Of a stretch of DNA of 59,921 nt, positions 1 through 59,921 are shown piece by piece. The notes below the pieces were generated by a model that had not been told where the DNA came from, made no database searches, and saw nothing but the letters and a program-made list of their open reading frames with translations. Both the position numbers and the translations under genes were made by a program. The stretch comes from Bacteroidales bacterium (GTDB lineage Bacteria > Bacteroidota > Bacteroidia > Bacteroidales > PUMT01). Location of the stretch: NCBI GenBank assembly GCA_007132715.1, contig SLOE01000101.1, positions 1 through 59,921 on the forward strand. The letters run 5' to 3'. Every line of letters starts with the position of its first letter. Position 1 is the first letter of the stretch.

Positions 1-296
1 AGGGAGATAACGGCTTCTTCAGCATACCGCTCAGCATTTACTGGGCAGTGATCACCCTCACCACCGTAGGCTATGGTGACATTGTACCGGTAACTGACCT
101 GGGCAAGTTCATCGCGACGTTTATCATGCTTCTGGGTTACAGCATAATAGCCATTCCCACCGGAATTATGTCCGTCGAGATCTCCCGTTCATTCGGCGAC
201 CGCTACAGGAAAAGAACCGTCTGTAAATATTGTGACGAGCCTAACCATGAGCCCGAGGCCAATTTCTGTAAGATATGCGGTGCAAGGATGGAATAG
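1..296 (+). CDS. Potassium channel / ion transporter, C-terminal part (5' end outside window)
   Basis: The reading frame is open from base 3, so the gene begins upstream of the window. The first visible residues carry the pore helix and the K+ selectivity filter TVGYGD, preceded by IYWAVITLT and followed by one transmembrane segment (the inner pore helix). That is the signature of a voltage-gated-type K+ channel subunit. The cytoplasmic tail ends with a compact zinc-ribbon-like motif (CKYC about 18 residues before the stop, then CKIC near the C terminus), a tail I recall from many bacterial 'ion transporter' proteins. The channel probably forms a tetramer in the inner membrane. The voltage sensor cannot be seen. 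It converges on the glutamine amidotransferase-like gene. Confidence 0.85.
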   Translation, partial: GDNGFFSIPLSIYWAVITLTTVGYGDIVPVTDLGKFIATFIMLLGYSIIAIPTGIMSVEISRSFGDRYRKRTVCKYCDEPNHEPEANFCKICGARME

Positions 297-304
297 GCTG
301 ATCA

Positions 305-320
305 CGGCGGTTAACCGCCG
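305..320. repeat. 16-bp perfect palindrome between convergent genes
   Basis: CGGCGGTTAACCGCCG is self-complementary. It sits between the stop of the channel gene and the stop of the convergent amidotransferase gene, where a bidirectional terminator would be expected. It has no loop and no adjacent T-run, so a terminator role is only possible. Confidence 0.4.
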
Positions 321-383
321 GCACACCATGAGCAAAGCATACATATTTTATGTTGGTTCATTTGCCGGCAATCCGCTACCGGA

Positions 384-1502
384 TCACCTGTCCAGCAAAG
401 AACCGAAATATTTCCAGAAGTTACGGTGGAAATCCTCCCCTAGATCTCCCGGATACAGGTCAAGGAACGAATGTTCCGCCTCCTCTCCCGGCCTGAAAGT
501 GATCCTGCTCTCCCTGTCGTACAGGCTGGTAACCTCGGGATGAAACTGGATACCTATCACATTGGGGTATCTGGAATGCTCAATCGCCTCAACCACTTTG
601 TTGTCCATGCACCAGGCGGTGACCCGGTAACCTTTGCCGATCAGATCGAGCGCCTGGTGATGCGAGCTGAGGATAAACGGAGTACTGTCACTCCCGCCGG
701 CCAAGGTTTCCATGTGACTGTCCGGCTCAATACTTATCCTGTGGAATGTGCGCGCCGCCACATCAGGATCGGTACGGTAGGCGGACCAGTAGTTCCTGTG
801 CTGCAGGTCACCGTCCATTGCAAGCACCTGCTCGACCGAAGTCCTGCCATATATCTCAAAAGGTATATCCTGTATCATGGTGCCACCGGCAGCCACGTTC
901 ATTGTCTGCATCCCCAAACATATGCCCAGAACTGGCATTCCGGGATCATCCTCCAGGAACGGGACAAAATCAACGTCCTGGTATCCCCCGGTAAGGTGGA
1001 AAAGAAATGAGAGCTCAAGGTAATGCCTGTGCGGGTCGGTAACCACCGTAAGCAGGCTCATTTCATGCCCGTAAACGGCGGGCGGGATATCCGGCCCACC
1101 GAAAAACACAATCCCCCTGGCCATGTTGAATATTTTCCTGAAAACCCCGCTGTTCACATTTTCTGCGAACAGGAAATGAAGATCAAGCGGAGCCTCTATC
1201 TCCATCAGCCTCACATGTTCGAATCCCTTCTCCCTGATATATCCTTCAGTAAGCGAATAGTCATAGTTGCCCTGGCCGCTGTAAACGCCCAGGACCGGGG
1301 TTTCGGGACAAACAGGCAGGATGCCCTCAGATGTCAGGTACTGCCAGGTGCCGATATTGGCCACAGTGGGATGCATTATAACAATGTATTTATCAGTAGA
1401 GTTTCCCGCTTCCGCGGAAAGGTAAGTTCCCGGGAATGCGGCGGCCTGAGTGAGCAACACCAGGAAAACCAGTGTGAAGAACCTTCTGGACATAAGCATC
1501 AT
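384..1502 (-). CDS. Exported class I glutamine amidotransferase-like (peptidase C26) hydrolase
   Basis: A 372-residue protein resembling gamma-glutamyl-gamma-aminobutyrate hydrolase (PuuD-like, peptidase C26). With the chosen start, the nucleophile elbow GICLG places the catalytic Cys near residue 195, and the HPE motif (GIQFHPEVT) places His and Glu near residues 321 and 323, so the triad is complete. The N terminus (MMLMSRRFFTLVFLVLL...) is a signal peptide, so the enzyme should act in the periplasm or envelope, which is unusual for this mostly cytosolic family. The frame can be extended upstream from a TTG at 1604, but that would bury the signal peptide. ATGs at 1502, 1499 and 1493 are all possible starts. 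The substrate is unknown; a gamma-glutamyl compound is an inference. Confidence 0.75.
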   Translation of the reverse strand: MMLMSRRFFTLVFLVLLTQAAAFPGTYLSAEAGNSTDKYIVIMHPTVANIGTWQYLTSEGILPVCPETPVLGVYSGQGNYDYSLTEGYIREKGFEHVRLMEIEAPLDLHFLFAENVNSGVFRKIFNMARGIVFFGGPDIPPAVYGHEMSLLTVVTDPHRHYLELSFLFHLTGGYQDVDFVPFLEDDPGMPVLGICLGMQTMNVAAGGTMIQDIPFEIYGRTSVEQVLAMDGDLQHRNYWSAYRTDPDVAARTFHRISIEPDSHMETLAGGSDSTPFILSSHHQALDLIGKGYRVTAWCMDNKVVEAIEHSRYPNVIGIQFHPEVTSLYDRESRITFRPGEEAEHSFLDLYPGDLGEDFHRNFWKYFGSLLDR

Positions 1503-1618
1503 TTTTTGATTATTAATTACGGCAGACAGCCGGGCGTTGGCCTCCCTTCCGTTTGCCGCAATATAATCATAAAATATTATCCACATTAATATGCTGCTAT
1601 CCAAATAGCCCCGGCTTA

Positions 1619-1936
1619 TCAGAGCTGATCAAGGCTGGACAGAAGATCCCGCCCATACCTCCGGGAAACGGGTATCCTGTAATCCCTTATTACCGCAAGA
1701 AGCTGGGTCCTGTAGTACCTGAAGGCAGAAACCTCTTCCATATTTATAAGGTAGCTGCGGTGTACCCTCCTGAACCTCCCGTGCGGAAGCAACTGTTCGA
1801 TCCTTTTCAGGGGCAGGTAGATGACTTCCTGGTGACGGTTATCCATAACCATCAGTGAATAACCGCAATCACTCTGGAAGTAAAGGGTGCGTCCAAGAAC
1901 ACCGGGGCGCAAAAACCATTCACTGTTATTGGTCAT
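1619..1936 (-). CDS. Stand-alone LytTR-type DNA-binding protein (first copy)
   Basis: A 105-residue protein made almost entirely of a LytTR DNA-binding domain. Diagnostic segments are FRRVHRSYLIN in the middle and RIPVSRRY near the C terminus, which match the conserved strands and loops of LytTR (AgrA/AlgR-type) domains. There is no receiver domain, membrane segment or other partner domain, whereas most LytTR proteins are two-component response regulators. ATG start at 1936. A paralogue with the same architecture lies just upstream on the same strand (2227-2628), about 290 bp away. It is likely a transcription factor; its input signal cannot be inferred. Confidence 0.8.
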   Translation of the reverse strand: MTNNSEWFLRPGVLGRTLYFQSDCGYSLMVMDNRHQEVIYLPLKRIEQLLPHGRFRRVHRSYLINMEEVSAFRYYRTQLLAVIRDYRIPVSRRYGRDLLSSLDQL

Positions 1937-2226
1937 TATGAATGAGTTTCTTATGCCAGGTTCTATGCCCGGCCTGTGTTATTATTATTTCCGGGAAAAC
2001 ATGCTATTATTAAAATTAATAAATTTTCACAATAACCGGCACCGGATCACCGAAAAAAATGATGAACGGTCGGTATTCTTACCTGAGCGGTAAGAAGAAG
2101 ATCATCCATGAAATAATACTGTATTGAAGAAGTAACCGGACATAATTCAGCCGTCAGGCAATGAGGTATGGCATTGCCACCGGTACTTCCGGTTCATGCG
2201 GGCCGGAGGGATTAGTAGTTTTCTCC

Positions 2227-2628
2227 TCAGGCCGGAAGACCGCCATCACACGATCCGCTGTCAATAATATCCATCAGCATCCCTTTGCGTCTCCTGGAGA
2301 CAGGTATCCGGCCACTCCCGGAAATTTTAATGGTATCGTCTCCAGCAAGGCCTTGTCCGGCAATATTCACGTTTACCAGGTAATTACGGTGGCAACGGTA
2401 AAACTTCCTTTTGCACAGTTTCTGCTCAATCTTGTTAAGCGATATCTGTGCCCTGGTATAGCGACCTCCGGAATAGAATATCTCTGTTACGTCATTGTTG
2501 TGATAACAGTATATTATCTCATCCCGGTCAATCCTTAAGGCACCTGAAGAGTCAACCAGCCACAGGCCGGGCATCACCGGGTTCCGGGATGGCTGTCGTC
2601 TGTCCAGGTTGGCTGATCTTTTTCTCAT
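2227..2628 (-). CDS. Stand-alone LytTR-type DNA-binding protein (second copy)
   Basis: A 133-residue paralogue of the neighbouring LytTR gene. It has the LytTR hallmarks FYRCHRNYLVNV and GRIPVSRRRKG. A short polar N-terminal extension (about 20 residues, rich in Arg/Ser) precedes the domain, and there is no receiver domain. I place the start at the ATG at 2628; the frame extends to a TTG at 2646, which adds only six residues. The stop is TGA at 2227-2229. The gap to the first LytTR gene is about 290 bp, so each probably has its own promoter. The long upstream region (2629-3065) contains a hairpin-rich element that could belong to this gene's leader. Confidence 0.78.
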   Translation of the reverse strand: MRKRSANLDRRQPSRNPVMPGLWLVDSSGALRIDRDEIIYCYHNNDVTEIFYSGGRYTRAQISLNKIEQKLCKRKFYRCHRNYLVNVNIAGQGLAGDDTIKISGSGRIPVSRRRKGMLMDIIDSGSCDGGLPA

Positions 2629-3065
2629 AACCTGTAATTTTTGCAAAACAAATAATAATTAATCAGCCAGGCAGATAATTCCGGTAAACCGGCCGGACTG
2701 CATTTAAGAAACACCTTCCTGTTATAAGGTGCATCCTTTCCTGAAATGTGACACCGGTTTTCTCTTGATAACTGCGCCTGTTATTATCAACAGTGTTTAA
2801 TTTCCCAATACATGTATATATATATCAGAGCCATACCTCTGGCAAAAGATGTTATTAACCGGTTCAAATCCTGTTGATAAATTACCTTTCAGACTGCATG
2901 AAAATGCAGCGGGTTTCCTGGCTCACTGCCGCTCTTCATGGGTAATGCCACATTACCCGCGTATTTACGCGGATAAGAAACCTGTCCGGTACCACAGCAA
3001 AACAAAAAATATGTATCTTGGTGCAATCAAAACCATATTATGATTTCCCGGAATAATCCCTGATC
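2629..3065. other. 437-bp gene-free divergent region with hairpin cluster
   Basis: I see no credible gene here between the minus-strand LytTR gene and the plus-strand serine hydrolase. The right half holds a compact group of inverted repeats (2894-2973, listed separately). The left half is AT-rich and includes a short TA-rich run near 2815-2823. Promoters for both flanking genes should lie here, but I found no full TTTG/TAnnTTTG pair. Confidence 0.6.
2894..2982. ncRNA. Candidate structured leader RNA element (three hairpins, B12-box-like motif)
   Basis: Seen directly: CTGCAT-GAAA-ATGCAG at 2894-2909 (a GNRA tetraloop if transcribed from the plus strand); GGGTAATG-CCA-CATTACCC at about 2940-2958; CCGCGT-ATTT-ACGCGG at about 2958-2973; and GGTTTC (2912-2917), which can pair with GAAACC (2977-2982) to enclose the last two. 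AGCGG (2908-2912) can alternatively pair with CCGCT (2929-2933), which competes with the first hairpin. On the minus strand the sequence AGCCAGGAAACCCGC (about 2911-2925) closely resembles the B12 box of cobalamin riboswitches, but the rest of that aptamer core is not recognisable. It could be a leader of either flanking gene. Type and strand are uncertain. Confidence 0.35.
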
Positions 3066-4670
3066 ATGATAACACATTATACCCGGACAGGAACATATTC
3101 GTTCAGGCACCTCATCGGTTCGGCCCTTTTGACTCTCATTATCCTGGTTGCCTCAAACATCGATTCAACTGCGCAAAACGCTATTGATCTGGAGGAACTG
3201 GATGAATTCATTGAGAGGGGGATGGCGGACTGGGGGATTCCCGGACTGGCAGTTTCGGTGGTAAAGGACGGCGAGATTATCTATGCCAAAGGATTTGGGG
3301 TAAGGAAACTGGGCGAAACCGCACCTGTTGACGAACATACAATATTCGGGGTGGCATCGACCACAAAGGCGATGACAGTTACTGCGCTGGGTATGCTGGT
3401 GGACGAAGGCAGGGTCAGTTGGGACGACAGGGTAAGGGATCACCTGCCCTGGTTTGAGCTGTCCGATCCCTGGGTCTCTGATATGGTTACAGTAAGGGAC
3501 CTGCTGTCGCACCGTGTCGGGATCGGGCGAATGACAGGAAACAGGCTGGTATTTATGCCGGACAGGGACAGGAGGACAATTCTTGACCATGTCAGGTCCC
3601 AGCCTTTTGAAATACCTTTCCGGTCAGGGTACCTCTACAGCAATATGATGTATATGGTCGCGGGCTTGGTTATTGAGGCCGCTGCCGGGATAAGCTGGGA
3701 TCAGTTTTTGCCCGAAAGGCTGTTTAAACCGCTTGGTATGAATTCGGCTTCGGTGTCGATAACAAGTATAGGTGATGACGACAACGCCGCATGTCCCCAC
3801 CAGGAGATCAACGGAACCGTTCAGACGATACCAAGACGCAACTTCGATAACGTGGGACCAGCAGCATCGGTAAATGCCTCTGCGCTGGATATGGCCAACT
3901 GGATGTTGCTCAATCTGGGTGATCCGGGCGCATTCAAAGGAGAGAGACTAATGAGCAGGGAGGTCATGAATGATATCTTCCAGCCGCAATATGCTTATCC
4001 TTCGCGAGACCCGATGCATAGCAATCTGACGGCTTATACCATGGGCTGGAACAGTGGTTTTTATGAAAATGACCGGATATTTCAGCATGGGGGTGCCACT
4101 GACGGAATAAACTCGATAATTGTCCTGGCTCCATCGCTGGATATGGGGATCTTCGTTGCAGGGAATCTCTTTTGCCAGCTGCGTCCGGCTATAGTCAGCC
4201 TGATACTGGACAAGGCACTTGATATTGAAAGAGATCATGACTGGCACGAGATGTTCCACAGGCAGTACCTGGCCGAAAAAGAATCCCTCTCCGAGGCCAG
4301 GAAAAAAATCGAAGAAGCAAGGGTGACCGGTACAGTCCCCTCGCTTAAGCCCGGAGCCTACACCGGCATGTACCACGACCCGGTATATGACGATCTTGAA
4401 GTGAGAATACGTGATGACGGCAACATGGAATTGTGCTTCTGGGGAGATCCTGAAATGGTTGCAAGCCTGGAGCACTGGCACTATGACACATTCCTGGCAT
4501 CATGGCGCAATCCGGCCATGCGTGAAAAGTTCGTCACCTTCGACATTGACCATGAAGGCAGGGTCAGCCGGCTGAATGTTATTTTCACCCTCAGGCCCGA
4601 CATGATAGAAGTCGGACTGTTCCCGGCCGGTTATACACGCACGGTCAGCTATGAACGTCAGAGCAATTAA
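3066..4670 (+). CDS. Exported serine hydrolase, beta-lactamase/PBP4-like fold with DUF3471-like C-terminal domain
   Basis: A 534-residue protein with a signal peptide (hydrophobic residues 14-30, cleavage near STAQNA). The class C beta-lactamase/D-Ala carboxypeptidase motifs are all present: SxxK as S98-T-T-K101, YxN as Y191-S-N193, and HGG at 341-343 in place of KTG. Residues about 425-525 match the beta-barrel accessory domain often found after such hydrolases (DUF3471-like). The family includes esterases, D-aminopeptidases and PBP-like enzymes, so substrate and antibiotic resistance cannot be inferred. ATG start at 3066. NhaC follows 67 bp downstream on the same strand, possibly co-transcribed. 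Confidence 0.88.
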   Translation: MITHYTRTGTYSFRHLIGSALLTLIILVASNIDSTAQNAIDLEELDEFIERGMADWGIPGLAVSVVKDGEIIYAKGFGVRKLGETAPVDEHTIFGVASTTKAMTVTALGMLVDEGRVSWDDRVRDHLPWFELSDPWVSDMVTVRDLLSHRVGIGRMTGNRLVFMPDRDRRTILDHVRSQPFEIPFRSGYLYSNMMYMVAGLVIEAAAGISWDQFLPERLFKPLGMNSASVSITSIGDDDNAACPHQEINGTVQTIPRRNFDNVGPAASVNASALDMANWMLLNLGDPGAFKGERLMSREVMNDIFQPQYAYPSRDPMHSNLTAYTMGWNSGFYENDRIFQHGGATDGINSIIVLAPSLDMGIFVAGNLFCQLRPAIVSLILDKALDIERDHDWHEMFHRQYLAEKESLSEARKKIEEARVTGTVPSLKPGAYTGMYHDPVYDDLEVRIRDDGNMELCFWGDPEMVASLEHWHYDTFLASWRNPAMREKFVTFDIDHEGRVSRLNVIFTLRPDMIEVGLFPAGYTRTVSYERQSN

Positions 4671-4737
4671 TTACAATATAAACAATAATCTTTGAACAAC
4701 GCTGCATAAATCGCGGCTGAGAAGACAGCTACACCTG

Positions 4738-6213
4738 ATGAGCAAAACAACAAGAAACCCGTCATTGATCCAGGCACTTGTCCCTGTAGTCTTCCTTATA
4801 TTTTTTCTCACACTCAACGTCTATTTCTTTGGTGACGATACCCTCTCCGGGGCAAACCAGATAGCTCTTCTGCTGGCTGCTGCAATAGGTGGAGGCATAG
4901 CGGTTTACCTGGGTCATGACTGGTACGATGTCCGGAAAAAAATCGTTCAGAGTATCGGATCGGCAATGCCCTCTATGCTGATCCTCCTGCTCATAGGGTC
5001 ACTGGCGGGAACATGGCTTCTCAGCGGTGTTGTTCCGGCAATGATCTATTACGGACTGCAAATATTGAATCCCTCCATATTCCTGCTTGCCTGTGTAGTG
5101 GTATCTGCACTTGTTTCAGTGGCAACCGGCAGCTCGTGGTCAACTGTTGCAACCATTGGGATAGCCCTGCTCGGCATAGGTAATGCGATGGGGTTCAATG
5201 AGGGTATGGTTGCCGGAGCCATTATATCAGGCGCATATTTCGGCGATAAGATGTCGCCGCTGTCCGATACCACCAACCTCGCCCCGGCAATGGCAGGGAC
5301 TGACATATTCACACACATCCGGTATATGGCCCTCACAACCGGGCCCTCCATTATCATCACCCTGGTATTGTTTATGGTGATCGGCTTCTTTTTCAGCCCC
5401 CATGGAGATGGTGCCAATGTCCGTTCTACCCTGGAAGCTATTGAGAGCAGCTTCAACATTACACCGCTTCTGTTCATCGTACCGGCTGTTCTGGTAACGA
5501 TAATAGTAAACAAGGTCCCTCCCCTTCCCTCCCTTCTGGCCGGCACGCTCCTGGGTGCAGTTTTCGCGGTTATCTTTCAGCCACAGGTAGTGGAGCAGAT
5601 CTCGGAAGTGACCGGCAACTACCTGAACGCCTCATATATTGCGGTAATGAAAAGCATGTTCGGGAGAATTGCGGTAATCACACCCGACCCGCAGGTTAAC
5701 GACCTCCTGAGCACAGGAGGTATGGCAGGCATGCTCAATACAATATGGCTGATAATGACTGCCATGGTATTCGGAGGAGTTATGGAAGCGGCCGGTATGC
5801 TTGTGAAGATAACCAACACCCTGATGCAGTTTGCAAGGTCCACTGGATCGCTTGTTGCCACAACCGTCGCCACCTGCCTGTTCTTCAATGTCACAGCCTC
5901 CGACCAGTACATCTCGATAGTGGTGCCGGGAAGGATGTTCGCGAAGACATACAGGGACAGGGGGCTCAAGCCCGAGGTCCTTAGCCGTACACTGGAAGAT
6001 TCGGGAACGGTAACCTCGGTGCTTATACCATGGAACACCTGCGGCGCCACCCAGTCGGCCGTTCTCGGCGTGCCCACCCTTGCTTACCTGCCATGGGCTT
6101 TCTTCAATATAATTAGCCCTTTTATGTCAATATTTATGGCTGCCTTCAATATAAAGATCAGGCGGATTGACGCTCAAAACAGCGGCAGGAGCATAAAGAT
6201 GGACGATGAGTAG
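4738..6213 (+). CDS. nhaC: NhaC-family Na+/H+ antiporter
   Basis: A 491-residue, very hydrophobic inner-membrane protein with about 11-12 predicted membrane segments. The loop GAYFGDKMSPLSDTTNLAP (residues about 165-184) is characteristic of the NhaC branch of the ion transporter superfamily. A second conserved stretch, NVTASDQYISIVVPGRMF, lies in the C-terminal half. It would exchange external H+ for internal Na+ across the inner membrane, which fits a window that also encodes a primary Na+ pump (Nqr) and a Na+/Ca2+ exchanger. Start is the ATG at 4738. It converges on the E1 dehydrogenase gene with only 36 bp between stops, where I see no clear terminator. Confidence 0.9.
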   Translation: MSKTTRNPSLIQALVPVVFLIFFLTLNVYFFGDDTLSGANQIALLLAAAIGGGIAVYLGHDWYDVRKKIVQSIGSAMPSMLILLLIGSLAGTWLLSGVVPAMIYYGLQILNPSIFLLACVVVSALVSVATGSSWSTVATIGIALLGIGNAMGFNEGMVAGAIISGAYFGDKMSPLSDTTNLAPAMAGTDIFTHIRYMALTTGPSIIITLVLFMVIGFFFSPHGDGANVRSTLEAIESSFNITPLLFIVPAVLVTIIVNKVPPLPSLLAGTLLGAVFAVIFQPQVVEQISEVTGNYLNASYIAVMKSMFGRIAVITPDPQVNDLLSTGGMAGMLNTIWLIMTAMVFGGVMEAAGMLVKITNTLMQFARSTGSLVATTVATCLFFNVTASDQYISIVVPGRMFAKTYRDRGLKPEVLSRTLEDSGTVTSVLIPWNTCGATQSAVLGVPTLAYLPWAFFNIISPFMSIFMAAFNIKIRRIDAQNSGRSIKMDDE

Positions 6214-6249
6214 TACTGACAGGGATCACAGGGCCGGTTGCCTGCATTA

Positions 6250-8685
6250 TCAGAACAAGCCGGGATATTTGACCGGATCGGACCTGTGCATCATCGAATA
6301 GGCCATTTCAAACAGGTCTTCTGCATTGGGATTGGAAAAGTAGTCCCCGTCAGTTGTATAAGCCGTTCTGTGATCTTTACCCGACAGCGTTCGCGGCTCC
6401 GCATCGAGATAGTAAAAGCCTCCACTCTCTTCAATTACCTGCTGCATCATGAAAGCAGTGCCGCCTCCTGGAACATCCTCATCGAAAAAGATTATCCTGC
6501 CGGTTTTCTTTAATGATTCCAGTATCATTCCCGGCCTGTCAAACGGGAGCAATGTCTGAACATCTATAAGTTCGGCCGAAATATCAAAATCCCTGAGCTG
6601 GTCAGCTGCCTCAAGGGCTATCCTGACACAGGAGCCATAGGTCACAATGGTAATATCATCTCCATCACTTATGATTTCCGGCACCCCAAGGGGAATGCTG
6701 AATTCGCCTAAATTGTCGGGCCTTCTCTCCCTGAGCCGGTACCCGTTAAGGGGTTCGATGACAATTGCAGGGTCTTCTCCTTTAAGCAGGGTGTTGTAAA
6801 AACCCGCGGCCTGGGTCATGTTCCTGGGAACGCACACATATACGCCCCTTATGGAGTTTATTATCATGCTTACCGGCGATCCGGCATGCCAGATACCTTC
6901 AAGTCTGTGACCGCGTGTAACAACTATCACCGGGGCCGCTTGCCCTCCCCTTGTCCGGTAATGCGTTGTAGCAAGGTCGTCGCTGAAAGTCTGCAACGCA
7001 TAAAGCAGGTAATCAAGATACTGTATCTCGGCAACAGGCCTTAGCCCCCGGAGTGCCATGCCAATGCCCTGCCCGAGGATTGTCGTCTCCCTGATCCCCG
7101 TATCGGCAACACGAAGCTCACCATACTTTTTTTGCAGTCCTTCATATGACTGGTTCACCCCTCCTATATTCCCTGTATCCTCACCAAAAATAAAAACCCG
7201 GGAATCCCTTGCCAGTGCGGCATCCCAGAAATCCCTCAGCACCTCGCGCCCGGGGACCTCCGGTGAGTCTTCACTGAAAACGGCAGGGACACCCTCAACA
7301 TTCAGTGCCGAAAATTGTGACTCATTATAGAGATGTGTGTTGTACCTTTCGGCATTGTCCTCACTGTTCCGCTTCAGCCAGTTGGTCAGGTCAGCCTGCA
7401 ACTTTTCCCTGATCTCGCAATCGGCACAGACATGACGCAGAATCTTTCTGGCAGTACTTATATTGTCCTTCCTGATAGGCGAAATTATCTTGCTTAGTTC
7501 ACCGGTAATCGTACCCGGTTTGTCGTAGCCCTCCCGTTTACAGAGGCAACTGCGGTTGTCAATGATCTTTACCAGGGCATCCCTTTCAACAAGCATCGGC
7601 CTGGTATATTCCTTCCATGCATCCCATTTGGCATCCCTTGCCTCCTCCTGCATTCTGCCATCAATACCGTCAAGTTCCTCTTCTGTTGCAATTTCTGACG
7701 ACACTATCCATTCCCGCATTTTGCTGAGCGGATCGAAATTCTTTTCCCACTCAAGCCTTTCGGCAGATTTATACCTTTCGTGAGAGCCTGATGTGGAATG
7801 GCCAAGGGGTTGCGTCATCTCATCAATATGGAAGACAACGGGCACATGTTCACGCCTGCAGATATCAACCCCCTCGGCAAAAATCCGGCACAACTCCGGA
7901 TAATCCCAGCCCCTGCCCTTAATGATCACTATACCCTTATCTGACCCGTCACGTTCAAACCCCTTCAGGGCCTCAGATATGCTACCCCTGGCAGTCTGGT
8001 ACTCCCTGGGAACTGATATGCCGTAACCGTCATCCCAGACCGCAAGGGCGACAGGGACCTGCAATACGGCGGCGGCATTGATAGTTTCCCAGAAATGCCC
8101 TTCCGAAGTGCTTGCATCACCAATGGTACCGAATGCCACCTCACTGCCTTTGCTGGTCAGACTTGTAAGACGGTGCAGCTCAGGTATATTTCTGAAAAGA
8201 ACTGAAGCATACGCCAGGCCCAGCAGCCTTGGCATTTGTCCCGCTGTGGGCGATATATCGGCCGATGAGTTCTTTTGCTTCATCAGGTTGCGCCATGTGC
8301 CATCCTCATTAAGGTTCCTGGTGGCAAAATGATTATTGAATGACCGGCCGGCGTTCGAAGGATTAAGCTTCGGGTCCGTATCACCGTAAAGCTGCGAAAA
8401 GAACTCCCTGGCAGTAAACAGCCCGGCTGCCATCATGAAGGTCTGATCACGGTAATAACCCGACCGCCAGTCACCATGACTGAACTGCTTCGCAAATGCG
8501 ATCTGGGCGATCTCCTTCCCGTCGCCAAAAATGCCGAACTTGGCCTTTCCGGTCAGCACCTCCTTGCGCCCTATAATGCTGAGATTACGGCTCAGTACGG
8601 CAAGACCGTAGTCGTCGAGCACCTCTTTCCTGAAATCGTCGAATGATAATCCGGCGTTATGGTCATCGGGCTGTTTTTCCATCAT
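6250..8685 (-). CDS. 2-oxo acid dehydrogenase E1 component, alpha-beta fusion
   Basis: An 811-residue fusion of the thiamin-diphosphate E1 alpha and beta chains of a branched-chain 2-oxo acid (or pyruvate) dehydrogenase. The alpha half (about 1-385) contains the ThDP/Mg motif beginning GDAS at 189 and ending with the WDDGYGISVP segment. The beta half (about 470-811) starts GREVLRDFWDAAL and contains the E1-beta signatures VFIFGEDTG, GIGMALRG and YLDYLLYALQ. A linker of about 80 residues joins them. The enzyme decarboxylates a 2-oxo acid and acylates the lipoyl group of an E2 partner, not encoded here. Fused E1 of this size is common in Bacteroidota and is usually named 2-oxoisovalerate dehydrogenase; the real substrate is uncertain. 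ATG at 8685, with a second ATG immediately after it. Confidence 0.88.
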   Translation of the reverse strand: MMEKQPDDHNAGLSFDDFRKEVLDDYGLAVLSRNLSIIGRKEVLTGKAKFGIFGDGKEIAQIAFAKQFSHGDWRSGYYRDQTFMMAAGLFTAREFFSQLYGDTDPKLNPSNAGRSFNNHFATRNLNEDGTWRNLMKQKNSSADISPTAGQMPRLLGLAYASVLFRNIPELHRLTSLTSKGSEVAFGTIGDASTSEGHFWETINAAAVLQVPVALAVWDDGYGISVPREYQTARGSISEALKGFERDGSDKGIVIIKGRGWDYPELCRIFAEGVDICRREHVPVVFHIDEMTQPLGHSTSGSHERYKSAERLEWEKNFDPLSKMREWIVSSEIATEEELDGIDGRMQEEARDAKWDAWKEYTRPMLVERDALVKIIDNRSCLCKREGYDKPGTITGELSKIISPIRKDNISTARKILRHVCADCEIREKLQADLTNWLKRNSEDNAERYNTHLYNESQFSALNVEGVPAVFSEDSPEVPGREVLRDFWDAALARDSRVFIFGEDTGNIGGVNQSYEGLQKKYGELRVADTGIRETTILGQGIGMALRGLRPVAEIQYLDYLLYALQTFSDDLATTHYRTRGGQAAPVIVVTRGHRLEGIWHAGSPVSMIINSIRGVYVCVPRNMTQAAGFYNTLLKGEDPAIVIEPLNGYRLRERRPDNLGEFSIPLGVPEIISDGDDITIVTYGSCVRIALEAADQLRDFDISAELIDVQTLLPFDRPGMILESLKKTGRIIFFDEDVPGGGTAFMMQQVIEESGGFYYLDAEPRTLSGKDHRTAYTTDGDYFSNPNAEDLFEMAYSMMHRSDPVKYPGLF

Positions 8686-8717
8686 CAGTCATTTTCGGGT
8701 TTTGTATGCATTACCTG

Positions 8718-8725
8718 CAAATTTA
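8718..8725 (-). promoter_or_regulatory. Probable -7 box of the E1 dehydrogenase gene
   Basis: On the minus strand this reads TAAATTTG, a match to the Bacteroidota -7 consensus TAnnTTTG, about 33 bp upstream of the ATG. No TTTG lies at the ideal 19-21 bp spacing (the nearest is at 13 bp), so this is supported by the -7 box alone. Confidence 0.45.
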
Positions 8726-8789
8726 ATAAGAATAATTCCAAAGGATTGTTCAAAACAACGGGTAATCCTCTTGAAAAACGACGGAGTTT

Positions 8790-8820
8790 TTTGGACAGAA
8801 CCCCAATTATGTTAAATTTG
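8790..8820 (+). promoter_or_regulatory. Consensus Bacteroidota promoter for the first NqrM-like gene
   Basis: TTTG at 8790-8793, a 19-bp spacer, then TAAATTTG at 8813-8820 fit the Bacteroidota primary sigma consensus fully. Transcription should start near 8827, giving a leader of roughly 14 nt before the ATG at 8841. Confidence 0.7.
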
Positions 8821-8840
8821 CAGCTCCAAAGAACCGGCCT

Positions 8841-9059
8841 ATGACCGAATATATACTTATACTGGCAACTTCTGTCGTTCTGATGGCCATGGTATTCGCA
8901 GGAATGTCCATCAGCATGCTGATCAGAAAGAACGGCAGATTCCCTGTCATCTCAATAGGCCGGAACAAGGAGATGAAAAAGCGTGGCATAACCTGTGTAA
9001 AGCATGATGAGATGTTGTGCCACGGAAACGGTAAGAACAGGGGATCCTGCTGTTCCTAG
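8841..9059 (+). CDS. Small four-cysteine membrane protein, NqrM-like (first copy)
   Basis: A 72-residue protein: one N-terminal transmembrane helix (about residues 4-27), a basic stretch with RKNGRFP, then a cysteine-bearing tail with C52, C60, C70 and C71. Size, topology and the GRF...GITC pattern match the second copy at 9277 and resemble NqrM (DUF539), the small membrane protein that needs four conserved cysteines to mature Na+-NQR by helping to install the Fe centre. It lies beyond the 3' end of the nqr-apbE operon, on the opposite strand, with its own consensus promoter. The cysteine spacing differs from copy two (C52-x7-C60 and a terminal CC), so it may be a divergent paralogue with a changed role. 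Assignment is by pattern and context. Confidence 0.6.
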   Translation: MTEYILILATSVVLMAMVFAGMSISMLIRKNGRFPVISIGRNKEMKKRGITCVKHDEMLCHGNGKNRGSCCS

Positions 9060-9119
9060 GGCAGTAACCCGCCATCCGCACAACAAGAGGTGAACCCTCC
9101 GTCAGTCCGCGCCGGTCAA

Positions 9120-9152
9120 AATTAAACAATCTGCTCAATAAGCTGTTTAATT
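9120..9152 (+). terminator. Possible AT-rich hairpin terminator after the first NqrM-like gene
   Basis: AATTAAACA (9120-9128) and TGTTTAATT (9144-9152) form a perfect 9-bp stem, with an inner GCT/AGC pairing in the 15-nt loop. The stem is AT-rich and no long T-run follows, so termination would be weak. Confidence 0.35.
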
Positions 9153-9276
9153 CTTACCAGCCTTGCTGCAAACCCTCAATAAAACCTGCGGCGGGTTATG
9201 TGCGCCGGTATCCGGACATGTGGCTGCCGGCAAAGCTGAAAGTTTATGAATAGTTGAACATAAATACCGGACGGAA

Positions 9277-9495
9277 ATGCTTTTTATACATGAAATTATT
9301 GGATTAATCCTCATATCTGTTATTCTGGTAGTTTTGGCGATAGTACTTATGTCTGTCAGGCTGCTGTTTGTTAAAGGAGGCCGGTTCTCGGGAGGGTCAT
9401 GCAGAAGCACCCCTGAGCTGGAAGGCAGGGGAATAACATGCGGCTGCGGCAGCGAAGAACCCTGCAGCAAGCTCCCTGATGCCAACAAAACATAG
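9277..9495 (+). CDS. Small four-cysteine membrane protein, NqrM-like (second copy)
   Basis: A 72-residue protein with one transmembrane helix (about residues 6-30), then KGGRFSGGSC, a short linker and GITCGCGSEEPC. The four cysteines are C42, C55, C57 and C63. This pattern (KGSC-type motif, then C-x-C and a further C) is how I recall NqrM (DUF539), which is required for assembly of Na+-NQR. The stop is 25 bp from the stop of apbE on the other strand, so the gene converges on the nqr-apbE operon. Of the two small proteins this is the closer fit to NqrM. ATG at 9277 is the only sensible start. No clear promoter; it may be read through from the first copy. Confidence 0.68.
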   Translation: MLFIHEIIGLILISVILVVLAIVLMSVRLLFVKGGRFSGGSCRSTPELEGRGITCGCGSEEPCSKLPDANKT

Positions 9496-9520
9496 TCCCC
9501 GTCAGACCATGTCACCTCGT

Positions 9521-10522
9521 TTACCTGCGCAGCATGCCGGCTATGCCGTCGGTATATGCCACAGCGAAGACCCCGTCAAGGTCATAGATAAAATAGGCTT
9601 CTATATCGGGGTGTGACGATGCAAACTCCATACTCTCTTCAAGCCCCATCACCATGAAAGCTGTTGCATATGCATCGGCATCCATGCATGTTGATGTTAC
9701 AACCGTGGCGCTAAGAAGATTATGCCTTACCGGATAACCCGTATGGGGGTCAATTGTGTGGGCATACCTTTGCCCGTTTTCTGTATAGAACCGCCTGTAA
9801 TTTCCTGAAGTGGCCAGCGATACTCCTGTGAGATGCAAAACTTCCTGGAGCTCCCGTGAAACGGCTGCAGGATCCTCAACAGGCTTGTCAATGCCGATAC
9901 GCCAGAGCTGGTTGTTCCTGTTGGTACCCCTTACACGTATCTCTCCTCCCACCTCTATCATATAATCGGTTATACCCCGGCTGTCCAGAAATTCTGCAAC
10001 CACATCGACCGTATATCCCTTGGCAATTGCATTCATATCAAGCACAACACCCGGGTGGTTTTTGACAATCCTGCCGTCGTCATAGCGAACCTTCTGCCAG
10101 CCGACTATGCTCAGCAAACTATCAATCAGTTGACGCGTAATATTTTCTCCCTCGGTAAACCCGAACCCCCACGCGTTGACCAGGGGTCCGACAGTAATAT
10201 CAAATGCGCCTCCCGTCTTTTCTGAAATCCTGATGGCCCTGTTGAAAACGGTCAAAAAATATTGATCCGGCCGGGCTTCCGGATCATTTCTGTTAATGGC
10301 CGATATAACCGATTGCTGATTGTAGATGGACATCGAGTAATCGATACGCCTGAACAGTTCCCTGATTTCATCATGGTAATCCGTTGAATCGGGAGAGTTG
10401 TACGCGATCAGGTAACTGGTTCCCTGGGTGAACCCGTCGAGATAGATGAATATTCTCTCCTGCCCTGTTTGGCAGGAGCTTAAAACCATTATTGCCAGTA
10501 AAATATAAACGTATTTTTTCAT
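9521..10522 (-). CDS. apbE: FAD:protein FMN transferase (ApbE), lipoprotein
   Basis: A 333-residue ApbE-family flavin transferase. A lipoprotein signal is visible (VLSSC, lipidation at C17), so it would be anchored in the periplasm. Conserved ApbE segments include TGGAFDITVGPLV, the LDMNAIAKGYTVD region, GGEIRVRG and the Mg2+-binding DADAYATAF near residue 285. ApbE transfers FMN from FAD to a Thr in NqrB and NqrC. Its ATG overlaps the nqrF stop by one base, so it is the last gene of the nqr operon, which makes the flavinylation targets in this operon near certain. Confidence 0.93.
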   Translation of the reverse strand: MKKYVYILLAIMVLSSCQTGQERIFIYLDGFTQGTSYLIAYNSPDSTDYHDEIRELFRRIDYSMSIYNQQSVISAINRNDPEARPDQYFLTVFNRAIRISEKTGGAFDITVGPLVNAWGFGFTEGENITRQLIDSLLSIVGWQKVRYDDGRIVKNHPGVVLDMNAIAKGYTVDVVAEFLDSRGITDYMIEVGGEIRVRGTNRNNQLWRIGIDKPVEDPAAVSRELQEVLHLTGVSLATSGNYRRFYTENGQRYAHTIDPHTGYPVRHNLLSATVVTSTCMDADAYATAFMVMGLEESMEFASSHPDIEAYFIYDLDGVFAVAYTDGIAGMLRR

Positions 10523-11778
10523 TATCCCCCGAAATCATCCAGGTCAACCATCTCATCGGGTACGCCGAGGTCATAAAGCATTTTCAGCACTGCGTCGTTC
10601 ATCATAGGCGGGCCGCAGAGGTAATATTCAATCTCATCGGGATCCTCATGCTTGCTCAGGTAGTTGTCGTAAACCACCTGGTGAATGAACCCGGTAAAAC
10701 CATTCCAGTTATCCTCGGACTTGGGTTCGGACAGTGCTATATGGAAATTAAAGTTAGGGAATTCCTTCTCTATCTTCCTGAACTCCTCCTCGTAAAACAC
10801 CTCCCTGAGCGAACGGGCCCCATACCAGTATGATACCTTACGGTCCGTCTTCACGGTATGGAACAGGTGGAATATATGTGAACGGAGAGGTGCCATACCT
10901 GCACCACCTCCAATATAGACCATCTCTTCATCCGTATCCTTGATAAAGAAATCACCGTAAGGTCCCGAAATATTAACCTTATCGCCGGGCTTCCTTGAGA
11001 ATATAAAAGATGAACAGACACCGGGGTTTACATTCATAAATGCACCCTTTGCCCGGTCCCACGGGGGTGTTGCTATACGGATATTAAGAATGATGATGTT
11101 ACCCTCTGCCGGATGGTTGGCCATTGAATATGCACGGTAGGTAGGTTCGGGGTTTTTCATTTTGAGGTCCCACATTTTGAACTGGTCCCATTCGTCACGA
11201 AACTCCTTCTCCACCTCAATATCGCTGAAGTCCACCTCGACTTTGGGCACATCAATCTGGATATAACCGCCTGAATTGAAATCGAGCTGCTCACCTTCCG
11301 GAAGCTTAACAACAAACTCCTTTATGAATGTCGCAACATTCCTGTTGCTCACCACCTCACATTCCCACTTTTTGATGCCCAGCACCTCCTTGGGTACCCT
11401 GAGTTGCATATCCTCCCTTATCTTGACCTGGCAGCCGAGTCTCCACTTCTCAATCTGCTCACGGCGTGTAAAAAAATCCTTTTCGGTGGGCAGTATGGAA
11501 CCGCCACCCCCGACAACCTGGCACTTGCACATCCCGCACGTACCTCCCCCGGCACAGGCCGAAGGGAGGTAAATCCCGTTCCCTGACAAGGTTGAAAGTA
11601 CGGTCGATCCGGGTTCAACTGTCAGCTCCTTCTCATCGTTTATGGTGAGCTTAACCTCACCCGACGGTGTTAGCTTTGACTTTGCAAACAGGAGGACAGA
11701 TACAAGAGTCAGGATAACGGCAAAAAATACGGCTATACTGATTAGAATGACCAACCCCGGTGATGCTGTTAATATCAT
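10522..11778 (-). CDS. nqrF: Na+-translocating NADH:quinone reductase subunit F
   Basis: A 418-residue subunit with an N-terminal membrane anchor (residues about 8-32), a plant-type [2Fe-2S] ferredoxin domain with C75, C81, C84 and C116 (spacing C-x5-C-x2-C-x31-C), an FAD domain with RAYSMANHP, and an NADH domain with GGGAGMAPLRSH. The C terminus ends LDDFGG, as usual for NqrF. It oxidises NADH and passes electrons through FAD and the 2Fe-2S cluster to the rest of the pump. It starts 36 bp after nqrE and overlaps apbE by one base. Confidence 0.96.
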   Translation of the reverse strand: MILTASPGLVILISIAVFFAVILTLVSVLLFAKSKLTPSGEVKLTINDEKELTVEPGSTVLSTLSGNGIYLPSACAGGGTCGMCKCQVVGGGGSILPTEKDFFTRREQIEKWRLGCQVKIREDMQLRVPKEVLGIKKWECEVVSNRNVATFIKEFVVKLPEGEQLDFNSGGYIQIDVPKVEVDFSDIEVEKEFRDEWDQFKMWDLKMKNPEPTYRAYSMANHPAEGNIIILNIRIATPPWDRAKGAFMNVNPGVCSSFIFSRKPGDKVNISGPYGDFFIKDTDEEMVYIGGGAGMAPLRSHIFHLFHTVKTDRKVSYWYGARSLREVFYEEEFRKIEKEFPNFNFHIALSEPKSEDNWNGFTGFIHQVVYDNYLSKHEDPDEIEYYLCGPPMMNDAVLKMLYDLGVPDEMVDLDDFGG

Positions 11779-11814
11779 TTTGGTTTTATTTTTTTTGTAT
11801 TTACAGGCCTGTCT

Positions 11815-12432
11815 TTAAAGCTTTATTCCCATAAAACTCATGAAAGCTATCCCCATAAGACCTGTTACAATAAATGTGATACCGAGTCCCCGCAGCGGAC
11901 CGGGAACATTTGAATACCTTATCTTTTCACGTATCGCTGCAATGCCCACAATGGCAAGGTAGAAGCCGACCCCCGAACCCAGTCCGAATGACGCAGCTTC
12001 GGCAATATTGGCATACTCCCTCTCCTGCATAAAGAGAGACCCCCCAAGAATTGCACAGTTAACGGCAATAAGCGGAAGAAATATACCAAGAGAGGAGTAT
12101 AGTGCCGGCGCAAACTTTTCAACCGTCATCTCCACAAGCTGAACCATAGATGCAATCACAGCAATGAACATTATAAAGCTGAGAAAGCTGAGATCCACAT
12201 TGGCGAAGCCGGCACCAAGCCAGGACAAAGCCCCGGCGCTGAGAAAATAGTTCTCTATAAGATAATTTACAGGTACGGTAATGCCCAGCACAAAGATCAC
12301 CGCAATACCCAGGCCGTTGGCGGTGCTTACTGTCCTTGACACGGCAAGATACGAGCACATGCCAAGGAAGTAGGCAAAAACCATGTTATCTATAAAAACT
12401 GACCTGACAAATATGTTGACCAATCCTTCCAT
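11815..12432 (-). CDS. nqrE: Na+-translocating NADH:quinone reductase subunit E
   Basis: A 205-residue protein with six membrane helices. The N terminus [20 protein letters not shown] and the following [11 protein letters not shown] align with NqrE, including the Cys in helix I; a second Cys lies in AVNCAILGG in the middle. In known structures, paired half-helix cysteines of NqrD and NqrE hold an Fe centre within the membrane. The frame extends to a TTG at 12459 overlapping nqrD, but the ATG at 12432 matches the family start. Confidence 0.95.
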
Positions 12433-12445
12433 GATTATGGTTTTA

Positions 12446-13099
12446 TTATTTTGATTCAATCAGCTTCCTGTTCCTTGACCTCTGGACCCAGATGATTATA
12501 CCGACAGTTATAAGGGCCATAGGAGGAAGAATCATAAAGCCGTTGTTCTCATATCCGATGGTGTAAAGCCCGAGCCTTTCCATGACAGGGTAGTCCCATA
12601 CAGTGCCTGATCCCAGCAGTTCCCTGAAGAAAGCCACAACGATAAGTATCCAGCCATACCCGGCCGCATTGCCCACCCCGTCGAGGAACGAGGGCCATAC
12701 CCTGTTGCCCAGTGCAAAAGCCTCAAGCCGGCCCATTATGATGCAGTTGGTAATTATGAGACCGACAAATACCGACAGCTGCCGGCTTACATCATACAAA
12801 AATGCTTTTAGTACCTGGTCGACCAGGATAACAAGTGAAGCGATAACCACAAGCTGCACTATGATTCTGATTCTCTGGGGTATGGTTTTGCGAAGCAGGG
12901 AAATGATCACATTTGCAGAGCCCATTACCGCAACAACCGCTACAGCAAGCACAACCGCAGGTTCCAGTTTGACCGTAACCGCAAGAGCCGAACAGATGCC
13001 CAGAACCTGCACCGTGATCGGATTCTCATCATTAAGCGGTGTAGTTAAAAGTTTAACATTCTTTGTCGAAAACAACGGCTCTTTATCTATTATGTTCAT
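12446..13099 (-). CDS. nqrD: Na+-translocating NADH:quinone reductase subunit D
   Basis: A 217-residue hydrophobic protein, homologous to NqrE in an inverted topology. It contains [16 protein letters not shown] near the N terminus and [17 protein letters not shown] in the middle; these cysteines correspond to the Fe-binding ones of the NqrD/E pair. The N-terminal extension of about 20 residues is soluble. ATG at 13099 overlaps the stop of nqrC by four bases, so translation is coupled. Confidence 0.95.
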
Positions 13100-13827
13100 A
13101 TCTCACTGTTTTTCTGGTTCCTGAAATATGTCCTGTAACTGCCGAGAACATCATAGAGCATCTCCTCAACGCCCTGGCTGGTAATTGTACCTCCCGAGAT
13201 ACCATCCACATTATGATCCCCCGGGGGAACAGCTCCCGGCTTAATGATGCTGATTGATACAAATTCGCCGGTCTCGTCAAAAAGCTTCTTACCTTTGAAC
13301 TGGTTCTCAAACCTGGCAGTATTTATCTCTGCTCCCAGCCCGGGAGTCTCACTGTCATGGTCAAAAATCACCCCGAATATGGTATTCAGATCACCCTCAA
13401 GCGCAACATAGCCATAAACCGGGCCCCACAACCCCCTCCCGTGAACGGGAAATATATAATACTCGCTTCCGTCATCATCCTGTGCAACGAAAACCGGCAG
13501 ATTACGCTCTTCCAGGGGTTTGCGCATCTCTTCACGCACATTGACCCCAAATGCATCGATATCATCCCTCCTCTCACCAAGATGATCTATCACATAGCTG
13601 TCAACTATGTACCTGGCATACTCCTCTTCCACATAAGCGTTCCTGTCGCGCATCTCCTGTGCCTGTTCCGCTTTCTCAACACTCCTCAGAATATCAAGCT
13701 TTTTGGCTATCTCAATGTTGAGTTCCTGGTAAGGTCTCAGAACCGTTGCAACTACAGAAAGAATGGCTGCAACAATTACCACCATCGCCGAGGAGTATAG
13801 AAAAATATAGGTATTATTCTGCTTCAT
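13096..13827 (-). CDS. nqrC: Na+-translocating NADH:quinone reductase subunit C (FMN-bearing)
   Basis: A 243-residue subunit with one N-terminal membrane helix (about 8-30) and a periplasmic FMN-binding domain. The flavinylation motif DGISGGTITS is at 208-217, with T214 as the expected covalent FMN attachment site. The family usually has Ala before this Thr; here it is Gly. ApbE at the end of the operon should modify it. It starts 13 bp after nqrB. Confidence 0.95.
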   Translation of the reverse strand: MKQNNTYIFLYSSAMVVIVAAILSVVATVLRPYQELNIEIAKKLDILRSVEKAEQAQEMRDRNAYVEEEYARYIVDSYVIDHLGERRDDIDAFGVNVREEMRKPLEERNLPVFVAQDDDGSEYYIFPVHGRGLWGPVYGYVALEGDLNTIFGVIFDHDSETPGLGAEINTARFENQFKGKKLFDETGEFVSISIIKPGAVPPGDHNVDGISGGTITSQGVEEMLYDVLGSYRTYFRNQKNSEI

Positions 13828-13840
13828 CGATCATTCGGTT

Positions 13841-15010
13841 TTATTTATTTGCATCTGCTGCTGCGGCCCTTCTGAGCCTTCGCCTGATATTAGCCTGCAT
13901 TACGTTATGGTCAATCAGGGGTGCAAAAACGTTCATAAACAAAATGGCCAGCATCATTCCCTCAGGATAGGCCGGATTGAGCACTCTTATAAGGATCGCC
14001 AGGAACCCTACAAGAAACCCGTAGATGTACTTTCCTTTTTCCGTCTGCGATGCCGTGACCGGGTCTGTGGCCATATATACCGCTCCAAATGCAAATCCTC
14101 CCATTATCAGTTGCTCCCAGGCCGGTATTTCCATGAAAGGATTTACGGCAAAAAGATTCAGTATGAACCCCATAACCCAGCCCCCTGCAAATACTGAAGC
14201 GATGATCTTAATGCTGCCGACACCGGTAAACCATAATATTAAGGCCCCTATCAGAATGGCAAGAGTCGATGTCTCCCCGATCGATCCGGGTATGGTTCCC
14301 AAAAACATAGCCATGGATGAAGGTATAGCCTCTGCATTTCCAAGCGTGGCGTTTGCAAGGGGAGTGGCCCCGGAAAAACCGTCAGCTATTCCCTCTCCCT
14401 TCATCAGGCCGCTGATCCACACAAAATCGCCGGACATATATGTGGGATAGGCAAAAAAGAGGAAGGCCCTTGCCGTAAGGGCAGGATTCAGAATATTCAT
14501 TCCTGTTCCACCGAATACCTCCTTGCCAATGATAACGGCAAAAACAGTGGCAACGGAAACCATCCAAAGGGGTATATCTACCGGTACGATAAGTGGGATA
14601 AGCATCCCGGTAACGAGAAAACCCTCGTTTACCTCATGTCCCCTGATCTGGGCAAATGCAAACTCCACGGCAAGACCACTAACATATGAAACAATTACGA
14701 TGGGTAATACCCTTATCAGTCCGTGCAAAAATTCATCCCAGAAACCAGCTTCGGTGCCGGTGGCAATAAAATGCTGGTATCCTACATTCCACATTCCAAA
14801 CAGAAGTGTAGGCAGCATAGCAACAACAACGATTATCATTGTTCTCTTCATATCTATGCTGTCACGGATGTGCGCCCCCTTTGATGTCACCTTGTCCGGT
14901 ACAAAAAGGAACGTTTCAAATGCATCAAAAGTGGAATGCAGCATTTCAAAACGTCCGCCCTTCTGGAAGTGAGGCTTTAGCTTGTCAATTTGTTTCCTGA
15001 GTAACTTCAC
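13841..15010 (-). CDS. nqrB: Na+-translocating NADH:quinone reductase subunit B (FMN-bearing, Na+ channel subunit)
   Basis: A 389-residue protein with about ten membrane helices. The flavinylation motif DGFSGATPL is at 210-218, with T216 as the likely FMN site. The segments LNPALTARAFLFFAYP and FGAVYMATDPVTA are typical of NqrB. The start is a GTG at 15010: the residues after it (KLLRKQIDKLKPHFQKGG) match the conserved amphipathic N terminus of the family, so the GTG is preferred over later ATGs. NqrB carries the covalent FMN, riboflavin and quinone sites in known structures. Confidence 0.95.
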   Translation of the reverse strand: MKLLRKQIDKLKPHFQKGGRFEMLHSTFDAFETFLFVPDKVTSKGAHIRDSIDMKRTMIIVVVAMLPTLLFGMWNVGYQHFIATGTEAGFWDEFLHGLIRVLPIVIVSYVSGLAVEFAFAQIRGHEVNEGFLVTGMLIPLIVPVDIPLWMVSVATVFAVIIGKEVFGGTGMNILNPALTARAFLFFAYPTYMSGDFVWISGLMKGEGIADGFSGATPLANATLGNAEAIPSSMAMFLGTIPGSIGETSTLAILIGALILWFTGVGSIKIIASVFAGGWVMGFILNLFAVNPFMEIPAWEQLIMGGFAFGAVYMATDPVTASQTEKGKYIYGFLVGFLAILIRVLNPAYPEGMMLAILFMNVFAPLIDHNVMQANIRRRLRRAAAADANK

Positions 15011-15062
15011 TTGTAGTTTAGTTTGTTTTTTCCAAATATCTTTACCTTAAGCAGGGAACCGT

Positions 15063-16415
15063 CTAACTGGTCTCCTTTACCATAAGTTCTATCCCGCGGC
15101 GCAAAATCGTCTGCACCTCGATCTTTGATGTGCATACATATTCACAGAGGGCAAGGTCCTCCTCCACCAACTCATAGATGCCGAGATTCTCCATCTTGTC
15201 AATATCCTCTACCATGATCGCCTTGACAAGTTGCTGTGGAATAATATCCATCGGCAGCACCTTTTCATATTCACCGGTCATCACATATGCCCGCTCACCT
15301 CCGTTATAGTTGGTATCATGCCTGTATTCCCTGCCCGGCATCAGCCATGAAAAGAATGTGCGCGAAGAACTGAAACGGTCAAGACCCGGTTCAGCCCACC
15401 CCATGAACCTGTAGTGGTCACCCTCCGGTATAACTGTTACCTGTGAATCGTAAAAGCCGATGAACCCGTCTGACGGGATCCTTGATCCGGTCAGGACATT
15501 TCCGCTTATATAGCGATTATTACCTCCACTTACGTTGTCACGTACAAGAATATCAACAGAAGCTCCCATCATTGACCGGTAATACCGGGGTTTGACAATC
15601 TCCGAACCGGTCAGTGCCACAATACGGGAAAAATCAACAATACCGTTCATGAAGAGCCTTCCCAGAACAAGCACATCCTGCGGGTTTATATACCATACCT
15701 TGCCGTTTTTATGAACCGGTTCAAGGTGATGAATATGTACACCAACATTACCAGCCGGATGCGGCCCTGAAAAATAGTTCACCTCCACGCCATTTAAACC
15801 GGCAAACACATCCGATGGTGGGTAATCTGCATTCAGGTTAAGATAAACCTTCCCATCGGTAAGCTTTTTAATCACATCTATTCCCTTCCTGAATTCATTT
15901 CCGCTGTCCTGCATCACAAAATCGTAGTCCGGTGCAAGAGGTGCCGTATCAAACCCGGAAATAAATATCGAACGGGGCGTCTCTCCCGGCCTGGGGATTA
16001 TACCGTAAGGTCTCTGCCTGAACAGCGGCCACAGGCCACTCTTCAGAAGAAGCCCGGTAATGGCATCCCTATCAAGCGAAGCGGGGTCTGCCTTACCAAA
16101 ATCTTCATATTCCATCGAGCCGCCGTGTTTGATGACAACCTCCAGGATCCTGCGGCGCTCCCCACGGTTTATGGCAACAACGCGACCTCTTACCGGAGAG
16201 GCGAACATTACCCCTGGATTGTACTTGTCAAAAAACAAAGGTGTCCCCGCCTTTACTTCGTCATCCGGTTTTATCAGCATCTTGGGCCTGATACCCGGAA
16301 AATCAACAGGCTTGACCGCAAATTTGTCCGGCAACCCCTGGTTGACCAATATCTTTTCAGCTTTACCCTTGAGAGGGATGTTAAGACCTTTTCTTAGCCT
16401 GATTACCTTCGACAT
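15063..16415 (-). CDS. nqrA: Na+-translocating NADH:quinone reductase subunit A
   Basis: A 450-residue soluble subunit on the cytoplasmic face, first gene of the nqrABCDEF-apbE operon. The N terminus MSKVIRLRKGLNIPLKG and the segments FPGIRPKMLIKPDD, PVRGRVVAINRGERR and LEPVHKNGKVWYIN are characteristic. The frame reaches a TTG at 16439, but the -7 box at 16447-16454 puts transcription initiation at about 16440, so that TTG would sit at the very 5' end. The ATG at 16415 is therefore the better start and matches the family. The subunit takes part in quinone binding with NqrB. Confidence 0.95.
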   Translation of the reverse strand: MSKVIRLRKGLNIPLKGKAEKILVNQGLPDKFAVKPVDFPGIRPKMLIKPDDEVKAGTPLFFDKYNPGVMFASPVRGRVVAINRGERRRILEVVIKHGGSMEYEDFGKADPASLDRDAITGLLLKSGLWPLFRQRPYGIIPRPGETPRSIFISGFDTAPLAPDYDFVMQDSGNEFRKGIDVIKKLTDGKVYLNLNADYPPSDVFAGLNGVEVNYFSGPHPAGNVGVHIHHLEPVHKNGKVWYINPQDVLVLGRLFMNGIVDFSRIVALTGSEIVKPRYYRSMMGASVDILVRDNVSGGNNRYISGNVLTGSRIPSDGFIGFYDSQVTVIPEGDHYRFMGWAEPGLDRFSSSRTFFSWLMPGREYRHDTNYNGGERAYVMTGEYEKVLPMDIIPQQLVKAIMVEDIDKMENLGIYELVEEDLALCEYVCTSKIEVQTILRRGIELMVKETS

Positions 16416-16446
16416 CTTATTCTGTTGATTGTTCTTCAAAATGGAA

Positions 16447-16454
16447 CAAATTTA
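16447..16454 (-). promoter_or_regulatory. -7 box of the nqr operon
   Basis: The minus strand reads TAAATTTG, an exact TAnnTTTG match, about 32 bp upstream of the nqrA ATG. A TTTG at 19-21 bp further upstream is not present; the closest similar sequence is GTTTC. It implies a leader of about 25 nt. Confidence 0.55.
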
Positions 16455-16661
16455 GTTATTTTGCAGAAACCATATCCCGGAATTAAGGATTTTTTATGCT
16501 CATTCCGGTCAAAGGTTGCCGCTAGTAACTATTGCAGGAAACAGAAAATGCATTTTTGCAAATTTTATCCGGTTTTAATCCGCTCCCACAACCGGCTGTT
16601 AACACTTTCACAATTAACGGGTGCAAGAAACGTTTACAAAGTACCAAAATAACAAGATGCA

Positions 16662-17957
16662 ATGAAAAATGTTCAGCCGGTTTACAAGCTTTTTTCAGGC
16701 CTTTCTTCTTCTCTTGTGCTTCTGTCGTTAACCTTTCATGCTTATGCCTCTGGTGACAGGTTTTACGAAGATCTGGTCTATAATGAGAATATCAGGACCG
16801 TGCAGATGCATGTAAGCGGCTGGGAGATGTCTTACCCGGTCATAAGATTAGGCAGCAACGAAAGACTGCACTTCAGCTTTGACGACCTTGACGGCGACGT
16901 GAAAAGTTACCAGTACAGGATCATTCACTGTAATGCGGACTGGACTCCTTCTTCACTTTTTCCGTCAGATTACATGGACGGCTTTTTCGAAAACAACCTG
17001 GACAATTTCCGTTACTCCTTCAATACATTCGTAAGATACACCCATTACTCGCTCGAAATACCCAATCATGATGTAAGCCTGAGGATCCCGGGCAACTATG
17101 TGATCAAGGTTTACAAAGATTTTGACGAATCCAGGACAGTACTGACAAGGAGGTTTATGGTAAGCCAGCCGCAGGTAAACATTGCTGCACGGGTTCACAG
17201 GCCGCATATGACACGTTACTATGACACGGGTCAGCAGGTCACTTTTTCAGTTCGTCACCCGGAGCTCAGGATCACGGATCCCAGGACGGAACTGTTTGTG
17301 ACGGTCATGCAGAACGGCAGGCAGGACAACTTGACCGGCCCCCTTCAGCCAATGTACGTAAGGGACAGGGAGATCGTCTATGAGCACGAGGAAGAGCTGG
17401 TGTTCCCTGCAGGTAACGAATACCGTAACTTTGACACCAAAAGCACAAGGTATCTGACTGAATTCATAAGAAGTGTGGAATTCTCCGGGGGTATAAACCA
17501 TGTTGAACTTCACCCCTCCCCATCGCGCCAGTACGGGAGATATTTTGCTCATCACGATATCAACGGGCGTTTCCTTATACGAAACGAAGAAGGAAGATCT
17601 CCCTCATATGATGCCGATTACCTGATGGTATGGTTCACCCTTCCGTGGGATACACCCTTTGACAACGGCAATGTTTATGTGCTTGGTGCGCTAAGCGACT
17701 GGAACTTCTATCCATGGAACAGAATGAAGTACAATCTCGATACCCGTGCCTACGAACTTGGCATGTTGCTGAAACAAGGCTACTACAACTACAAGTTCGT
17801 GTTCAGGGAATATGGACCCGGAACCGCCGATGCCACCCTGTTTGAGGGTAACTTTTTTGAGACCGAAAACGACTACCTGATCATGGTTTACCACCGTCCC
17901 CCCGGCAGCCGTTATGACCGCCTGGTGGGGACATTGCAGGTCAACTCCAGGAACTGA
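16662..17957 (+). CDS. Type IX secretion system plug protein (DUF5103)
   Basis: A 431-residue protein with a signal peptide (hydrophobic about 12-28, cleavage near AYASG). It matches the DUF5103/T9SS plug family: FDDLDGDVKSYQYRIIHCNADWTPS, SFNTFVRYTHY and IPGNYVIKVYKD are family landmarks in the N-terminal domain; the C-terminal part (FTLPW...VYVLGALSDWNFYP) looks like an early-set Ig/CBM48-like fold. The plug closes the periplasmic opening of the SprA outer-membrane translocon in the absence of substrate. It is divergent from the nqr operon. ATG at 16662. The neighbouring GH31 pseudogene converges with it. Confidence 0.85.
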   Translation: MKNVQPVYKLFSGLSSSLVLLSLTFHAYASGDRFYEDLVYNENIRTVQMHVSGWEMSYPVIRLGSNERLHFSFDDLDGDVKSYQYRIIHCNADWTPSSLFPSDYMDGFFENNLDNFRYSFNTFVRYTHYSLEIPNHDVSLRIPGNYVIKVYKDFDESRTVLTRRFMVSQPQVNIAARVHRPHMTRYYDTGQQVTFSVRHPELRITDPRTELFVTVMQNGRQDNLTGPLQPMYVRDREIVYEHEEELVFPAGNEYRNFDTKSTRYLTEFIRSVEFSGGINHVELHPSPSRQYGRYFAHHDINGRFLIRNEEGRSPSYDADYLMVWFTLPWDTPFDNGNVYVLGALSDWNFYPWNRMKYNLDTRAYELGMLLKQGYYNYKFVFREYGPGTADATLFEGNFFETENDYLIMVYHRPPGSRYDRLVGTLQVNSRN

Positions 17958-17970
17958 CGGCACAGGCACT

Positions 17971-20381
17971 TTACCTTACTTCCGTGACCCTTATGTTTGT
18001 TTTTCCTTCAGCAGGGTTGGTGTCAATGACAAAATTCCCGTTGCTTCTCTTCATTGTGATTTCACTGAGCACATTATCACCTGGCAGGAAGATCATGCCC
18101 TCAGCTTCTTCCGAACTGTGACTGAAGACACGCATTTCAATATCTGACCAGTCCATCTCCCTGGTCGACTGAGCCGGTCCGATATGGGGTATGGCTGCTC
18201 CGTCACGCACAAGGACAACTGCAGGTATGGGCCCGGCCTTTATATGGTTCCATCCTGGTTCGCAGACTTGCGCCGACTGGTAATCGATCTACCTGTGATT
18301 ACCGGGCAGATATACATCGCGTGACCCGACCTCCTCAAAAAGCGGAGCAACAAGTATATCACTGCCAAACAGGTAATGATCGTCTACTGTCCATGCTCCG
18401 GGGTCATCGGGGTACTCAACAAACAAGGCCCTCATCATTGGCAATCCGTTTTCAGACGAATGCTTTGCCTGGGCATATATATAAGGCATCAGGCTGTAAC
18501 GCATGTTAAGCGCATCCCTGAAGAAGTTCATGAAATCCTCGCCGAATTCCCAGGGTTCTTTCGGAGGGTGCCCATGGGCACGTGTATGCGATGAGAATAT
18601 TTCAAAGGCCATCCAGCGCCTGTATAGATCTTCGGGTGTTCTGGTTACAAACCCTCCGACATCATGGCTCCAGAAGGTGAAGCCCGAGAGCCCTATACTC
18701 AGTCCCCCACGCACTGTCCCTGCCATTGCCGAATTGGTGTTCCCTGCATCTCCTCCCCAGAGGACAGGGTAACGCTGGCTCCCGGCCCAGCCGCTTCTTG
18801 CCCAGATTATGTTTTCACCCCGTATCTCCCTTGTGATATCTGCTACCTCCTGGTTATAACGGATAGGGTAGAGATTGTGCTCATAAAAGCCGGTGCGTCC
18901 GTTGTGATAAATGCCGTTCCAGGGTGCTGCCTCGCCAAAATCGACCTTGATGACCCCAACCCCCATCTCCAGCAAGTCTCCTATCTTACCCCTGTACCAC
19001 TCTACCGCATCGGGGTTGGTAAAATCCAGAACAGCATCCTCGAATGGCACATTCCCTTTGAAATTACGCACATGAAGCCCTTTCTCAATTATTTCAGGGA
19101 AAAGTTCATTCTGCGGTACAAAATAGGGCAGCTGCCAGAGGGAGATATGAAACCCGTCCTCCAGGAGATCAGATATCATCTTTTCAGGATCCTCAAACCT
19201 TGATTCAGCAAAACGGTAATCGCATCTCCAGTCCGTCTCGAACCATCCTGTATCAAAATGTATAACATCTGAAGGTATTCTGTTTTCCCTCAGTTTACGT
19301 GATACTTCCCGGCCTTCTGCCTCAGAGAAGTAAGTGATACGGCTCATCCAGAACCCGAATGACCAGAGCGGAGGCATTGCAGCTTTCCCTGTAACATTGG
19401 TGTATTCATCAAGAATATCTTTGGGTCTGCCAATAAATACGAACAGGTCCAGTTCCTCATCGCCTATATACATGGAGTGGACACCCTGAAATACTTGCCT
19501 ACGTCACAGGTAACAGGTGAGGAGGTATGAATAAACATGCCATAACCGCGATCGCTTATAAAGAATGGCACAGGCTTGTGGCTTGATTCATTCTGTGATC
19601 CGTGTGCATCGTCTATCCCAAGGATCACTTTCTGACCGCGTTTGTTGAACTCAGTGAACATCTCGCCAAAACCGAATATCTTTTCCCCGGGCGACAGGTT
19701 AAAGGTTGCAGAAAAGCTACGGGAATAATCTTCAGACCTCCTGACCCAGGAAAAGGGCAGAACAGGTGTGTAAAATGCATGGTTGTCGGAACTGTGATTG
19801 GTACTGGTAAGCAGTTTGCCTGTTCCATCGTACACCTCGACCTTCCAGGGATTCTCATGAATTATTACCGAACCATGGGGACTCCTGTAACGGTGCCCGC
19901 CGGGGACTGCAGAATATTGCCAGTCGCTGCTGGGGGACATATCATTGTTCACCAGCATTATCGATTCCGCATGCCTTTCAGCAGGCACAACAACACCCGA
20001 TTTGGCCCTTATCCTGATGGTCCTTGATGAAATAAACTCTATACGGAAAGGCAGTGCAGGCGACACAGCATATTCACCCCCTGGAAACTCGTTAGGACCG
20101 ATCTGCTGCAATCCGGCATTCATGTTGCTGAATGCCTTATGCAGGGTATATGCATGACGGTTGTTCACGATACTGCCGCTTGCCGTAACGGGGTCAAATT
20201 CAATCATATGGTCAGCCACAAAGTATACATTGCTGAAACTTTTAAAATCACCTGATATATCAACCGGGTCATTGAGAACTCCCATATGCTGCAGTTGTCA
20301 GGCAACCGGTTGCACCAGGAACCATAATGACAAAAACAGGAGTTTACTGAATAATGAGCTGAAAATTCTGATTATTTTCAC
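17971..20381 (-). pseudogene. GH31 alpha-xylosidase/alpha-glucosidase-like pseudogene (two nonsense codons and a frameshift)
   Basis: Joined translation gives about 800 codons, normal for a GH31 enzyme of the YicI type. The nucleophile region is VIKVDFGEAAPWNG, and the WARSGWAGSQRYP and WGGD segments are intact. Three lesions break it. (1) A TGA at 20298-20300 just after a good signal peptide that would start at GTG 20381 (KIIRIFSSLFSKLLFLSLWF...). (2) A one-base deletion near 19486-19493, where DVGKYF continues as QGVHSMYIGDEELD in another frame. (3) A TAG at 18289-18291 that replaces the Trp expected before IDYQSAQV; the frame stays open afterwards to 17971. Catalytic residues are intact, which suggests recent decay. 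Three errors in one gene make sequencing error less likely. It once would have been an exported xyloglucan- or glucan-oligosaccharide hydrolase. Confidence 0.85.
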
Positions 20382-20517
20382 GACCGTAAGTTTCAGTTTG
20401 CAATAATTTAACAAGATTATGATGCCGGATAAATGTCGGGTATTTCAGCCTGTTTCGGTCAGAAGCACAGTTAAGTATTGCAAATGCAGCAGGTCGAAAC
20501 GGGAAAACTGAAGATCA

Positions 20518-21072
20518 TTACAAGCCGATATCATCGCTTATCTCTTTCATGGCATTTACAGCCAGTTCAGCAAATTCAGGCAATGGAACGCCGATCTTTT
20601 CACACTCCATGATGTGATCACGGTTTACCGAGGCAGCAAAGGCTTTTTCCTTCATTCTTTTTACAACAGATTTTGGCTTGACTGAAGATATCTTCCGGTC
20701 GGGATAGACCAGCGCAGTGGCATATACAAGTCCGGTGACCGTTTCGCCTGCTGCCAGGGCATGCTGGAAAACAGTGTACCGCTCCTTTTTTGAAGCCTTC
20801 TCGTTGTGCATCGTTATTGCATCAATGATTTCCGGATCAAGCTCGTATTCTTTGAGAATATTCCGGGCCTCAAGTGCGTGCCTTTCCGGATCGGCATTGG
20901 TCACCTCCACATCAATATCATGCAGCAGCCCTGCAAGTCCCCATTTATCGGCATCCTCACCCAACCGTGAGGCAAGGGCACGCATCACCGCCTCCGATGC
21001 CAGGCAGTGAATACGCATTTTTTCATCTTTTACATGCTTTCTGAGCAATTCGAGTGCACTTTCCCTGTCCAT
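20518..21072 (-). CDS. HD-domain (HDIG-type) phosphohydrolase
   Basis: A 184-residue cytosolic protein of the HD superfamily. The metal-binding His/Asp set is visible: H22, the HD pair H51-D52 in GLLHDIDVE, and further His in PERHA and TMHNE. This pattern and size fit the small HDIG family often annotated simply as HD-domain protein. Substrate is unknown; relatives hydrolyse phosphate esters or nucleotides. ATG at 21072. Divergent from the M16 peptidase with about 120 bp between starts. Confidence 0.8.
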   Translation of the reverse strand: MDRESALELLRKHVKDEKMRIHCLASEAVMRALASRLGEDADKWGLAGLLHDIDVEVTNADPERHALEARNILKEYELDPEIIDAITMHNEKASKKERYTVFQHALAAGETVTGLVYATALVYPDRKISSVKPKSVVKRMKEKAFAASVNRDHIMECEKIGVPLPEFAELAVNAMKEISDDIGL

Positions 21073-21179
21073 AATATATATTATAATTCAACAAAAGATA
21101 AATTTGTATGCCGATAAAAATAGCATGTATGACCCATAAAAAAAAATCAGGTTTCTGTTTAAAGATGCGAAACAGTATA

Positions 21180-21187
21180 TAAATTTG
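21180..21187 (+). promoter_or_regulatory. -7 box close to the M16 peptidase start (possible leaderless mRNA)
   Basis: TAAATTTG matches TAnnTTTG and ends only 6 bp before the ATG at 21194. If used, transcription would begin at or next to the start codon. No TTTG was found at the ideal upstream spacing. Confidence 0.4.
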
Positions 21188-21193
21188 CGCCTT

Positions 21194-22414
21194 ATGGCAT
21201 TTCACACACACGAATTTGACAACGGCATCAGGATCATCCATTACAGGATGCCCTCACAGGTTGCTCATTGCGGACTCTATATCAACGCGGGGTCAAGGGA
21301 TGAGCAGCGGGACGAGCACGGTATTGCACATTTCATTGAGCACCTTTTCTTCAAGGGCACCAAGAAAAGGAGGGCCCACCATATTATCAGCAGGCTTGAG
21401 GCTGTCGGAGGAGAGATAAATGCATATACAGGCAAAGAGGAGACATGTATATATTCATCATTTATGCGTGAAGACTTTGAAAGATCACTGGAACTAATAT
21501 GCGACATGACCTTTCACTCGGTCTTCCCCGAAAAGGAGCTCAACAGGGAAAGACAGGTCATCATAGATGAGATCCTGTCATACATGGATAACCCGGCAGA
21601 GCAGATTTTTGATGATTTTGAGGAGATCGTATTCTGCAATGACCCTATTGGCCGCAACATACTGGGCACTCCGAAACACCTTATGAAATTCAACAGGGAT
21701 GACATTATCAGGTTTATAGATAATAATTACCAGACCGACCAGATGGTCTTTACATCCGTGGGCGACCTTGATTTCAGGACTGTGATCAGGTATGCAAAAA
21801 AGCATCTTGAACCGGTACAGGCAAACAGAAAAGGAAGAATCCGCGAAGGGCACAAAATTTATAAGCCAGCATCGAGAACACTCAGCAGGAAAACTCACCA
21901 GGTGCACTGTATTACCGGCAACAGAGCCTTCGACATGCATGACGGGAAAAGAATGACGATGATAGTGCTGAACAATATCCTGGGCGGACCCGGCATGAGT
22001 GCCAGGCTTAACCTGGCCCTAAGGGAGAGGAGTGGATTTGCATATAATGTTGAATCACACTACACCTCATGGTCCGACACCGGTATTTTCAGTGTATATT
22101 TCGGATGCGACAGGGATAAAATTGACAAATGCCGGCATCTGGTAATAAAGGAATTTTCAGTCCTGAGAAACAAACGGCTAAGCCCTGCACAGCTTAAACG
22201 TGCAAAACGGCAGCTGAAGGGACAACTTGCAATAGGCTGGGAGAACCGGGAGAACCTGATGATGGCAATAGGGAAGAGCTATCTGCTTTTCAACCGTGTT
22301 GACCCGGTGGAAGAAATATACCGGAAGATTGATGCTGTCACAGCCACTGATATTATGGAAGTGGCCAATTATATACTAGACCCCGGATCGCTTTCAGAAC
22401 TTGTTTACATTTGA
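21194..22414 (+). CDS. M16 family zinc peptidase (processing-peptidase-like)
   Basis: A 406-residue protein of the pitrilysin/mitochondrial processing peptidase family. The inverted zinc motif HxxEH is H46-F-I-E49-H50, and the third ligand E126 lies exactly 76 residues after H50, as in active M16 enzymes. C-terminal homologous half contains LGGPGMSARLNLALRERSGFAYNV, the segment that helps bind substrate. No signal peptide, so it may be cytosolic. The ATG at 21194 (MAFHTHEF) is preferred over an upstream TTG at 21185 that overlaps the -7 box. The O-methyltransferase follows 79 bp downstream. Confidence 0.9.
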   Translation: MAFHTHEFDNGIRIIHYRMPSQVAHCGLYINAGSRDEQRDEHGIAHFIEHLFFKGTKKRRAHHIISRLEAVGGEINAYTGKEETCIYSSFMREDFERSLELICDMTFHSVFPEKELNRERQVIIDEILSYMDNPAEQIFDDFEEIVFCNDPIGRNILGTPKHLMKFNRDDIIRFIDNNYQTDQMVFTSVGDLDFRTVIRYAKKHLEPVQANRKGRIREGHKIYKPASRTLSRKTHQVHCITGNRAFDMHDGKRMTMIVLNNILGGPGMSARLNLALRERSGFAYNVESHYTSWSDTGIFSVYFGCDRDKIDKCRHLVIKEFSVLRNKRLSPAQLKRAKRQLKGQLAIGWENRENLMMAIGKSYLLFNRVDPVEEIYRKIDAVTATDIMEVANYILDPGSLSELVYI

Positions 22415-22493
22415 CGCCGGGTATTCCGGCAGGCTTTTCCTGTCCCGGTGCAAAACCTGAACCATATCATTGGTAACCATTAAAGTCGTAACC

Positions 22494-23138
22494 ATGGCAC
22501 CAGATCATGAGCAAAACAGGCAAGAATATATTCTGGCCCACTCAACACCTGAAGATCCGTTGCTTTCAGGACTGAACAGGCAGACACATCTGCGGTTGCT
22601 TAACCCTGAGATGCTCTCAGGGCAATACCAGGGGAAACTGCTTGAGATGCTCAGCCTTATGATCGCCCCATCAAGAATACTGGAAATCGGCACCTACACC
22701 GGGTACTCAGCCATATGCCTTGCAAGGGGACTCGGTGAAGCGGGTGAACTGCATACTATTGAGAAAAATGACGAGATAAGGGAATTTGCATGGAAATACA
22801 TAAGGGAAGCCGGCCTTGAAAACAGGATAATAATGCATACCGGGAACGCACTGGAGATAATTCCGTCGCTGACCGGCCCGTTTGACCTGGTTTTTATTGA
22901 CGGAGATAAATCGGAATATATCCGGTATTACGACCTTGCCTTCCCGAAAGTCAGAAAAGGCGGAACAATTATTGCCGACAATGTCCTCTGGTACAACAAG
23001 GTATATAAACCCGAATTCATCAGTGATGAATATACCCGCTACATGGATGAGTTCAACAAAATGGTTGTAAATGACACCAGGGTTGAAAACCTGCTGCTTC
23101 CTGTAAGGGACGGACTTATGATTATCAGGAAAAAATAA
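22494..23138 (+). CDS. SAM-dependent O-methyltransferase (COMT-like, family 3)
   Basis: A 214-residue class I methyltransferase. Motif I is ILEIGTYTGYSAICLA; the acidic residue in LHTIEKND binds the SAM ribose; LVFIDGDKSEY and GGTIIADNVLW are the metal-dependent catechol O-methyltransferase-type motifs that supply the divalent metal ligands. The substrate cannot be deduced; bacterial homologues methylate catechols and other small phenolics. ATG at 22494; a TTG at 22470 would add eight residues. It follows the M16 peptidase on the same strand. Confidence 0.88.
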   Translation: MAPDHEQNRQEYILAHSTPEDPLLSGLNRQTHLRLLNPEMLSGQYQGKLLEMLSLMIAPSRILEIGTYTGYSAICLARGLGEAGELHTIEKNDEIREFAWKYIREAGLENRIIMHTGNALEIIPSLTGPFDLVFIDGDKSEYIRYYDLAFPKVRKGGTIIADNVLWYNKVYKPEFISDEYTRYMDEFNKMVVNDTRVENLLLPVRDGLMIIRKK

Positions 23139-23332
23139 TGCCCGGCTCATTTCAGCAATAAAACTTTTTTTTGTTTTATTTGTTATAGCTAATGGTTATA
23201 CACAACGAATTCAAAAAATACTTTCATAGCAGCCGCTATTAGCTTATTTTGTGTGTGCGCGAACCAAATAATGTTTGCCCGGGACTTAAATATGTGCATT
23301 ATTACGACTAAAAACATTAACAAATTACAGAT

Positions 23333-24217
23333 ATGGCCACCTATTCTATAAAAGACCTTGAGGAGCTTTCCGGGATAAAAGCCCATACCATAAGGATATG
23401 GGAGAAGAGGTACGGTATAGTCGTCCCGGCCCGGACAGATACAAATATCAGGCTGTACAGTGACAATGACCTTAAAAAACTGCTCAACATCTCCATACTT
23501 AACAGGCACGGATTGAAAATATCACATCTTGCCCGGATGGATGTAGAAGAGCTTAAAGAGAAGGTGATCCACATAACAAGGGAAACCGCAAACACCGGAT
23601 TACAGATAGATAACCTGATCATATCCATGCTTGAACTGGACGAATGGAAGTTTGACAAGATCCTGAACGATACCATAATAAAATTAGGTTTTGAAGAGAC
23701 CCTGGTACGACTGATGCATCCGTTTTTTGAAAAAATCGGGTTGCTGTGGCAAACCGGATCAATCAATCCCGCACAGGAGCACTTCGTGTCCAATCTTCTC
23801 CGGCAGAAACTGATAGTTGCAATTGACGGCCAGGCACCCGTACAAAGGAACAACCCGGTCAACTTCATACTTTTTCTGCACGAGAATGAATTTCACGAGT
23901 TGGGGCTTCTTTTCTATTCATATATCTTAAGAAAGAACGGTATTAAGGTTATATATTTGGGACAGGCCGTACCCTTTGAAGATCTGGAAAAGATCACAAA
24001 GATCCAGGAAGCCGAATATTTCCTTACATCCTTTACCACGGGAATTACTGAAAGTGCCCTTGTAAAATATCTCCGTAATCTGTCATCTTCCTTCCCAAAC
24101 CACAGAATTTTGTATACCGGACTGCAAACGGCAAAGATAAACGGGAACCTTCCCGGAAATCTTGTCAAAATTGAATCGGTAACCCACTTCAGGGAGTACA
24201 TAGGCTTAATCCGCTAG
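23333..24217 (+). CDS. MerR-family regulator with B12-binding domain (CarH/LitR-like photoreceptor candidate)
   Basis: A 294-residue protein. An N-terminal MerR winged-helix domain (residues 4-70; IKDLEELSGIKAHTIRIWEKRY) is followed by a cobalamin-cap domain with the CarH motif W-x9-EH (W139, E149-H150), and a Rossmann-type B12-binding domain with ExHxxG (E186-F-H188-E-L-G191), where H188 would be the lower cobalt ligand. In CarH this arrangement senses light through adenosylcobalamin: dark tetramers repress and light breaks the tetramer. All three key positions are retained, so B12 binding is plausible; light response is inference. An ECF sigma gene lies 329 bp downstream on the same strand. 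ATG at 23333. Confidence 0.85.
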   Translation: MATYSIKDLEELSGIKAHTIRIWEKRYGIVVPARTDTNIRLYSDNDLKKLLNISILNRHGLKISHLARMDVEELKEKVIHITRETANTGLQIDNLIISMLELDEWKFDKILNDTIIKLGFEETLVRLMHPFFEKIGLLWQTGSINPAQEHFVSNLLRQKLIVAIDGQAPVQRNNPVNFILFLHENEFHELGLLFYSYILRKNGIKVIYLGQAVPFEDLEKITKIQEAEYFLTSFTTGITESALVKYLRNLSSSFPNHRILYTGLQTAKINGNLPGNLVKIESVTHFREYIGLIR

Positions 24218-24395
24218 ACTATAAACCATCCTGTCTGCTTTACAATCGCTCAAGGCCCATTCAGGAAAGATGATATTGCTTACCGGTCAAACTTATACTG
24301 GCCCCGGTTTTCTTTTAACAATATCCTGATATAAGCGGCCCTGATAAACGCATGTACGAATTGTTGTTTACTTTTTATTATTTTCTATTAATCAT

Positions 24396-24428
24396 TTTGT
24401 TATTTTTATTCATTCTATTTTACTTTTG
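24396..24428 (+). promoter_or_regulatory. Distal consensus promoter of the ECF sigma gene
   Basis: TTTG at 24396-24399, a 21-bp spacer and TACTTTTG at 24421-24428 fit the Bacteroidota housekeeping promoter. Predicted leader is about 110 nt. Confidence 0.6.
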
Positions 24429-24482
24429 TGCAGTCATTTACAGCTTATTTAACATTTATTTAGACTTTTTATTTATAAAATA

Positions 24483-24514
24483 TTTGGACACTGTTCATTT
24501 TGTGCTTATATTTG
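24483..24514 (+). promoter_or_regulatory. Proximal consensus promoter of the ECF sigma gene
   Basis: TTTG at 24483-24486, a 20-bp spacer and TATATTTG at 24507-24514 fit the consensus fully. The predicted start is near 24520, giving a leader of about 25 nt. Confidence 0.65.
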
Positions 24515-24546
24515 TTAAACATTTGTAACCTAAAAACTGAACAACA

Positions 24547-25062
24547 ATGACTGCAATAGAATTCAACCATCAGCTCGTAAACCTCGAAAAAAATCTTGAA
24601 AGGTTTGCATACAGCCTTACCTCCAACCAGGAAGATGCAAGAGACCTTGTTCAGGAAACATTTCTGAAGGCATTAACATACAGGGAACAATTTACAGACC
24701 AGTCTAATTTAAAAGCCTGGACATTCACTATTTTGAAGAATACCTTCATAAACAATTACAGGAAGGCTGTAAAACAGAATACAACGTTTGACAATACAAA
24801 AGACCTGTATTTTCTAAACAAAGCCGGCGAGTCGGCCGAGTCAAAACCTGAAGGTAATATCTCACTCGAGGAGATCAACAAAAAGGTTGAAGAACTTGAA
24901 GACGAGTTTAAAACCCCATTCAAAATGCATACTTCAGGCTACAAGTACAAGGAGATCGCCGAAGAGATGGATCTGAACATAGGGACCGTGAAAAGCAGAA
25001 TATTCTTCAGCAGGAAAAAACTGATGAAAGCACTCGAAGATTACAACCCGATCAAGCAATGA
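24547..25062 (+). CDS. ECF-type RNA polymerase sigma factor
   Basis: A 171-residue sigma-70 family protein with only regions 2 and 4, the ECF layout. Region 2 spans about 10-75 (NQEDARDLVQETFLKAL, AWTFTILKNTFINNYRK); region 4 spans about 112-165 (FKMHTSGYKYKEIAEEM, IGTVKSRIFFSRKKLMKAL). No anti-sigma gene is adjacent and no membrane segment is present, so it is not a classic FecI/FecR pair. This type, with the GYKYKEIAE motif, is widespread in Bacteroidota. Two housekeeping promoters precede it. The CarH-like regulator just upstream could control it; this is inference from position. ATG at 24547. Confidence 0.9.
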   Translation: MTAIEFNHQLVNLEKNLERFAYSLTSNQEDARDLVQETFLKALTYREQFTDQSNLKAWTFTILKNTFINNYRKAVKQNTTFDNTKDLYFLNKAGESAESKPEGNISLEEINKKVEELEDEFKTPFKMHTSGYKYKEIAEEMDLNIGTVKSRIFFSRKKLMKALEDYNPIKQ

Positions 25063-25146
25063 GTCAACATATACCGGAGATCACTTACTGAGTGAACAAA
25101 GTACATCTGCTTGAGTTGACCTGCCTTTATGCAACCTTTTAAATAC

Positions 25147-25180
25147 CGGCACCCGCTTCAATAAATTGAAGCGGGTGCCG
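25147..25180. terminator. Strong bidirectional hairpin terminator
   Basis: CGGCACCCGCTTCAA (25147-25161) and TTGAAGCGGGTGCCG (25166-25180) form a perfect 15-bp stem with a 4-nt loop, between the convergent stops of the ECF sigma gene and the DUF4783 gene. A T-rich stretch (TATTTTGT) follows on the plus strand, and an A-rich stretch (TTTTAAATA, read as T-rich on the minus strand) precedes it. Confidence 0.85.
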
Positions 25181-25206
25181 TATTTTGTGCCTGCAGGAAA
25201 TACCGA

Positions 25207-25620
25207 CTAAGGAGAATCCTCAGCCCGCTCAATCCTGAGGAGATGTATTAGCGGCGTTCCATCGGCGACCTTCAACAGAAAATAGATCCTGAAATCGCCT
25301 TTTTCCGTTTCCAGGCTGCCAATGCCGTATCTTGATGCTTCCTTACCACCCTTGTGGAGATATTCAAATTTAACCGGCTTATGTTCAGAAAAAAATCCCC
25401 TGAGTATAAGTTCGGCCTGAGATTTGCTGTAAACATCTTCGTGATCCGGAACAACCAGTTCAATATTATTATTGAAATGACGTGCAAGGTTCCGCGAATG
25501 TCCCTTGCTGAAAGCCTCTGCAATACCTTCGGGGAGCTCACGCGTTATGGATGCACCGGTAAGGAAAACAGCCAGTATCAACCAGGTAATAGTTAGGGGA
25601 AACCTGTTAAAAGTTGACAT
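25207..25620 (-). CDS. DUF4783-family exported protein
   Basis: A 137-residue protein with an N-terminal signal peptide (hydrophobic residues about 9-24). The mature part (LPEGIAEAFSKGHSRNLARHFNNNIELVV..., ending with LRIE near the C terminus) has the NTF2/SnoaL-like fold expected for DUF4783, a Bacteroidota family. I recall it commonly encoded next to rlmH, as here, where it is divergent from it. Function is unknown. ATG at 25620. Confidence 0.75.
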   Translation of the reverse strand: MSTFNRFPLTITWLILAVFLTGASITRELPEGIAEAFSKGHSRNLARHFNNNIELVVPDHEDVYSKSQAELILRGFFSEHKPVKFEYLHKGGKEASRYGIGSLETEKGDFRIYFLLKVADGTPLIHLLRIERAEDSP

Positions 25621-25669
25621 TTCTCAAGGAATTAATCAGTTAATTTAAAAAGTCATCAGACAAAGCTTG

Positions 25670-25677
25670 TATATTTG
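25670..25677 (+). promoter_or_regulatory. -7 box upstream of rlmH
   Basis: TATATTTG matches TAnnTTTG; the upstream TTTG element is poor (TTTA at 22 bp). It would give a leader of about 93 nt before the rlmH ATG. Confidence 0.45.
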
Positions 25678-25776
25678 TAACCTTTAGAACACATCAAAAA
25701 ATAAGCCAATTCTTCATTCTGAGTGGTTCATATGAAAAATTATTTGCAATATAATAATTTCAATCTCATTTAGAAA

Positions 25777-26238
25777 ATGAAGATAATCCTTGTTTTTACG
25801 GGCAAGACTGCAGAAAAGTACATCAGGGAGGGTATAGATATCTATACTGACCGTCTCAGGCATTACATTCCGGTTGAAATCAGAATAGCAGAAATACCCG
25901 GTAAAAAGCGCCGTTCACGTAAGGGAAGCCTGAATATGGCTGAACCGGTGAGTCAACCGGGTTCGTCGTTGCTGGTATTACTTGACGAAAAGGGCAAAAA
26001 GCTCAACTCTGTCGAATTTTCAAAATTTATAGAATCGGCGATGACAAGCGGTTATAAAGAACTGGTCTTTTACACGGGAGGAGCCTGGGGATTCCCGGAA
26101 AAAACCTTTGATAAGGTCGACCGGATAATCTCCCTGTCGGATATGACGTTCACACACCAGATGGTAAGGCTGATCCTGGTTGAACAGATATACAGGGCAA
26201 TGACCATAATAAGGGGAGAGCCCTACCATCATCAGTGA
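25777..26238 (+). CDS. rlmH: 23S rRNA (pseudouridine1915-N3)-methyltransferase
   Basis: A 153-residue SPOUT-class methyltransferase, the usual RlmH length. The trefoil-knot SAM site is formed by FYTGGAWGFPEK and LSDMTFTHQMVRLILVEQIYRA, and the C terminus ends GEPYHHQ, a signature of the family needed for catalysis. RlmH methylates N3 of pseudouridine 1915 in helix 69 of 23S rRNA on assembled 70S ribosomes. ATG at 25777. The giant histidine kinase starts 27 bp downstream on the same strand and is likely co-transcribed. Confidence 0.95.
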   Translation: MKIILVFTGKTAEKYIREGIDIYTDRLRHYIPVEIRIAEIPGKKRRSRKGSLNMAEPVSQPGSSLLVLLDEKGKKLNSVEFSKFIESAMTSGYKELVFYTGGAWGFPEKTFDKVDRIISLSDMTFTHQMVRLILVEQIYRAMTIIRGEPYHHQ

Positions 26239-26265
26239 CAAACATCCGGAAAAAGTGTAGATCAG

Positions 26266-29200
26266 ATGCAAACAACTGGAAAAATATTGCGAAACTACCG
26301 GATGCTCTTTCTGGCCTTGCTGCTTGTTGCCTGTGGTACTGTAATTGATATCAACAGGCACGTTCTGGATGAAAAACGGATCAATGCCACGCATTTCCAA
26401 TCAGTACTTGATGCCAAAATCAGGTCGGCGGCAGAAATTCTGGAAACTGCAGGGCAGAGACTGACTTCCGGTACTCCGGCCCGGGTTATAAGCGAATATG
26501 CTGAAGAGTATGATGGGATTTACAGGAATGACGGGCTGATAATACTTGGTTACAGGGAGGGAGATCTTGTATTCTGGAACAGCAATGTACTTCCTGTTGA
26601 CCTGAACCGAATGCCGGAATGGAAACAGAATGAGCTGATCAATCCCGGAAACGGGTGGTATGTGGTGATCAGGCATCAAATGGATGATGCCATCACACTC
26701 CTGGGGCTGATATTGGTCAGGCATGATTATGTTTTTGAAAATGAGTTCCTTGTAAATGACTTCCATGATGATTTCAGAATATATCCCGAAGCTGAACTAA
26801 GTACGGAGAAAAAGGGCACACATGCAATATTTTCCCCTTCAGGAGAATTTCTGTTCTCCATTGCCCCCCCCTCCTCTCCACCTCATGCCAAAACATTTGC
26901 AATCATCGCATGCTGCCTTTATTTAGCAGGCATAATATTCTTGTTTCTCTTTCTCCACAGAAGTTTCAACCGCATGAGATTCGGGTCAAATGCATCAAAA
27001 AACTCCTTGCTTGTGCTGACCATAATTGCTTTGGCAGCATTGAGACTTGGAATGCTTGAAACGGGATTCCCGCAACTCTTCAGGGAGTTCTCAATCTTTC
27101 AGCCCCACCTGTATGCAAAGTCTTCCCTGTTTCCCTCCCTGGGTGATCTTCTGATGAATACTGCCCTGATATTTTTTATATCAATTTTCTTTACATCGCA
27201 TTTCAAGGTTATTGACAGGGAGACCAAACCATGCAGGACCAAGAGCCTGACGTGGGTTTTCGCCCTCTCCCTGCTTCTTTCAGGGTTCATGTTTCTTTTT
27301 CATTACATATTCTCAGGACTTATTTATAATTCGAACATTCAGCTTGAGGTCCATAATTTCTTCTACCTTAACCGTTACAGCCTGGTCGCATACCTTACAC
27401 TTGCGATGCTTCTGGGTTCAGTTGTACTGTTTACCGACAAGGTCGTTTTTCTTGCATCAACACTTGTAGGCGTCAGGACATTCCTGGCAATATTTCTCAT
27501 GTCATTTGCCGGAGGTTTTGCTGTCTACAAGACAATTGGCGAGCAGATAAACATATATGCGCTGTTATTTTTTATTGTACTAACCTTCAGCATGACAGGT
27601 ATACGCTACTTCAAATACAGGTATACGTACTCCCTCCACCTTTTCCTTGTATTGCTCGTTTCCCTTTTCTCCCTTGCATTTATAACCTCCAGCAGCAGCA
27701 AAAAGGAAAAGGGTGTAAGACAGGTTATTGTAATGAACCTGGCTAATGAAAGAGACCAGGTGGCTGAATTCCTGTTCGAGGAGATTGAATACAGGATGGG
27801 GCGGGACAGCTTCCTGATAAACACTTTATCAGGCATGTATTATGAGGATCATGAGCTGTATAACTATTTAGAGACTAACTACTTCAGTGGTTATTTCAGG
27901 AAATATGAATTGCAGGTAGCTCCATGCGGGCATGACTTTGACCTGTGGCTCGAAGATGTAGGAGAGCTGGTGGATTGTTATGGTTTCTTTTATGAAATGG
28001 CAGACGAACATGGCATACCAATCAGCAGGAATTCGGGGTTCTACTTCCTTGACAACCTGAACGGAAGGATTAGCTACCTTGGAATGATCCTGTTCGAATT
28101 TGATGACTATCCATGGGAAAAGACTCTGTTCATCTCACTTGACAGCAAACTGCTGAGTGACCAGCTGGGCTACCCCGAGCTTCTTCTTGAAGGCAAATTT
28201 TCCAGATCCCCTTCTGCTACCCAGTACTCAAATGCAAAGTATAACCAGGGGCAGCTCATTACGCGAACAGGCACGTATTCCTATCCGCTCAGGCTTCATT
28301 TAGATACTGAAAGTGACTACCAGATGGATTTTGTACGGGAAGGGGGCTATGAACACCTTACCTACAGAGTTGACGACGACAATGTTATAGTAGTAAGCAA
28401 ACCGCTCACAACCACCATCGACCTTATTACATCTTTTTCATACAGCTTTGCATTCTTTTACCTTTTGTACGGGCTTGCACTGCTTGCAGGCAAATATCCT
28501 CCCAGGCTGAAGAAGCTGCAGGTCAACTTCAAGAACAAGATCAAATTCTCAATGATCGGGGTTCTGCTTTTATCCCTCGTAATTATCGGTGCCGGCACGG
28601 TCTATTACAACATAATGCAATTTGAAAACAAGCAATTTGAGAATATTACCGAAAAGATACAATCGGTGCTGATTGAACTTGAATACCGGCTGGGCATTGA
28701 AAGGGAACTTTCACCGGATATGAAGTACTACGTGACTGAACTGCTGATACAATTCTCGAATGTATTTTACACAGACATCAACCTGTATGATATTGAAGGT
28801 AACCTTTATGCCTCTTCACGGCCCGAGGTGTTTGATCTTGGCCTCACGGGAGAGAAAATGAACCCTGTTGCCTATTCGGAGATGGTAATAAACAATAATG
28901 CACGTTTTGTGCACAGTGAGTCAATCAGCAGCCTCTCCTTCCTTTCGGCTTATGTACCCTTCACCAATACGAACAACGAAATACTCGCATACCTTAACCT
29001 GCCATATTTTACGAGGCACTACATACTCACAAAAGAGATATATACCCTGGTGGTTGCCGTTGCCAACATCTATGCCGTACTGATACTGATCACGATCCTG
29101 ATCGCCGTAATTGTATCAAATACCATCACCAAACCCCTGCAACTCATACAGGACAAACTCCGCGAACTGTCATTGGGCAGAAAAAACGAACAGATAGATT

Positions 29201-30009
29201 ATGAAAGTGACGATGAGATAGGCAGTCTTATTAGGGAATACAACAGAATGGTCGAGGAGCTCGAAAACAGTGCCGGTATTCTGGCCAGGTCAGAACGGGA
29301 GAGTGCCTGGCGTGAAATGGCCAAACAGATAGCACACGAGATCAAAAATCCGCTCACACCTATGAAACTGAGTATCCAGCATCTTCAGAGAGCCTGGGAG
29401 GACAAGACAGACAATTGGGAAGAGGTCCTAAAAAAAACAACCGGGAACCTGGTTGAGCAGATTGACCATCTCTCATCTATTGCAACTGCATTTTCCCATT
29501 TTGCAAAACTGCCCGGTGCAGTCAGGGAACCGGTCAATATTACTGAGACCATAAAAAACGTATCCGGATTATTCTCCAATTCAGGTAATATAAATATCGA
29601 TCTCAGGCTTAACGGGAATGAAGACCTGCACGTAATCTCCGACCGTATGCAGCTCAACCGCATACTTGTAAATCTTCTTAAAAACTCCACCCAGGCCATT
29701 CCCAAAAGCCGGAGAGGAGCAATAACAATCGAGCTCAAAAGGGAGGAAGGTATGGCTCTTGTTGAGATAACCGATAACGGGGAGGGTATTCACCCCTCCA
29801 TAAAGGACAAGATGTTTACCCCATACTTCACATCCAAGTCAGGTGGTACGGGACTGGGACTCGCAATAGTAAAGAATATCGCAGAACAGTATGGAGGTTC
29901 GGTAGGGTTCTTGAGTGAATTCAAAAAAGGCAGTTGCTTCTGGTTCAGATTGCCCCTGGCTACTCCCGAAAATATGGAGGCCGGATCGGTGCAGGATGAT
30001 AATATGTAA
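26266..30009 (+). CDS. Large multi-pass sensor histidine kinase (NtrY-like core), orphan
   Basis: A 1247-residue kinase, far larger than ordinary sensors. N-terminal membrane helix (about 10-27), an extracytoplasmic segment to about 205, a cluster of about eight membrane helices (210-473), a second extracytoplasmic domain (about 475-720), two further helices (about 722-742 and 760-782), a third extracytoplasmic domain (about 785-925), a last helix (927-950), HAMP (about 952-1003), a HisKA domain with the phospho-acceptor His1024 in AHEIKNPLTPMKLSIQHL, and HATPase_c (about 1115-1235; DNGEGI, GTGLGLAIVKNIAEQYGG). The core resembles NtrY/NtrB kinases. No response regulator is adjacent. Signal unknown. 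ATG at 26266. Confidence 0.88.
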   Translation: MQTTGKILRNYRMLFLALLLVACGTVIDINRHVLDEKRINATHFQSVLDAKIRSAAEILETAGQRLTSGTPARVISEYAEEYDGIYRNDGLIILGYREGDLVFWNSNVLPVDLNRMPEWKQNELINPGNGWYVVIRHQMDDAITLLGLILVRHDYVFENEFLVNDFHDDFRIYPEAELSTEKKGTHAIFSPSGEFLFSIAPPSSPPHAKTFAIIACCLYLAGIIFLFLFLHRSFNRMRFGSNASKNSLLVLTIIALAALRLGMLETGFPQLFREFSIFQPHLYAKSSLFPSLGDLLMNTALIFFISIFFTSHFKVIDRETKPCRTKSLTWVFALSLLLSGFMFLFHYIFSGLIYNSNIQLEVHNFFYLNRYSLVAYLTLAMLLGSVVLFTDKVVFLASTLVGVRTFLAIFLMSFAGGFAVYKTIGEQINIYALLFFIVLTFSMTGIRYFKYRYTYSLHLFLVLLVSLFSLAFITSSSSKKEKGVRQVIVMNLANERDQVAEFLFEEIEYRMGRDSFLINTLSGMYYEDHELYNYLETNYFSGYFRKYELQVAPCGHDFDLWLEDVGELVDCYGFFYEMADEHGIPISRNSGFYFLDNLNGRISYLGMILFEFDDYPWEKTLFISLDSKLLSDQLGYPELLLEGKFSRSPSATQYSNAKYNQGQLITRTGTYSYPLRLHLDTESDYQMDFVREGGYEHLTYRVDDDNVIVVSKPLTTTIDLITSFSYSFAFFYLLYGLALLAGKYPPRLKKLQVNFKNKIKFSMIGVLLLSLVIIGAGTVYYNIMQFENKQFENITEKIQSVLIELEYRLGIERELSPDMKYYVTELLIQFSNVFYTDINLYDIEGNLYASSRPEVFDLGLTGEKMNPVAYSEMVINNNARFVHSESISSLSFLSAYVPFTNTNNEILAYLNLPYFTRHYILTKEIYTLVVAVANIYAVLILITILIAVIVSNTITKPLQLIQDKLRELSLGRKNEQIDYESDDEIGSLIREYNRMVEELENSAGILARSERESAWREMAKQIAHEIKNPLTPMKLSIQHLQRAWEDKTDNWEEVLKKTTGNLVEQIDHLSSIATAFSHFAKLPGAVREPVNITETIKNVSGLFSNSGNINIDLRLNGNEDLHVISDRMQLNRILVNLLKNSTQAIPKSRRGAITIELKREEGMALVEITDNGEGIHPSIKDKMFTPYFTSKSGGTGLGLAIVKNIAEQYGGSVGFLSEFKKGSCFWFRLPLATPENMEAGSVQDDNM

Positions 30010-30084
30010 ATTGAAATTTCCGGGAGAACATCTCTGAGGTTAAAAATCTTTTTGCATGTCATTAGCAAATATGCAAGTAATTGT

Positions 30085-30092
30085 TATATTTG
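30085..30092 (+). promoter_or_regulatory. -7 box upstream of the surface-protein locus
   Basis: TATATTTG matches TAnnTTTG about 67 bp upstream of the GTG start at 30159. There is no well-placed TTTG upstream. Confidence 0.4.
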
Positions 30093-30158
30093 TTTGCGGT
30101 ACCGGGAAGATTCTAATAATACCGAGCATTCCCGGCAATAATATAAACAACTCTGTCT

Positions 30159-33100
30159 GTGTTCGGGAAATTTACCAGTGTAGCCATTAATACGGTCATT
30201 AGAAAGGAAGCAACAAAAACCCTGCAATTACTCCTGCTGACGGTTTTATTTTTTTCCGTTGCACAGCATCTTCATTCACAGGCAGGAATATCCGGCACAA
30301 TCAATGATTATGCCGCTGTTGAGTCGGTTGAAAACAACCAGTCAGTTACTGTTAAGGACGCCTCGTTATTCCAGCCCAGGGACACGGTACTGCTGATCCA
30401 GATGAAAGGGCTCGGCATCCTTACCAGTCCCCCGGCAGACTACGGGAAACAGCAGAACATCAACAATGCCGGTAATTATGAATTCCTGATAATCAGTGAA
30501 ATTACCGGGAACACCATAACCTTCACAAGGGAGTTCCTCAAAGAGTATTCAGCCGTTGAAACTTTGCAGCTTGTGCGGGTAAGAGGGTATGAAAATGTAA
30601 CCGTTACAGGCCCACTTACTGCAATGCCCTGGGATGGGGAAAAAGGAGGGATCGTCGCACTTATCGTAACAAACACCCTTTATCTTGAAGATAACATAGA
30701 CCTTTCGGCAGCAGGATTTAAAGGTCCGGAGCCGGTGATTATCAGCAATGAGGTATGCGCAGCTTCCGACCCCGGAACATACAGCGCCCTTTCTTTCCCT
30801 GAAGGTTCTGACAAGGCCGGCCGGAAGGGTGAAGGTTCGGCAACATATTATATTGTTGATACGGATAATGTCCTCCTTGACGATCAATTCGCAAAAGGTA
30901 AAGGTCGCTTCGCCACAGGAGGAGGGGGTGGTAACGGACTCTTCTCCGGAGGAGGGGGTGGAGCCAATTTCGGTCAGGGAGGTTTCGGGGGAAATGAAAC
31001 GGGAACCTGCAGCGATCCGGGTTTTGATACAGGTGGTGCCGGTGGTTACTGGTTGAGGGATCAGCTTTTCGACGCAATGGCCAATTTCAGGAACAGGTTA
31101 TATATGGCAGGAGCGGGAGGAGGCTCAACAGGCTCAGCCGAAAGGGAAGCCACGAGAGGCGGAAGTGGAGGCGGAATGGTCATAATTGTGGCAAACTATA
31201 TCGAAGGAAGTGATGAGACTGCTATCATAGCCGATGGTGAAACAATTACCGGCATCGCTACCGCGGGTGCGGGTGGTGGTGGCGGCGGCGGAACCATAGT
31301 GGCATCGATCGATCACTACAGGGGAGTTATCAATATGTACGCACGGGGAGGAAAAGGTGGTGATGTAGACCATCCCGACATGGGTGGTCCCGGTGGCGGT
31401 GGCGGTGGCGGAGTAATAATTTATTCAGGACCCTCCCTCCCCGGAGAGGTAAACACTGTAGTGCTGCCCGGCCCGAGCGGGACAAACACTATCCAGAATG
31501 ACCCTAACGGATCAACCATAGGCACCCCGGGAGGCCTGATAGAACAGCTTGAGGTCTCCCTTAACGGGATACTTTTCAACGGCATACGGACAGCAAGACT
31601 TACAATATGTGAGGAGGATATTCCCGGCACACTGGAAGGTACAAGGCCCAGGGGAGGCGAAAGGCCCTATGAGTTCGCCTGGCTCAGACGTCCCGCAGGA
31701 GATACCGACTGGGTCTTGATAACCGGGGAAGACGGGCAGGATTATCAACCCGGGCCGCTGACAGCATCTACTGAATTCATGAGAATTGTAGAAGACAAGG
31801 ATTTCCCCCCGGTAATAGATTCAAGTAATATATTAAGAATTGCCGTTCAGCCGAAGATATTGGGCAATGTTATATCCGACCACCAAACCATTTGTGCAGG
31901 TGAACAGCCCGGGCGACTTGACGGTGACATTCCTGTCCAGGGCGGCACAGGTACGTTTGAATATAACTGGAACAGCTATACTGAAGAGAGCCGGCAGTGG
32001 ACAGAGGTGGAGGAAAACAACGGGGGTGCTGACTACCTGCCTCCCCCACTGGTTGACACCACACTTTTTGTCAGGGTAGCAACTTCGGGAGTTTGCATTG
32101 ATACCTCAAATATTGTGGCTGTAGATGTACATCCTGAAATACGCAACAACCTTCTGGATGATGACCAGACAATATGCCACGGCGACGCGCCCGACGGCAT
32201 ATCAGCTCCCCTTGGCCTGACAGGTGGTGTTGGTGAGGGATCTTACATCTATTCATGGGAGACGGATCAGGATGGTAGCTGGAACCCGGTCAGCGGAGAA
32301 TGGACATCCCCGGTTTATTCTCCCGGTCCCCTCACAGAAACATCACGTTACCGCAGAATCGTGGAATCCGGTGAATGCCTTGATACAAGCCCGCCGCACA
32401 CAGTAACAGTACTTCCCCTCATATCGGGCAATTCAATATCTGAAAACCAGGTCATTTGTTATATGGCAGCTCCTGAACTGTTTGAGGGCAGTGACCCTGA
32501 GGGTGGTGACGGCATTTTCAGTTACCGGTGGGAGATCTCGGCCGGAAACTCACCATGGGTGACAGCAGAGGGCAATCCGGATGAAAGGGATTACATGTCC
32601 CCGCCCCTTTCAGATACAACCTTTTTCAGAAGAATTGTCCTCAGCGGAAAGAATGATGCATGCAGGGATACAAGCAATATCACGGTTGCTGAATTTCATC
32701 CCCTTTCATACGGCAGAATTACCGATATAACCGATACCATTTGTAACGGCGAGCAGATTGATCTGACCTTCACATTGAACGGGGAGTTTCCCATGGAACT
32801 TGTTTACACCGACGGAACGCATTTATTTACAGCCGAAGGGGTTTCTTCGCCCGACTTCAGTGCGGCAGTAACACCGTCAACCCCTGATTCGTCAGATTAT
32901 TCATACACCTTTTACAGCCTGGTTGACGGGTTTGGCTGTTCAGTCCCCGAAAAACATCTTGCCGGATCAGTCAGTGCCAGGGTCTATGCCTTCCCTGAAC
33001 CGGATCCCGGGACAGGAGGCGATGTTTGCGGACCCGCGTTCAGGCTTGACGCAGCCCCGACTCTTGGCAGGGGTATCTGGGAAATATCATCAGGTGACGC

Positions 33101-33755
33101 AACCTTCAGTCCCGGCCCTTCAAACCCCGGGGCAACGGTTACGGTAGAAGGGTACGGCACATATACCCTGACGTGGACCGAGACCAACTGGAGATGCCGG
33201 GCAGACAACAATATCATGGTGACTTTTTACGAACAGCCTGAGACCGCCTTCGCAGGAGAAGACCAGGAATACTATTACACATTTGAAACCCTCCTTGGTG
33301 CCGAACTGCCCCCGGGCATGCCGGAGGCCTATGGAATATGGGAAGTCATTGAAGGGGATGCGAACATTGTTTTTCCCGACAGCCCCGGTACAGAAGTGAC
33401 CGGACTGGGCTTTGGAGAGAACATCTTCTCATGGACCGTATATAACGGGGTATGCCAGCCTGTATCAGACATGGTAACAATATTTATCAGGGATCTTGAT
33501 GCCCCTACCGGATTCTCACCGAACAACAGCGGCTTCAACGACACTTTTATTATCAGGGGACTGGAAAATTCGACGACCAATGAGCTTACAATATTCAACA
33601 GGCAGGGTAATGTCGTATTCAGGAGCAACAATTACATGAACGACTGGGACGGAAGAAACAACAGCGGCGTACGCCTTCCCGAAGACACATATTACTATAT
33701 TATCAGCGTCGACAACAAATATACATACAAGGGTTTCATAGTTTTAAGGCGATAA
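30159..33755 (+). CDS. Large secreted adhesin-like protein with gliding-motility C-terminal domain (T9SS substrate)
   Basis: A 1198-residue exported protein. It has a GTG start and a signal peptide ending near HSQAG; a domain with SVTVKDASLFQPRDTVLLIQMKG; a Gly-rich region (residues about 250-420) with several five- and six-Gly runs; then about four tandem repeats of about 95 residues (from about 480, 574, 666 and 762), each with a conserved pattern of a QTIC-like start, GG, YxW, PxL and DTSN; and finally a CHU_C/gliding-motility-associated C-terminal domain (about 1110-1198: FSPNNSGFNDTFIIRGLEN ... LPEDTYYYIISVDNKYTYKG). That tail targets proteins to T9SS and the cell surface. A PorP/SprF gene follows after 10 bp, the usual partner. 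Ligand is unknown. Confidence 0.88.
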   Translation: MFGKFTSVAINTVIRKEATKTLQLLLLTVLFFSVAQHLHSQAGISGTINDYAAVESVENNQSVTVKDASLFQPRDTVLLIQMKGLGILTSPPADYGKQQNINNAGNYEFLIISEITGNTITFTREFLKEYSAVETLQLVRVRGYENVTVTGPLTAMPWDGEKGGIVALIVTNTLYLEDNIDLSAAGFKGPEPVIISNEVCAASDPGTYSALSFPEGSDKAGRKGEGSATYYIVDTDNVLLDDQFAKGKGRFATGGGGGNGLFSGGGGGANFGQGGFGGNETGTCSDPGFDTGGAGGYWLRDQLFDAMANFRNRLYMAGAGGGSTGSAEREATRGGSGGGMVIIVANYIEGSDETAIIADGETITGIATAGAGGGGGGGTIVASIDHYRGVINMYARGGKGGDVDHPDMGGPGGGGGGGVIIYSGPSLPGEVNTVVLPGPSGTNTIQNDPNGSTIGTPGGLIEQLEVSLNGILFNGIRTARLTICEEDIPGTLEGTRPRGGERPYEFAWLRRPAGDTDWVLITGEDGQDYQPGPLTASTEFMRIVEDKDFPPVIDSSNILRIAVQPKILGNVISDHQTICAGEQPGRLDGDIPVQGGTGTFEYNWNSYTEESRQWTEVEENNGGADYLPPPLVDTTLFVRVATSGVCIDTSNIVAVDVHPEIRNNLLDDDQTICHGDAPDGISAPLGLTGGVGEGSYIYSWETDQDGSWNPVSGEWTSPVYSPGPLTETSRYRRIVESGECLDTSPPHTVTVLPLISGNSISENQVICYMAAPELFEGSDPEGGDGIFSYRWEISAGNSPWVTAEGNPDERDYMSPPLSDTTFFRRIVLSGKNDACRDTSNITVAEFHPLSYGRITDITDTICNGEQIDLTFTLNGEFPMELVYTDGTHLFTAEGVSSPDFSAAVTPSTPDSSDYSYTFYSLVDGFGCSVPEKHLAGSVSARVYAFPEPDPGTGGDVCGPAFRLDAAPTLGRGIWEISSGDATFSPGPSNPGATVTVEGYGTYTLTWTETNWRCRADNNIMVTFYEQPETAFAGEDQEYYYTFETLLGAELPPGMPEAYGIWEVIEGDANIVFPDSPGTEVTGLGFGENIFSWTVYNGVCQPVSDMVTIFIRDLDAPTGFSPNNSGFNDTFIIRGLENSTTNELTIFNRQGNVVFRSNNYMNDWDGRNNSGVRLPEDTYYYIISVDNKYTYKGFIVLRR

Positions 33756-33765
33756 ATCAATTCAA

Positions 33766-34677
33766 TTGAAGATAATTACCGCTATATTGATCTTTTTCAT
33801 AGCATTTTCCGGACTGAATGCACAGCACCTTTTCCCGGTTTACAGCCAGTATATGCTGAACGGACTGGCGCTGAACCCAGCCTATGCAGGAAGCCGCGAT
33901 GTTTTCAACATAACACTGGGTTACAGGAACCAGTGGGTTGGTTTTGAAGGTGCCCCGGTATCGCAAACACTCAGCATGCACGCCCCGATGAGGAATGAAA
34001 ACGTAGCCCTGGGCATTTTCCTCAACAATGAACAGATTGATGTAAGGAATAATACCAGCCTCTATTTTAATTATGCCTACAGGATACCTGTCGGCAGTGG
34101 ACGGCTGGCACTGGGACTCAAGGCCGGAGGTATCAGCAGAAGCGCCAACTGGAGCCGGATATCATTGCATGATCCCGGCGACATTGTTTTCAGTGAACCG
34201 GCAACGCATGACATGCTTCCGAATATCGGATTTGGCGTTTATTACTATACCGGAAGGTTTTTCCTGGGAGCATCAGTACCGCACTTCCTGAGTGACAGCA
34301 CAAGGAACGGGAAGGCTGTTTTATATCATGATTACGGAAACTACAATTACCTCTTGACCTCGGGTGTTGTTATCGGAAGCGGAGTGGTCAAGATCAAGCC
34401 CAGTTTCCTCGTCAAGTACAATGAAAACAACCCGGTCCAGCTTGACGCCAACCTCTCTTTTATCCTGGGGGATCTTATATGGATTGGCGCATCATACAGG
34501 ATTGAGGATGCACTGGTCGGACTGGTAAAGATCCAGATTAACGACAGGCTGCGGCTGGGTTATACATACGACTACTCACTGGGACGGCTCAGCAGCTATC
34601 ACAACGGCTCCCATGAAGTGGCACTTATATATGATTTCAGGTTCAGGGTTAGTGCTGTTAACCCCCGATACTTTTGA
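33766..34677 (+). CDS. PorP/SprF-family type IX secretion membrane protein
   Basis: A 303-residue outer-membrane beta-barrel protein. After a signal peptide (MKIITAILIFFIAFSGLNAQ) comes the family hallmark PVYSQYMLNGLALNPAYAGSRD. PorP/SprF proteins work with T9SS substrates that carry the gliding-motility C-terminal domain and are nearly always encoded next to one, as here. Start is a TTG at 33766, which gives the expected complete signal peptide; there is no upstream ATG in frame. The next gene starts two bases after its stop. Confidence 0.9.
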   Translation: MKIITAILIFFIAFSGLNAQHLFPVYSQYMLNGLALNPAYAGSRDVFNITLGYRNQWVGFEGAPVSQTLSMHAPMRNENVALGIFLNNEQIDVRNNTSLYFNYAYRIPVGSGRLALGLKAGGISRSANWSRISLHDPGDIVFSEPATHDMLPNIGFGVYYYTGRFFLGASVPHFLSDSTRNGKAVLYHDYGNYNYLLTSGVVIGSGVVKIKPSFLVKYNENNPVQLDANLSFILGDLIWIGASYRIEDALVGLVKIQINDRLRLGYTYDYSLGRLSSYHNGSHEVALIYDFRFRVSAVNPRYF

Positions 34678-34679
34678 CA

Positions 34680-36086
34680 ATGAGGACACCAATACTTATA
34701 CTGACGTTTATCCTCCTTGCCGGCGCAACTAATGATGCGCAACAGAATGACTTCTATGAAATCACACGCCTCCCCTTCACAACGGACAGGTTCGATGAAT
34801 TTGCACCGGCTTTTTACGACGACGGGATTGTTTTTACAACAAACCGCAGAATGGGTGTAATTGTTACGCGTACCACAGATGAAGGGGAGAATCTTTTCAA
34901 CATATATAAAACCTCCCGCAGGAGATCCGGCAGATGGGAGAATCCCGGGCTTCTGGACAGGAGACTGAAAAGCAATTATCATGACGGGCCAGTAAGTTTT
35001 TCACCAGACGGATCCACGATCTTTTTTACCAGGAATATTTCTGGCAGCAGCAGGGAAACCTCAAGACTGGGCATTTTCATGGCAGATTACTCCGGGGGCA
35101 GGTGGGCCAATATAAGACCCTTTCCCTATAACAGCGGCAACTACAACCTGGCACACCCAACCATCAGCAGCGACGGCAGGACCCTGTATTTTGCAAGCGA
35201 CATGACCGGAGGATATGGTGGAATGGACATTTATGCCTCAACCCTCCAGGCATACAGCTGGTCTCCTCCTGTCAACCTCGGCAGCGAGGTAAATTCAGCC
35301 GGCGATGAAGTCTTTCCCTATGTGCACCAGGGGGGAAGGCTCTACTTCTCCTCCAACAGGACAAACGGGGAGAATCTTGACCTCTATTACACCTTCCGGC
35401 GGGAAGAAAACTGGCAGACACCCGTTAAAATGCCCGCCCCATTCAATTCAGAATATGACGACTTCGGCTTCATTGCCGACAGGGAGCTCTCCAGCGGCTA
35501 CTTCTCATCAAACAGGGAGGGGACCGACAACATTTACTCTTTTATCTCAACATTCCCTCTGTTCACAGATTGTGAACCGATACGGGAGGAGCAGCTCTGC
35601 TTTGTTTTTTATGAGCAGAGAGCTGCAAATGTTGACACCACGACCCTTTACCTGTTGTGGGACATGGGCGACGGTACCAGGATAAGGGGACTGGAAGCGG
35701 AGCACTGTTTCAGTGAGTTGGGGACATATACCGTCAGGCTCGATGTAATTGATGTCATTACCGGAGAGGCTCAGTCCAATGTTGCATTTTACCACTTCAC
35801 CACCCCCAGGGTTGAACAGCCCTATATCAATGCCCCTGATACGGTCTTTGCGGGACAGCAAATCAGCATTGATGCCTCTGATACTTACCTGCGCAATTTC
35901 GACATTGATGAGTTCTACTGGGAACTGGGCGACGGCACAAAAACTGCCGGGGAGATAATTAACCACACCTATGACTACCCGGGGACCTACGAAATTACCC
36001 TGGGAGTAATTTCTGACCCCAATTCCCCGTTAGGATACAGGAGGTCGTGTGTTTACAAAGAGATTGTGGTGCTTGAAAATCAATAG
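34680..36086 (+). CDS. Exported PD40 beta-propeller plus PKD-domain protein
   Basis: A 468-residue protein with a signal peptide (ILILTFILLAGATNDAQ). Residues about 20-290 contain repeated WD40-like PD40 blades (SFSPDGSTIFFTRN, TISSDGRTLYFASDMTGGYGGMDIYAS, GGRLYFSSNRTNGENLDLY, SSGYFSSNREGTDNIYSF). Two PKD domains follow (about 300-375, WDMGDGTRIRG; about 380-465, YWELGDGTKTAG). It resembles the periplasmic PD40/OmpA components of T9SS such as PorE but lacks an OmpA peptidoglycan-binding domain. The ATG at 34680 is chosen over a TTG at 34674 overlapping the porP stop. Probably part of the adhesin-PorP operon; exact role unknown. Confidence 0.78.
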   Translation: MRTPILILTFILLAGATNDAQQNDFYEITRLPFTTDRFDEFAPAFYDDGIVFTTNRRMGVIVTRTTDEGENLFNIYKTSRRRSGRWENPGLLDRRLKSNYHDGPVSFSPDGSTIFFTRNISGSSRETSRLGIFMADYSGGRWANIRPFPYNSGNYNLAHPTISSDGRTLYFASDMTGGYGGMDIYASTLQAYSWSPPVNLGSEVNSAGDEVFPYVHQGGRLYFSSNRTNGENLDLYYTFRREENWQTPVKMPAPFNSEYDDFGFIADRELSSGYFSSNREGTDNIYSFISTFPLFTDCEPIREEQLCFVFYEQRAANVDTTTLYLLWDMGDGTRIRGLEAEHCFSELGTYTVRLDVIDVITGEAQSNVAFYHFTTPRVEQPYINAPDTVFAGQQISIDASDTYLRNFDIDEFYWELGDGTKTAGEIINHTYDYPGTYEITLGVISDPNSPLGYRRSCVYKEIVVLENQ

Positions 36087-36295
36087 ATCAACCCAGTTAT
36101 TCCTGTTATTGCCACCTTGTTCCAGCCGGTAATTAAGGCCGGGCACGGTATTTGTTTGTATTCAGCCAGGATAGCTTAAGCAAGCTGTTTTATGCTGATG
36201 TTTGATCATGAAAAAAAGAAACTGTTTGGTAAATTTACCGTATAATTGACAATAGTTAATTTTATCCGATTCAAAAACCAATAGCATAGCGTACA

Positions 36296-37267
36296 ATGAG
36301 AAATCTGTCAATTCTGATAATCATGGGGCACTTACTCTTTTTTACGGCGCAATCACAGCCGGTTCCCGCCCCGGATGAAAACATACCCTGGCTGGTGACT
36401 TTCGGCGGTGATGCATGCCCTTCATGGGGTGATGACAATTTCACACAGACTTTCTTTTTCCTGATTCCTGAAGATCATACCGATCCGGTTTACATAAGAG
36501 TGTATAATCCGGTAACCGGAGGGCAGTATGACGAAATAAACGGGTACTGGAACACAAAAGTCAATTTTTCAGTATACGGGGGACCGGAGACCTGGTCACA
36601 TCCCGATGCACAGGGTACCGGTCCGGAAGGCAATTACCGTAGCGGCAACCAGCTTGCCTCAAGGACGTTCGGCTACGAGCCCGAATACGATGCCGCCTGG
36701 TACACTTTCGGCCCGTTCAATCCGATGGAGGGTGAATACGTGGAGAAGTTCCGCGGGAATGTATTCAAGATCATTGCCCAGGGAATAGAGGGTGATGACG
36801 GCAACATGTATCGCTATTTCCTCTCCACAAGCCCCGACCAGAACATACCCGTTGAAGGGGGAAACGCGTTTGCATACAGCTACACATTCAGGCTCTGGAA
36901 CGATCCCAGCCAGGTTTCCCATATCTATCCCTACATAGATGATGAAACAATCACCGTCGAGATCTCTAACTTTGACTGGGACTATGACGGTATTATCAGG
37001 CTGGTTTCGGTTGAGCGGCAGGGGCAGTTGCTGGATGTATCGGGCGATGATTACTGGGCGCAGAACAGGTTCACAATACTGCCCGGAGAGAGGGGTACCT
37101 CTCTTGACCTGCAGTTCCATAAACAGGCAACCCCGGTTATCAGGAACAACAACGTCGTGGTAACAATCCGCAACCAGTATGACCAGGCACTTCCGTTCTA
37201 CGTTATACCAATAGGAGGGGTTCCGCAGTACCAGTACAGCATCGGGGTAAGACCGGCAGGAAATTGA
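36296..37267 (+). CDS. Exported protein of unknown function, paired with the propeller-PP2C receptor
   Basis: A 323-residue protein I do not recognise. It has a signal peptide (ILIIMGHLLFFTAQSQ), no membrane helix afterwards, and is rich in aromatic residues, Gly, Asp and Pro (VTFGGDACPSWGDDNFTQTFFF; GNYRSGNQLASRTFG). The second half alternates short beta-strand-like segments (ITVEISNFDWDYDGIIRLV; VVTIRNQYDQALPFYVI), suggesting a beta-sandwich. There is a single Cys near the start of the mature part. The receptor gene starts 15 bp after it, so the two are almost certainly co-transcribed. It might supply the ligand or an accessory subunit for the receptor. ATG at 36296. Confidence 0.7.
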   Translation: MRNLSILIIMGHLLFFTAQSQPVPAPDENIPWLVTFGGDACPSWGDDNFTQTFFFLIPEDHTDPVYIRVYNPVTGGQYDEINGYWNTKVNFSVYGGPETWSHPDAQGTGPEGNYRSGNQLASRTFGYEPEYDAAWYTFGPFNPMEGEYVEKFRGNVFKIIAQGIEGDDGNMYRYFLSTSPDQNIPVEGGNAFAYSYTFRLWNDPSQVSHIYPYIDDETITVEISNFDWDYDGIIRLVSVERQGQLLDVSGDDYWAQNRFTILPGERGTSLDLQFHKQATPVIRNNNVVVTIRNQYDQALPFYVIPIGGVPQYQYSIGVRPAGN

Positions 37268-37282
37268 TAATCATAAAAGAAA

Positions 37283-40200
37283 ATGTATAAAATCGCGGAT
37301 TCATTTATCAGGCAGGCAGCCATTGCCGCAGTAATCGCATCTCTTTTTGCAATTTCCCTGCAGGCACAGGAATACCGCTTCAGGAACTACGGTATTGAAC
37401 AGGGACTACCACACCGGTTTGCCTATACCGTTGCACAGGATGAGTCAGGTTTTATCTGGGTGGGCACAAGTACCGGACTGGCAAGGTTTGACGGATTTGA
37501 TTTTGAGGTCAACCCTTTCGGGGACTCAATCCCGCCGGGCTTTACTGTAAGGAGCTTCAGGGATTCCCGTAACAGGATATGGTTCGGGTATAACAGCGGC
37601 GGCATAGCCGTTCTGTCCGGCAACAGGATAACCGTCCCCGATAACAAAGCGGTCAGGACAATGGTGACAGGCATTGCGGAAGACAGCCGGGGCAATATCC
37701 TGGTTGCATCACAGCAACACGGACTCCTAATAATAGATGATGATCTGAATACCTTTCACCACCAGGATATGTTCTCAGGAACGGCAATTACTTCCATGAC
37801 GGTAACAACCGATGGCCAACTGCTGACAGGGTCATTTGACGGATTGTATCTTTACAACTACTATCCGGGGAGCAGCCCTGAAAGAAAGGGAAAAATCGAA
37901 GGGCTGCCGGAGGTTGCCGTCTCTTTTCTTCTGCCTGATGATAACGGCGTTTTCGCCGGGACCAGGGGACGGGGACTTTTTTACATCTCAAAAGCTGAAG
38001 ACGGATCTTTTATTGCATCCAATGTGGGCGAAACCCTCGGGATCGGAAACACCATCATAGAATCCCTGGGGCGCGACCACACCGGCAATCTCCTTGTAAC
38101 CACCAGGGGAAACGGCGTTTACAGGATAAGCAACCTCTTAAGTGCAGAAGAGAAGGCAGAGATAAAGAATTTCACAACCGCCAACGGACTTCCATCGGAT
38201 ATTGTGCATCAGAGTTATGCCGACAGGGAAGGCAATTACTGGTTTGCAACGTTTGACGGACTGTCAATGCTGTCTGATGAATCGCTGAGTTTCATCAGAT
38301 CATTTGAAGAGCCTTTCGGCAATAATGTGCTTTCTGTATTTTCCGACAGCGAATACTTCTGGCTTGGAGGAGAAAGCGGATTGTTGAGAATATCGAGACT
38401 GACCGGCCAAAGGACTTTCATCGGCACCGGCAGGGGTCTTCCTTTCGACATGGTCACTGCAATTACCTGCTGCCATGAAAATAACATCTGGATCGGCACG
38501 GCTGAGAATGGTATTTATATGCTAAATACCGGAACCCTTTCGGCATCCCGTTTCCATTTTTCCTCAAACTCACTGGAAAACAGCATACATGACCTTGACC
38601 ACGAAAACGGTGTGCTGAGGGCTGCAACCAGCAGCGGCATTCTGGAATTTGACCTTAACGACGGAGAACGAAGAAGGCTCGGAACAGATGAAGGGATGCC
38701 CCATAACTTCATAAGAAGTGTCTTCACCGCCTCAGACGGCACAAAATGGGTGGCAACCAGGGGTAACAGGATTGTGGATGCAGAAAGCAGCAGGTTTGTC
38801 AGGATCGCCTCCATGGAGCTTGATTTCGTGGCCGTTACAGAAGATCATAACGGGAACCTGTGGGCTGCAACCAACGGAAACGGCCTTATTCATATTACAC
38901 AGGATACAGTGATCCAGATAACAACCAGCGAGGGACTGCACAGTAACTTCTGCTACAGCCTTATTACTGATGACCAGGGAAACCTCTGGGCAGGCCACAG
39001 GCTGGGTGTCAGCCGGATCAATCCTGAAACATACCATATAAGGACCTACAGTACTGAAAGCTCAGTGACGGGAGACTTCAACTTCAATGCAGCTCACCGC
39101 ACACAGGACGGTATACTGCTCTTTGGTACGAGTGACGGACTGGTAATATATGACAACTCAAAGGAGAAGGATACAGCCACATCACCGTTGTTGAATATCA
39201 CCTCGGTCCAGGTATCGGATGACCTGTATGAGAATATTGACCGCATCACGCTGCCTTACGGCAGCTACAGGGTCAGAATTGAATATACAGGACTGAGCTA
39301 TGCGGATCCGGAAAAGGTCCTGTACCAGTACAAGCTTGACGGCTATGACCTGGACTGGTCAGAACCGACCATGCAGCGATTTGCATATTATCCCAGACTG
39401 GATGACGGCAACTTCACATTCCTTGTCAGGGCCACAAACGCTGAGGGAGTTACCACCGAATACCCGGTTTCACTTCCTGTAAATATCGATAAACCGATCT
39501 GGAAAAAATGGTACTTCTTTCTGATTGTTGCCTCGCTGGCAGGCCTCATGCTCTTTCTTTTCATAAAGATCAGGGAGCGGAACCTGCGTATTGAAAAGGA
39601 GCGTATTGAAAGGGAGCTGGAGATAAGGACCCGGGAAGTTGTCGAGCAGAAAGCTGAGATTGAACATAAAAACAAGGACATTACCGACAGTATCAACTAT
39701 GCCCAGAGAATACAGGCAAGCATTCTCCCGCCCGTTTCGAAAATGTCTGAGAACTTCAGGGAGTCATTCGTATTTTACAAGCCCCGGGATATTGTGAGCG
39801 GCGACTTCTACTGGTTTGACAACGTAAATGGAAACAAGTTCCTTATTGTATGCGCAGATTCGACCGGTCACGGAGTTCCGGGTGCATTCATGTCGATGAT
39901 AGGTACAACCCTCATCAAGGATATATGCATGAGGGCTGATGTAAACTCTCCCTCCGACGTACTGGAAACGCTTGACAGGGAAGTAACAAGCACCCTGAAC
40001 CAGAATGTTGATCCTTCCGGCAAATCAACTGACGGGATGGACATTACCGTGTGCGAATTTGACATCAATACACGGTATGTCCGTTTTGCCTCTGCAATGC
40101 GGCCAATAATGATGTACCACAAAGGGGAGCTTATGTATATCAGGGGAAGCCGCAACTCTATCGGAGGCTACTTTACCGATCAAAAAGCTTTTGAAAACCA

Positions 40201-40435
40201 GGGATACCAGCTTGACCCCGGCGACATAATTTACCTGTTCAGCGATGGTTATCCCGATCAGTTCGGTGGCCCGCTGGGGAAGAAATTCAAAATGGTAAGA
40301 CTTAAGAACCTGCTGACCGACATTTGCAGTAAACCCATGAATGAACAGCATGATCATATACGCAACAGTTTCAATCTCTGGAAAGGGGACCATGAACAGG
40401 TTGATGATGTATTGTTCATGGGTATAAAGGTATAG
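37283..40435 (+). CDS. Transmembrane receptor: two-component-type beta-propeller ectodomain plus SpoIIE/PP2C phosphatase
   Basis: A 1050-residue protein. Signal peptide (about 1-28), then a long periplasmic region of Reg_prop repeats (e.g. EYRFRNYGIEQGLPHRFAYT, DESGFIWVGTSTGLARFDG, GNLWAATNGNGLIH, GNLWAGHRLGVSRI), a Y_Y_Y domain (about 640-735; VLYQYKLDGYDLDWSEP), one membrane helix (about 738-760), a coiled coil (about 760-800; RNLRIEKERIERELE), and a PP2C/SpoIIE phosphatase domain (about 800-1050) with SGDFYW, ADSTGHGVPGAFMSM and YLFSDGYPDQFGG as metal/catalytic motifs. In the usual layout this ectodomain is joined to a histidine kinase; here it is joined to a Ser/Thr phosphatase. It probably dephosphorylates a cytoplasmic target after sensing a polymer or ligand outside. 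ATG at 37283. Confidence 0.88.
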   Translation: MYKIADSFIRQAAIAAVIASLFAISLQAQEYRFRNYGIEQGLPHRFAYTVAQDESGFIWVGTSTGLARFDGFDFEVNPFGDSIPPGFTVRSFRDSRNRIWFGYNSGGIAVLSGNRITVPDNKAVRTMVTGIAEDSRGNILVASQQHGLLIIDDDLNTFHHQDMFSGTAITSMTVTTDGQLLTGSFDGLYLYNYYPGSSPERKGKIEGLPEVAVSFLLPDDNGVFAGTRGRGLFYISKAEDGSFIASNVGETLGIGNTIIESLGRDHTGNLLVTTRGNGVYRISNLLSAEEKAEIKNFTTANGLPSDIVHQSYADREGNYWFATFDGLSMLSDESLSFIRSFEEPFGNNVLSVFSDSEYFWLGGESGLLRISRLTGQRTFIGTGRGLPFDMVTAITCCHENNIWIGTAENGIYMLNTGTLSASRFHFSSNSLENSIHDLDHENGVLRAATSSGILEFDLNDGERRRLGTDEGMPHNFIRSVFTASDGTKWVATRGNRIVDAESSRFVRIASMELDFVAVTEDHNGNLWAATNGNGLIHITQDTVIQITTSEGLHSNFCYSLITDDQGNLWAGHRLGVSRINPETYHIRTYSTESSVTGDFNFNAAHRTQDGILLFGTSDGLVIYDNSKEKDTATSPLLNITSVQVSDDLYENIDRITLPYGSYRVRIEYTGLSYADPEKVLYQYKLDGYDLDWSEPTMQRFAYYPRLDDGNFTFLVRATNAEGVTTEYPVSLPVNIDKPIWKKWYFFLIVASLAGLMLFLFIKIRERNLRIEKERIERELEIRTREVVEQKAEIEHKNKDITDSINYAQRIQASILPPVSKMSENFRESFVFYKPRDIVSGDFYWFDNVNGNKFLIVCADSTGHGVPGAFMSMIGTTLIKDICMRADVNSPSDVLETLDREVTSTLNQNVDPSGKSTDGMDITVCEFDINTRYVRFASAMRPIMMYHKGELMYIRGSRNSIGGYFTDQKAFENQGYQLDPGDIIYLFSDGYPDQFGGPLGKKFKMVRLKNLLTDICSKPMNEQHDHIRNSFNLWKGDHEQVDDVLFMGIKV

Positions 40436-40450
40436 CATTTGTACATGAAG

Positions 40451-41758
40451 CTATTTCTTCCTGAAGAAAAGCTGTAACGGCACTCCTGTAAAATCAAAGT
40501 TCTCCCGGATCCGGTTTTCAAGATACCTTTTATACGGATCCTTAATATATTGAGGAAGGTTGCAGAAAAAGGCAAATGCAGGAGTTTTTACCGGAAGTTG
40601 CGTAACATAGTTGATCTTGATATGCTTGCCCTTTACTGCCGGGGGATGGAACTGATCCACCGCGCGCCTCAGCGCATCATTCAGTTTTGAGGTACTTATC
40701 CGCTGGCTTCGTCTGGTATAAACCGCCGCTGCAGCATCAAGCAGTTTGGAAATACGCTGCCGGGTAAGAGCTGAAGAAAAAACTACCGGAACGTCTTCAA
40801 ATGGAGATATCCGTTCCTTTATGACCGCAGTATACCTTTTCACCGTATTGGTCTCCTTCTCAACCAGGTCCCATTTGTTTACAGCAATGACCACTCCTTT
40901 TTTATTCCTGACAGCCAGATTGAATATGTTAACATCCTGCGCCTGCATACCGGCTGTTGCATCTATCATCACAATACACACATCCGACCTTTCAATTGCC
41001 CGTACCGAACGCATTATTGAATAAAATTCAATATCCTCCATAGTCCTGCCCTTCTTCCGTAGTCCAGCGGTATCGATCAGGTAAAATTCATGCCCGAACT
41101 TGTTATAGTAAGAATGTATTGAATCCCTGGTGGTGCCTGCCACCGGGGTAACAATGTTCCTCTCCTCACCCAGCAAGGCATTTGCCAGCGATGATTTTCC
41201 GACATTGGGTCTTCCGACAACGGCGAAGTAGGGGATGTCTTCCGTGCGCTCCTCCCTGATACCTTCGGGTATTGCTGCAGTAAGCGCATCAAGCATCTCC
41301 CCTGTTCCTGATCCGTTAATGGCTGATACCGGGTATATCTCACCAAGGCCAAGCTTATAGAAAACAGATGCCTCATAATACCTCTGTGAATTGTCAACCT
41401 TGTTTACAACAAGTATGGTATTCCGGCCACTGCGACGAAGCAGTCCGGCAACCGACTCATCAAGATCGGTAATACCATTGGTAACATCAACAACAAAGAA
41501 CACTGTGTCGGCCTCATCTATGGCAAGAAGAACCTGTTTCCGGATCTCCTCCTCAAACACGTCATCCGATTTGGTGATGTAACCTCCGGTATCAATAATT
41601 GAGAACTCCTTACCGTTCCAGTCTGATTTCCCGTAATGCCGGTCACGCGTAACACCAGGGAGCTCATCAACAATGGCCTTCCTCCCACCGCACAACCGGT
41701 TGAAGAGAGTAGACTTACCCACATTGGGGCGACCAACAATTGCAACAATATAACTCAT
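40451..41758 (-). CDS. der: Ribosome biogenesis GTPase Der (EngA)
   Basis: A 435-residue protein with two tandem GTPase domains. The first P-loop is GRPNVGKS at residues 9-16, with [13 protein letters not shown] as switch region and DTGG; the second, GRPNVGKS, lies near residue 180 with [15 protein letters not shown] and NKWD. A C-terminal KH-like domain (about 350-435) ends with [19 protein letters not shown]. This length and layout are unique to Der, which is essential for 50S subunit maturation. It lies 6 bp downstream of era in the same direction, an apparent ribosome-assembly operon. It converges with the PP2C receptor gene, with only 15 bp between the stops. ATG at 41758. Confidence 0.97.
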
Positions 41759-41764
41759 AGCCTT

Positions 41765-42643
41765 TTATCTGTATCCGAATCTTTTTAATTGCTGTTCTTT
41801 GGACCTCCAATCTTTGGTAACCTTTACAAAAAGCTCAAGGTAGACCCTGGAGCCAAAAAATTCCTCCAGATCAATTCTTGCCTCTGTCCCGGTTTTTTTT
41901 AATGCAGCCCCCTTCTTCCCAATGATGATCCCTTTCTGGGTGTCGCGCGAAACATGAATGACCGCCCGTATCCGCAACAGGTCCTTCTCTCGGGTAAACT
42001 CCTCTATTTCAATTTCTGCAGAGTATGGTATCTCTTTCTGGTAATTCAGAAAAACCTTTTCACGGATGATCTCGGAGGCAAAGAACCTCTCAGTCTTGTC
42101 GGTGAGAGTATCCTTGGGGTAATAGGGCGGCGATTCAGGCAAAAGCCCGACAATCTTGCCGAAGACCTTGTCAAGGTTGAATCCTGCCTTGGCAGATAGG
42201 GGAATGATGAAGGCACCGGGAAGTACCTTTTCCCATTTTGCCATCAGCTCCTCAACCCTGCTGTGGGAACTCAGGTCTATTTTGTTGATTAAAAGAACTA
42301 CCGGTATCCTGAGCCTGCCGATCCTCTTCAGATACTCACTGTTCCTTAGCATGTCTTCCTCAACATCGGTAACATACAGCAGTATGTCGGCATCTGTTAT
42401 AGCGCTGCTTACAAACTTCATCATCGATTCATGGAGCTTGTAATTTGGCTTGATGATGCCGGGAGTATCGGAATAGACAATCTGGAAATCATCGCCGTTA
42501 ACAATGCCCATGATCCTGTGCCTGGTTGTCTGTGCCTTCGAAGTGATTATCGATAGATTTTCACCGACAAGTGCGTTCATAATGGTTGATTTACCAACAT
42601 TGGGATTGCCCAGAATATTTACGAATCCCGATTTATGTCCCAT
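41765..42643 (-). CDS. era: GTPase Era
   Basis: A 292-residue protein with an N-terminal GTPase domain (P-loop GNPNVGKS; SKAQTTRHRIMG switch; DTPG; NKID) and a C-terminal KH domain (about 200-285; GIIIGKKGAALKKTG; ends WRSKEQQLKRFGYR) that binds the 3' end of 16S rRNA. Era assists 30S assembly. It starts 11 bp after the DUF5686 gene stop and 6 bp before der on the coding strand. ATG at 42643. The order rluB-like, DUF5686, era, der suggests one minus-strand operon. Confidence 0.97.
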   Translation of the reverse strand: MGHKSGFVNILGNPNVGKSTIMNALVGENLSIITSKAQTTRHRIMGIVNGDDFQIVYSDTPGIIKPNYKLHESMMKFVSSAITDADILLYVTDVEEDMLRNSEYLKRIGRLRIPVVLLINKIDLSSHSRVEELMAKWEKVLPGAFIIPLSAKAGFNLDKVFGKIVGLLPESPPYYPKDTLTDKTERFFASEIIREKVFLNYQKEIPYSAEIEIEEFTREKDLLRIRAVIHVSRDTQKGIIIGKKGAALKKTGTEARIDLEEFFGSRVYLELFVKVTKDWRSKEQQLKRFGYR

Positions 42644-42654
42644 ATCCCTGTGAT

Positions 42655-45183
42655 TTATCTGAGGTTGACGCTTAGAGTCAGTTTAAATGCAAAGTTATCA
42701 ATTGTGCGCTCAAAAGCATAGGGCCCGTACCTGTAAAAAACACCGGCACCGTAACCCAGAAAAAACTGCCTGATGATGTTGTTCACCAGCAGGCCCGATT
42801 CAATATACCCTTGTTCCATAGTACTGAAAGGGATATTGAGGTGGTTACCCGGCTCTGAAAGTTTCCCGATTCCCATATTTGTTACCAGTACCACTTCAGG
42901 TCTGAAACTACCTGATCTGTATAGCAGGCTCCCGAAGTTATGACGCAGGAAAAGCGATGCAAACCTGTCGGAAATGAATTCAGACGGACGCATGGTGGCG
43001 AAGCTGTTGGCCGCCTCAACCGAAAAACCCCTGTAACTGCCCTTGCCGCTGAAGAGAATTTGGTATGGCATATTCCTGTCTGTTACCCCGCCCTCAATTA
43101 CCAGTGATGTTCTCCCCATGCTTCGTGTTGTAAAAGTATGTGATGCAGCAGCTGAGATCCTGGTATATTCATACCCGCCGTCAAAGAGGCCCGTTCCCCT
43201 GCCATAGTTAAACCATGCCACAGGATAATCAGTACCCATCGATATCCTTGTTCCGCGTGGTGTTTGGATAAACCGCTCCCTGTAAGCAAAGCGCAGCTGC
43301 ATGCCGGCTTCGGTAAACCGGAACAAGCCGTTTCCGGTTCCCTCACCGGTAAAAACATATGCATCACCCGGGATCACCTCCCTTACATTCAGATAGAACC
43401 TGCCTTCAAGGTGACGGACCAGTTGCATTGACAGTGCAGCATCATAAGCTTCTGAATAGTCCATGCGCCCAATCATGAAGCGCCTGTAGTTTTCTGATGT
43501 GAGATTGACGCCTGTCCCGTAAAACCCGGATCCCCCTGCCTCCTCAACATCGCGCGAGTATGACAGCTCAAGCCTGACATCACCCGGCCTCCATAGCAAG
43601 AGTGAGGTCTCGGCCCCGTATTTCAGCTCCCTGTCCTTAAATCCCCATGCTATATGGCCGCCGGCAGAGAACCTTCCCGAAACCCGCTGATTGGTCAGGA
43701 CCCTGATTCCTGGCCTGAGACCCTCGAAATAATTATAATCCAGCAGACTGGCGTAATCAATATTGAGGTATCCCCATGGTATATAACCCGAAGCAAGTGT
43801 CTCAAATAACCGCAGGGTGCGGTCAAAATTTGCCTCCTGACCCACACTGTCCATATAATGATATGTCTGCAGGTCTTTTTCTGTAAGGGTCCCAACCCTG
43901 AATTTCTCCCAGTGGGGGTTGTCCGTCCGGTACGCATCGGGCGCTACCTTAAGTTCAACATTGCTGAAACGCCACCTGCTCAGGTCAGGCTCAATCTCAA
44001 TATCTGAGAGGTACGTCTTTCCAATACCAACAAGGTTGTATCTTGTTTCTGTACCGGTAGGCACACTTTCCCTCCCGAATATTATATCGGTATTCAGTGC
44101 ACCGGGGAACCACTGTTTGCCCTCGACAAAATTGTAGTTCTGCTGGATACGGACAGTAAAAAAACTGCGCGGCTCAAAAGGCTCGGCAATAACATTCTGT
44201 ATGGCATATCCGTTGGAATTAATATAGACCACCCCCTGCAGTCCGTCAAAATTCCTGCCGGGGTAGGGCCTGAATGATATGATGAACAAAGTATCATCCC
44301 GTTCGGTAAACATGCTGTCCTCCAGTATGAACGAATACCTGGATGTGCTTCCGCGGCTGACCGGGTTCAGGTAACTCCTGTCCATTATCGAGATGTGATC
44401 GTCATAAAAAGTAAATGACTGGAGTTGTGTTGCAAGTAATGTAAATGAGGGATCACGAAAACCACTAACCCTTGATGCAACCACCTGTTCGTTGTTCCTG
44501 CCGGGTCGCCGGTACTCCCGTTTGCTTACCGATTCCATAAGGAAAATATGCTGCTTTTCAATGAATTCCCGCAGCCTGATCTTACTTGAATCAACCTTTT
44601 CAGCCTGAGTTTCTTCTTCGTACCCGTTCTGTTCTGTCTCCAACCCGCCCGTGAATGCAAACCGGATCGATACATTTGCAGAGCCCGGCAGGTTTATCCT
44701 GGATAAAACACTGTCAGGGACAAGGGTGAAATAAAGCTTGTTGTAGGATGTGTAGGAGAATGATGAGAGCATCTCCGGATTGTTGAGCCTCCTGTTCTCA
44801 TATGCCTTTCTTATTATCCGGTGGGCAGGATTAATTCCGGGAGTAACCGTAACCTCCTCCAGCAAAACGGGCTGCTGCTTCATCCTGATCACCATTGTGC
44901 GGTTCACATCATCTTCGGAGGGAATGACTGTCATGGTCTCATAGCCGACATAGCTCAGTCTCAGGGATCCGGGCAGCGAAGCGGTTGTAATTGAAAAACC
45001 GCCGTCAATACCTGTTGTTGTACCCGTTCCCCTGTCAGTATAAACAATATTGACAAAGGCGAGGGGTTCTCCGGTAACGGCATCTACGAGCCGGCCCTTC
45101 AGCGTAATGTCAGCGAATGCGGCAACAGCCTGCCAAAACGGCAAAAATAAAAATGTTACGATTACAATTAAACCTCTGTTCAT
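42655..45183 (-). CDS. DUF5686 outer-membrane protein with carboxypeptidase-regulatory-like N-terminal domain
   Basis: An 842-residue outer-membrane protein. A signal peptide (IVIVTFLFLPFWQAVA) is followed by a carboxypeptidase-D regulatory-like beta-sandwich (about 27-110; LKGRLVDAVTGEPLAFVNI...SYVGYETMTV), as in TonB-dependent SusC-type proteins. Then comes the DUF5686 region (about 115-842; ITPGINPAHRIIRKAYENR near its start), which is barrel-like with alternating strands to the very C terminus (KLTLSVNLR). No TonB plug. Function unknown; possibly an outer-membrane transporter or assembly factor. ATG at 45183. It sits directly upstream of era. Confidence 0.82.
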   Translation of the reverse strand: MNRGLIVIVTFLFLPFWQAVAAFADITLKGRLVDAVTGEPLAFVNIVYTDRGTGTTTGIDGGFSITTASLPGSLRLSYVGYETMTVIPSEDDVNRTMVIRMKQQPVLLEEVTVTPGINPAHRIIRKAYENRRLNNPEMLSSFSYTSYNKLYFTLVPDSVLSRINLPGSANVSIRFAFTGGLETEQNGYEEETQAEKVDSSKIRLREFIEKQHIFLMESVSKREYRRPGRNNEQVVASRVSGFRDPSFTLLATQLQSFTFYDDHISIMDRSYLNPVSRGSTSRYSFILEDSMFTERDDTLFIISFRPYPGRNFDGLQGVVYINSNGYAIQNVIAEPFEPRSFFTVRIQQNYNFVEGKQWFPGALNTDIIFGRESVPTGTETRYNLVGIGKTYLSDIEIEPDLSRWRFSNVELKVAPDAYRTDNPHWEKFRVGTLTEKDLQTYHYMDSVGQEANFDRTLRLFETLASGYIPWGYLNIDYASLLDYNYFEGLRPGIRVLTNQRVSGRFSAGGHIAWGFKDRELKYGAETSLLLWRPGDVRLELSYSRDVEEAGGSGFYGTGVNLTSENYRRFMIGRMDYSEAYDAALSMQLVRHLEGRFYLNVREVIPGDAYVFTGEGTGNGLFRFTEAGMQLRFAYRERFIQTPRGTRISMGTDYPVAWFNYGRGTGLFDGGYEYTRISAAASHTFTTRSMGRTSLVIEGGVTDRNMPYQILFSGKGSYRGFSVEAANSFATMRPSEFISDRFASLFLRHNFGSLLYRSGSFRPEVVLVTNMGIGKLSEPGNHLNIPFSTMEQGYIESGLLVNNIIRQFFLGYGAGVFYRYGPYAFERTIDNFAFKLTLSVNLR

Positions 45184-45230
45184 TAATTGTCACTTATTAA
45201 TCAGCCTGTGGCCTGCACATCTGGAACGGT

Positions 45231-46286
45231 CTACTTAAATATATTCATCTTCAGCTTATTGATCTCCTTTTCGTTAAGAAACCTCCATTTCCCCCTCGGA
45301 AGGTTCTTTTTTGTAAGACCTGCAAAAAAGACCCTGTCAAGTTGTGTAACATTATAATCAAAATGACCGAAGATACGCCTAATTATACGGTTTTTCCCGG
45401 AGTGGAGACGGATACCCACTTTGGACCGGTCGGTTTCATCGGCCCAGCTTATCTCATCAACCTTTATGTGCCCGTCATCAAGCTCAACACCTTTAGCTAT
45501 CTCTTCCAGATCGGCCGGATCAAGGGGCCGGTCAAGCCCGGCCTGGTATATCTTGACTGCACCATGTGAAGGATGAGTGAGTTTCTTTGTCAGGTCGCCG
45601 TCATTGGTAAACAGCAGCAGTCCGGTAGTATGCCTGTCCAGCCGGCCGACAGGGTATATACGCTCCCTGCACGCGTTTCTCACAAGGTCCATTACCGTGC
45701 GTCTGGCACGCGGATCATCAACGGTGGTTATAAAATCCTTGGGTTTGTTTAGCAGCAGGTACACATTCTTCTCGGGATCAAGCTTTTTGCCCTTGAACCT
45801 GACAACATCCGACCGCAGCACCTTAGTGCCTACCTCTTTAACAACTTTGTTGTTTACAATAATGTGGCCGGCTTTAATGTATTCATCTGCCTCCCTGCGC
45901 GAGCATATTCCGGAATTGGCTATAAACCTGTTAAGCCTGATCTCAGCCGGCTTTCTGTCAGTGCGCGTACCTGACCGGACATCAGCATCAGTCGCCTTTT
46001 CGGGACCGCCTTTGCTTACATTTCCTTTTGCGGGGGACTGCCTCTTCTTTTTGAAAATTTCAAATGGATGCTCCTCTTTCCTGCCGGGTTTGCGCGATCT
46101 GTCCTGGTTGCGGGACTTGTCAGTGTCACCGGTGGTGCCGGATCTGCCGGATCTGCCGGTGGTACCGGGCCTGCCGGGTTTGCGCGATCTGTCCTGGTTG
46201 CGGGACTTGTCAGTGTCACCGGTGGTGCCGGATCTGCCGGATCTGCCGGATCTGCCGGACCCGCCCTGATTTTTCTTTTCAGCCAT
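45231..46286 (-). CDS. rluB: RsuA/RluB-family 23S rRNA pseudouridine synthase with repetitive basic N-terminal tail
   Basis: A 351-residue protein. The catalytic part (residues about 105-351) comprises an S4 RNA-binding domain (IRLNRFIANSGICSRREAD), the pseudouridine synthase core with active-site Asp in YPVGRLDRHTTGLLLF, and ends with LPRGKWRFLNEKEI. The first about 100 residues are low complexity: Gly-Arg-Ser repeats, then Asp/Lys/Arg, with a 30-residue tandem duplication encoded by the DNA repeat at 46080-46249. That tail is not needed for the known fold and might bind rRNA. The frame extends to an ATG at 46331, but a -7 box (46308-46315) lies inside that extension, so the ATG at 46286 is chosen. 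RluB-like specificity (U2605 of 23S rRNA) is inferred. Confidence 0.88.
   Translation of the reverse strand: MAEKKNQGGSGRSGRSGRSGTTGDTDKSRNQDRSRKPGRPGTTGRSGRSGTTGDTDKSRNQDRSRKPGRKEEHPFEIFKKKRQSPAKGNVSKGGPEKATDADVRSGTRTDRKPAEIRLNRFIANSGICSRREADEYIKAGHIIVNNKVVKEVGTKVLRSDVVRFKGKKLDPEKNVYLLLNKPKDFITTVDDPRARRTVMDLVRNACRERIYPVGRLDRHTTGLLLFTNDGDLTKKLTHPSHGAVKIYQAGLDRPLDPADLEEIAKGVELDDGHIKVDEISWADETDRSKVGIRLHSGKNRIIRRIFGHFDYNVTQLDRVFFAGLTKKNLPRGKWRFLNEKEINKLKMNIFK
46080..46249. repeat. Two 80-bp direct repeats, 90-bp period, inside the pseudouridine synthase gene
   Basis: Bases 46080-46159 and 46170-46249 are identical over 80 bp. The period of 90 bp keeps the reading frame, so the protein gains or loses 30 residues by slippage or recombination. 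Smaller 9-bp repeats (ATCTGCCGG units, coding for Gly-Arg-Ser) lie inside and next to each copy. Confidence 0.9.
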
Positions 46287-46307
46287 TGTGGTTTTGTTTT
46301 GGGAATG

Positions 46308-46315
46308 CAAAGTTA
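46308..46315 (-). promoter_or_regulatory. -7 box for the pseudouridine synthase operon
   Basis: The minus strand reads TAACTTTG, matching TAnnTTTG, with predicted initiation near 46301 and a leader of about 15 nt to the ATG at 46286. The upstream -33 TTTG is weak. Confidence 0.5.
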
Positions 46316-46462
46316 ATATTTTTAAGCCCATAATATTATGTAAAATGGTTTACCGGGAATGAGCCGCCATTCCGGTACCGGGTTTTTTAAGCCTGACTGC
46401 GGTATTTTCAGTCAATTGAATTAAATTAGCCGGTCAATCATATAATTCAAAAAATTGCAGCC

Positions 46463-47839
46463 ATGACACTGATAAGATCAATATCGGGTATCCGGGGCAC
46501 TATTGGCGGCCCCCCCGGTGAGGGACTTACGCCGCAGGATATTGTAATGTACACTTCGGCATGGGGCAGCTGGCTGATGAAACAGGAAAAGAAAAAGCGG
46601 TACAGGGCGGTCATCGGGCGGGATGCCAGGATATCGGGAGAGATGGTAAACCACCTGGTGTGCGGAACCCTGATGGGTATGGGCATTGATGTGACGGATC
46701 TGGGACCGGCCGCCACACCGACAGTTGAGATGGCTGTGAAGTTTGAAGAGGCTGACGGGGGCATAATACTCACGGCAAGCCATAACCCGGCACACTGGAA
46801 TGCATTGAAGCTTCTTAACAACCGCGGCGAGTTTCTTTCAGCGGCAGACGGTGAGTACCTCCTTGAAATGGCCGGCTCCGGGTCTTTTAACTATGCAGAA
46901 GTATATGAGCTGGGAAATTACCGGGTTGAAACCGGATATACCCGAAGGCACATTGAAGAGATACTTAATCTGCCGCTGGTGGACAGGGGAGCGATCACAG
47001 AAGGAAATTTCAAAGTTGCCATTGATTGCATCAATTCTGTCGGCGGCACGGCAGTGCCTCAGCTTCTTGAAGCCCTTGGGGTAAAAGAGATCATAAAACT
47101 GCATTGTGAGCCCAACGGTAATTTCGCACACAACCCGGAGCCCCTGCCTGCGAACCTTCATGAGCTTTCACATGCAGTGGCCGCGGCCAAAGCCGACCTT
47201 GGATTTGCAGTTGACCCTGATGTGGACAGGCTGGCCATTGTAAACGAAGACGGCACGATGTTCGGAGAGGAATATACGCTGGTTGCCGTGGCTGATTATG
47301 TCCTGCAGAACACTCCGGGCAACACGGTATCAAACCTCTCCTCAACAAGGGCCCTTAAAGATATTACCGTAAAATACGGGGGCTCTTACAGTGCTTCTGC
47401 GGTTGGCGAGGTGAACGTCGTGGAGGAGATGAAGCGGACCGGTGCGGTAATTGGCGGAGAGGGTAACGGCGGTGTGATCTATCCCCCGCTTCACTACGGG
47501 CGTGACGCCCTGGCGGGCATTGCCCTGTTTCTCTCCCATCTCGCCAGGTCGGGCAGCTCATGCAGCGAAATCAGGAAATTGTATCCTGATTACCACCTGG
47601 CGAAAAACCGGATCGAACTTTCAGAAACCATCGATACCGGAAAAATACTTTCCGAAATCAAGACAATCTATTCAGATCACCCAATAAATGATACCGACGG
47701 TATAAGGATAGATTTCCCCGAAGGATGGGTGCACCTGCGTAAATCCAATACAGAACCGATCATAAGGATCTATTCGGAGGCAGAAACGGAGAAGAAAGCC
47801 GTGATGCTGGCTGACAGGATCGCCGGCCATATCAGATAG
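46463..47839 (+). CDS. glmM: Phosphoglucosamine mutase / phosphoglucomutase family protein
   Basis: A 458-residue alpha-D-phosphohexomutase. The phosphoserine loop TASHNPAHWNALK places the catalytic Ser at 106; the Mg2+ loop is DPDVDRLAI (near 252-260); the sugar-binding loop is GEGNGGVIYP; the C-terminal phosphate-binding loop RKSNTEPIIRIYSEA closes the protein. All four domains and motifs are intact. Bacteroidota usually have this type as GlmM, converting glucosamine-6-P to glucosamine-1-P for peptidoglycan and LPS; phosphomannomutase or phosphoglucomutase activity cannot be excluded. ATG at 46463. Divergent from the pseudouridine synthase operon. Confidence 0.88.
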   Translation: MTLIRSISGIRGTIGGPPGEGLTPQDIVMYTSAWGSWLMKQEKKKRYRAVIGRDARISGEMVNHLVCGTLMGMGIDVTDLGPAATPTVEMAVKFEEADGGIILTASHNPAHWNALKLLNNRGEFLSAADGEYLLEMAGSGSFNYAEVYELGNYRVETGYTRRHIEEILNLPLVDRGAITEGNFKVAIDCINSVGGTAVPQLLEALGVKEIIKLHCEPNGNFAHNPEPLPANLHELSHAVAAAKADLGFAVDPDVDRLAIVNEDGTMFGEEYTLVAVADYVLQNTPGNTVSNLSSTRALKDITVKYGGSYSASAVGEVNVVEEMKRTGAVIGGEGNGGVIYPPLHYGRDALAGIALFLSHLARSGSSCSEIRKLYPDYHLAKNRIELSETIDTGKILSEIKTIYSDHPINDTDGIRIDFPEGWVHLRKSNTEPIIRIYSEAETEKKAVMLADRIAGHIR

Positions 47840-48097
47840 CGCCTGCAACCATTAACATTCCTTAACAATAATCAGTCCGCGTCAGATTAAACCATAGCGA
47901 ACGTAGCATGTCCAATAAGTTCATATGACCGGTTCTATCATCAGATGTATCCTCCGTACATAATGTCGGGGGTTAAAAAAAGTTAAGTTCGAACTTTTGG
48001 AGCTGTTTTTTTGTTTCTTTGGTAGATTTTTGAAATTCACAGCTGAAAAACCCGTTAGTATTTATATATCATTAGTTTTTAAATAATTCATTTTACA

Positions 48098-49516
48098 ATG
48101 AAGAAAAACGTAATAATTACAACTTCTATAATAGGAGCGCTGGTACTGGGTATAATAATTTATGCCATTGCAGGGGACCAGGACAACATCGCAATGCTGG
48201 AAGTGCCGGTAATGAAGGGCAGGTTTGAGGTTCTGGTTACCGTTACAGGAGAGCTTCAGGCTGAGCGCTCCGAACAGATAATGGGACCGGCCGAGCTTAG
48301 GAGCCGAAACCTCCGGATAGGCAATATCCGGATACAGGACCTGATCCCTGAGGGAACCGTGGTTGATTCGGGCGATTATGTTGCCCTGCTTGACCGCTCT
48401 GAATCTGACAATGCTTTGAAGGATATGGAAGATGCCCTTGAAAGGGCCGAGGCCCAGTATACAAGAACACAGTTGGATACCACAATTACCCTCAGCAACC
48501 TGCGGGATGAACTGATCAACCTCCGGTACACGGTTGAGGAGCGTAACCTGACACTTGAGCAGTCGAAGTTTGAGCCCCCCGCCACCATCAGGCAGGCGGA
48601 GATAAACCTTGACAGGGCTGAGAGGGGACTTGAGCAGGCAAAACAGAATTACCAGCTCAGGATACAGCAGGCAAGGGAAGATATGAACGAGGCATCTATC
48701 AACCTGGCCCAACAGAGACGGAGGTACCAGGAGATGATTGATGTGCTTGAAAAGTTTGAGATCCGGGCTCCCAAATCGGGAATGGTCATTTATCACCGCG
48801 AATGGAGCGGCCAGCGACGTACCGTAGGGTCAAACATAAGTCCCTGGGACCTTACAGTGGCAACTCTGCCCGACCTCTCATCAATGCTTTCACGGACATA
48901 CGTTAATGAAATTGACGTCAGCAAGGTAAGGGCAGGTCAAAGGGTCAGGGTCGGTGTCGACGCTTTCCCCGAAAGGGCATATACGGGAGAAATTCTCTCC
49001 GTGGCAAATGTAGGGGAGCAGCTGCCCAATACCGATGCCAGGGTTTTTGAGGTACTGATAAGAATTAATGAATATGACCCGATACTGAGGCCGGCAATGA
49101 CCACCAGCAATATTATCATAACGCAGACTTTTGATGACGTCCATTATATACCGCTTGAAGCGATAAACCTGACCGACAGCATTCCCTTCGTGTATAAGAG
49201 GGATGGTACAAAACAGATCGTTGTACTGGGAAGTGCAAACGAAAACCATGTTATCGCTGAGCACGGGTTGAGTGAAAATGAAAGAATATATCTGACAACC
49301 CCTGAAAACCCCGACAGGTACAGGCTGGTTGGAGAAGAGCTTATAGCTGTGATTGAAGAAAAAAGGGAACGTCAAAGGGAAGAAGAACAGGACAGGAGAC
49401 AGGAAGAGGAGCGGGTACTGCGCGATCGCGAGAACCGCATGAGGCAGATGCGTCAGCCGGGTGCGGGGGCTGCCGGAGCAGGTGCCGGGATGCAGATTAC
49501 CAGACCGGGTAACTGA
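48098..49516 (+). CDS. MacA/HlyD-type periplasmic adaptor of a tripartite efflux or export system
   Basis: A 472-residue membrane-fusion protein. One N-terminal helix (about 7-24) anchors it; a lipoyl/barrel-sandwich part flanks a long coiled-coil hairpin (about 105-225; DMEDALERAEAQYTR to EDMNEASINLAQQRRRYQEM); a beta-barrel follows (SRTYVNEIDVSKVRAGQRVRV, GVDAFPERAYTGEILS). After the domains there is an unusual tail of about 65 residues: a highly charged stretch of Glu/Arg (EEKRERQREEEQDRRQ) and an Ala/Gly stretch. The next genes encode a MacB-like permease and a TolC protein, so the three should form one pump across both membranes. ATG at 48098. Confidence 0.88.
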   Translation: MKKNVIITTSIIGALVLGIIIYAIAGDQDNIAMLEVPVMKGRFEVLVTVTGELQAERSEQIMGPAELRSRNLRIGNIRIQDLIPEGTVVDSGDYVALLDRSESDNALKDMEDALERAEAQYTRTQLDTTITLSNLRDELINLRYTVEERNLTLEQSKFEPPATIRQAEINLDRAERGLEQAKQNYQLRIQQAREDMNEASINLAQQRRRYQEMIDVLEKFEIRAPKSGMVIYHREWSGQRRTVGSNISPWDLTVATLPDLSSMLSRTYVNEIDVSKVRAGQRVRVGVDAFPERAYTGEILSVANVGEQLPNTDARVFEVLIRINEYDPILRPAMTTSNIIITQTFDDVHYIPLEAINLTDSIPFVYKRDGTKQIVVLGSANENHVIAEHGLSENERIYLTTPENPDRYRLVGEELIAVIEEKRERQREEEQDRRQEEERVLRDRENRMRQMRQPGAGAAGAGAGMQITRPGN

Positions 49517-49530
49517 TAAAAAACAGTGTT

Positions 49531-50901
49531 ATGAGGAAATATTTTCACGATGTAGTTATTGCCATGGAGTCCATCCTGGCCAACAAGCTGAAGTCGGTGC
49601 TCACCGCACTCGGGATAATTTTCGGCGTGGCATCGGTTATCAGTATGCTGGCAATCGGCAACGGCGCGCAGCAGGAGATCCTCGAGCAGATAAAGATGGT
49701 GGGGGTTAACAACATAATGGTAACACCCATCGTGCAGGATACAGGCGATTCGGACGAAGAAAACGGTAACGGGCAGAGGGAAAGAGGGAGGTTCAGTAGG
49801 GGACTTACACTGCTGGATGCCGAGGCTATTAAGACTACAATCCCGTCAGTAACCCGCATGAGTCCGGAAATAGCCCTCAACTCACATGCCGTGTACGGCG
49901 GTAAAAGAGAGCAGGCGAAGCTTATCGGGGTATCCAGCGACTATTTTGAACTGTTCAACCTCCCGTTGGAATCGGGCACGGTGTTCAATGAGCACCAGGA
50001 AGAGAATGGTCTTGCCGTTGCTGTTATCGGCGCAAATATCAAGACCCGTTTCTTTCCCGACGTTAACCCAATAGGCAAATACATCAAGTTCGGACATGTA
50101 TGGCTCCAGGTGATAGGGGTTATCGAACGTACCAACGTATCTGTTTCAGCCTTTGAGAATGTCGGTATCAACGTATACAATGACAATATCTACATCCCCA
50201 CCAAGACCATGCTTATGCGTTACAACAACCGGGCAATTGTCAGGCGCGACGCGGCCAGGTCGGGAGTGAACATTATGGGCGGGGGAAGAGGATTCATGCA
50301 GATAAGGAGCATGGTAAGCACCAATCCTTCCCAGAACACCTCATCGAACTACCACCAGCTTGACAAGATAGTGGTACAGGTGGCAGAGACCGAGCAGCTC
50401 TCCCCCACTGCCGAGCTGATTGGCAGGATGCTTCTGAGGAGACATTCTCAAGTAAAGGATTTTGAAGTAACGGTCCCCGAACTGCTTCTGAAACAACAGC
50501 AGCGCACACGTGAAATATTCAATATTGTACTGGGAGCGATCGCCAGCATCTCACTTATTGTGGGAGGGATAGGCATTATGAATATTATGTTCGCATCGGT
50601 AATGGAACGGATCAAGGAGATAGGTACCAGGCAGGCAATTGGTGCCACCAGGATAGATATAATTGTACAGTTCCTTTCAGAGGCCGTATTGATAAGTGTG
50701 TCAGGAGGTCTGATCGGGGTTATCCTGGGCATTATCCTCTCCAACCTGATCACCCATTTTGCCGATATACTCACGATCGTATCATTCTCTTCAGTGCTGA
50801 TAGCATTTTTCGTCTCAGCATCAGTAGGTGTGATATTCGGTTACTCACCAGCCAAAAGGGCAGCGGAAAAGGACCCTATCGAATCGCTTCGTTATGAATA
50901 G
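49531..50901 (+). CDS. MacB-like ABC transporter permease (FtsX/MacB superfamily), no ATPase domain
   Basis: A 456-residue mechanotransmission-type ABC permease. N-terminal helix (about 20-42; VLTALGIIFGVASVISMLAIG), a large periplasmic domain (about 45-325) and three C-terminal helices (about 330-355, 380-405 and 415-440). It ends AKRAAEKDPIESLRYE, typical of MacB/LolC-type permeases. Enterobacterial MacB carries an N-terminal ATPase domain; here it is absent, and no ATPase gene lies in the operon. The closest in the window is the LolD-type ATPase at 58594. Starts 14 bp after the adaptor. ATG at 49531. Confidence 0.9.
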   Translation: MRKYFHDVVIAMESILANKLKSVLTALGIIFGVASVISMLAIGNGAQQEILEQIKMVGVNNIMVTPIVQDTGDSDEENGNGQRERGRFSRGLTLLDAEAIKTTIPSVTRMSPEIALNSHAVYGGKREQAKLIGVSSDYFELFNLPLESGTVFNEHQEENGLAVAVIGANIKTRFFPDVNPIGKYIKFGHVWLQVIGVIERTNVSVSAFENVGINVYNDNIYIPTKTMLMRYNNRAIVRRDAARSGVNIMGGGRGFMQIRSMVSTNPSQNTSSNYHQLDKIVVQVAETEQLSPTAELIGRMLLRRHSQVKDFEVTVPELLLKQQQRTREIFNIVLGAIASISLIVGGIGIMNIMFASVMERIKEIGTRQAIGATRIDIIVQFLSEAVLISVSGGLIGVILGIILSNLITHFADILTIVSFSSVLIAFFVSASVGVIFGYSPAKRAAEKDPIESLRYE

Positions 50902-50941
50902 TCTTCAAAAATTCCATAACTATCAACCATAACTGATCCAG

Positions 50942-52438
50942 ATGCAAAGGAATAATCTATTCAACACAGGCTTAATGATCCTAATCCTTTCATTAACCCT
51001 TCAGTTTACTTCTGTACATGGACAACAGAAAGTGCTGCACCTGACCCTTAACGAAGTTGTCGAGATTGCCAGGGATCAGTCGCCCCAGGCAATACTGGCA
51101 CAGCACAGGTTCAGGGCCAGCTACTGGCAGCACAGGACATACCAGGCAGAGTTCCTGCCAAACCTGAACCTGAGGGGAACCCTTCCTGACTTCAACCGGT
51201 CAATAACCACCTATACACTTCCAGACGGAAGTGACCGGTTCATTGAGAGGAACATCATAAACTCCCTCGCAAGCCTCTCCCTGAACCAGAGCATAGGGCT
51301 TACCGGCGGTCAGATATTCATGTCTTCTGAACTGCAGAGAGTTGACAACCTCGACATTGACTCGAGCTCCTACAGGACCACACCCGTGAACATCGGCTTC
51401 AGGCAATCACTGTCGGGCTACAATGCCTTCAGGTGGCAGAGGCGTATTGAGCCATTGCGCTTTGAAGAGGCCAAAAGGAATTATGTGAGTGCACTTGAAG
51501 GAGTGGCCTTTCAGGCCGTAAACCTCTTCTTTGACCTTGCGCTGGCGCAGGTGAACCTCGAGATTGCAGAGCTTAACTATTCAAACACCGACACACTGTA
51601 CCGTATAGCACAGGGCAGGTACAACATCGGGACCATACCCGAAAACCAGCTTCTGCAAATGGAACTCAGCTACCTTAATGCAGGGACTGCGCTCAACGAA
51701 GCAATACTTGACCTGGAGGTCAGAAAGTTCAGGCTCCGTTCATTCCTTGGTTACAACGAGACAGTCGATATTGAACTCCTGATAGATCCATATGTTCCGG
51801 AATTCAGGCCCGACCTCAACAAGGCACTGAACGAGGCCCTGACAAATAACCCCGATATGATCCAGTTTGAGCGACAATTGCTTGAAGCCGACAGAGACGT
51901 GGCCCGGGCAAGATCGGAAAGGGGATTTAATGCCGACCTCTTTGCAGTTTACGGACTTACGAGCAGTGCCCCGGAATTTGCCGATGCCTATAAAGACCCA
52001 CAGGTCACTCAGCGACTCCAGGTAGGTTTGCAGATACCCATAGTGGACTGGGGCCTCGGACGGGGAAGGTACAGGATGGCACAATCAAGCCAGGAGGTGA
52101 TACGGACACAGGTAGAGCAGGCAAGGATCGATTTTGAACAGAACGTATATCTCGAGGTAATGCAGTTCACCATGCAGTATGACCAGCTTGAAATTGCAGC
52201 CAAGGCAGATACTATAGCACAAAAGAGGTTTGACGTCACACGCGAGAGGTTCCTGATAGGCAGAATTGATGTTCGCGATTTGAACGATGCAATCAGGGAA
52301 CAGGATATCGCGCGAAGGGGATACATATCATCGCTGCGTAACTACTGGAGGTACTATTATAACCTGCGCCGGCTTACGCTTTATGACTTTGAGCGCGACA
52401 TGAGACTTATTGAGGACTTTGATGGCCTGGTACTCTGA
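50942..52438 (+). CDS. TolC-family outer-membrane channel protein
   Basis: A 498-residue outer membrane efflux protein with signal peptide (MILILSLTLQFTSVHGQ). The two-fold structure is visible as two halves, each starting with a helix-rich segment (LTLNEVVEIARDQSPQAILAQ; ALNEALTNNPDMIQFERQLLEADRDVARARSE), and QVGLQIPIVDWGLGRGRY marks the second barrel strand region. It forms the outer-membrane exit duct for the adaptor/permease pair encoded immediately upstream (40-bp gap). An intrinsic terminator follows. ATG at 50942. Confidence 0.92.
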   Translation: MQRNNLFNTGLMILILSLTLQFTSVHGQQKVLHLTLNEVVEIARDQSPQAILAQHRFRASYWQHRTYQAEFLPNLNLRGTLPDFNRSITTYTLPDGSDRFIERNIINSLASLSLNQSIGLTGGQIFMSSELQRVDNLDIDSSSYRTTPVNIGFRQSLSGYNAFRWQRRIEPLRFEEAKRNYVSALEGVAFQAVNLFFDLALAQVNLEIAELNYSNTDTLYRIAQGRYNIGTIPENQLLQMELSYLNAGTALNEAILDLEVRKFRLRSFLGYNETVDIELLIDPYVPEFRPDLNKALNEALTNNPDMIQFERQLLEADRDVARARSERGFNADLFAVYGLTSSAPEFADAYKDPQVTQRLQVGLQIPIVDWGLGRGRYRMAQSSQEVIRTQVEQARIDFEQNVYLEVMQFTMQYDQLEIAAKADTIAQKRFDVTRERFLIGRIDVRDLNDAIREQDIARRGYISSLRNYWRYYYNLRRLTLYDFERDMRLIEDFDGLVL

Positions 52439-52470
52439 TCCTGAATAATGAGCCGGTCAGGTATGCAAAA

Positions 52471-52510
52471 AATCCTCCTCTGCAATTTTCAGGGAGGATT
52501 TCTTATTTTT
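52471..52510 (+). terminator. Intrinsic terminator after the tolC-like gene
   Basis: AATCCTCC (52471-52478) pairs with GGAGGATT (52493-52500), extended by CTG/CAG inside, then a T-rich run TCTTATTTTT (52501-52510). It ends the adaptor-permease-TolC operon and isolates mdh. Confidence 0.85.
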
Positions 52511-52560
52511 ATCCAATTGAACCAAAAAGCTGAAACCGTGTTACTCTAAAAAAAGATACC

Positions 52561-53496
52561 ATGAAGATAACAGTTATCGGAGCAGGAAACGTAGGCGCTA
52601 CGTGCGCCAATGTAATAGCTCACAAGGCTCTTGCAAACCAGATCGTTCTGGTTGATGTTAAACCCGGGTTTGCCGAAGGCAAAGCCCTCGATATGTGGCA
52701 GACCGCTCCTGTGAATATTTTCGACACCAGGATAATAGGCGTTACCAACGACTACCTTGCAACCAAAGGGTCGGAAATCATAATAATTACTTCGGGAATT
52801 CCCCGTAAACCCGGAATGAGCAGGGACGACCTTATTGCAACCAATGCAAAGATTGTCAAGGAGGTGACGGAAAAGGCCATCAGGTACTCGCCCGATGCCG
52901 TGATCATAGTCGTCTCCAATCCGCTTGATGTAATGACCTACGCAGCTTTCCTTGCCGCCAACAAGCATCACAGCAAGGTCTTCGGGATGGCTGGGATACT
53001 CGATGCCGCCAGGTACAAATCCTTCATAGCCGAAACTCTTGACACTTCCCCCCGTGATGTCCAGGCTCTTCTTTTGGGTGGTCACGGCGACACCATGGTC
53101 CCCCTTCCCAGGTACACATCGGTATCAGGTATACCCATCTCCCAGCTTCTCAACGAAGATGAGATAGAGAGGATAGTTGAGAAGACAAGGCAGGGAGGCG
53201 GTGACCTTGTGAAACTGATAGGCACCTCGGCATGGTATGCCCCGGGGGCAGCTGTTGCCCTGATGGTTGAAGCCATAGTGCATGATCAGCACCGGATCTT
53301 TTCCATATGTGCATACCTGAACGGTGAATACGGTTTCAGGGACATCTACCTGGGAGTGCCTGTAAAGCTTGGAAGGAAGGGTGTAGAGGAGGTGATTGAG
53401 ATAGAGCTCGACAAGAATGAGAAAAAACTGCTCAATGATTCCGCAAATGCAGTGCGTGACCTAATGAAGACACTTGATGACATGAAGCTTTTCTGA
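52561..53496 (+). CDS. mdh: Malate dehydrogenase
   Basis: A 311-residue NAD-dependent malate dehydrogenase of the LDH-like group. Visible are the NAD-binding motif GAGNVGAT (7-14), the active-site loop SGIPRKPGMSRDDL (R82 and R88 bind malate, which distinguishes MDH from lactate dehydrogenase), D148 and R151 in GILDAAR, and catalytic H175 in GGHGDTMVPL. It interconverts malate and oxaloacetate in the TCA or reductive branch. ATG at 52561, just after the terminator at 52471. A 198-bp gap separates it from secDF. Confidence 0.96.
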   Translation: MKITVIGAGNVGATCANVIAHKALANQIVLVDVKPGFAEGKALDMWQTAPVNIFDTRIIGVTNDYLATKGSEIIIITSGIPRKPGMSRDDLIATNAKIVKEVTEKAIRYSPDAVIIVVSNPLDVMTYAAFLAANKHHSKVFGMAGILDAARYKSFIAETLDTSPRDVQALLLGGHGDTMVPLPRYTSVSGIPISQLLNEDEIERIVEKTRQGGGDLVKLIGTSAWYAPGAAVALMVEAIVHDQHRIFSICAYLNGEYGFRDIYLGVPVKLGRKGVEEVIEIELDKNEKKLLNDSANAVRDLMKTLDDMKLF

Positions 53497-53633
53497 ACCC
53501 GGGCCCCGCCCTGTCCTGAAGGTTCTTCCGTTAAGAAATGCGGTTGCCGGGATAATAAAAAAGCAATTGTAATGTTTTAGCCATAAGGGATATTTGGTTA
53601 AGGTTTATCTGCAGGGTTTACAAAAAAAAATGA

Positions 53634-53641
53634 TATATTTG
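53634..53641 (+). promoter_or_regulatory. -7 box of the secDF operon
   Basis: TATATTTG matches TAnnTTTG about 54 bp upstream of the secDF ATG. The upstream element is weak (TCTG at 22 bp). Confidence 0.5.
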
Positions 53642-53694
53642 CGCCACAAAATACAGGAGCTGTAAACTATCATAATTCATAAACCTATACAGAA

Positions 53695-56600
53695 ATGCAG
53701 AACAAAGGAGCAGTAAAGCTGCTGGCAATTCTTTTGGCACTGGTAAGTTTTTACCAGTTGTCTTTCACGTATATCACATACAAGGTTGAGAGGGAGGCCG
53801 CAGCTTATGCGCAGGGTGATCCCGCCAGGGAAGAGGCATACCTGGATTCAATGATGAGGGAGGTTGTCTACAATTTTCTTGGAATCAGGCAATACACCTA
53901 CAGGGAAGCCAAGGAGAGAGAGATAAACCTGGGGCTGGATCTGAGGGGTGGCATGAACGTGACCCTGGAGGTATCCACCTATGAGATAATACGTGCACTG
54001 TCAAATTACAGCACAGACCCCACATTCGTCGAAGCACTCAATCTTGCCCGTGAATGGTCGAGAACAAGCACCGAAGATTTCATTACCCTGTTTGGCCGTG
54101 CATTTGAGACAGTCGACCCCAATGCCCAGCTTGCCGCAATATTCAGCACAGTTGAACTGCGCGACAGGGTAAGCTACAACTCTACCAACCAGGAGGTCCT
54201 GAGTGTCATCAGGCGAGAAGCTGAAAGGGCCATCGACAACTCATTCAACATACTTCGCAGCCGTATCGACCGTTTTGGTGTTGCACAACCGAATATCCAG
54301 AGGCTGGAGACACACGGCCGCATACTGGTTGAGCTTCCTGGTGTGAAGGAGCCCGAAAGGGTGAGGTCACTGCTCCAGGGAACAGCCAACCTTGAATTCT
54401 GGGAAACCTACGAAAACTCCGAAATTTACCCGTTTCTGTTGCAGGCAAATGAACGGATAAAGGAGGTTGAGGAGGCCAGGAGGGTGCTCTCCGGTCCGGA
54501 AGGAGATCCTGTTGAACAGGAAGACGATCTGCTTGTTCCCGACCAGGATCTCACACCTGCCGATGAACTGATATCTGACGAGGAGTCACTGCTCGACCTG
54601 CTTGATCAGGATACACTTGATCCTGACAGAGACATCTCGATGGACCAGATGCTGGTGGAATTTCCCCTTTTCAGTATCCTCAACCCGAGTACAACACCTG
54701 ACGGTCAGCTGATGCCGGGTTCGTCAATAGGCATTGCCGATTACCGCGATACCGCCAGGGTAAATAATTACCTCAACATGCCGCAGGTAAGGCAGCTCTT
54801 TCCCCGCGACGTTCGTTTCTACTGGGGTGTCAAACCGCCAAGATGGGATGCTACCGAAACATACCACGAACTGCATGCCATCAAGGTAACAAGCCGTGAC
54901 GGTCGTCCTCCGCTGGACGGAGACGTCATTACCGACGCGAGGGTTGAGTTCGGCCAGACCCAGGCAACAGCCGAAGTCACCATGGCCATGAACGCCGAGG
55001 GCGCAAGAATATGGGCCAGGCTGACAAGGGACAATATCGGCCGTGGCATAGCTATTGTACTGGATGACTATGTTTATTCAGCCCCAAGGGTTACCCAGGA
55101 AATTACCGGCGGCAGATCGCAGATTACAGGTGATTTTTCAATAACCGAAGCCCAGGACCTTGCTAATGTGCTCAGATCAGGGGCACTGCCTGCGCCTGCA
55201 AGGATCATACAGGAGGCTATAGTGGGTCCGACACTGGGCCAGGAGGCGATCAGGGCGGGCCTTAGCTCATTCATCATTGCGTTCCTGGTGGTACTGCTCT
55301 ACATGATAATCTATTACAGCCGCAAAGCGGGGATTGTTGCTGATATAGCACTGATCGTGAATGTATTCTTTATCATGGGGGTGCTGGCCTCGCTTGGCGC
55401 TACATTAACACTTCCGGGTATAGCTGGTATTGTGCTCACAATAGGCATGTCGGTAGATGCAAACGTGCTTATATTCGAAAGGATAAGAGATGAGATAAAG
55501 GCGGGGAAGGGACTGCGGCTGGCGGTATCTGATGGTTACAAGAACGCCTACTCGGCAATAATCGATGCCAACGTCACAACGCTGCTAACCGGAATTATTC
55601 TTTACATTTTCGGTACCGGTCCCATACAGGGCTTTGCCATTACCCTCATGATAGGTATCTGTACCTCGCTCTTCTCTGCCATATTCATTACCAGGCTTAT
55701 ATTCCTCTGGTTCCTTGACAGGAACAAAACACTCAGTTTTGCAACGAAACTTACGGAGAATGCCTTTAAGAATGTTCATATACAATTCATCGAAAAGCGA
55801 AAGTTCTTCTATGCCGTTTCAGGTATTATTATAATTATCGGCATCGGGTCGCTGTTTACAAGGGGGCTGAGCCAGGGCATTGACTTTACAGGCGGCAGGA
55901 CCTATATAGTCCGTTTTGAGGACAATGTCAGTACCCTCGACATACAGAACTCTCTCTTTGAAGTGTACGGCGAGGGGACGTCGGTAATCACTTTCGGAGG
56001 AGAGAACCAGGTCAGGATATCCACAAATTACCGGATAAACGAAATTGATCCCGAGGTGGACGAGGAGGTCGAGCAGTTGCTCTACCAGGGCCTTCAGCCG
56101 TTCCTGGATGAGGACGTTTCTCTGGAAAGGTTCATGAGCGACTACCGGCAAAGCTCCGAAAAGGTTGGACCGGCCGTTGCACAGGATATAAAGGTTCAGG
56201 CCGTTTACGCCATTGTCTTTGCCCTTGTGATCATGTTCCTTTATATGTTCATCCGCTTCAAGAACTGGCAGTTCGGACTTGGTGCAATAACGGCTGTAGG
56301 TCATGATGTTATGATAGTTCTCAGCATATTCAGCCTGCTGCACGGGATAATGCCATTTTCTCTGGAAATAGACCAGGCATTTATTGCAGCCATCCTGACC
56401 GTGGTAGGATATTCAATCAACGACACCGTTGTCGTGTTTGACCGTATCAGGGAATATTTCAAGCTCTATCCCAAACGGGAAAGGAGCACTGTATACAATC
56501 TCGCGCTGAACAGTACACTGAGCCGTACCTTCAGCACTTCGCTGAGTACCTTCTTCGTACTGCTTGCAATATTCCTGTTCGGGGGAGAGGTTATCCGCGG

Positions 56601-56730
56601 ATTTATTTTTGCATTGCTGATAGGTGTAATTGTCGGTACCTACTCATCACTGTTCATTGCTACTCCTGTTGTATTTGACTCTATCGGCAAGTTCAGCAAG
56701 ATGAAACAAAAGCAACAAAAATCAAAATGA
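53695..56730 (+). CDS. secDF: Protein translocase subunit SecDF (fusion)
   Basis: A 1011-residue fusion of SecD and SecF. SecD (about 1-680): first membrane helix (about 8-26), [16 protein letters not shown], the P1 ectodomain with a Bacteroidota-type acidic insertion (about 265-315, Asp/Glu-rich), then five helices including [26 protein letters not shown]. SecF (about 700-1011): [39 protein letters not shown]. Both conserved motifs with the proton-relay Asp are present. It uses the proton motive force to help SecYEG export. Its TGA overlaps the tatA ATG by four bases (ATGA). Confidence 0.96.
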
Positions 56731-57572
56731 TAATGGGCACAATGCTGTTCATAAGCGGATCGGAGGTATTCATCGTACTGGTTGTGGTGCTGCTTCTGTT
56801 TGGATCCAAAAAGATACCCGAACTTGCCAAGGGGCTGGGAAAAGGTATGAGGGAGTTCAAAAGGGCCACCGAGGACATTAAACGGGAGATAAACGAAAGT
56901 ACCTCCGGCATCCGTGAAACCGCCGGTGAAATTCGCAGGGATTTTGACCAGATGAAAGACAAGCTTGAAGATGAGGCAACTGACATCCGTGAAAGTACCG
57001 AGGAGATCCGGAAAGACATCGACCAGGTCAAGGAAAAGGTAGACGGCGGATCAGACACAGAAGTAACCTCCGGAAAGGGTGATGCCGGCAAACCCGGAAG
57101 TTCAGGTACACCTTACAGCCCGTACGATCCATATGGCCTCTCCGGGGATGAAGCGGCCGGAGCTGGTGAGACCGGAGCTGGTGAGACCGGGGATAAAGCG
57201 GCTGGAGCTGGTGCGGCTGGAGCTGGTGCGACCGGAGCTGGTGCGGCCGGAGCCGGTGAGACCGGAGCTGCTGCAACCGGAGCTGGTGAGGCTGGAGCTG
57301 GTGCGGCCGTATCAGAAAAAACGGGCGCCAAAGAACCCGGAAAATCGGGATCAAAAAAATCCGCATCTGTAAAATCCGCTACAAAAGCTGCCGGAACGGT
57401 AAAAGCCGGGAAACCCCCGGAAGAAGAAACCACGCCCAGGAAAACCGGGACAAAAAAACCCGGCGCAAAAAAAGCTGAAAAATCCGGATCAGGAGAATCT
57501 CAGGCAGAAAAGAAAAAAACCGGTTCAGAGAGAGCACGGCCAGGGAAGGGGAAGGACAAAACCGGAAACTGA
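56727..57572 (+). CDS. tatA: TatA/TatE-like twin-arginine translocase subunit with long repetitive tail
   Basis: A 281-residue protein. The first about 55 residues are a normal TatA/B domain: a membrane helix ([16 protein letters not shown]), the hinge [20 protein letters not shown], then an amphipathic helix. The following about 50 residues are a charged coiled-coil-like stretch ([25 protein letters not shown]). Then comes a low-complexity segment with about ten GAGxT-like pentapeptides (residues about 142-194) and a Lys/Gly/Thr-rich basic tail to the end. Ordinary TatA is 60-100 residues. Start codon lies in the ATGA overlap with secDF, so translation is coupled. Function as a Tat pore subunit is inferred. 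Confidence 0.85.
57153..57308 (+). repeat. Imperfect 15-bp tandem repeats in tatA
   Basis: About ten copies of a GC-rich 15-mer (accggagctggtgag-like), encoding Gly-Ala-Gly-Glu/Ala-Thr/Ala pentapeptides. The period is a multiple of three, so slippage keeps the frame. Confidence 0.85.
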
Positions 57573-57623
57573 TGGAAGGAACAGGCAGCCTGATACTCCG
57601 GGCTGGTTATTAACCGACACCAG

Positions 57624-58556
57624 ATGGATTATTTTTACCTGATCCTTGGCTTTACCGTACTCCTTATAAGTGGTGACCTGCTTGTAAAGAGCGGCGTAGC
57701 ACTGTCAGCGCACATGCGCATCTCCACATTGGTTATCGGGGTCACCGTTGTATCAGTGGGCACATCCGCACCTGAGCTTGTTGTAAGTATCGGAGCAATC
57801 CTTAAAAACCATCCCGATATAGCCGTTGGAAATGTTGTCGGCTCAAATATTTCCAATATCGCACTTGTGCTGGGGCTCACAGCAATTATTATCTCTATCC
57901 CTGTAAATAAAAATTCAGTAAGGTTTGACTGGCCATACATGATGTTTGCCAGTATTCTCTTTACGCTGTTCGTGATAAACGGAAGGCTCTCCTTTATTGA
58001 AGGAGCTGTTTCGCTGGTACTTCTTGCAGGCTTCATTTTTTTTTCGGTCAGGCAGTCCCGTATCGACCTTGAAAAAACCGGACATGTATTCTCCAGGGCT
58101 GGTTTTTCAGTAAAGCTCTCCTTGCTTCTGCTGGTAATATCATCAGCCGGATTGTATTTCGGAGCCTCATGGCTTGTTGACGGGGCAGAATCAGTTGCAC
58201 GACGTTTTGGTGTCAGCGAACGGGTCATATCCGTTACAATAATTGCATTCGGAACCAGCGTACCCGAGCTGGCCACATCAGTTATGGCTGCTTTAAAGAA
58301 ACAACTCGATATATCAATAGGCAACATAATAGGTTCAAACATTTTCAACCTCCTGGGCATTCTGGGTATTACCAGTATGATAAAAACAATTCCTGTCAGT
58401 GCCGAAATGAGGTTCGATGTTATCTGGATGCTGGCAATATCAATGCTGCTGCTGATATTCATGCTTCCCTACGGAAGGGCAGCCCTTGGCCGGTGGAAAG
58501 GAACATGCCTGTTACTGACATACATTCTCTATATTTACATTGTCTTCAAATTTTAA
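57624..58556 (+). CDS. Calcium/sodium antiporter (YrbG/CaxA-type exchanger)
   Basis: A 310-residue membrane protein of the Ca2+:cation antiporter superfamily with two homologous five-helix halves. The alpha-repeat motifs are VSVGTSAPELVVSIGAILKNHPDIAVGNVVGSNISN (first) and IAFGTSVPELATSVMAALKKQLDISIGNIIGSNIFNL (second). Conserved Glu in each PEL motif binds Ca2+/Na+. It would extrude Ca2+ in exchange for Na+. Fits the sodium-based physiology of this window. ATG at 57624, 51 bp after tatA. Confidence 0.92.
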   Translation: MDYFYLILGFTVLLISGDLLVKSGVALSAHMRISTLVIGVTVVSVGTSAPELVVSIGAILKNHPDIAVGNVVGSNISNIALVLGLTAIIISIPVNKNSVRFDWPYMMFASILFTLFVINGRLSFIEGAVSLVLLAGFIFFSVRQSRIDLEKTGHVFSRAGFSVKLSLLLLVISSAGLYFGASWLVDGAESVARRFGVSERVISVTIIAFGTSVPELATSVMAALKKQLDISIGNIIGSNIFNLLGILGITSMIKTIPVSAEMRFDVIWMLAISMLLLIFMLPYGRAALGRWKGTCLLLTYILYIYIVFKF

Positions 58557-58593
58557 ATAAAGGCTTGAAAAGAGCCGGGATATTTCACTTCTG

Positions 58594-59259
58594 ATGATAA
58601 AAGCAGAAAAGATCACAAAAAGCTACGGAGAATTGCAGGTTTTAAAAGGCATTGACCTGAGCGTGAAGAAAGGAGAGGTCATTTCAATTGTGGGTGCCAG
58701 CGGTGCAGGAAAAACAACTTTCCTGCAGATAGCCGGGACCCTTGGTAAACCCGACAACGGAAGGGTCATCATTAACGGGACCGATTACAGGACCCTTGGA
58801 GACAAAGAGCTGGCCAGATTCAGAAATAAAAATATAGGGTTTGTATTTCAGTTCCACCATCTGCTGCCTGAGTTCACCGCTTTCGAAAATATCTGCATAC
58901 CGGCTTATATAGCCAGGCTTCCGGTTGACGTGGCAGAAGGAAAGGCCATGAAACTGATCAAATTTCTGGGTCTTGATGACCGTGCCGGTCACAAGCCTAA
59001 AGAGCTGTCAGGAGGTGAGCAGCAGAGGGTGGCCGTTGCCAGGGCACTTATTAACGATCCGGCAGTAATACTGGCAGATGAACCATCAGGTAATCTTGAT
59101 TCCAAAAATAAAAACGAGTTGCACCGGCTATTCTTTTCATTACGCGACAAATTCGGACAGACCATCGTTATTGTAACCCATGACCCTGAGCTGGCGGGGA
59201 TGGCTGACAGGTGCCTTACGATGCATGACGGGAAGATAGTGGATGAGAAAATAAGATAA
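58594..59259 (+). CDS. ABC transporter ATP-binding protein, LolD/MacB-type
   Basis: A 221-residue ATPase. Walker A GASGAGKT (34-41), Q-loop [12 protein letters not shown], signature [15 protein letters not shown] (about 138-152), Walker [14 protein letters not shown] and the H-loop in VIVTHDPEL. The [13 protein letters not shown] segment after the Q-loop is typical of LolD, which powers release of lipoproteins from the inner membrane with LolCE; MacB-type partners are also possible. No permease adjoins it here. It could serve the orphan permease at 49531, but that is speculation. ATG at 58594, 37 bp after the antiporter. Confidence 0.9.
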
Positions 59260-59287
59260 CCGGCACTTTAATAAAAAATAACGGTGG

Positions 59288-59921
59288 ATGGACTGCTCTG
59301 AAAAAAGAGAGCTTAAAGAATTTCTTGAAGAGAAAGCCCGTCAGTATAACCAGGCGGATTTTATAGAGACGGACCCGGTAAGCATACCGCATTCCTTCAC
59401 ATGCGAATATGATATCGAAATCTCGGCCCTGCTCGCAGCCACAATTGCCTGGGGCCAGAGAAAGACCATAATCAGGAACGCAAGGTACATGATGGAACTC
59501 ATGGGCCACAGTCCCCATGATTTCATTATGAATTTCTCCGAAAGTGATCTTTTACCACTGATGGATTTCAGGCACAGGACTTTCAATGGTGAGGACCTTG
59601 TGTTCTTTGTCCGTGCCCTGAATAACATATACCGTAACCACGGGGGACTGAAAAAGGTCTTTGCATCACAGTATATTGAAGGAGGATCGGTATTCCATGC
59701 AATTTGCAGGTTCAGGGATATTTTCCTTTCCGTTCCCGGGCCACGGAGAACCGCAAAACACATTTCAAACCCGGAGGCCGGCTCTCCGGCAAAAAGGATC
59801 AACATGTTTCTGAGGTGGATGGTCAGAAGAGACAGTAACGGGGTAGACTTCGGGATATGGAAAGATATAGACCAGAAGGCCCTGCAGATACCACTTGATG
59901 TACACACAGGTAACGTATCCA
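59288..59921 (+). CDS. TIGR02757 / DUF2400 family protein, cut by window end
   Basis: An open frame from ATG 59288 to the last base; about 211 codons are visible without a stop. The translation has the landmarks of TIGR02757, as I know them: SIPHSFTCEYDIEISALLAA, TIAWGQRKTII, MELMGHSPHDFIM, and WMVRRDSNGVDFGIWKDID followed by IPLDVHTGNV. The family is small, cytosolic and uncharacterised, thought to be related to HhH DNA-repair glycosylases (this relation is from memory). It starts 28 bp after the LolD-type gene, as the last gene in this operon. Confidence 0.8.
   Translation, partial: MDCSEKRELKEFLEEKARQYNQADFIETDPVSIPHSFTCEYDIEISALLAATIAWGQRKTIIRNARYMMELMGHSPHDFIMNFSESDLLPLMDFRHRTFNGEDLVFFVRALNNIYRNHGGLKKVFASQYIEGGSVFHAICRFRDIFLSVPGPRRTAKHISNPEAGSPAKRINMFLRWMVRRDSNGVDFGIWKDIDQKALQIPLDVHTGNVS

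Follow-up and report, generated by a model that had tools for sequence, protein, structure and literature searches.

A five-gene Bacteroidia locus that joins a type-B T9SS adhesin module to a propeller-phosphatase receptor: a candidate trans-envelope signalling unit

To our knowledge, the type-B adhesins of the T9SS have been described as gliding adhesins or static anchors, and no route by which they report to the cell interior is known. The PG1035-PorP-PorE complex is known experimentally (PMC9143113), and both the formation of PorP-PorE-type-B complexes and the specificity of the shuttle have been shown by experiment (PMC9143113, PMC12618676); in F. johnsoniae, operons that combine a type-B protein, its shuttle and a PorE-like protein are proposed to encode static anchors (PMC12618676). 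PorA of P. gingivalis, a surface protein with a T9SS CTD, influences inner-membrane signalling via an unknown mediator (PMC7712824). In P. aeruginosa, SiaA and SiaB are a phosphatase/kinase pair that acts on SiaC (PMC7647112).

The locus described here lies in a window of 59,921 nucleotides (the whole stretch of DNA analysed) from a member of the Bacteroidales. Its five genes, denoted A to E, form a co-inherited unit in many Bacteroidia that is real, conserved and apparently undescribed: no description of a type-B module combined with a propeller-phosphatase receptor was found in the open-licence literature. The parts are of known kinds, and it is their combination, together with the D protein family, that is new as far as our searches reach.

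Gene content and co-inheritance of the locus

The five open reading frames all lie on the plus strand at positions 30159-40435 of the window and are separated by 10 bp (A-B), -4 bp (B-C), 209 bp (C-D) and 15 bp (D-E), which confirms the original prediction of five same-strand genes with small gaps except for about 209 bp ahead of an unrecognised protein. Gene A (30159..33755) encodes a Sec-exported surface protein of 1198 aa that consists of an AgmC-like glycine-rich N-terminus (AgmC_N, 184 bits, under the family cut-off of 275), repeats, and a type-B T9SS sorting domain at residues 1114-1198 (CHU_C of Pfam, 84.9 bits, 4e-24; TIGR04131, 58.9 bits against a cut-off of 35). Gene B (33766..34677, 303 aa) encodes an outer-membrane shuttle of the PorP/SprF family (PF11751, 249.9 bits; TIGR03519, 252 bits); the TIGR04131 and PF11751 matches bear out the earlier identification of these two genes as a T9SS adhesin and its PorP/SprF partner. 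The C protein (34674-36086, with the ATG at 34680 being the likelier start; about 468 aa) is a PorE-like periplasmic PD40 propeller with two PKD domains; it matches the PorE model over the propeller region only (179 bits, the full-length cut-off being 600), and in the window it lacks an OmpA domain. The remaining two genes encode an exported tandem beta-sandwich protein, D (36296..37267, 323 aa), and a propeller-PP2C receptor, E (37283..40435, 1050 aa), which are discussed below.

On inspection of the sequences, all five proteins have apparent Sec signal peptides followed by Q (SQAG in A, NAQH in B, DAQQ in C, SQPVP in D and QAQE in E), a pattern that fits the Q-rule for signal peptidase I of Bacteroidota (PMC5837995) and argues against lipoproteins. 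The T9SS core is encoded in the genome (SprA_N, 631 bits; GldK, GldL, GldM and GldN, above cut-offs), and T9SS-dependent display of A on the cell surface is predicted. Between rlmH and the unit, at 26266-30009, lies a gene for a histidine kinase of 1247 residues, an unusual one with numerous apparent TM segments; it adjoins the unit only in that part of the order to which the window belongs and was rejected as a member.

A scan of genome contigs with D as the query yielded 34 loci, most of them with A-B-C-D-E in this order. Searches of the order, class and phylum with an alignment of D, together with 87 fetched regions, brought the set to 113 non-redundant D loci, of which 78 have complete context; the genes were labelled from stop-to-stop frames. 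Across these 78 loci, E lies directly 3' of D in 71 (with PP2C recognisable in 68 of them) and C lies upstream of D in 57. The adhesin/PorP pair (type-B CTD plus PorP) is present upstream of D at 50 loci, and the full set, with E downstream and the type-B substrate and PorP upstream, at 49. For comparison, the genomes contain 7-21 PorP genes at genome sizes of 2.5-4.9 Mb, and a same-strand PorP is estimated to occur by chance within a few kb upstream of D at about 1% of loci, which puts the observed arrangement well beyond chance. Pairs of D and E without A, B and C account for 20 of the 78 loci, mostly in a few families, and C-D pairs without E are found at L031, L132 and L162. D-E is the tighter core of the unit, and some lineages can dispense with the adhesin module. 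In the D tree, loci with A-B-C comprise 57 of the 68 rows in the half that includes the window and 11 of the 45 rows in the other half. The order A-B-C-D-E is kept despite different flanking genes at L017, L024, L028, L032, L034 and L077; the L034 copy belongs to a cultured organism, Carboxylicivirga sp. A043.

The absence of the OmpA domain, which the original prediction had noted for the PD40-PKD protein, stands for the window but not as a property of the system: C carries an OmpA domain at L017, L025, L030, L077 and others, and among the 78 complete-context loci at no fewer than 13, which makes the lack of this domain in the window a trait of its lineage. A trade of OmpA loss in C for the gain of E was considered and rejected, loci with both being common (L017, L025, L077, L130 and L133).

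Both the receptor and the shuttle belong to dedicated lineages. D is present in 15 of the 119 genomes of the order, and 14 of these carry a match to E of at least 581 bits adjoining D, the fifteenth (G441) having an E gene interrupted by stops; the top E match among the 104 D-less genomes scores 462 bits. This bit threshold was picked after the data were seen, and the E tree serves as an independent check: the 50 E proteins that adjoin D form one clade, separated (SH-like support 100; FastTree) from 20 propeller-PP2C paralogs that were taken both from these genomes and from others. Among the 119 genomes, E orthologs are restricted to those that carry D. Likewise, the PorPs that adjoin D form essentially one clade (67 of 68 rows); the stray PorP comes from a rearranged locus, L111, and the apparent paralog inside the clade (L285) is the upstream PorP of that same locus. 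B is probably dedicated to A. With E and B as dedicated lineages, and with the last two genes of the unit found mostly together with adhesin/PorP pairs rather than apart from them, the five genes first grouped in the window hold up as a co-inherited unit rather than chance neighbours. Elsewhere, at L188:10495-12737 (G000:C144), three superoxide dismutase-like genes, recognised by sequence inspection only, lie in a row beside a PorP gene.

The D protein and its predicted contact with the receptor

D had been singled out as an unrecognised secreted protein and remains so: it has an SPI signal peptide, with Q21 invariant in the signal peptide region in keeping with the Q-rule, and no match in Pfam, NCBIfam or the PDB. 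As far as our searches reach, D represents a new family for which there is no Pfam or NCBIfam model. Given the signal peptide and the lack of a CTD or any other obvious TM segment, D is probably periplasmic. The AlphaFold2 model of D consists of two beta-sandwich domains (pLDDT 81, pTM 0.82) and matches only generic beta-sandwich folds, such as GOLD/SIDT1 and a collagen-binding domain, with a best Z of 8.3 (Foldseek, VIA-align). There are also weak fold matches to Ca-binding tandem sandwiches, and a DxDxDG-like motif is conserved in D. The single weak dockerin match, in 1 of 34 members, is at chance level.

The D and E genes are in the same frame, so that window positions 36296-39550, encompassing D and the periplasmic half of E, could be folded as one chain with the stops read through, using an alignment of 26 fused and 60+60 separate rows. 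The fused chain was modelled with a mean pLDDT of 91.9 and a pTM of 0.87, the expectation being about 0.67-0.69 if the domains were unplaced and about 0.90 if both were placed, so the predicted placement of D on E is confident. Residues 31-50 of D, which include the invariant segment W44-G45-D46, rise from a pLDDT of about 52 in D alone to 92-97 in the fusion with E, an increase that may come partly from the deeper alignment. By these models, it is quite likely that D binds E.

D-like domains are also found elsewhere in Bacteroidota, where they form the N-termini of large proteins (about 1,600 residues) that contain 10-15 PKD domains as well. The combination of a C protein that ends in PKD domains and a D-like domain fused to PKD arrays supports a link between C and D. 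Furthermore, D accompanies C where E is missing and accompanies E where C is missing (the 20 loci mentioned above), which makes D the common element and a likely adaptor. The genes for the PKD-array proteins (L078, L079, L080, L081, L082 and L084-L089) often neighbour those for LysM-FecR proteins and for HAMP adenylate cyclases or histidine kinases, and these loci possibly represent a second, larger signalling arrangement. At L031:10001-16703, one of the C-D pairs without E, a bacterial alpha-2-macroglobulin gene lies alongside on the opposite strand.

The 209-bp gap between C and D in the window contains a promoter-like element, GAAACTGTTT-N11-CGTATA (36218..36244, plus strand), located 78 nt ahead of the start codon of D; both its sequence and its spacing are retained among the closest relatives. 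By its spacing, the element resembles an ECF-sigma promoter and is a candidate for one, so that D-E may constitute a separate transcription unit in the window; many other lineages have almost no gap between C and D, or an overlap of the two, which makes co-transcription likely there. The strict form of the element has one match in genome G000 and none in the reversed control, and the looser form has 1-2 matches per genome in four family members; with so few matches, no regulon was seen, and the element was set aside as a regulon marker. At the f182 loci L150, L158, L159, L164 and L176, a variant of the element, GTAAC-N16/17-CGTA, lies about 95-100 nt ahead of D, and the lineages with this variant carry D-E without A-B-C. 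Within the window, at 23333-25062, a gene for a MerR regulator with a B12-binding domain is followed by an ECF sigma factor gene, an arrangement that resembles light- or cobalamin-responsive regulators.

The receptor phosphatase and a possible SiaC substrate

The E protein comprises a signal peptide, two periplasmic propellers followed by a Y_Y_Y domain, a TM segment at about residue 750, and a cytoplasmic PP2C domain at residues 771-1049; the Reg_prop repeats, Y_Y_Y and SpoIIE/PP2C domains detected with Pfam and NCBIfam profiles uphold its initial reading as a receptor with a periplasmic propeller and a cytoplasmic phosphatase. The periplasmic part is a BT4663-like double propeller with Y_Y_Y (TM about 0.7 to 4a2l). 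No cytoplasmic histidine kinase or response regulator was found in E, and the PP2C domain occupies that place. The linker and PP2C of E align with the PP2C chain of SiaA (6k4e) at 1e-34 over 273 residues, metal-binding Asp residues included, and of 89 E proteins, 87-88 retain Asp at the metal-site columns. The full-length SiaA model of NCBIfam gives 179.5 bits, under its cut-off of 700, the sensor half being unrelated.

Variations on this architecture occur in the vicinity of D and among the paralogs. At L122:6261-9434 (minus strand), the receptor that follows D carries a histidine kinase and not PP2C, that is, the same input pair with a different output. Ahead of the genes for a sister clade of propeller-PP2C proteins (L223, L224, L225, L226 and L233) lies a gene for a conserved, exported TPR-repeat protein, about 780 residues long; at L225, the member that was scanned, this protein also has a caspase-like domain.

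No SiaB or SiaC gene is found at the five-gene locus. The window genome contains three SiaC genes elsewhere, one of them paired with DUF6272/SiaB (L190), as well as several further SiaA-like phosphatases with SiaC as a possible substrate. In the order, where SiaB-SiaC pairs are widespread, SiaC is present in 51 of the 119 genomes, including all 15 with D, and its distribution follows that of strong PP2C matches: 48 genomes have both, 66 have neither, and 2 and 3 are discordant. At L231:839-5188 (G443), a paralogous propeller-PP2C gene is followed by SiaB (DUF6272) and SiaC in one operon. The SiaA-like PP2C domain, the co-occurrence of SiaC with PP2C, this operon and the precedent of SiaA/SiaB in P. 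aeruginosa, taken together, make it reasonable to infer that SiaC is the substrate of E. The near-perfect co-occurrence suggests, moreover, that SiaC is a target of many Bacteroidota propeller-PP2C receptors.

Proposed mechanism, alternatives and known systems

Our tentative preference is for an undescribed trans-envelope signalling unit in which the type-B adhesin serves as the surface input and is connected, via the shuttle, the PorE-like propeller and the D adaptor, to a propeller-phosphatase that drives a SiaB/SiaC switch. Under this scheme, the T9SS would secrete A, which its own shuttle, B, would retain at the cell surface, with C in the periplasm beneath B; soluble D would dock on the periplasmic propellers of E and bridge them to C or, alternatively, to B. 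Whether A binds a ligand or a surface, comes under tension or is successfully secreted, the resulting change in it would alter the D-E contact and thereby switch the cytoplasmic SiaA-like PP2C of E, which would dephosphorylate a SiaC-type phosphoprotein, in opposition to a SiaB-type kinase; the dephosphorylated protein would change the output of the partner switch, for example, in adhesion or biofilm behaviour. The direction we prefer is outside-in, with the receptor reading the state of the adhesin, as opposed to a phosphatase that regulates display. If this is the case, the unit offers a concrete candidate path from a T9SS surface protein to inner-membrane signalling, one that includes a conserved adaptor family: the cytoplasm would be informed of contact with a surface or of secretion of the adhesin, and trans-envelope signalling in Bacteroidota would gain a new class.

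Several points go against the trans-envelope reading. The placement of D on E comes from one fused chain; SiaB and SiaC are encoded away from the locus, and the genome has other SiaA-like phosphatases; D-E lacks A, B or C at 20 of the 78 loci and thus does not depend everywhere on the adhesin module; and in the clade of the window D-E has a promoter-like element of its own. The latter two points would be expected if D-E were a self-contained receptor in which D presents a small ligand (for instance, Ca2+, a glycan or an envelope fragment), with A-B-C upstream merely sharing the same conditions of use, and they are joined by the glycan binding of BT4663-type sensors and by the weak matches of D to Ca-binding tandem sandwiches with the DxDxDG-like motif. 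We nevertheless consider such a receptor rather unlikely: it gives no reason for the presence, in many families, of one and the same PorP lineage and a PorE-like protein next to D-E, for the persistence of D next to C after the loss of E, or for the fusion of D-like domains to PKD arrays elsewhere.

Signalling could also run inside-out, with E sensing the envelope via D and the phosphatase controlling expression or secretion of the adhesin, which corresponds to the regulated surface display of the original prediction. Regulators are commonly encoded close to their targets, and in Porphyromonas the T9SS genes respond to a signalling pathway, PorXY-SigP (PMC4800418, PMC8265659); PP2C/SiaC switches, however, act on proteins, no DNA-binding regulator is present within the unit, and the predicted D-E pair along with the C-D pairing points to physical coupling and not to gene control alone, which renders this direction improbable. 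About equally doubtful is a quality-control function, whereby D and E would watch the assembly or secretion of the type-B substrate and not an external cue. It would accord with the periplasmic location of D and C suggested by their signal peptides and lack of CTD, with the contact between PorE-like proteins and the shuttle (PMC9143113), and with adhesin N-termini that vary widely among loci while the CTD is kept, but a chaperone or protease output is not visible. Passive synteny of unrelated genes is very improbable: although the closest relatives keep the whole neighbourhood, including the histidine kinase, Der and Era, the block is kept with other flanks across many families, and the lineages of E, B and D are inherited together.

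The trans-envelope unit favoured here can be set against five described systems. The FecA-FecR pathway is an analogy in the mode of operation, an outer-membrane event being passed through the periplasm to an inner-membrane regulator, but there is no TonB-dependent receptor, FecR or sigma gene among the five genes. With the HTCS of the BT4663/BT3049 type, E shares the periplasmic double propeller and Y_Y_Y, whereas its output domain is PP2C in place of the histidine kinase, receiver and AraC, and a dedicated partner, D, is encoded just upstream. The linker and PP2C of E align end to end with the SiaA PP2C of the P. aeruginosa SiaABC(D) threonine phosphorylation switch, and the SiaB (DUF6272) and SiaC families are represented in the genome; in contrast, the sensor half of SiaA is unrelated to the E propellers, and SiaB and SiaC are encoded at other loci here. 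Genes A, B and C correspond in order and families to PG1035-PorP-PorE and Fjoh_3952-3951-3950, which are proposed static peptidoglycan anchors that act via the OmpA domain of PorE, whereas in the present unit D and the phosphatase receptor E are added, and C of the window lineage is without the OmpA domain. Finally, the PorA to PorXY-SigP route shares with the proposed mechanism the action of a surface T9SS CTD protein on an inner-membrane signalling protein; PorA acts on a histidine kinase/ECF pathway, whereas here a candidate mediator, D, and a receptor of another class are encoded beside the adhesin.
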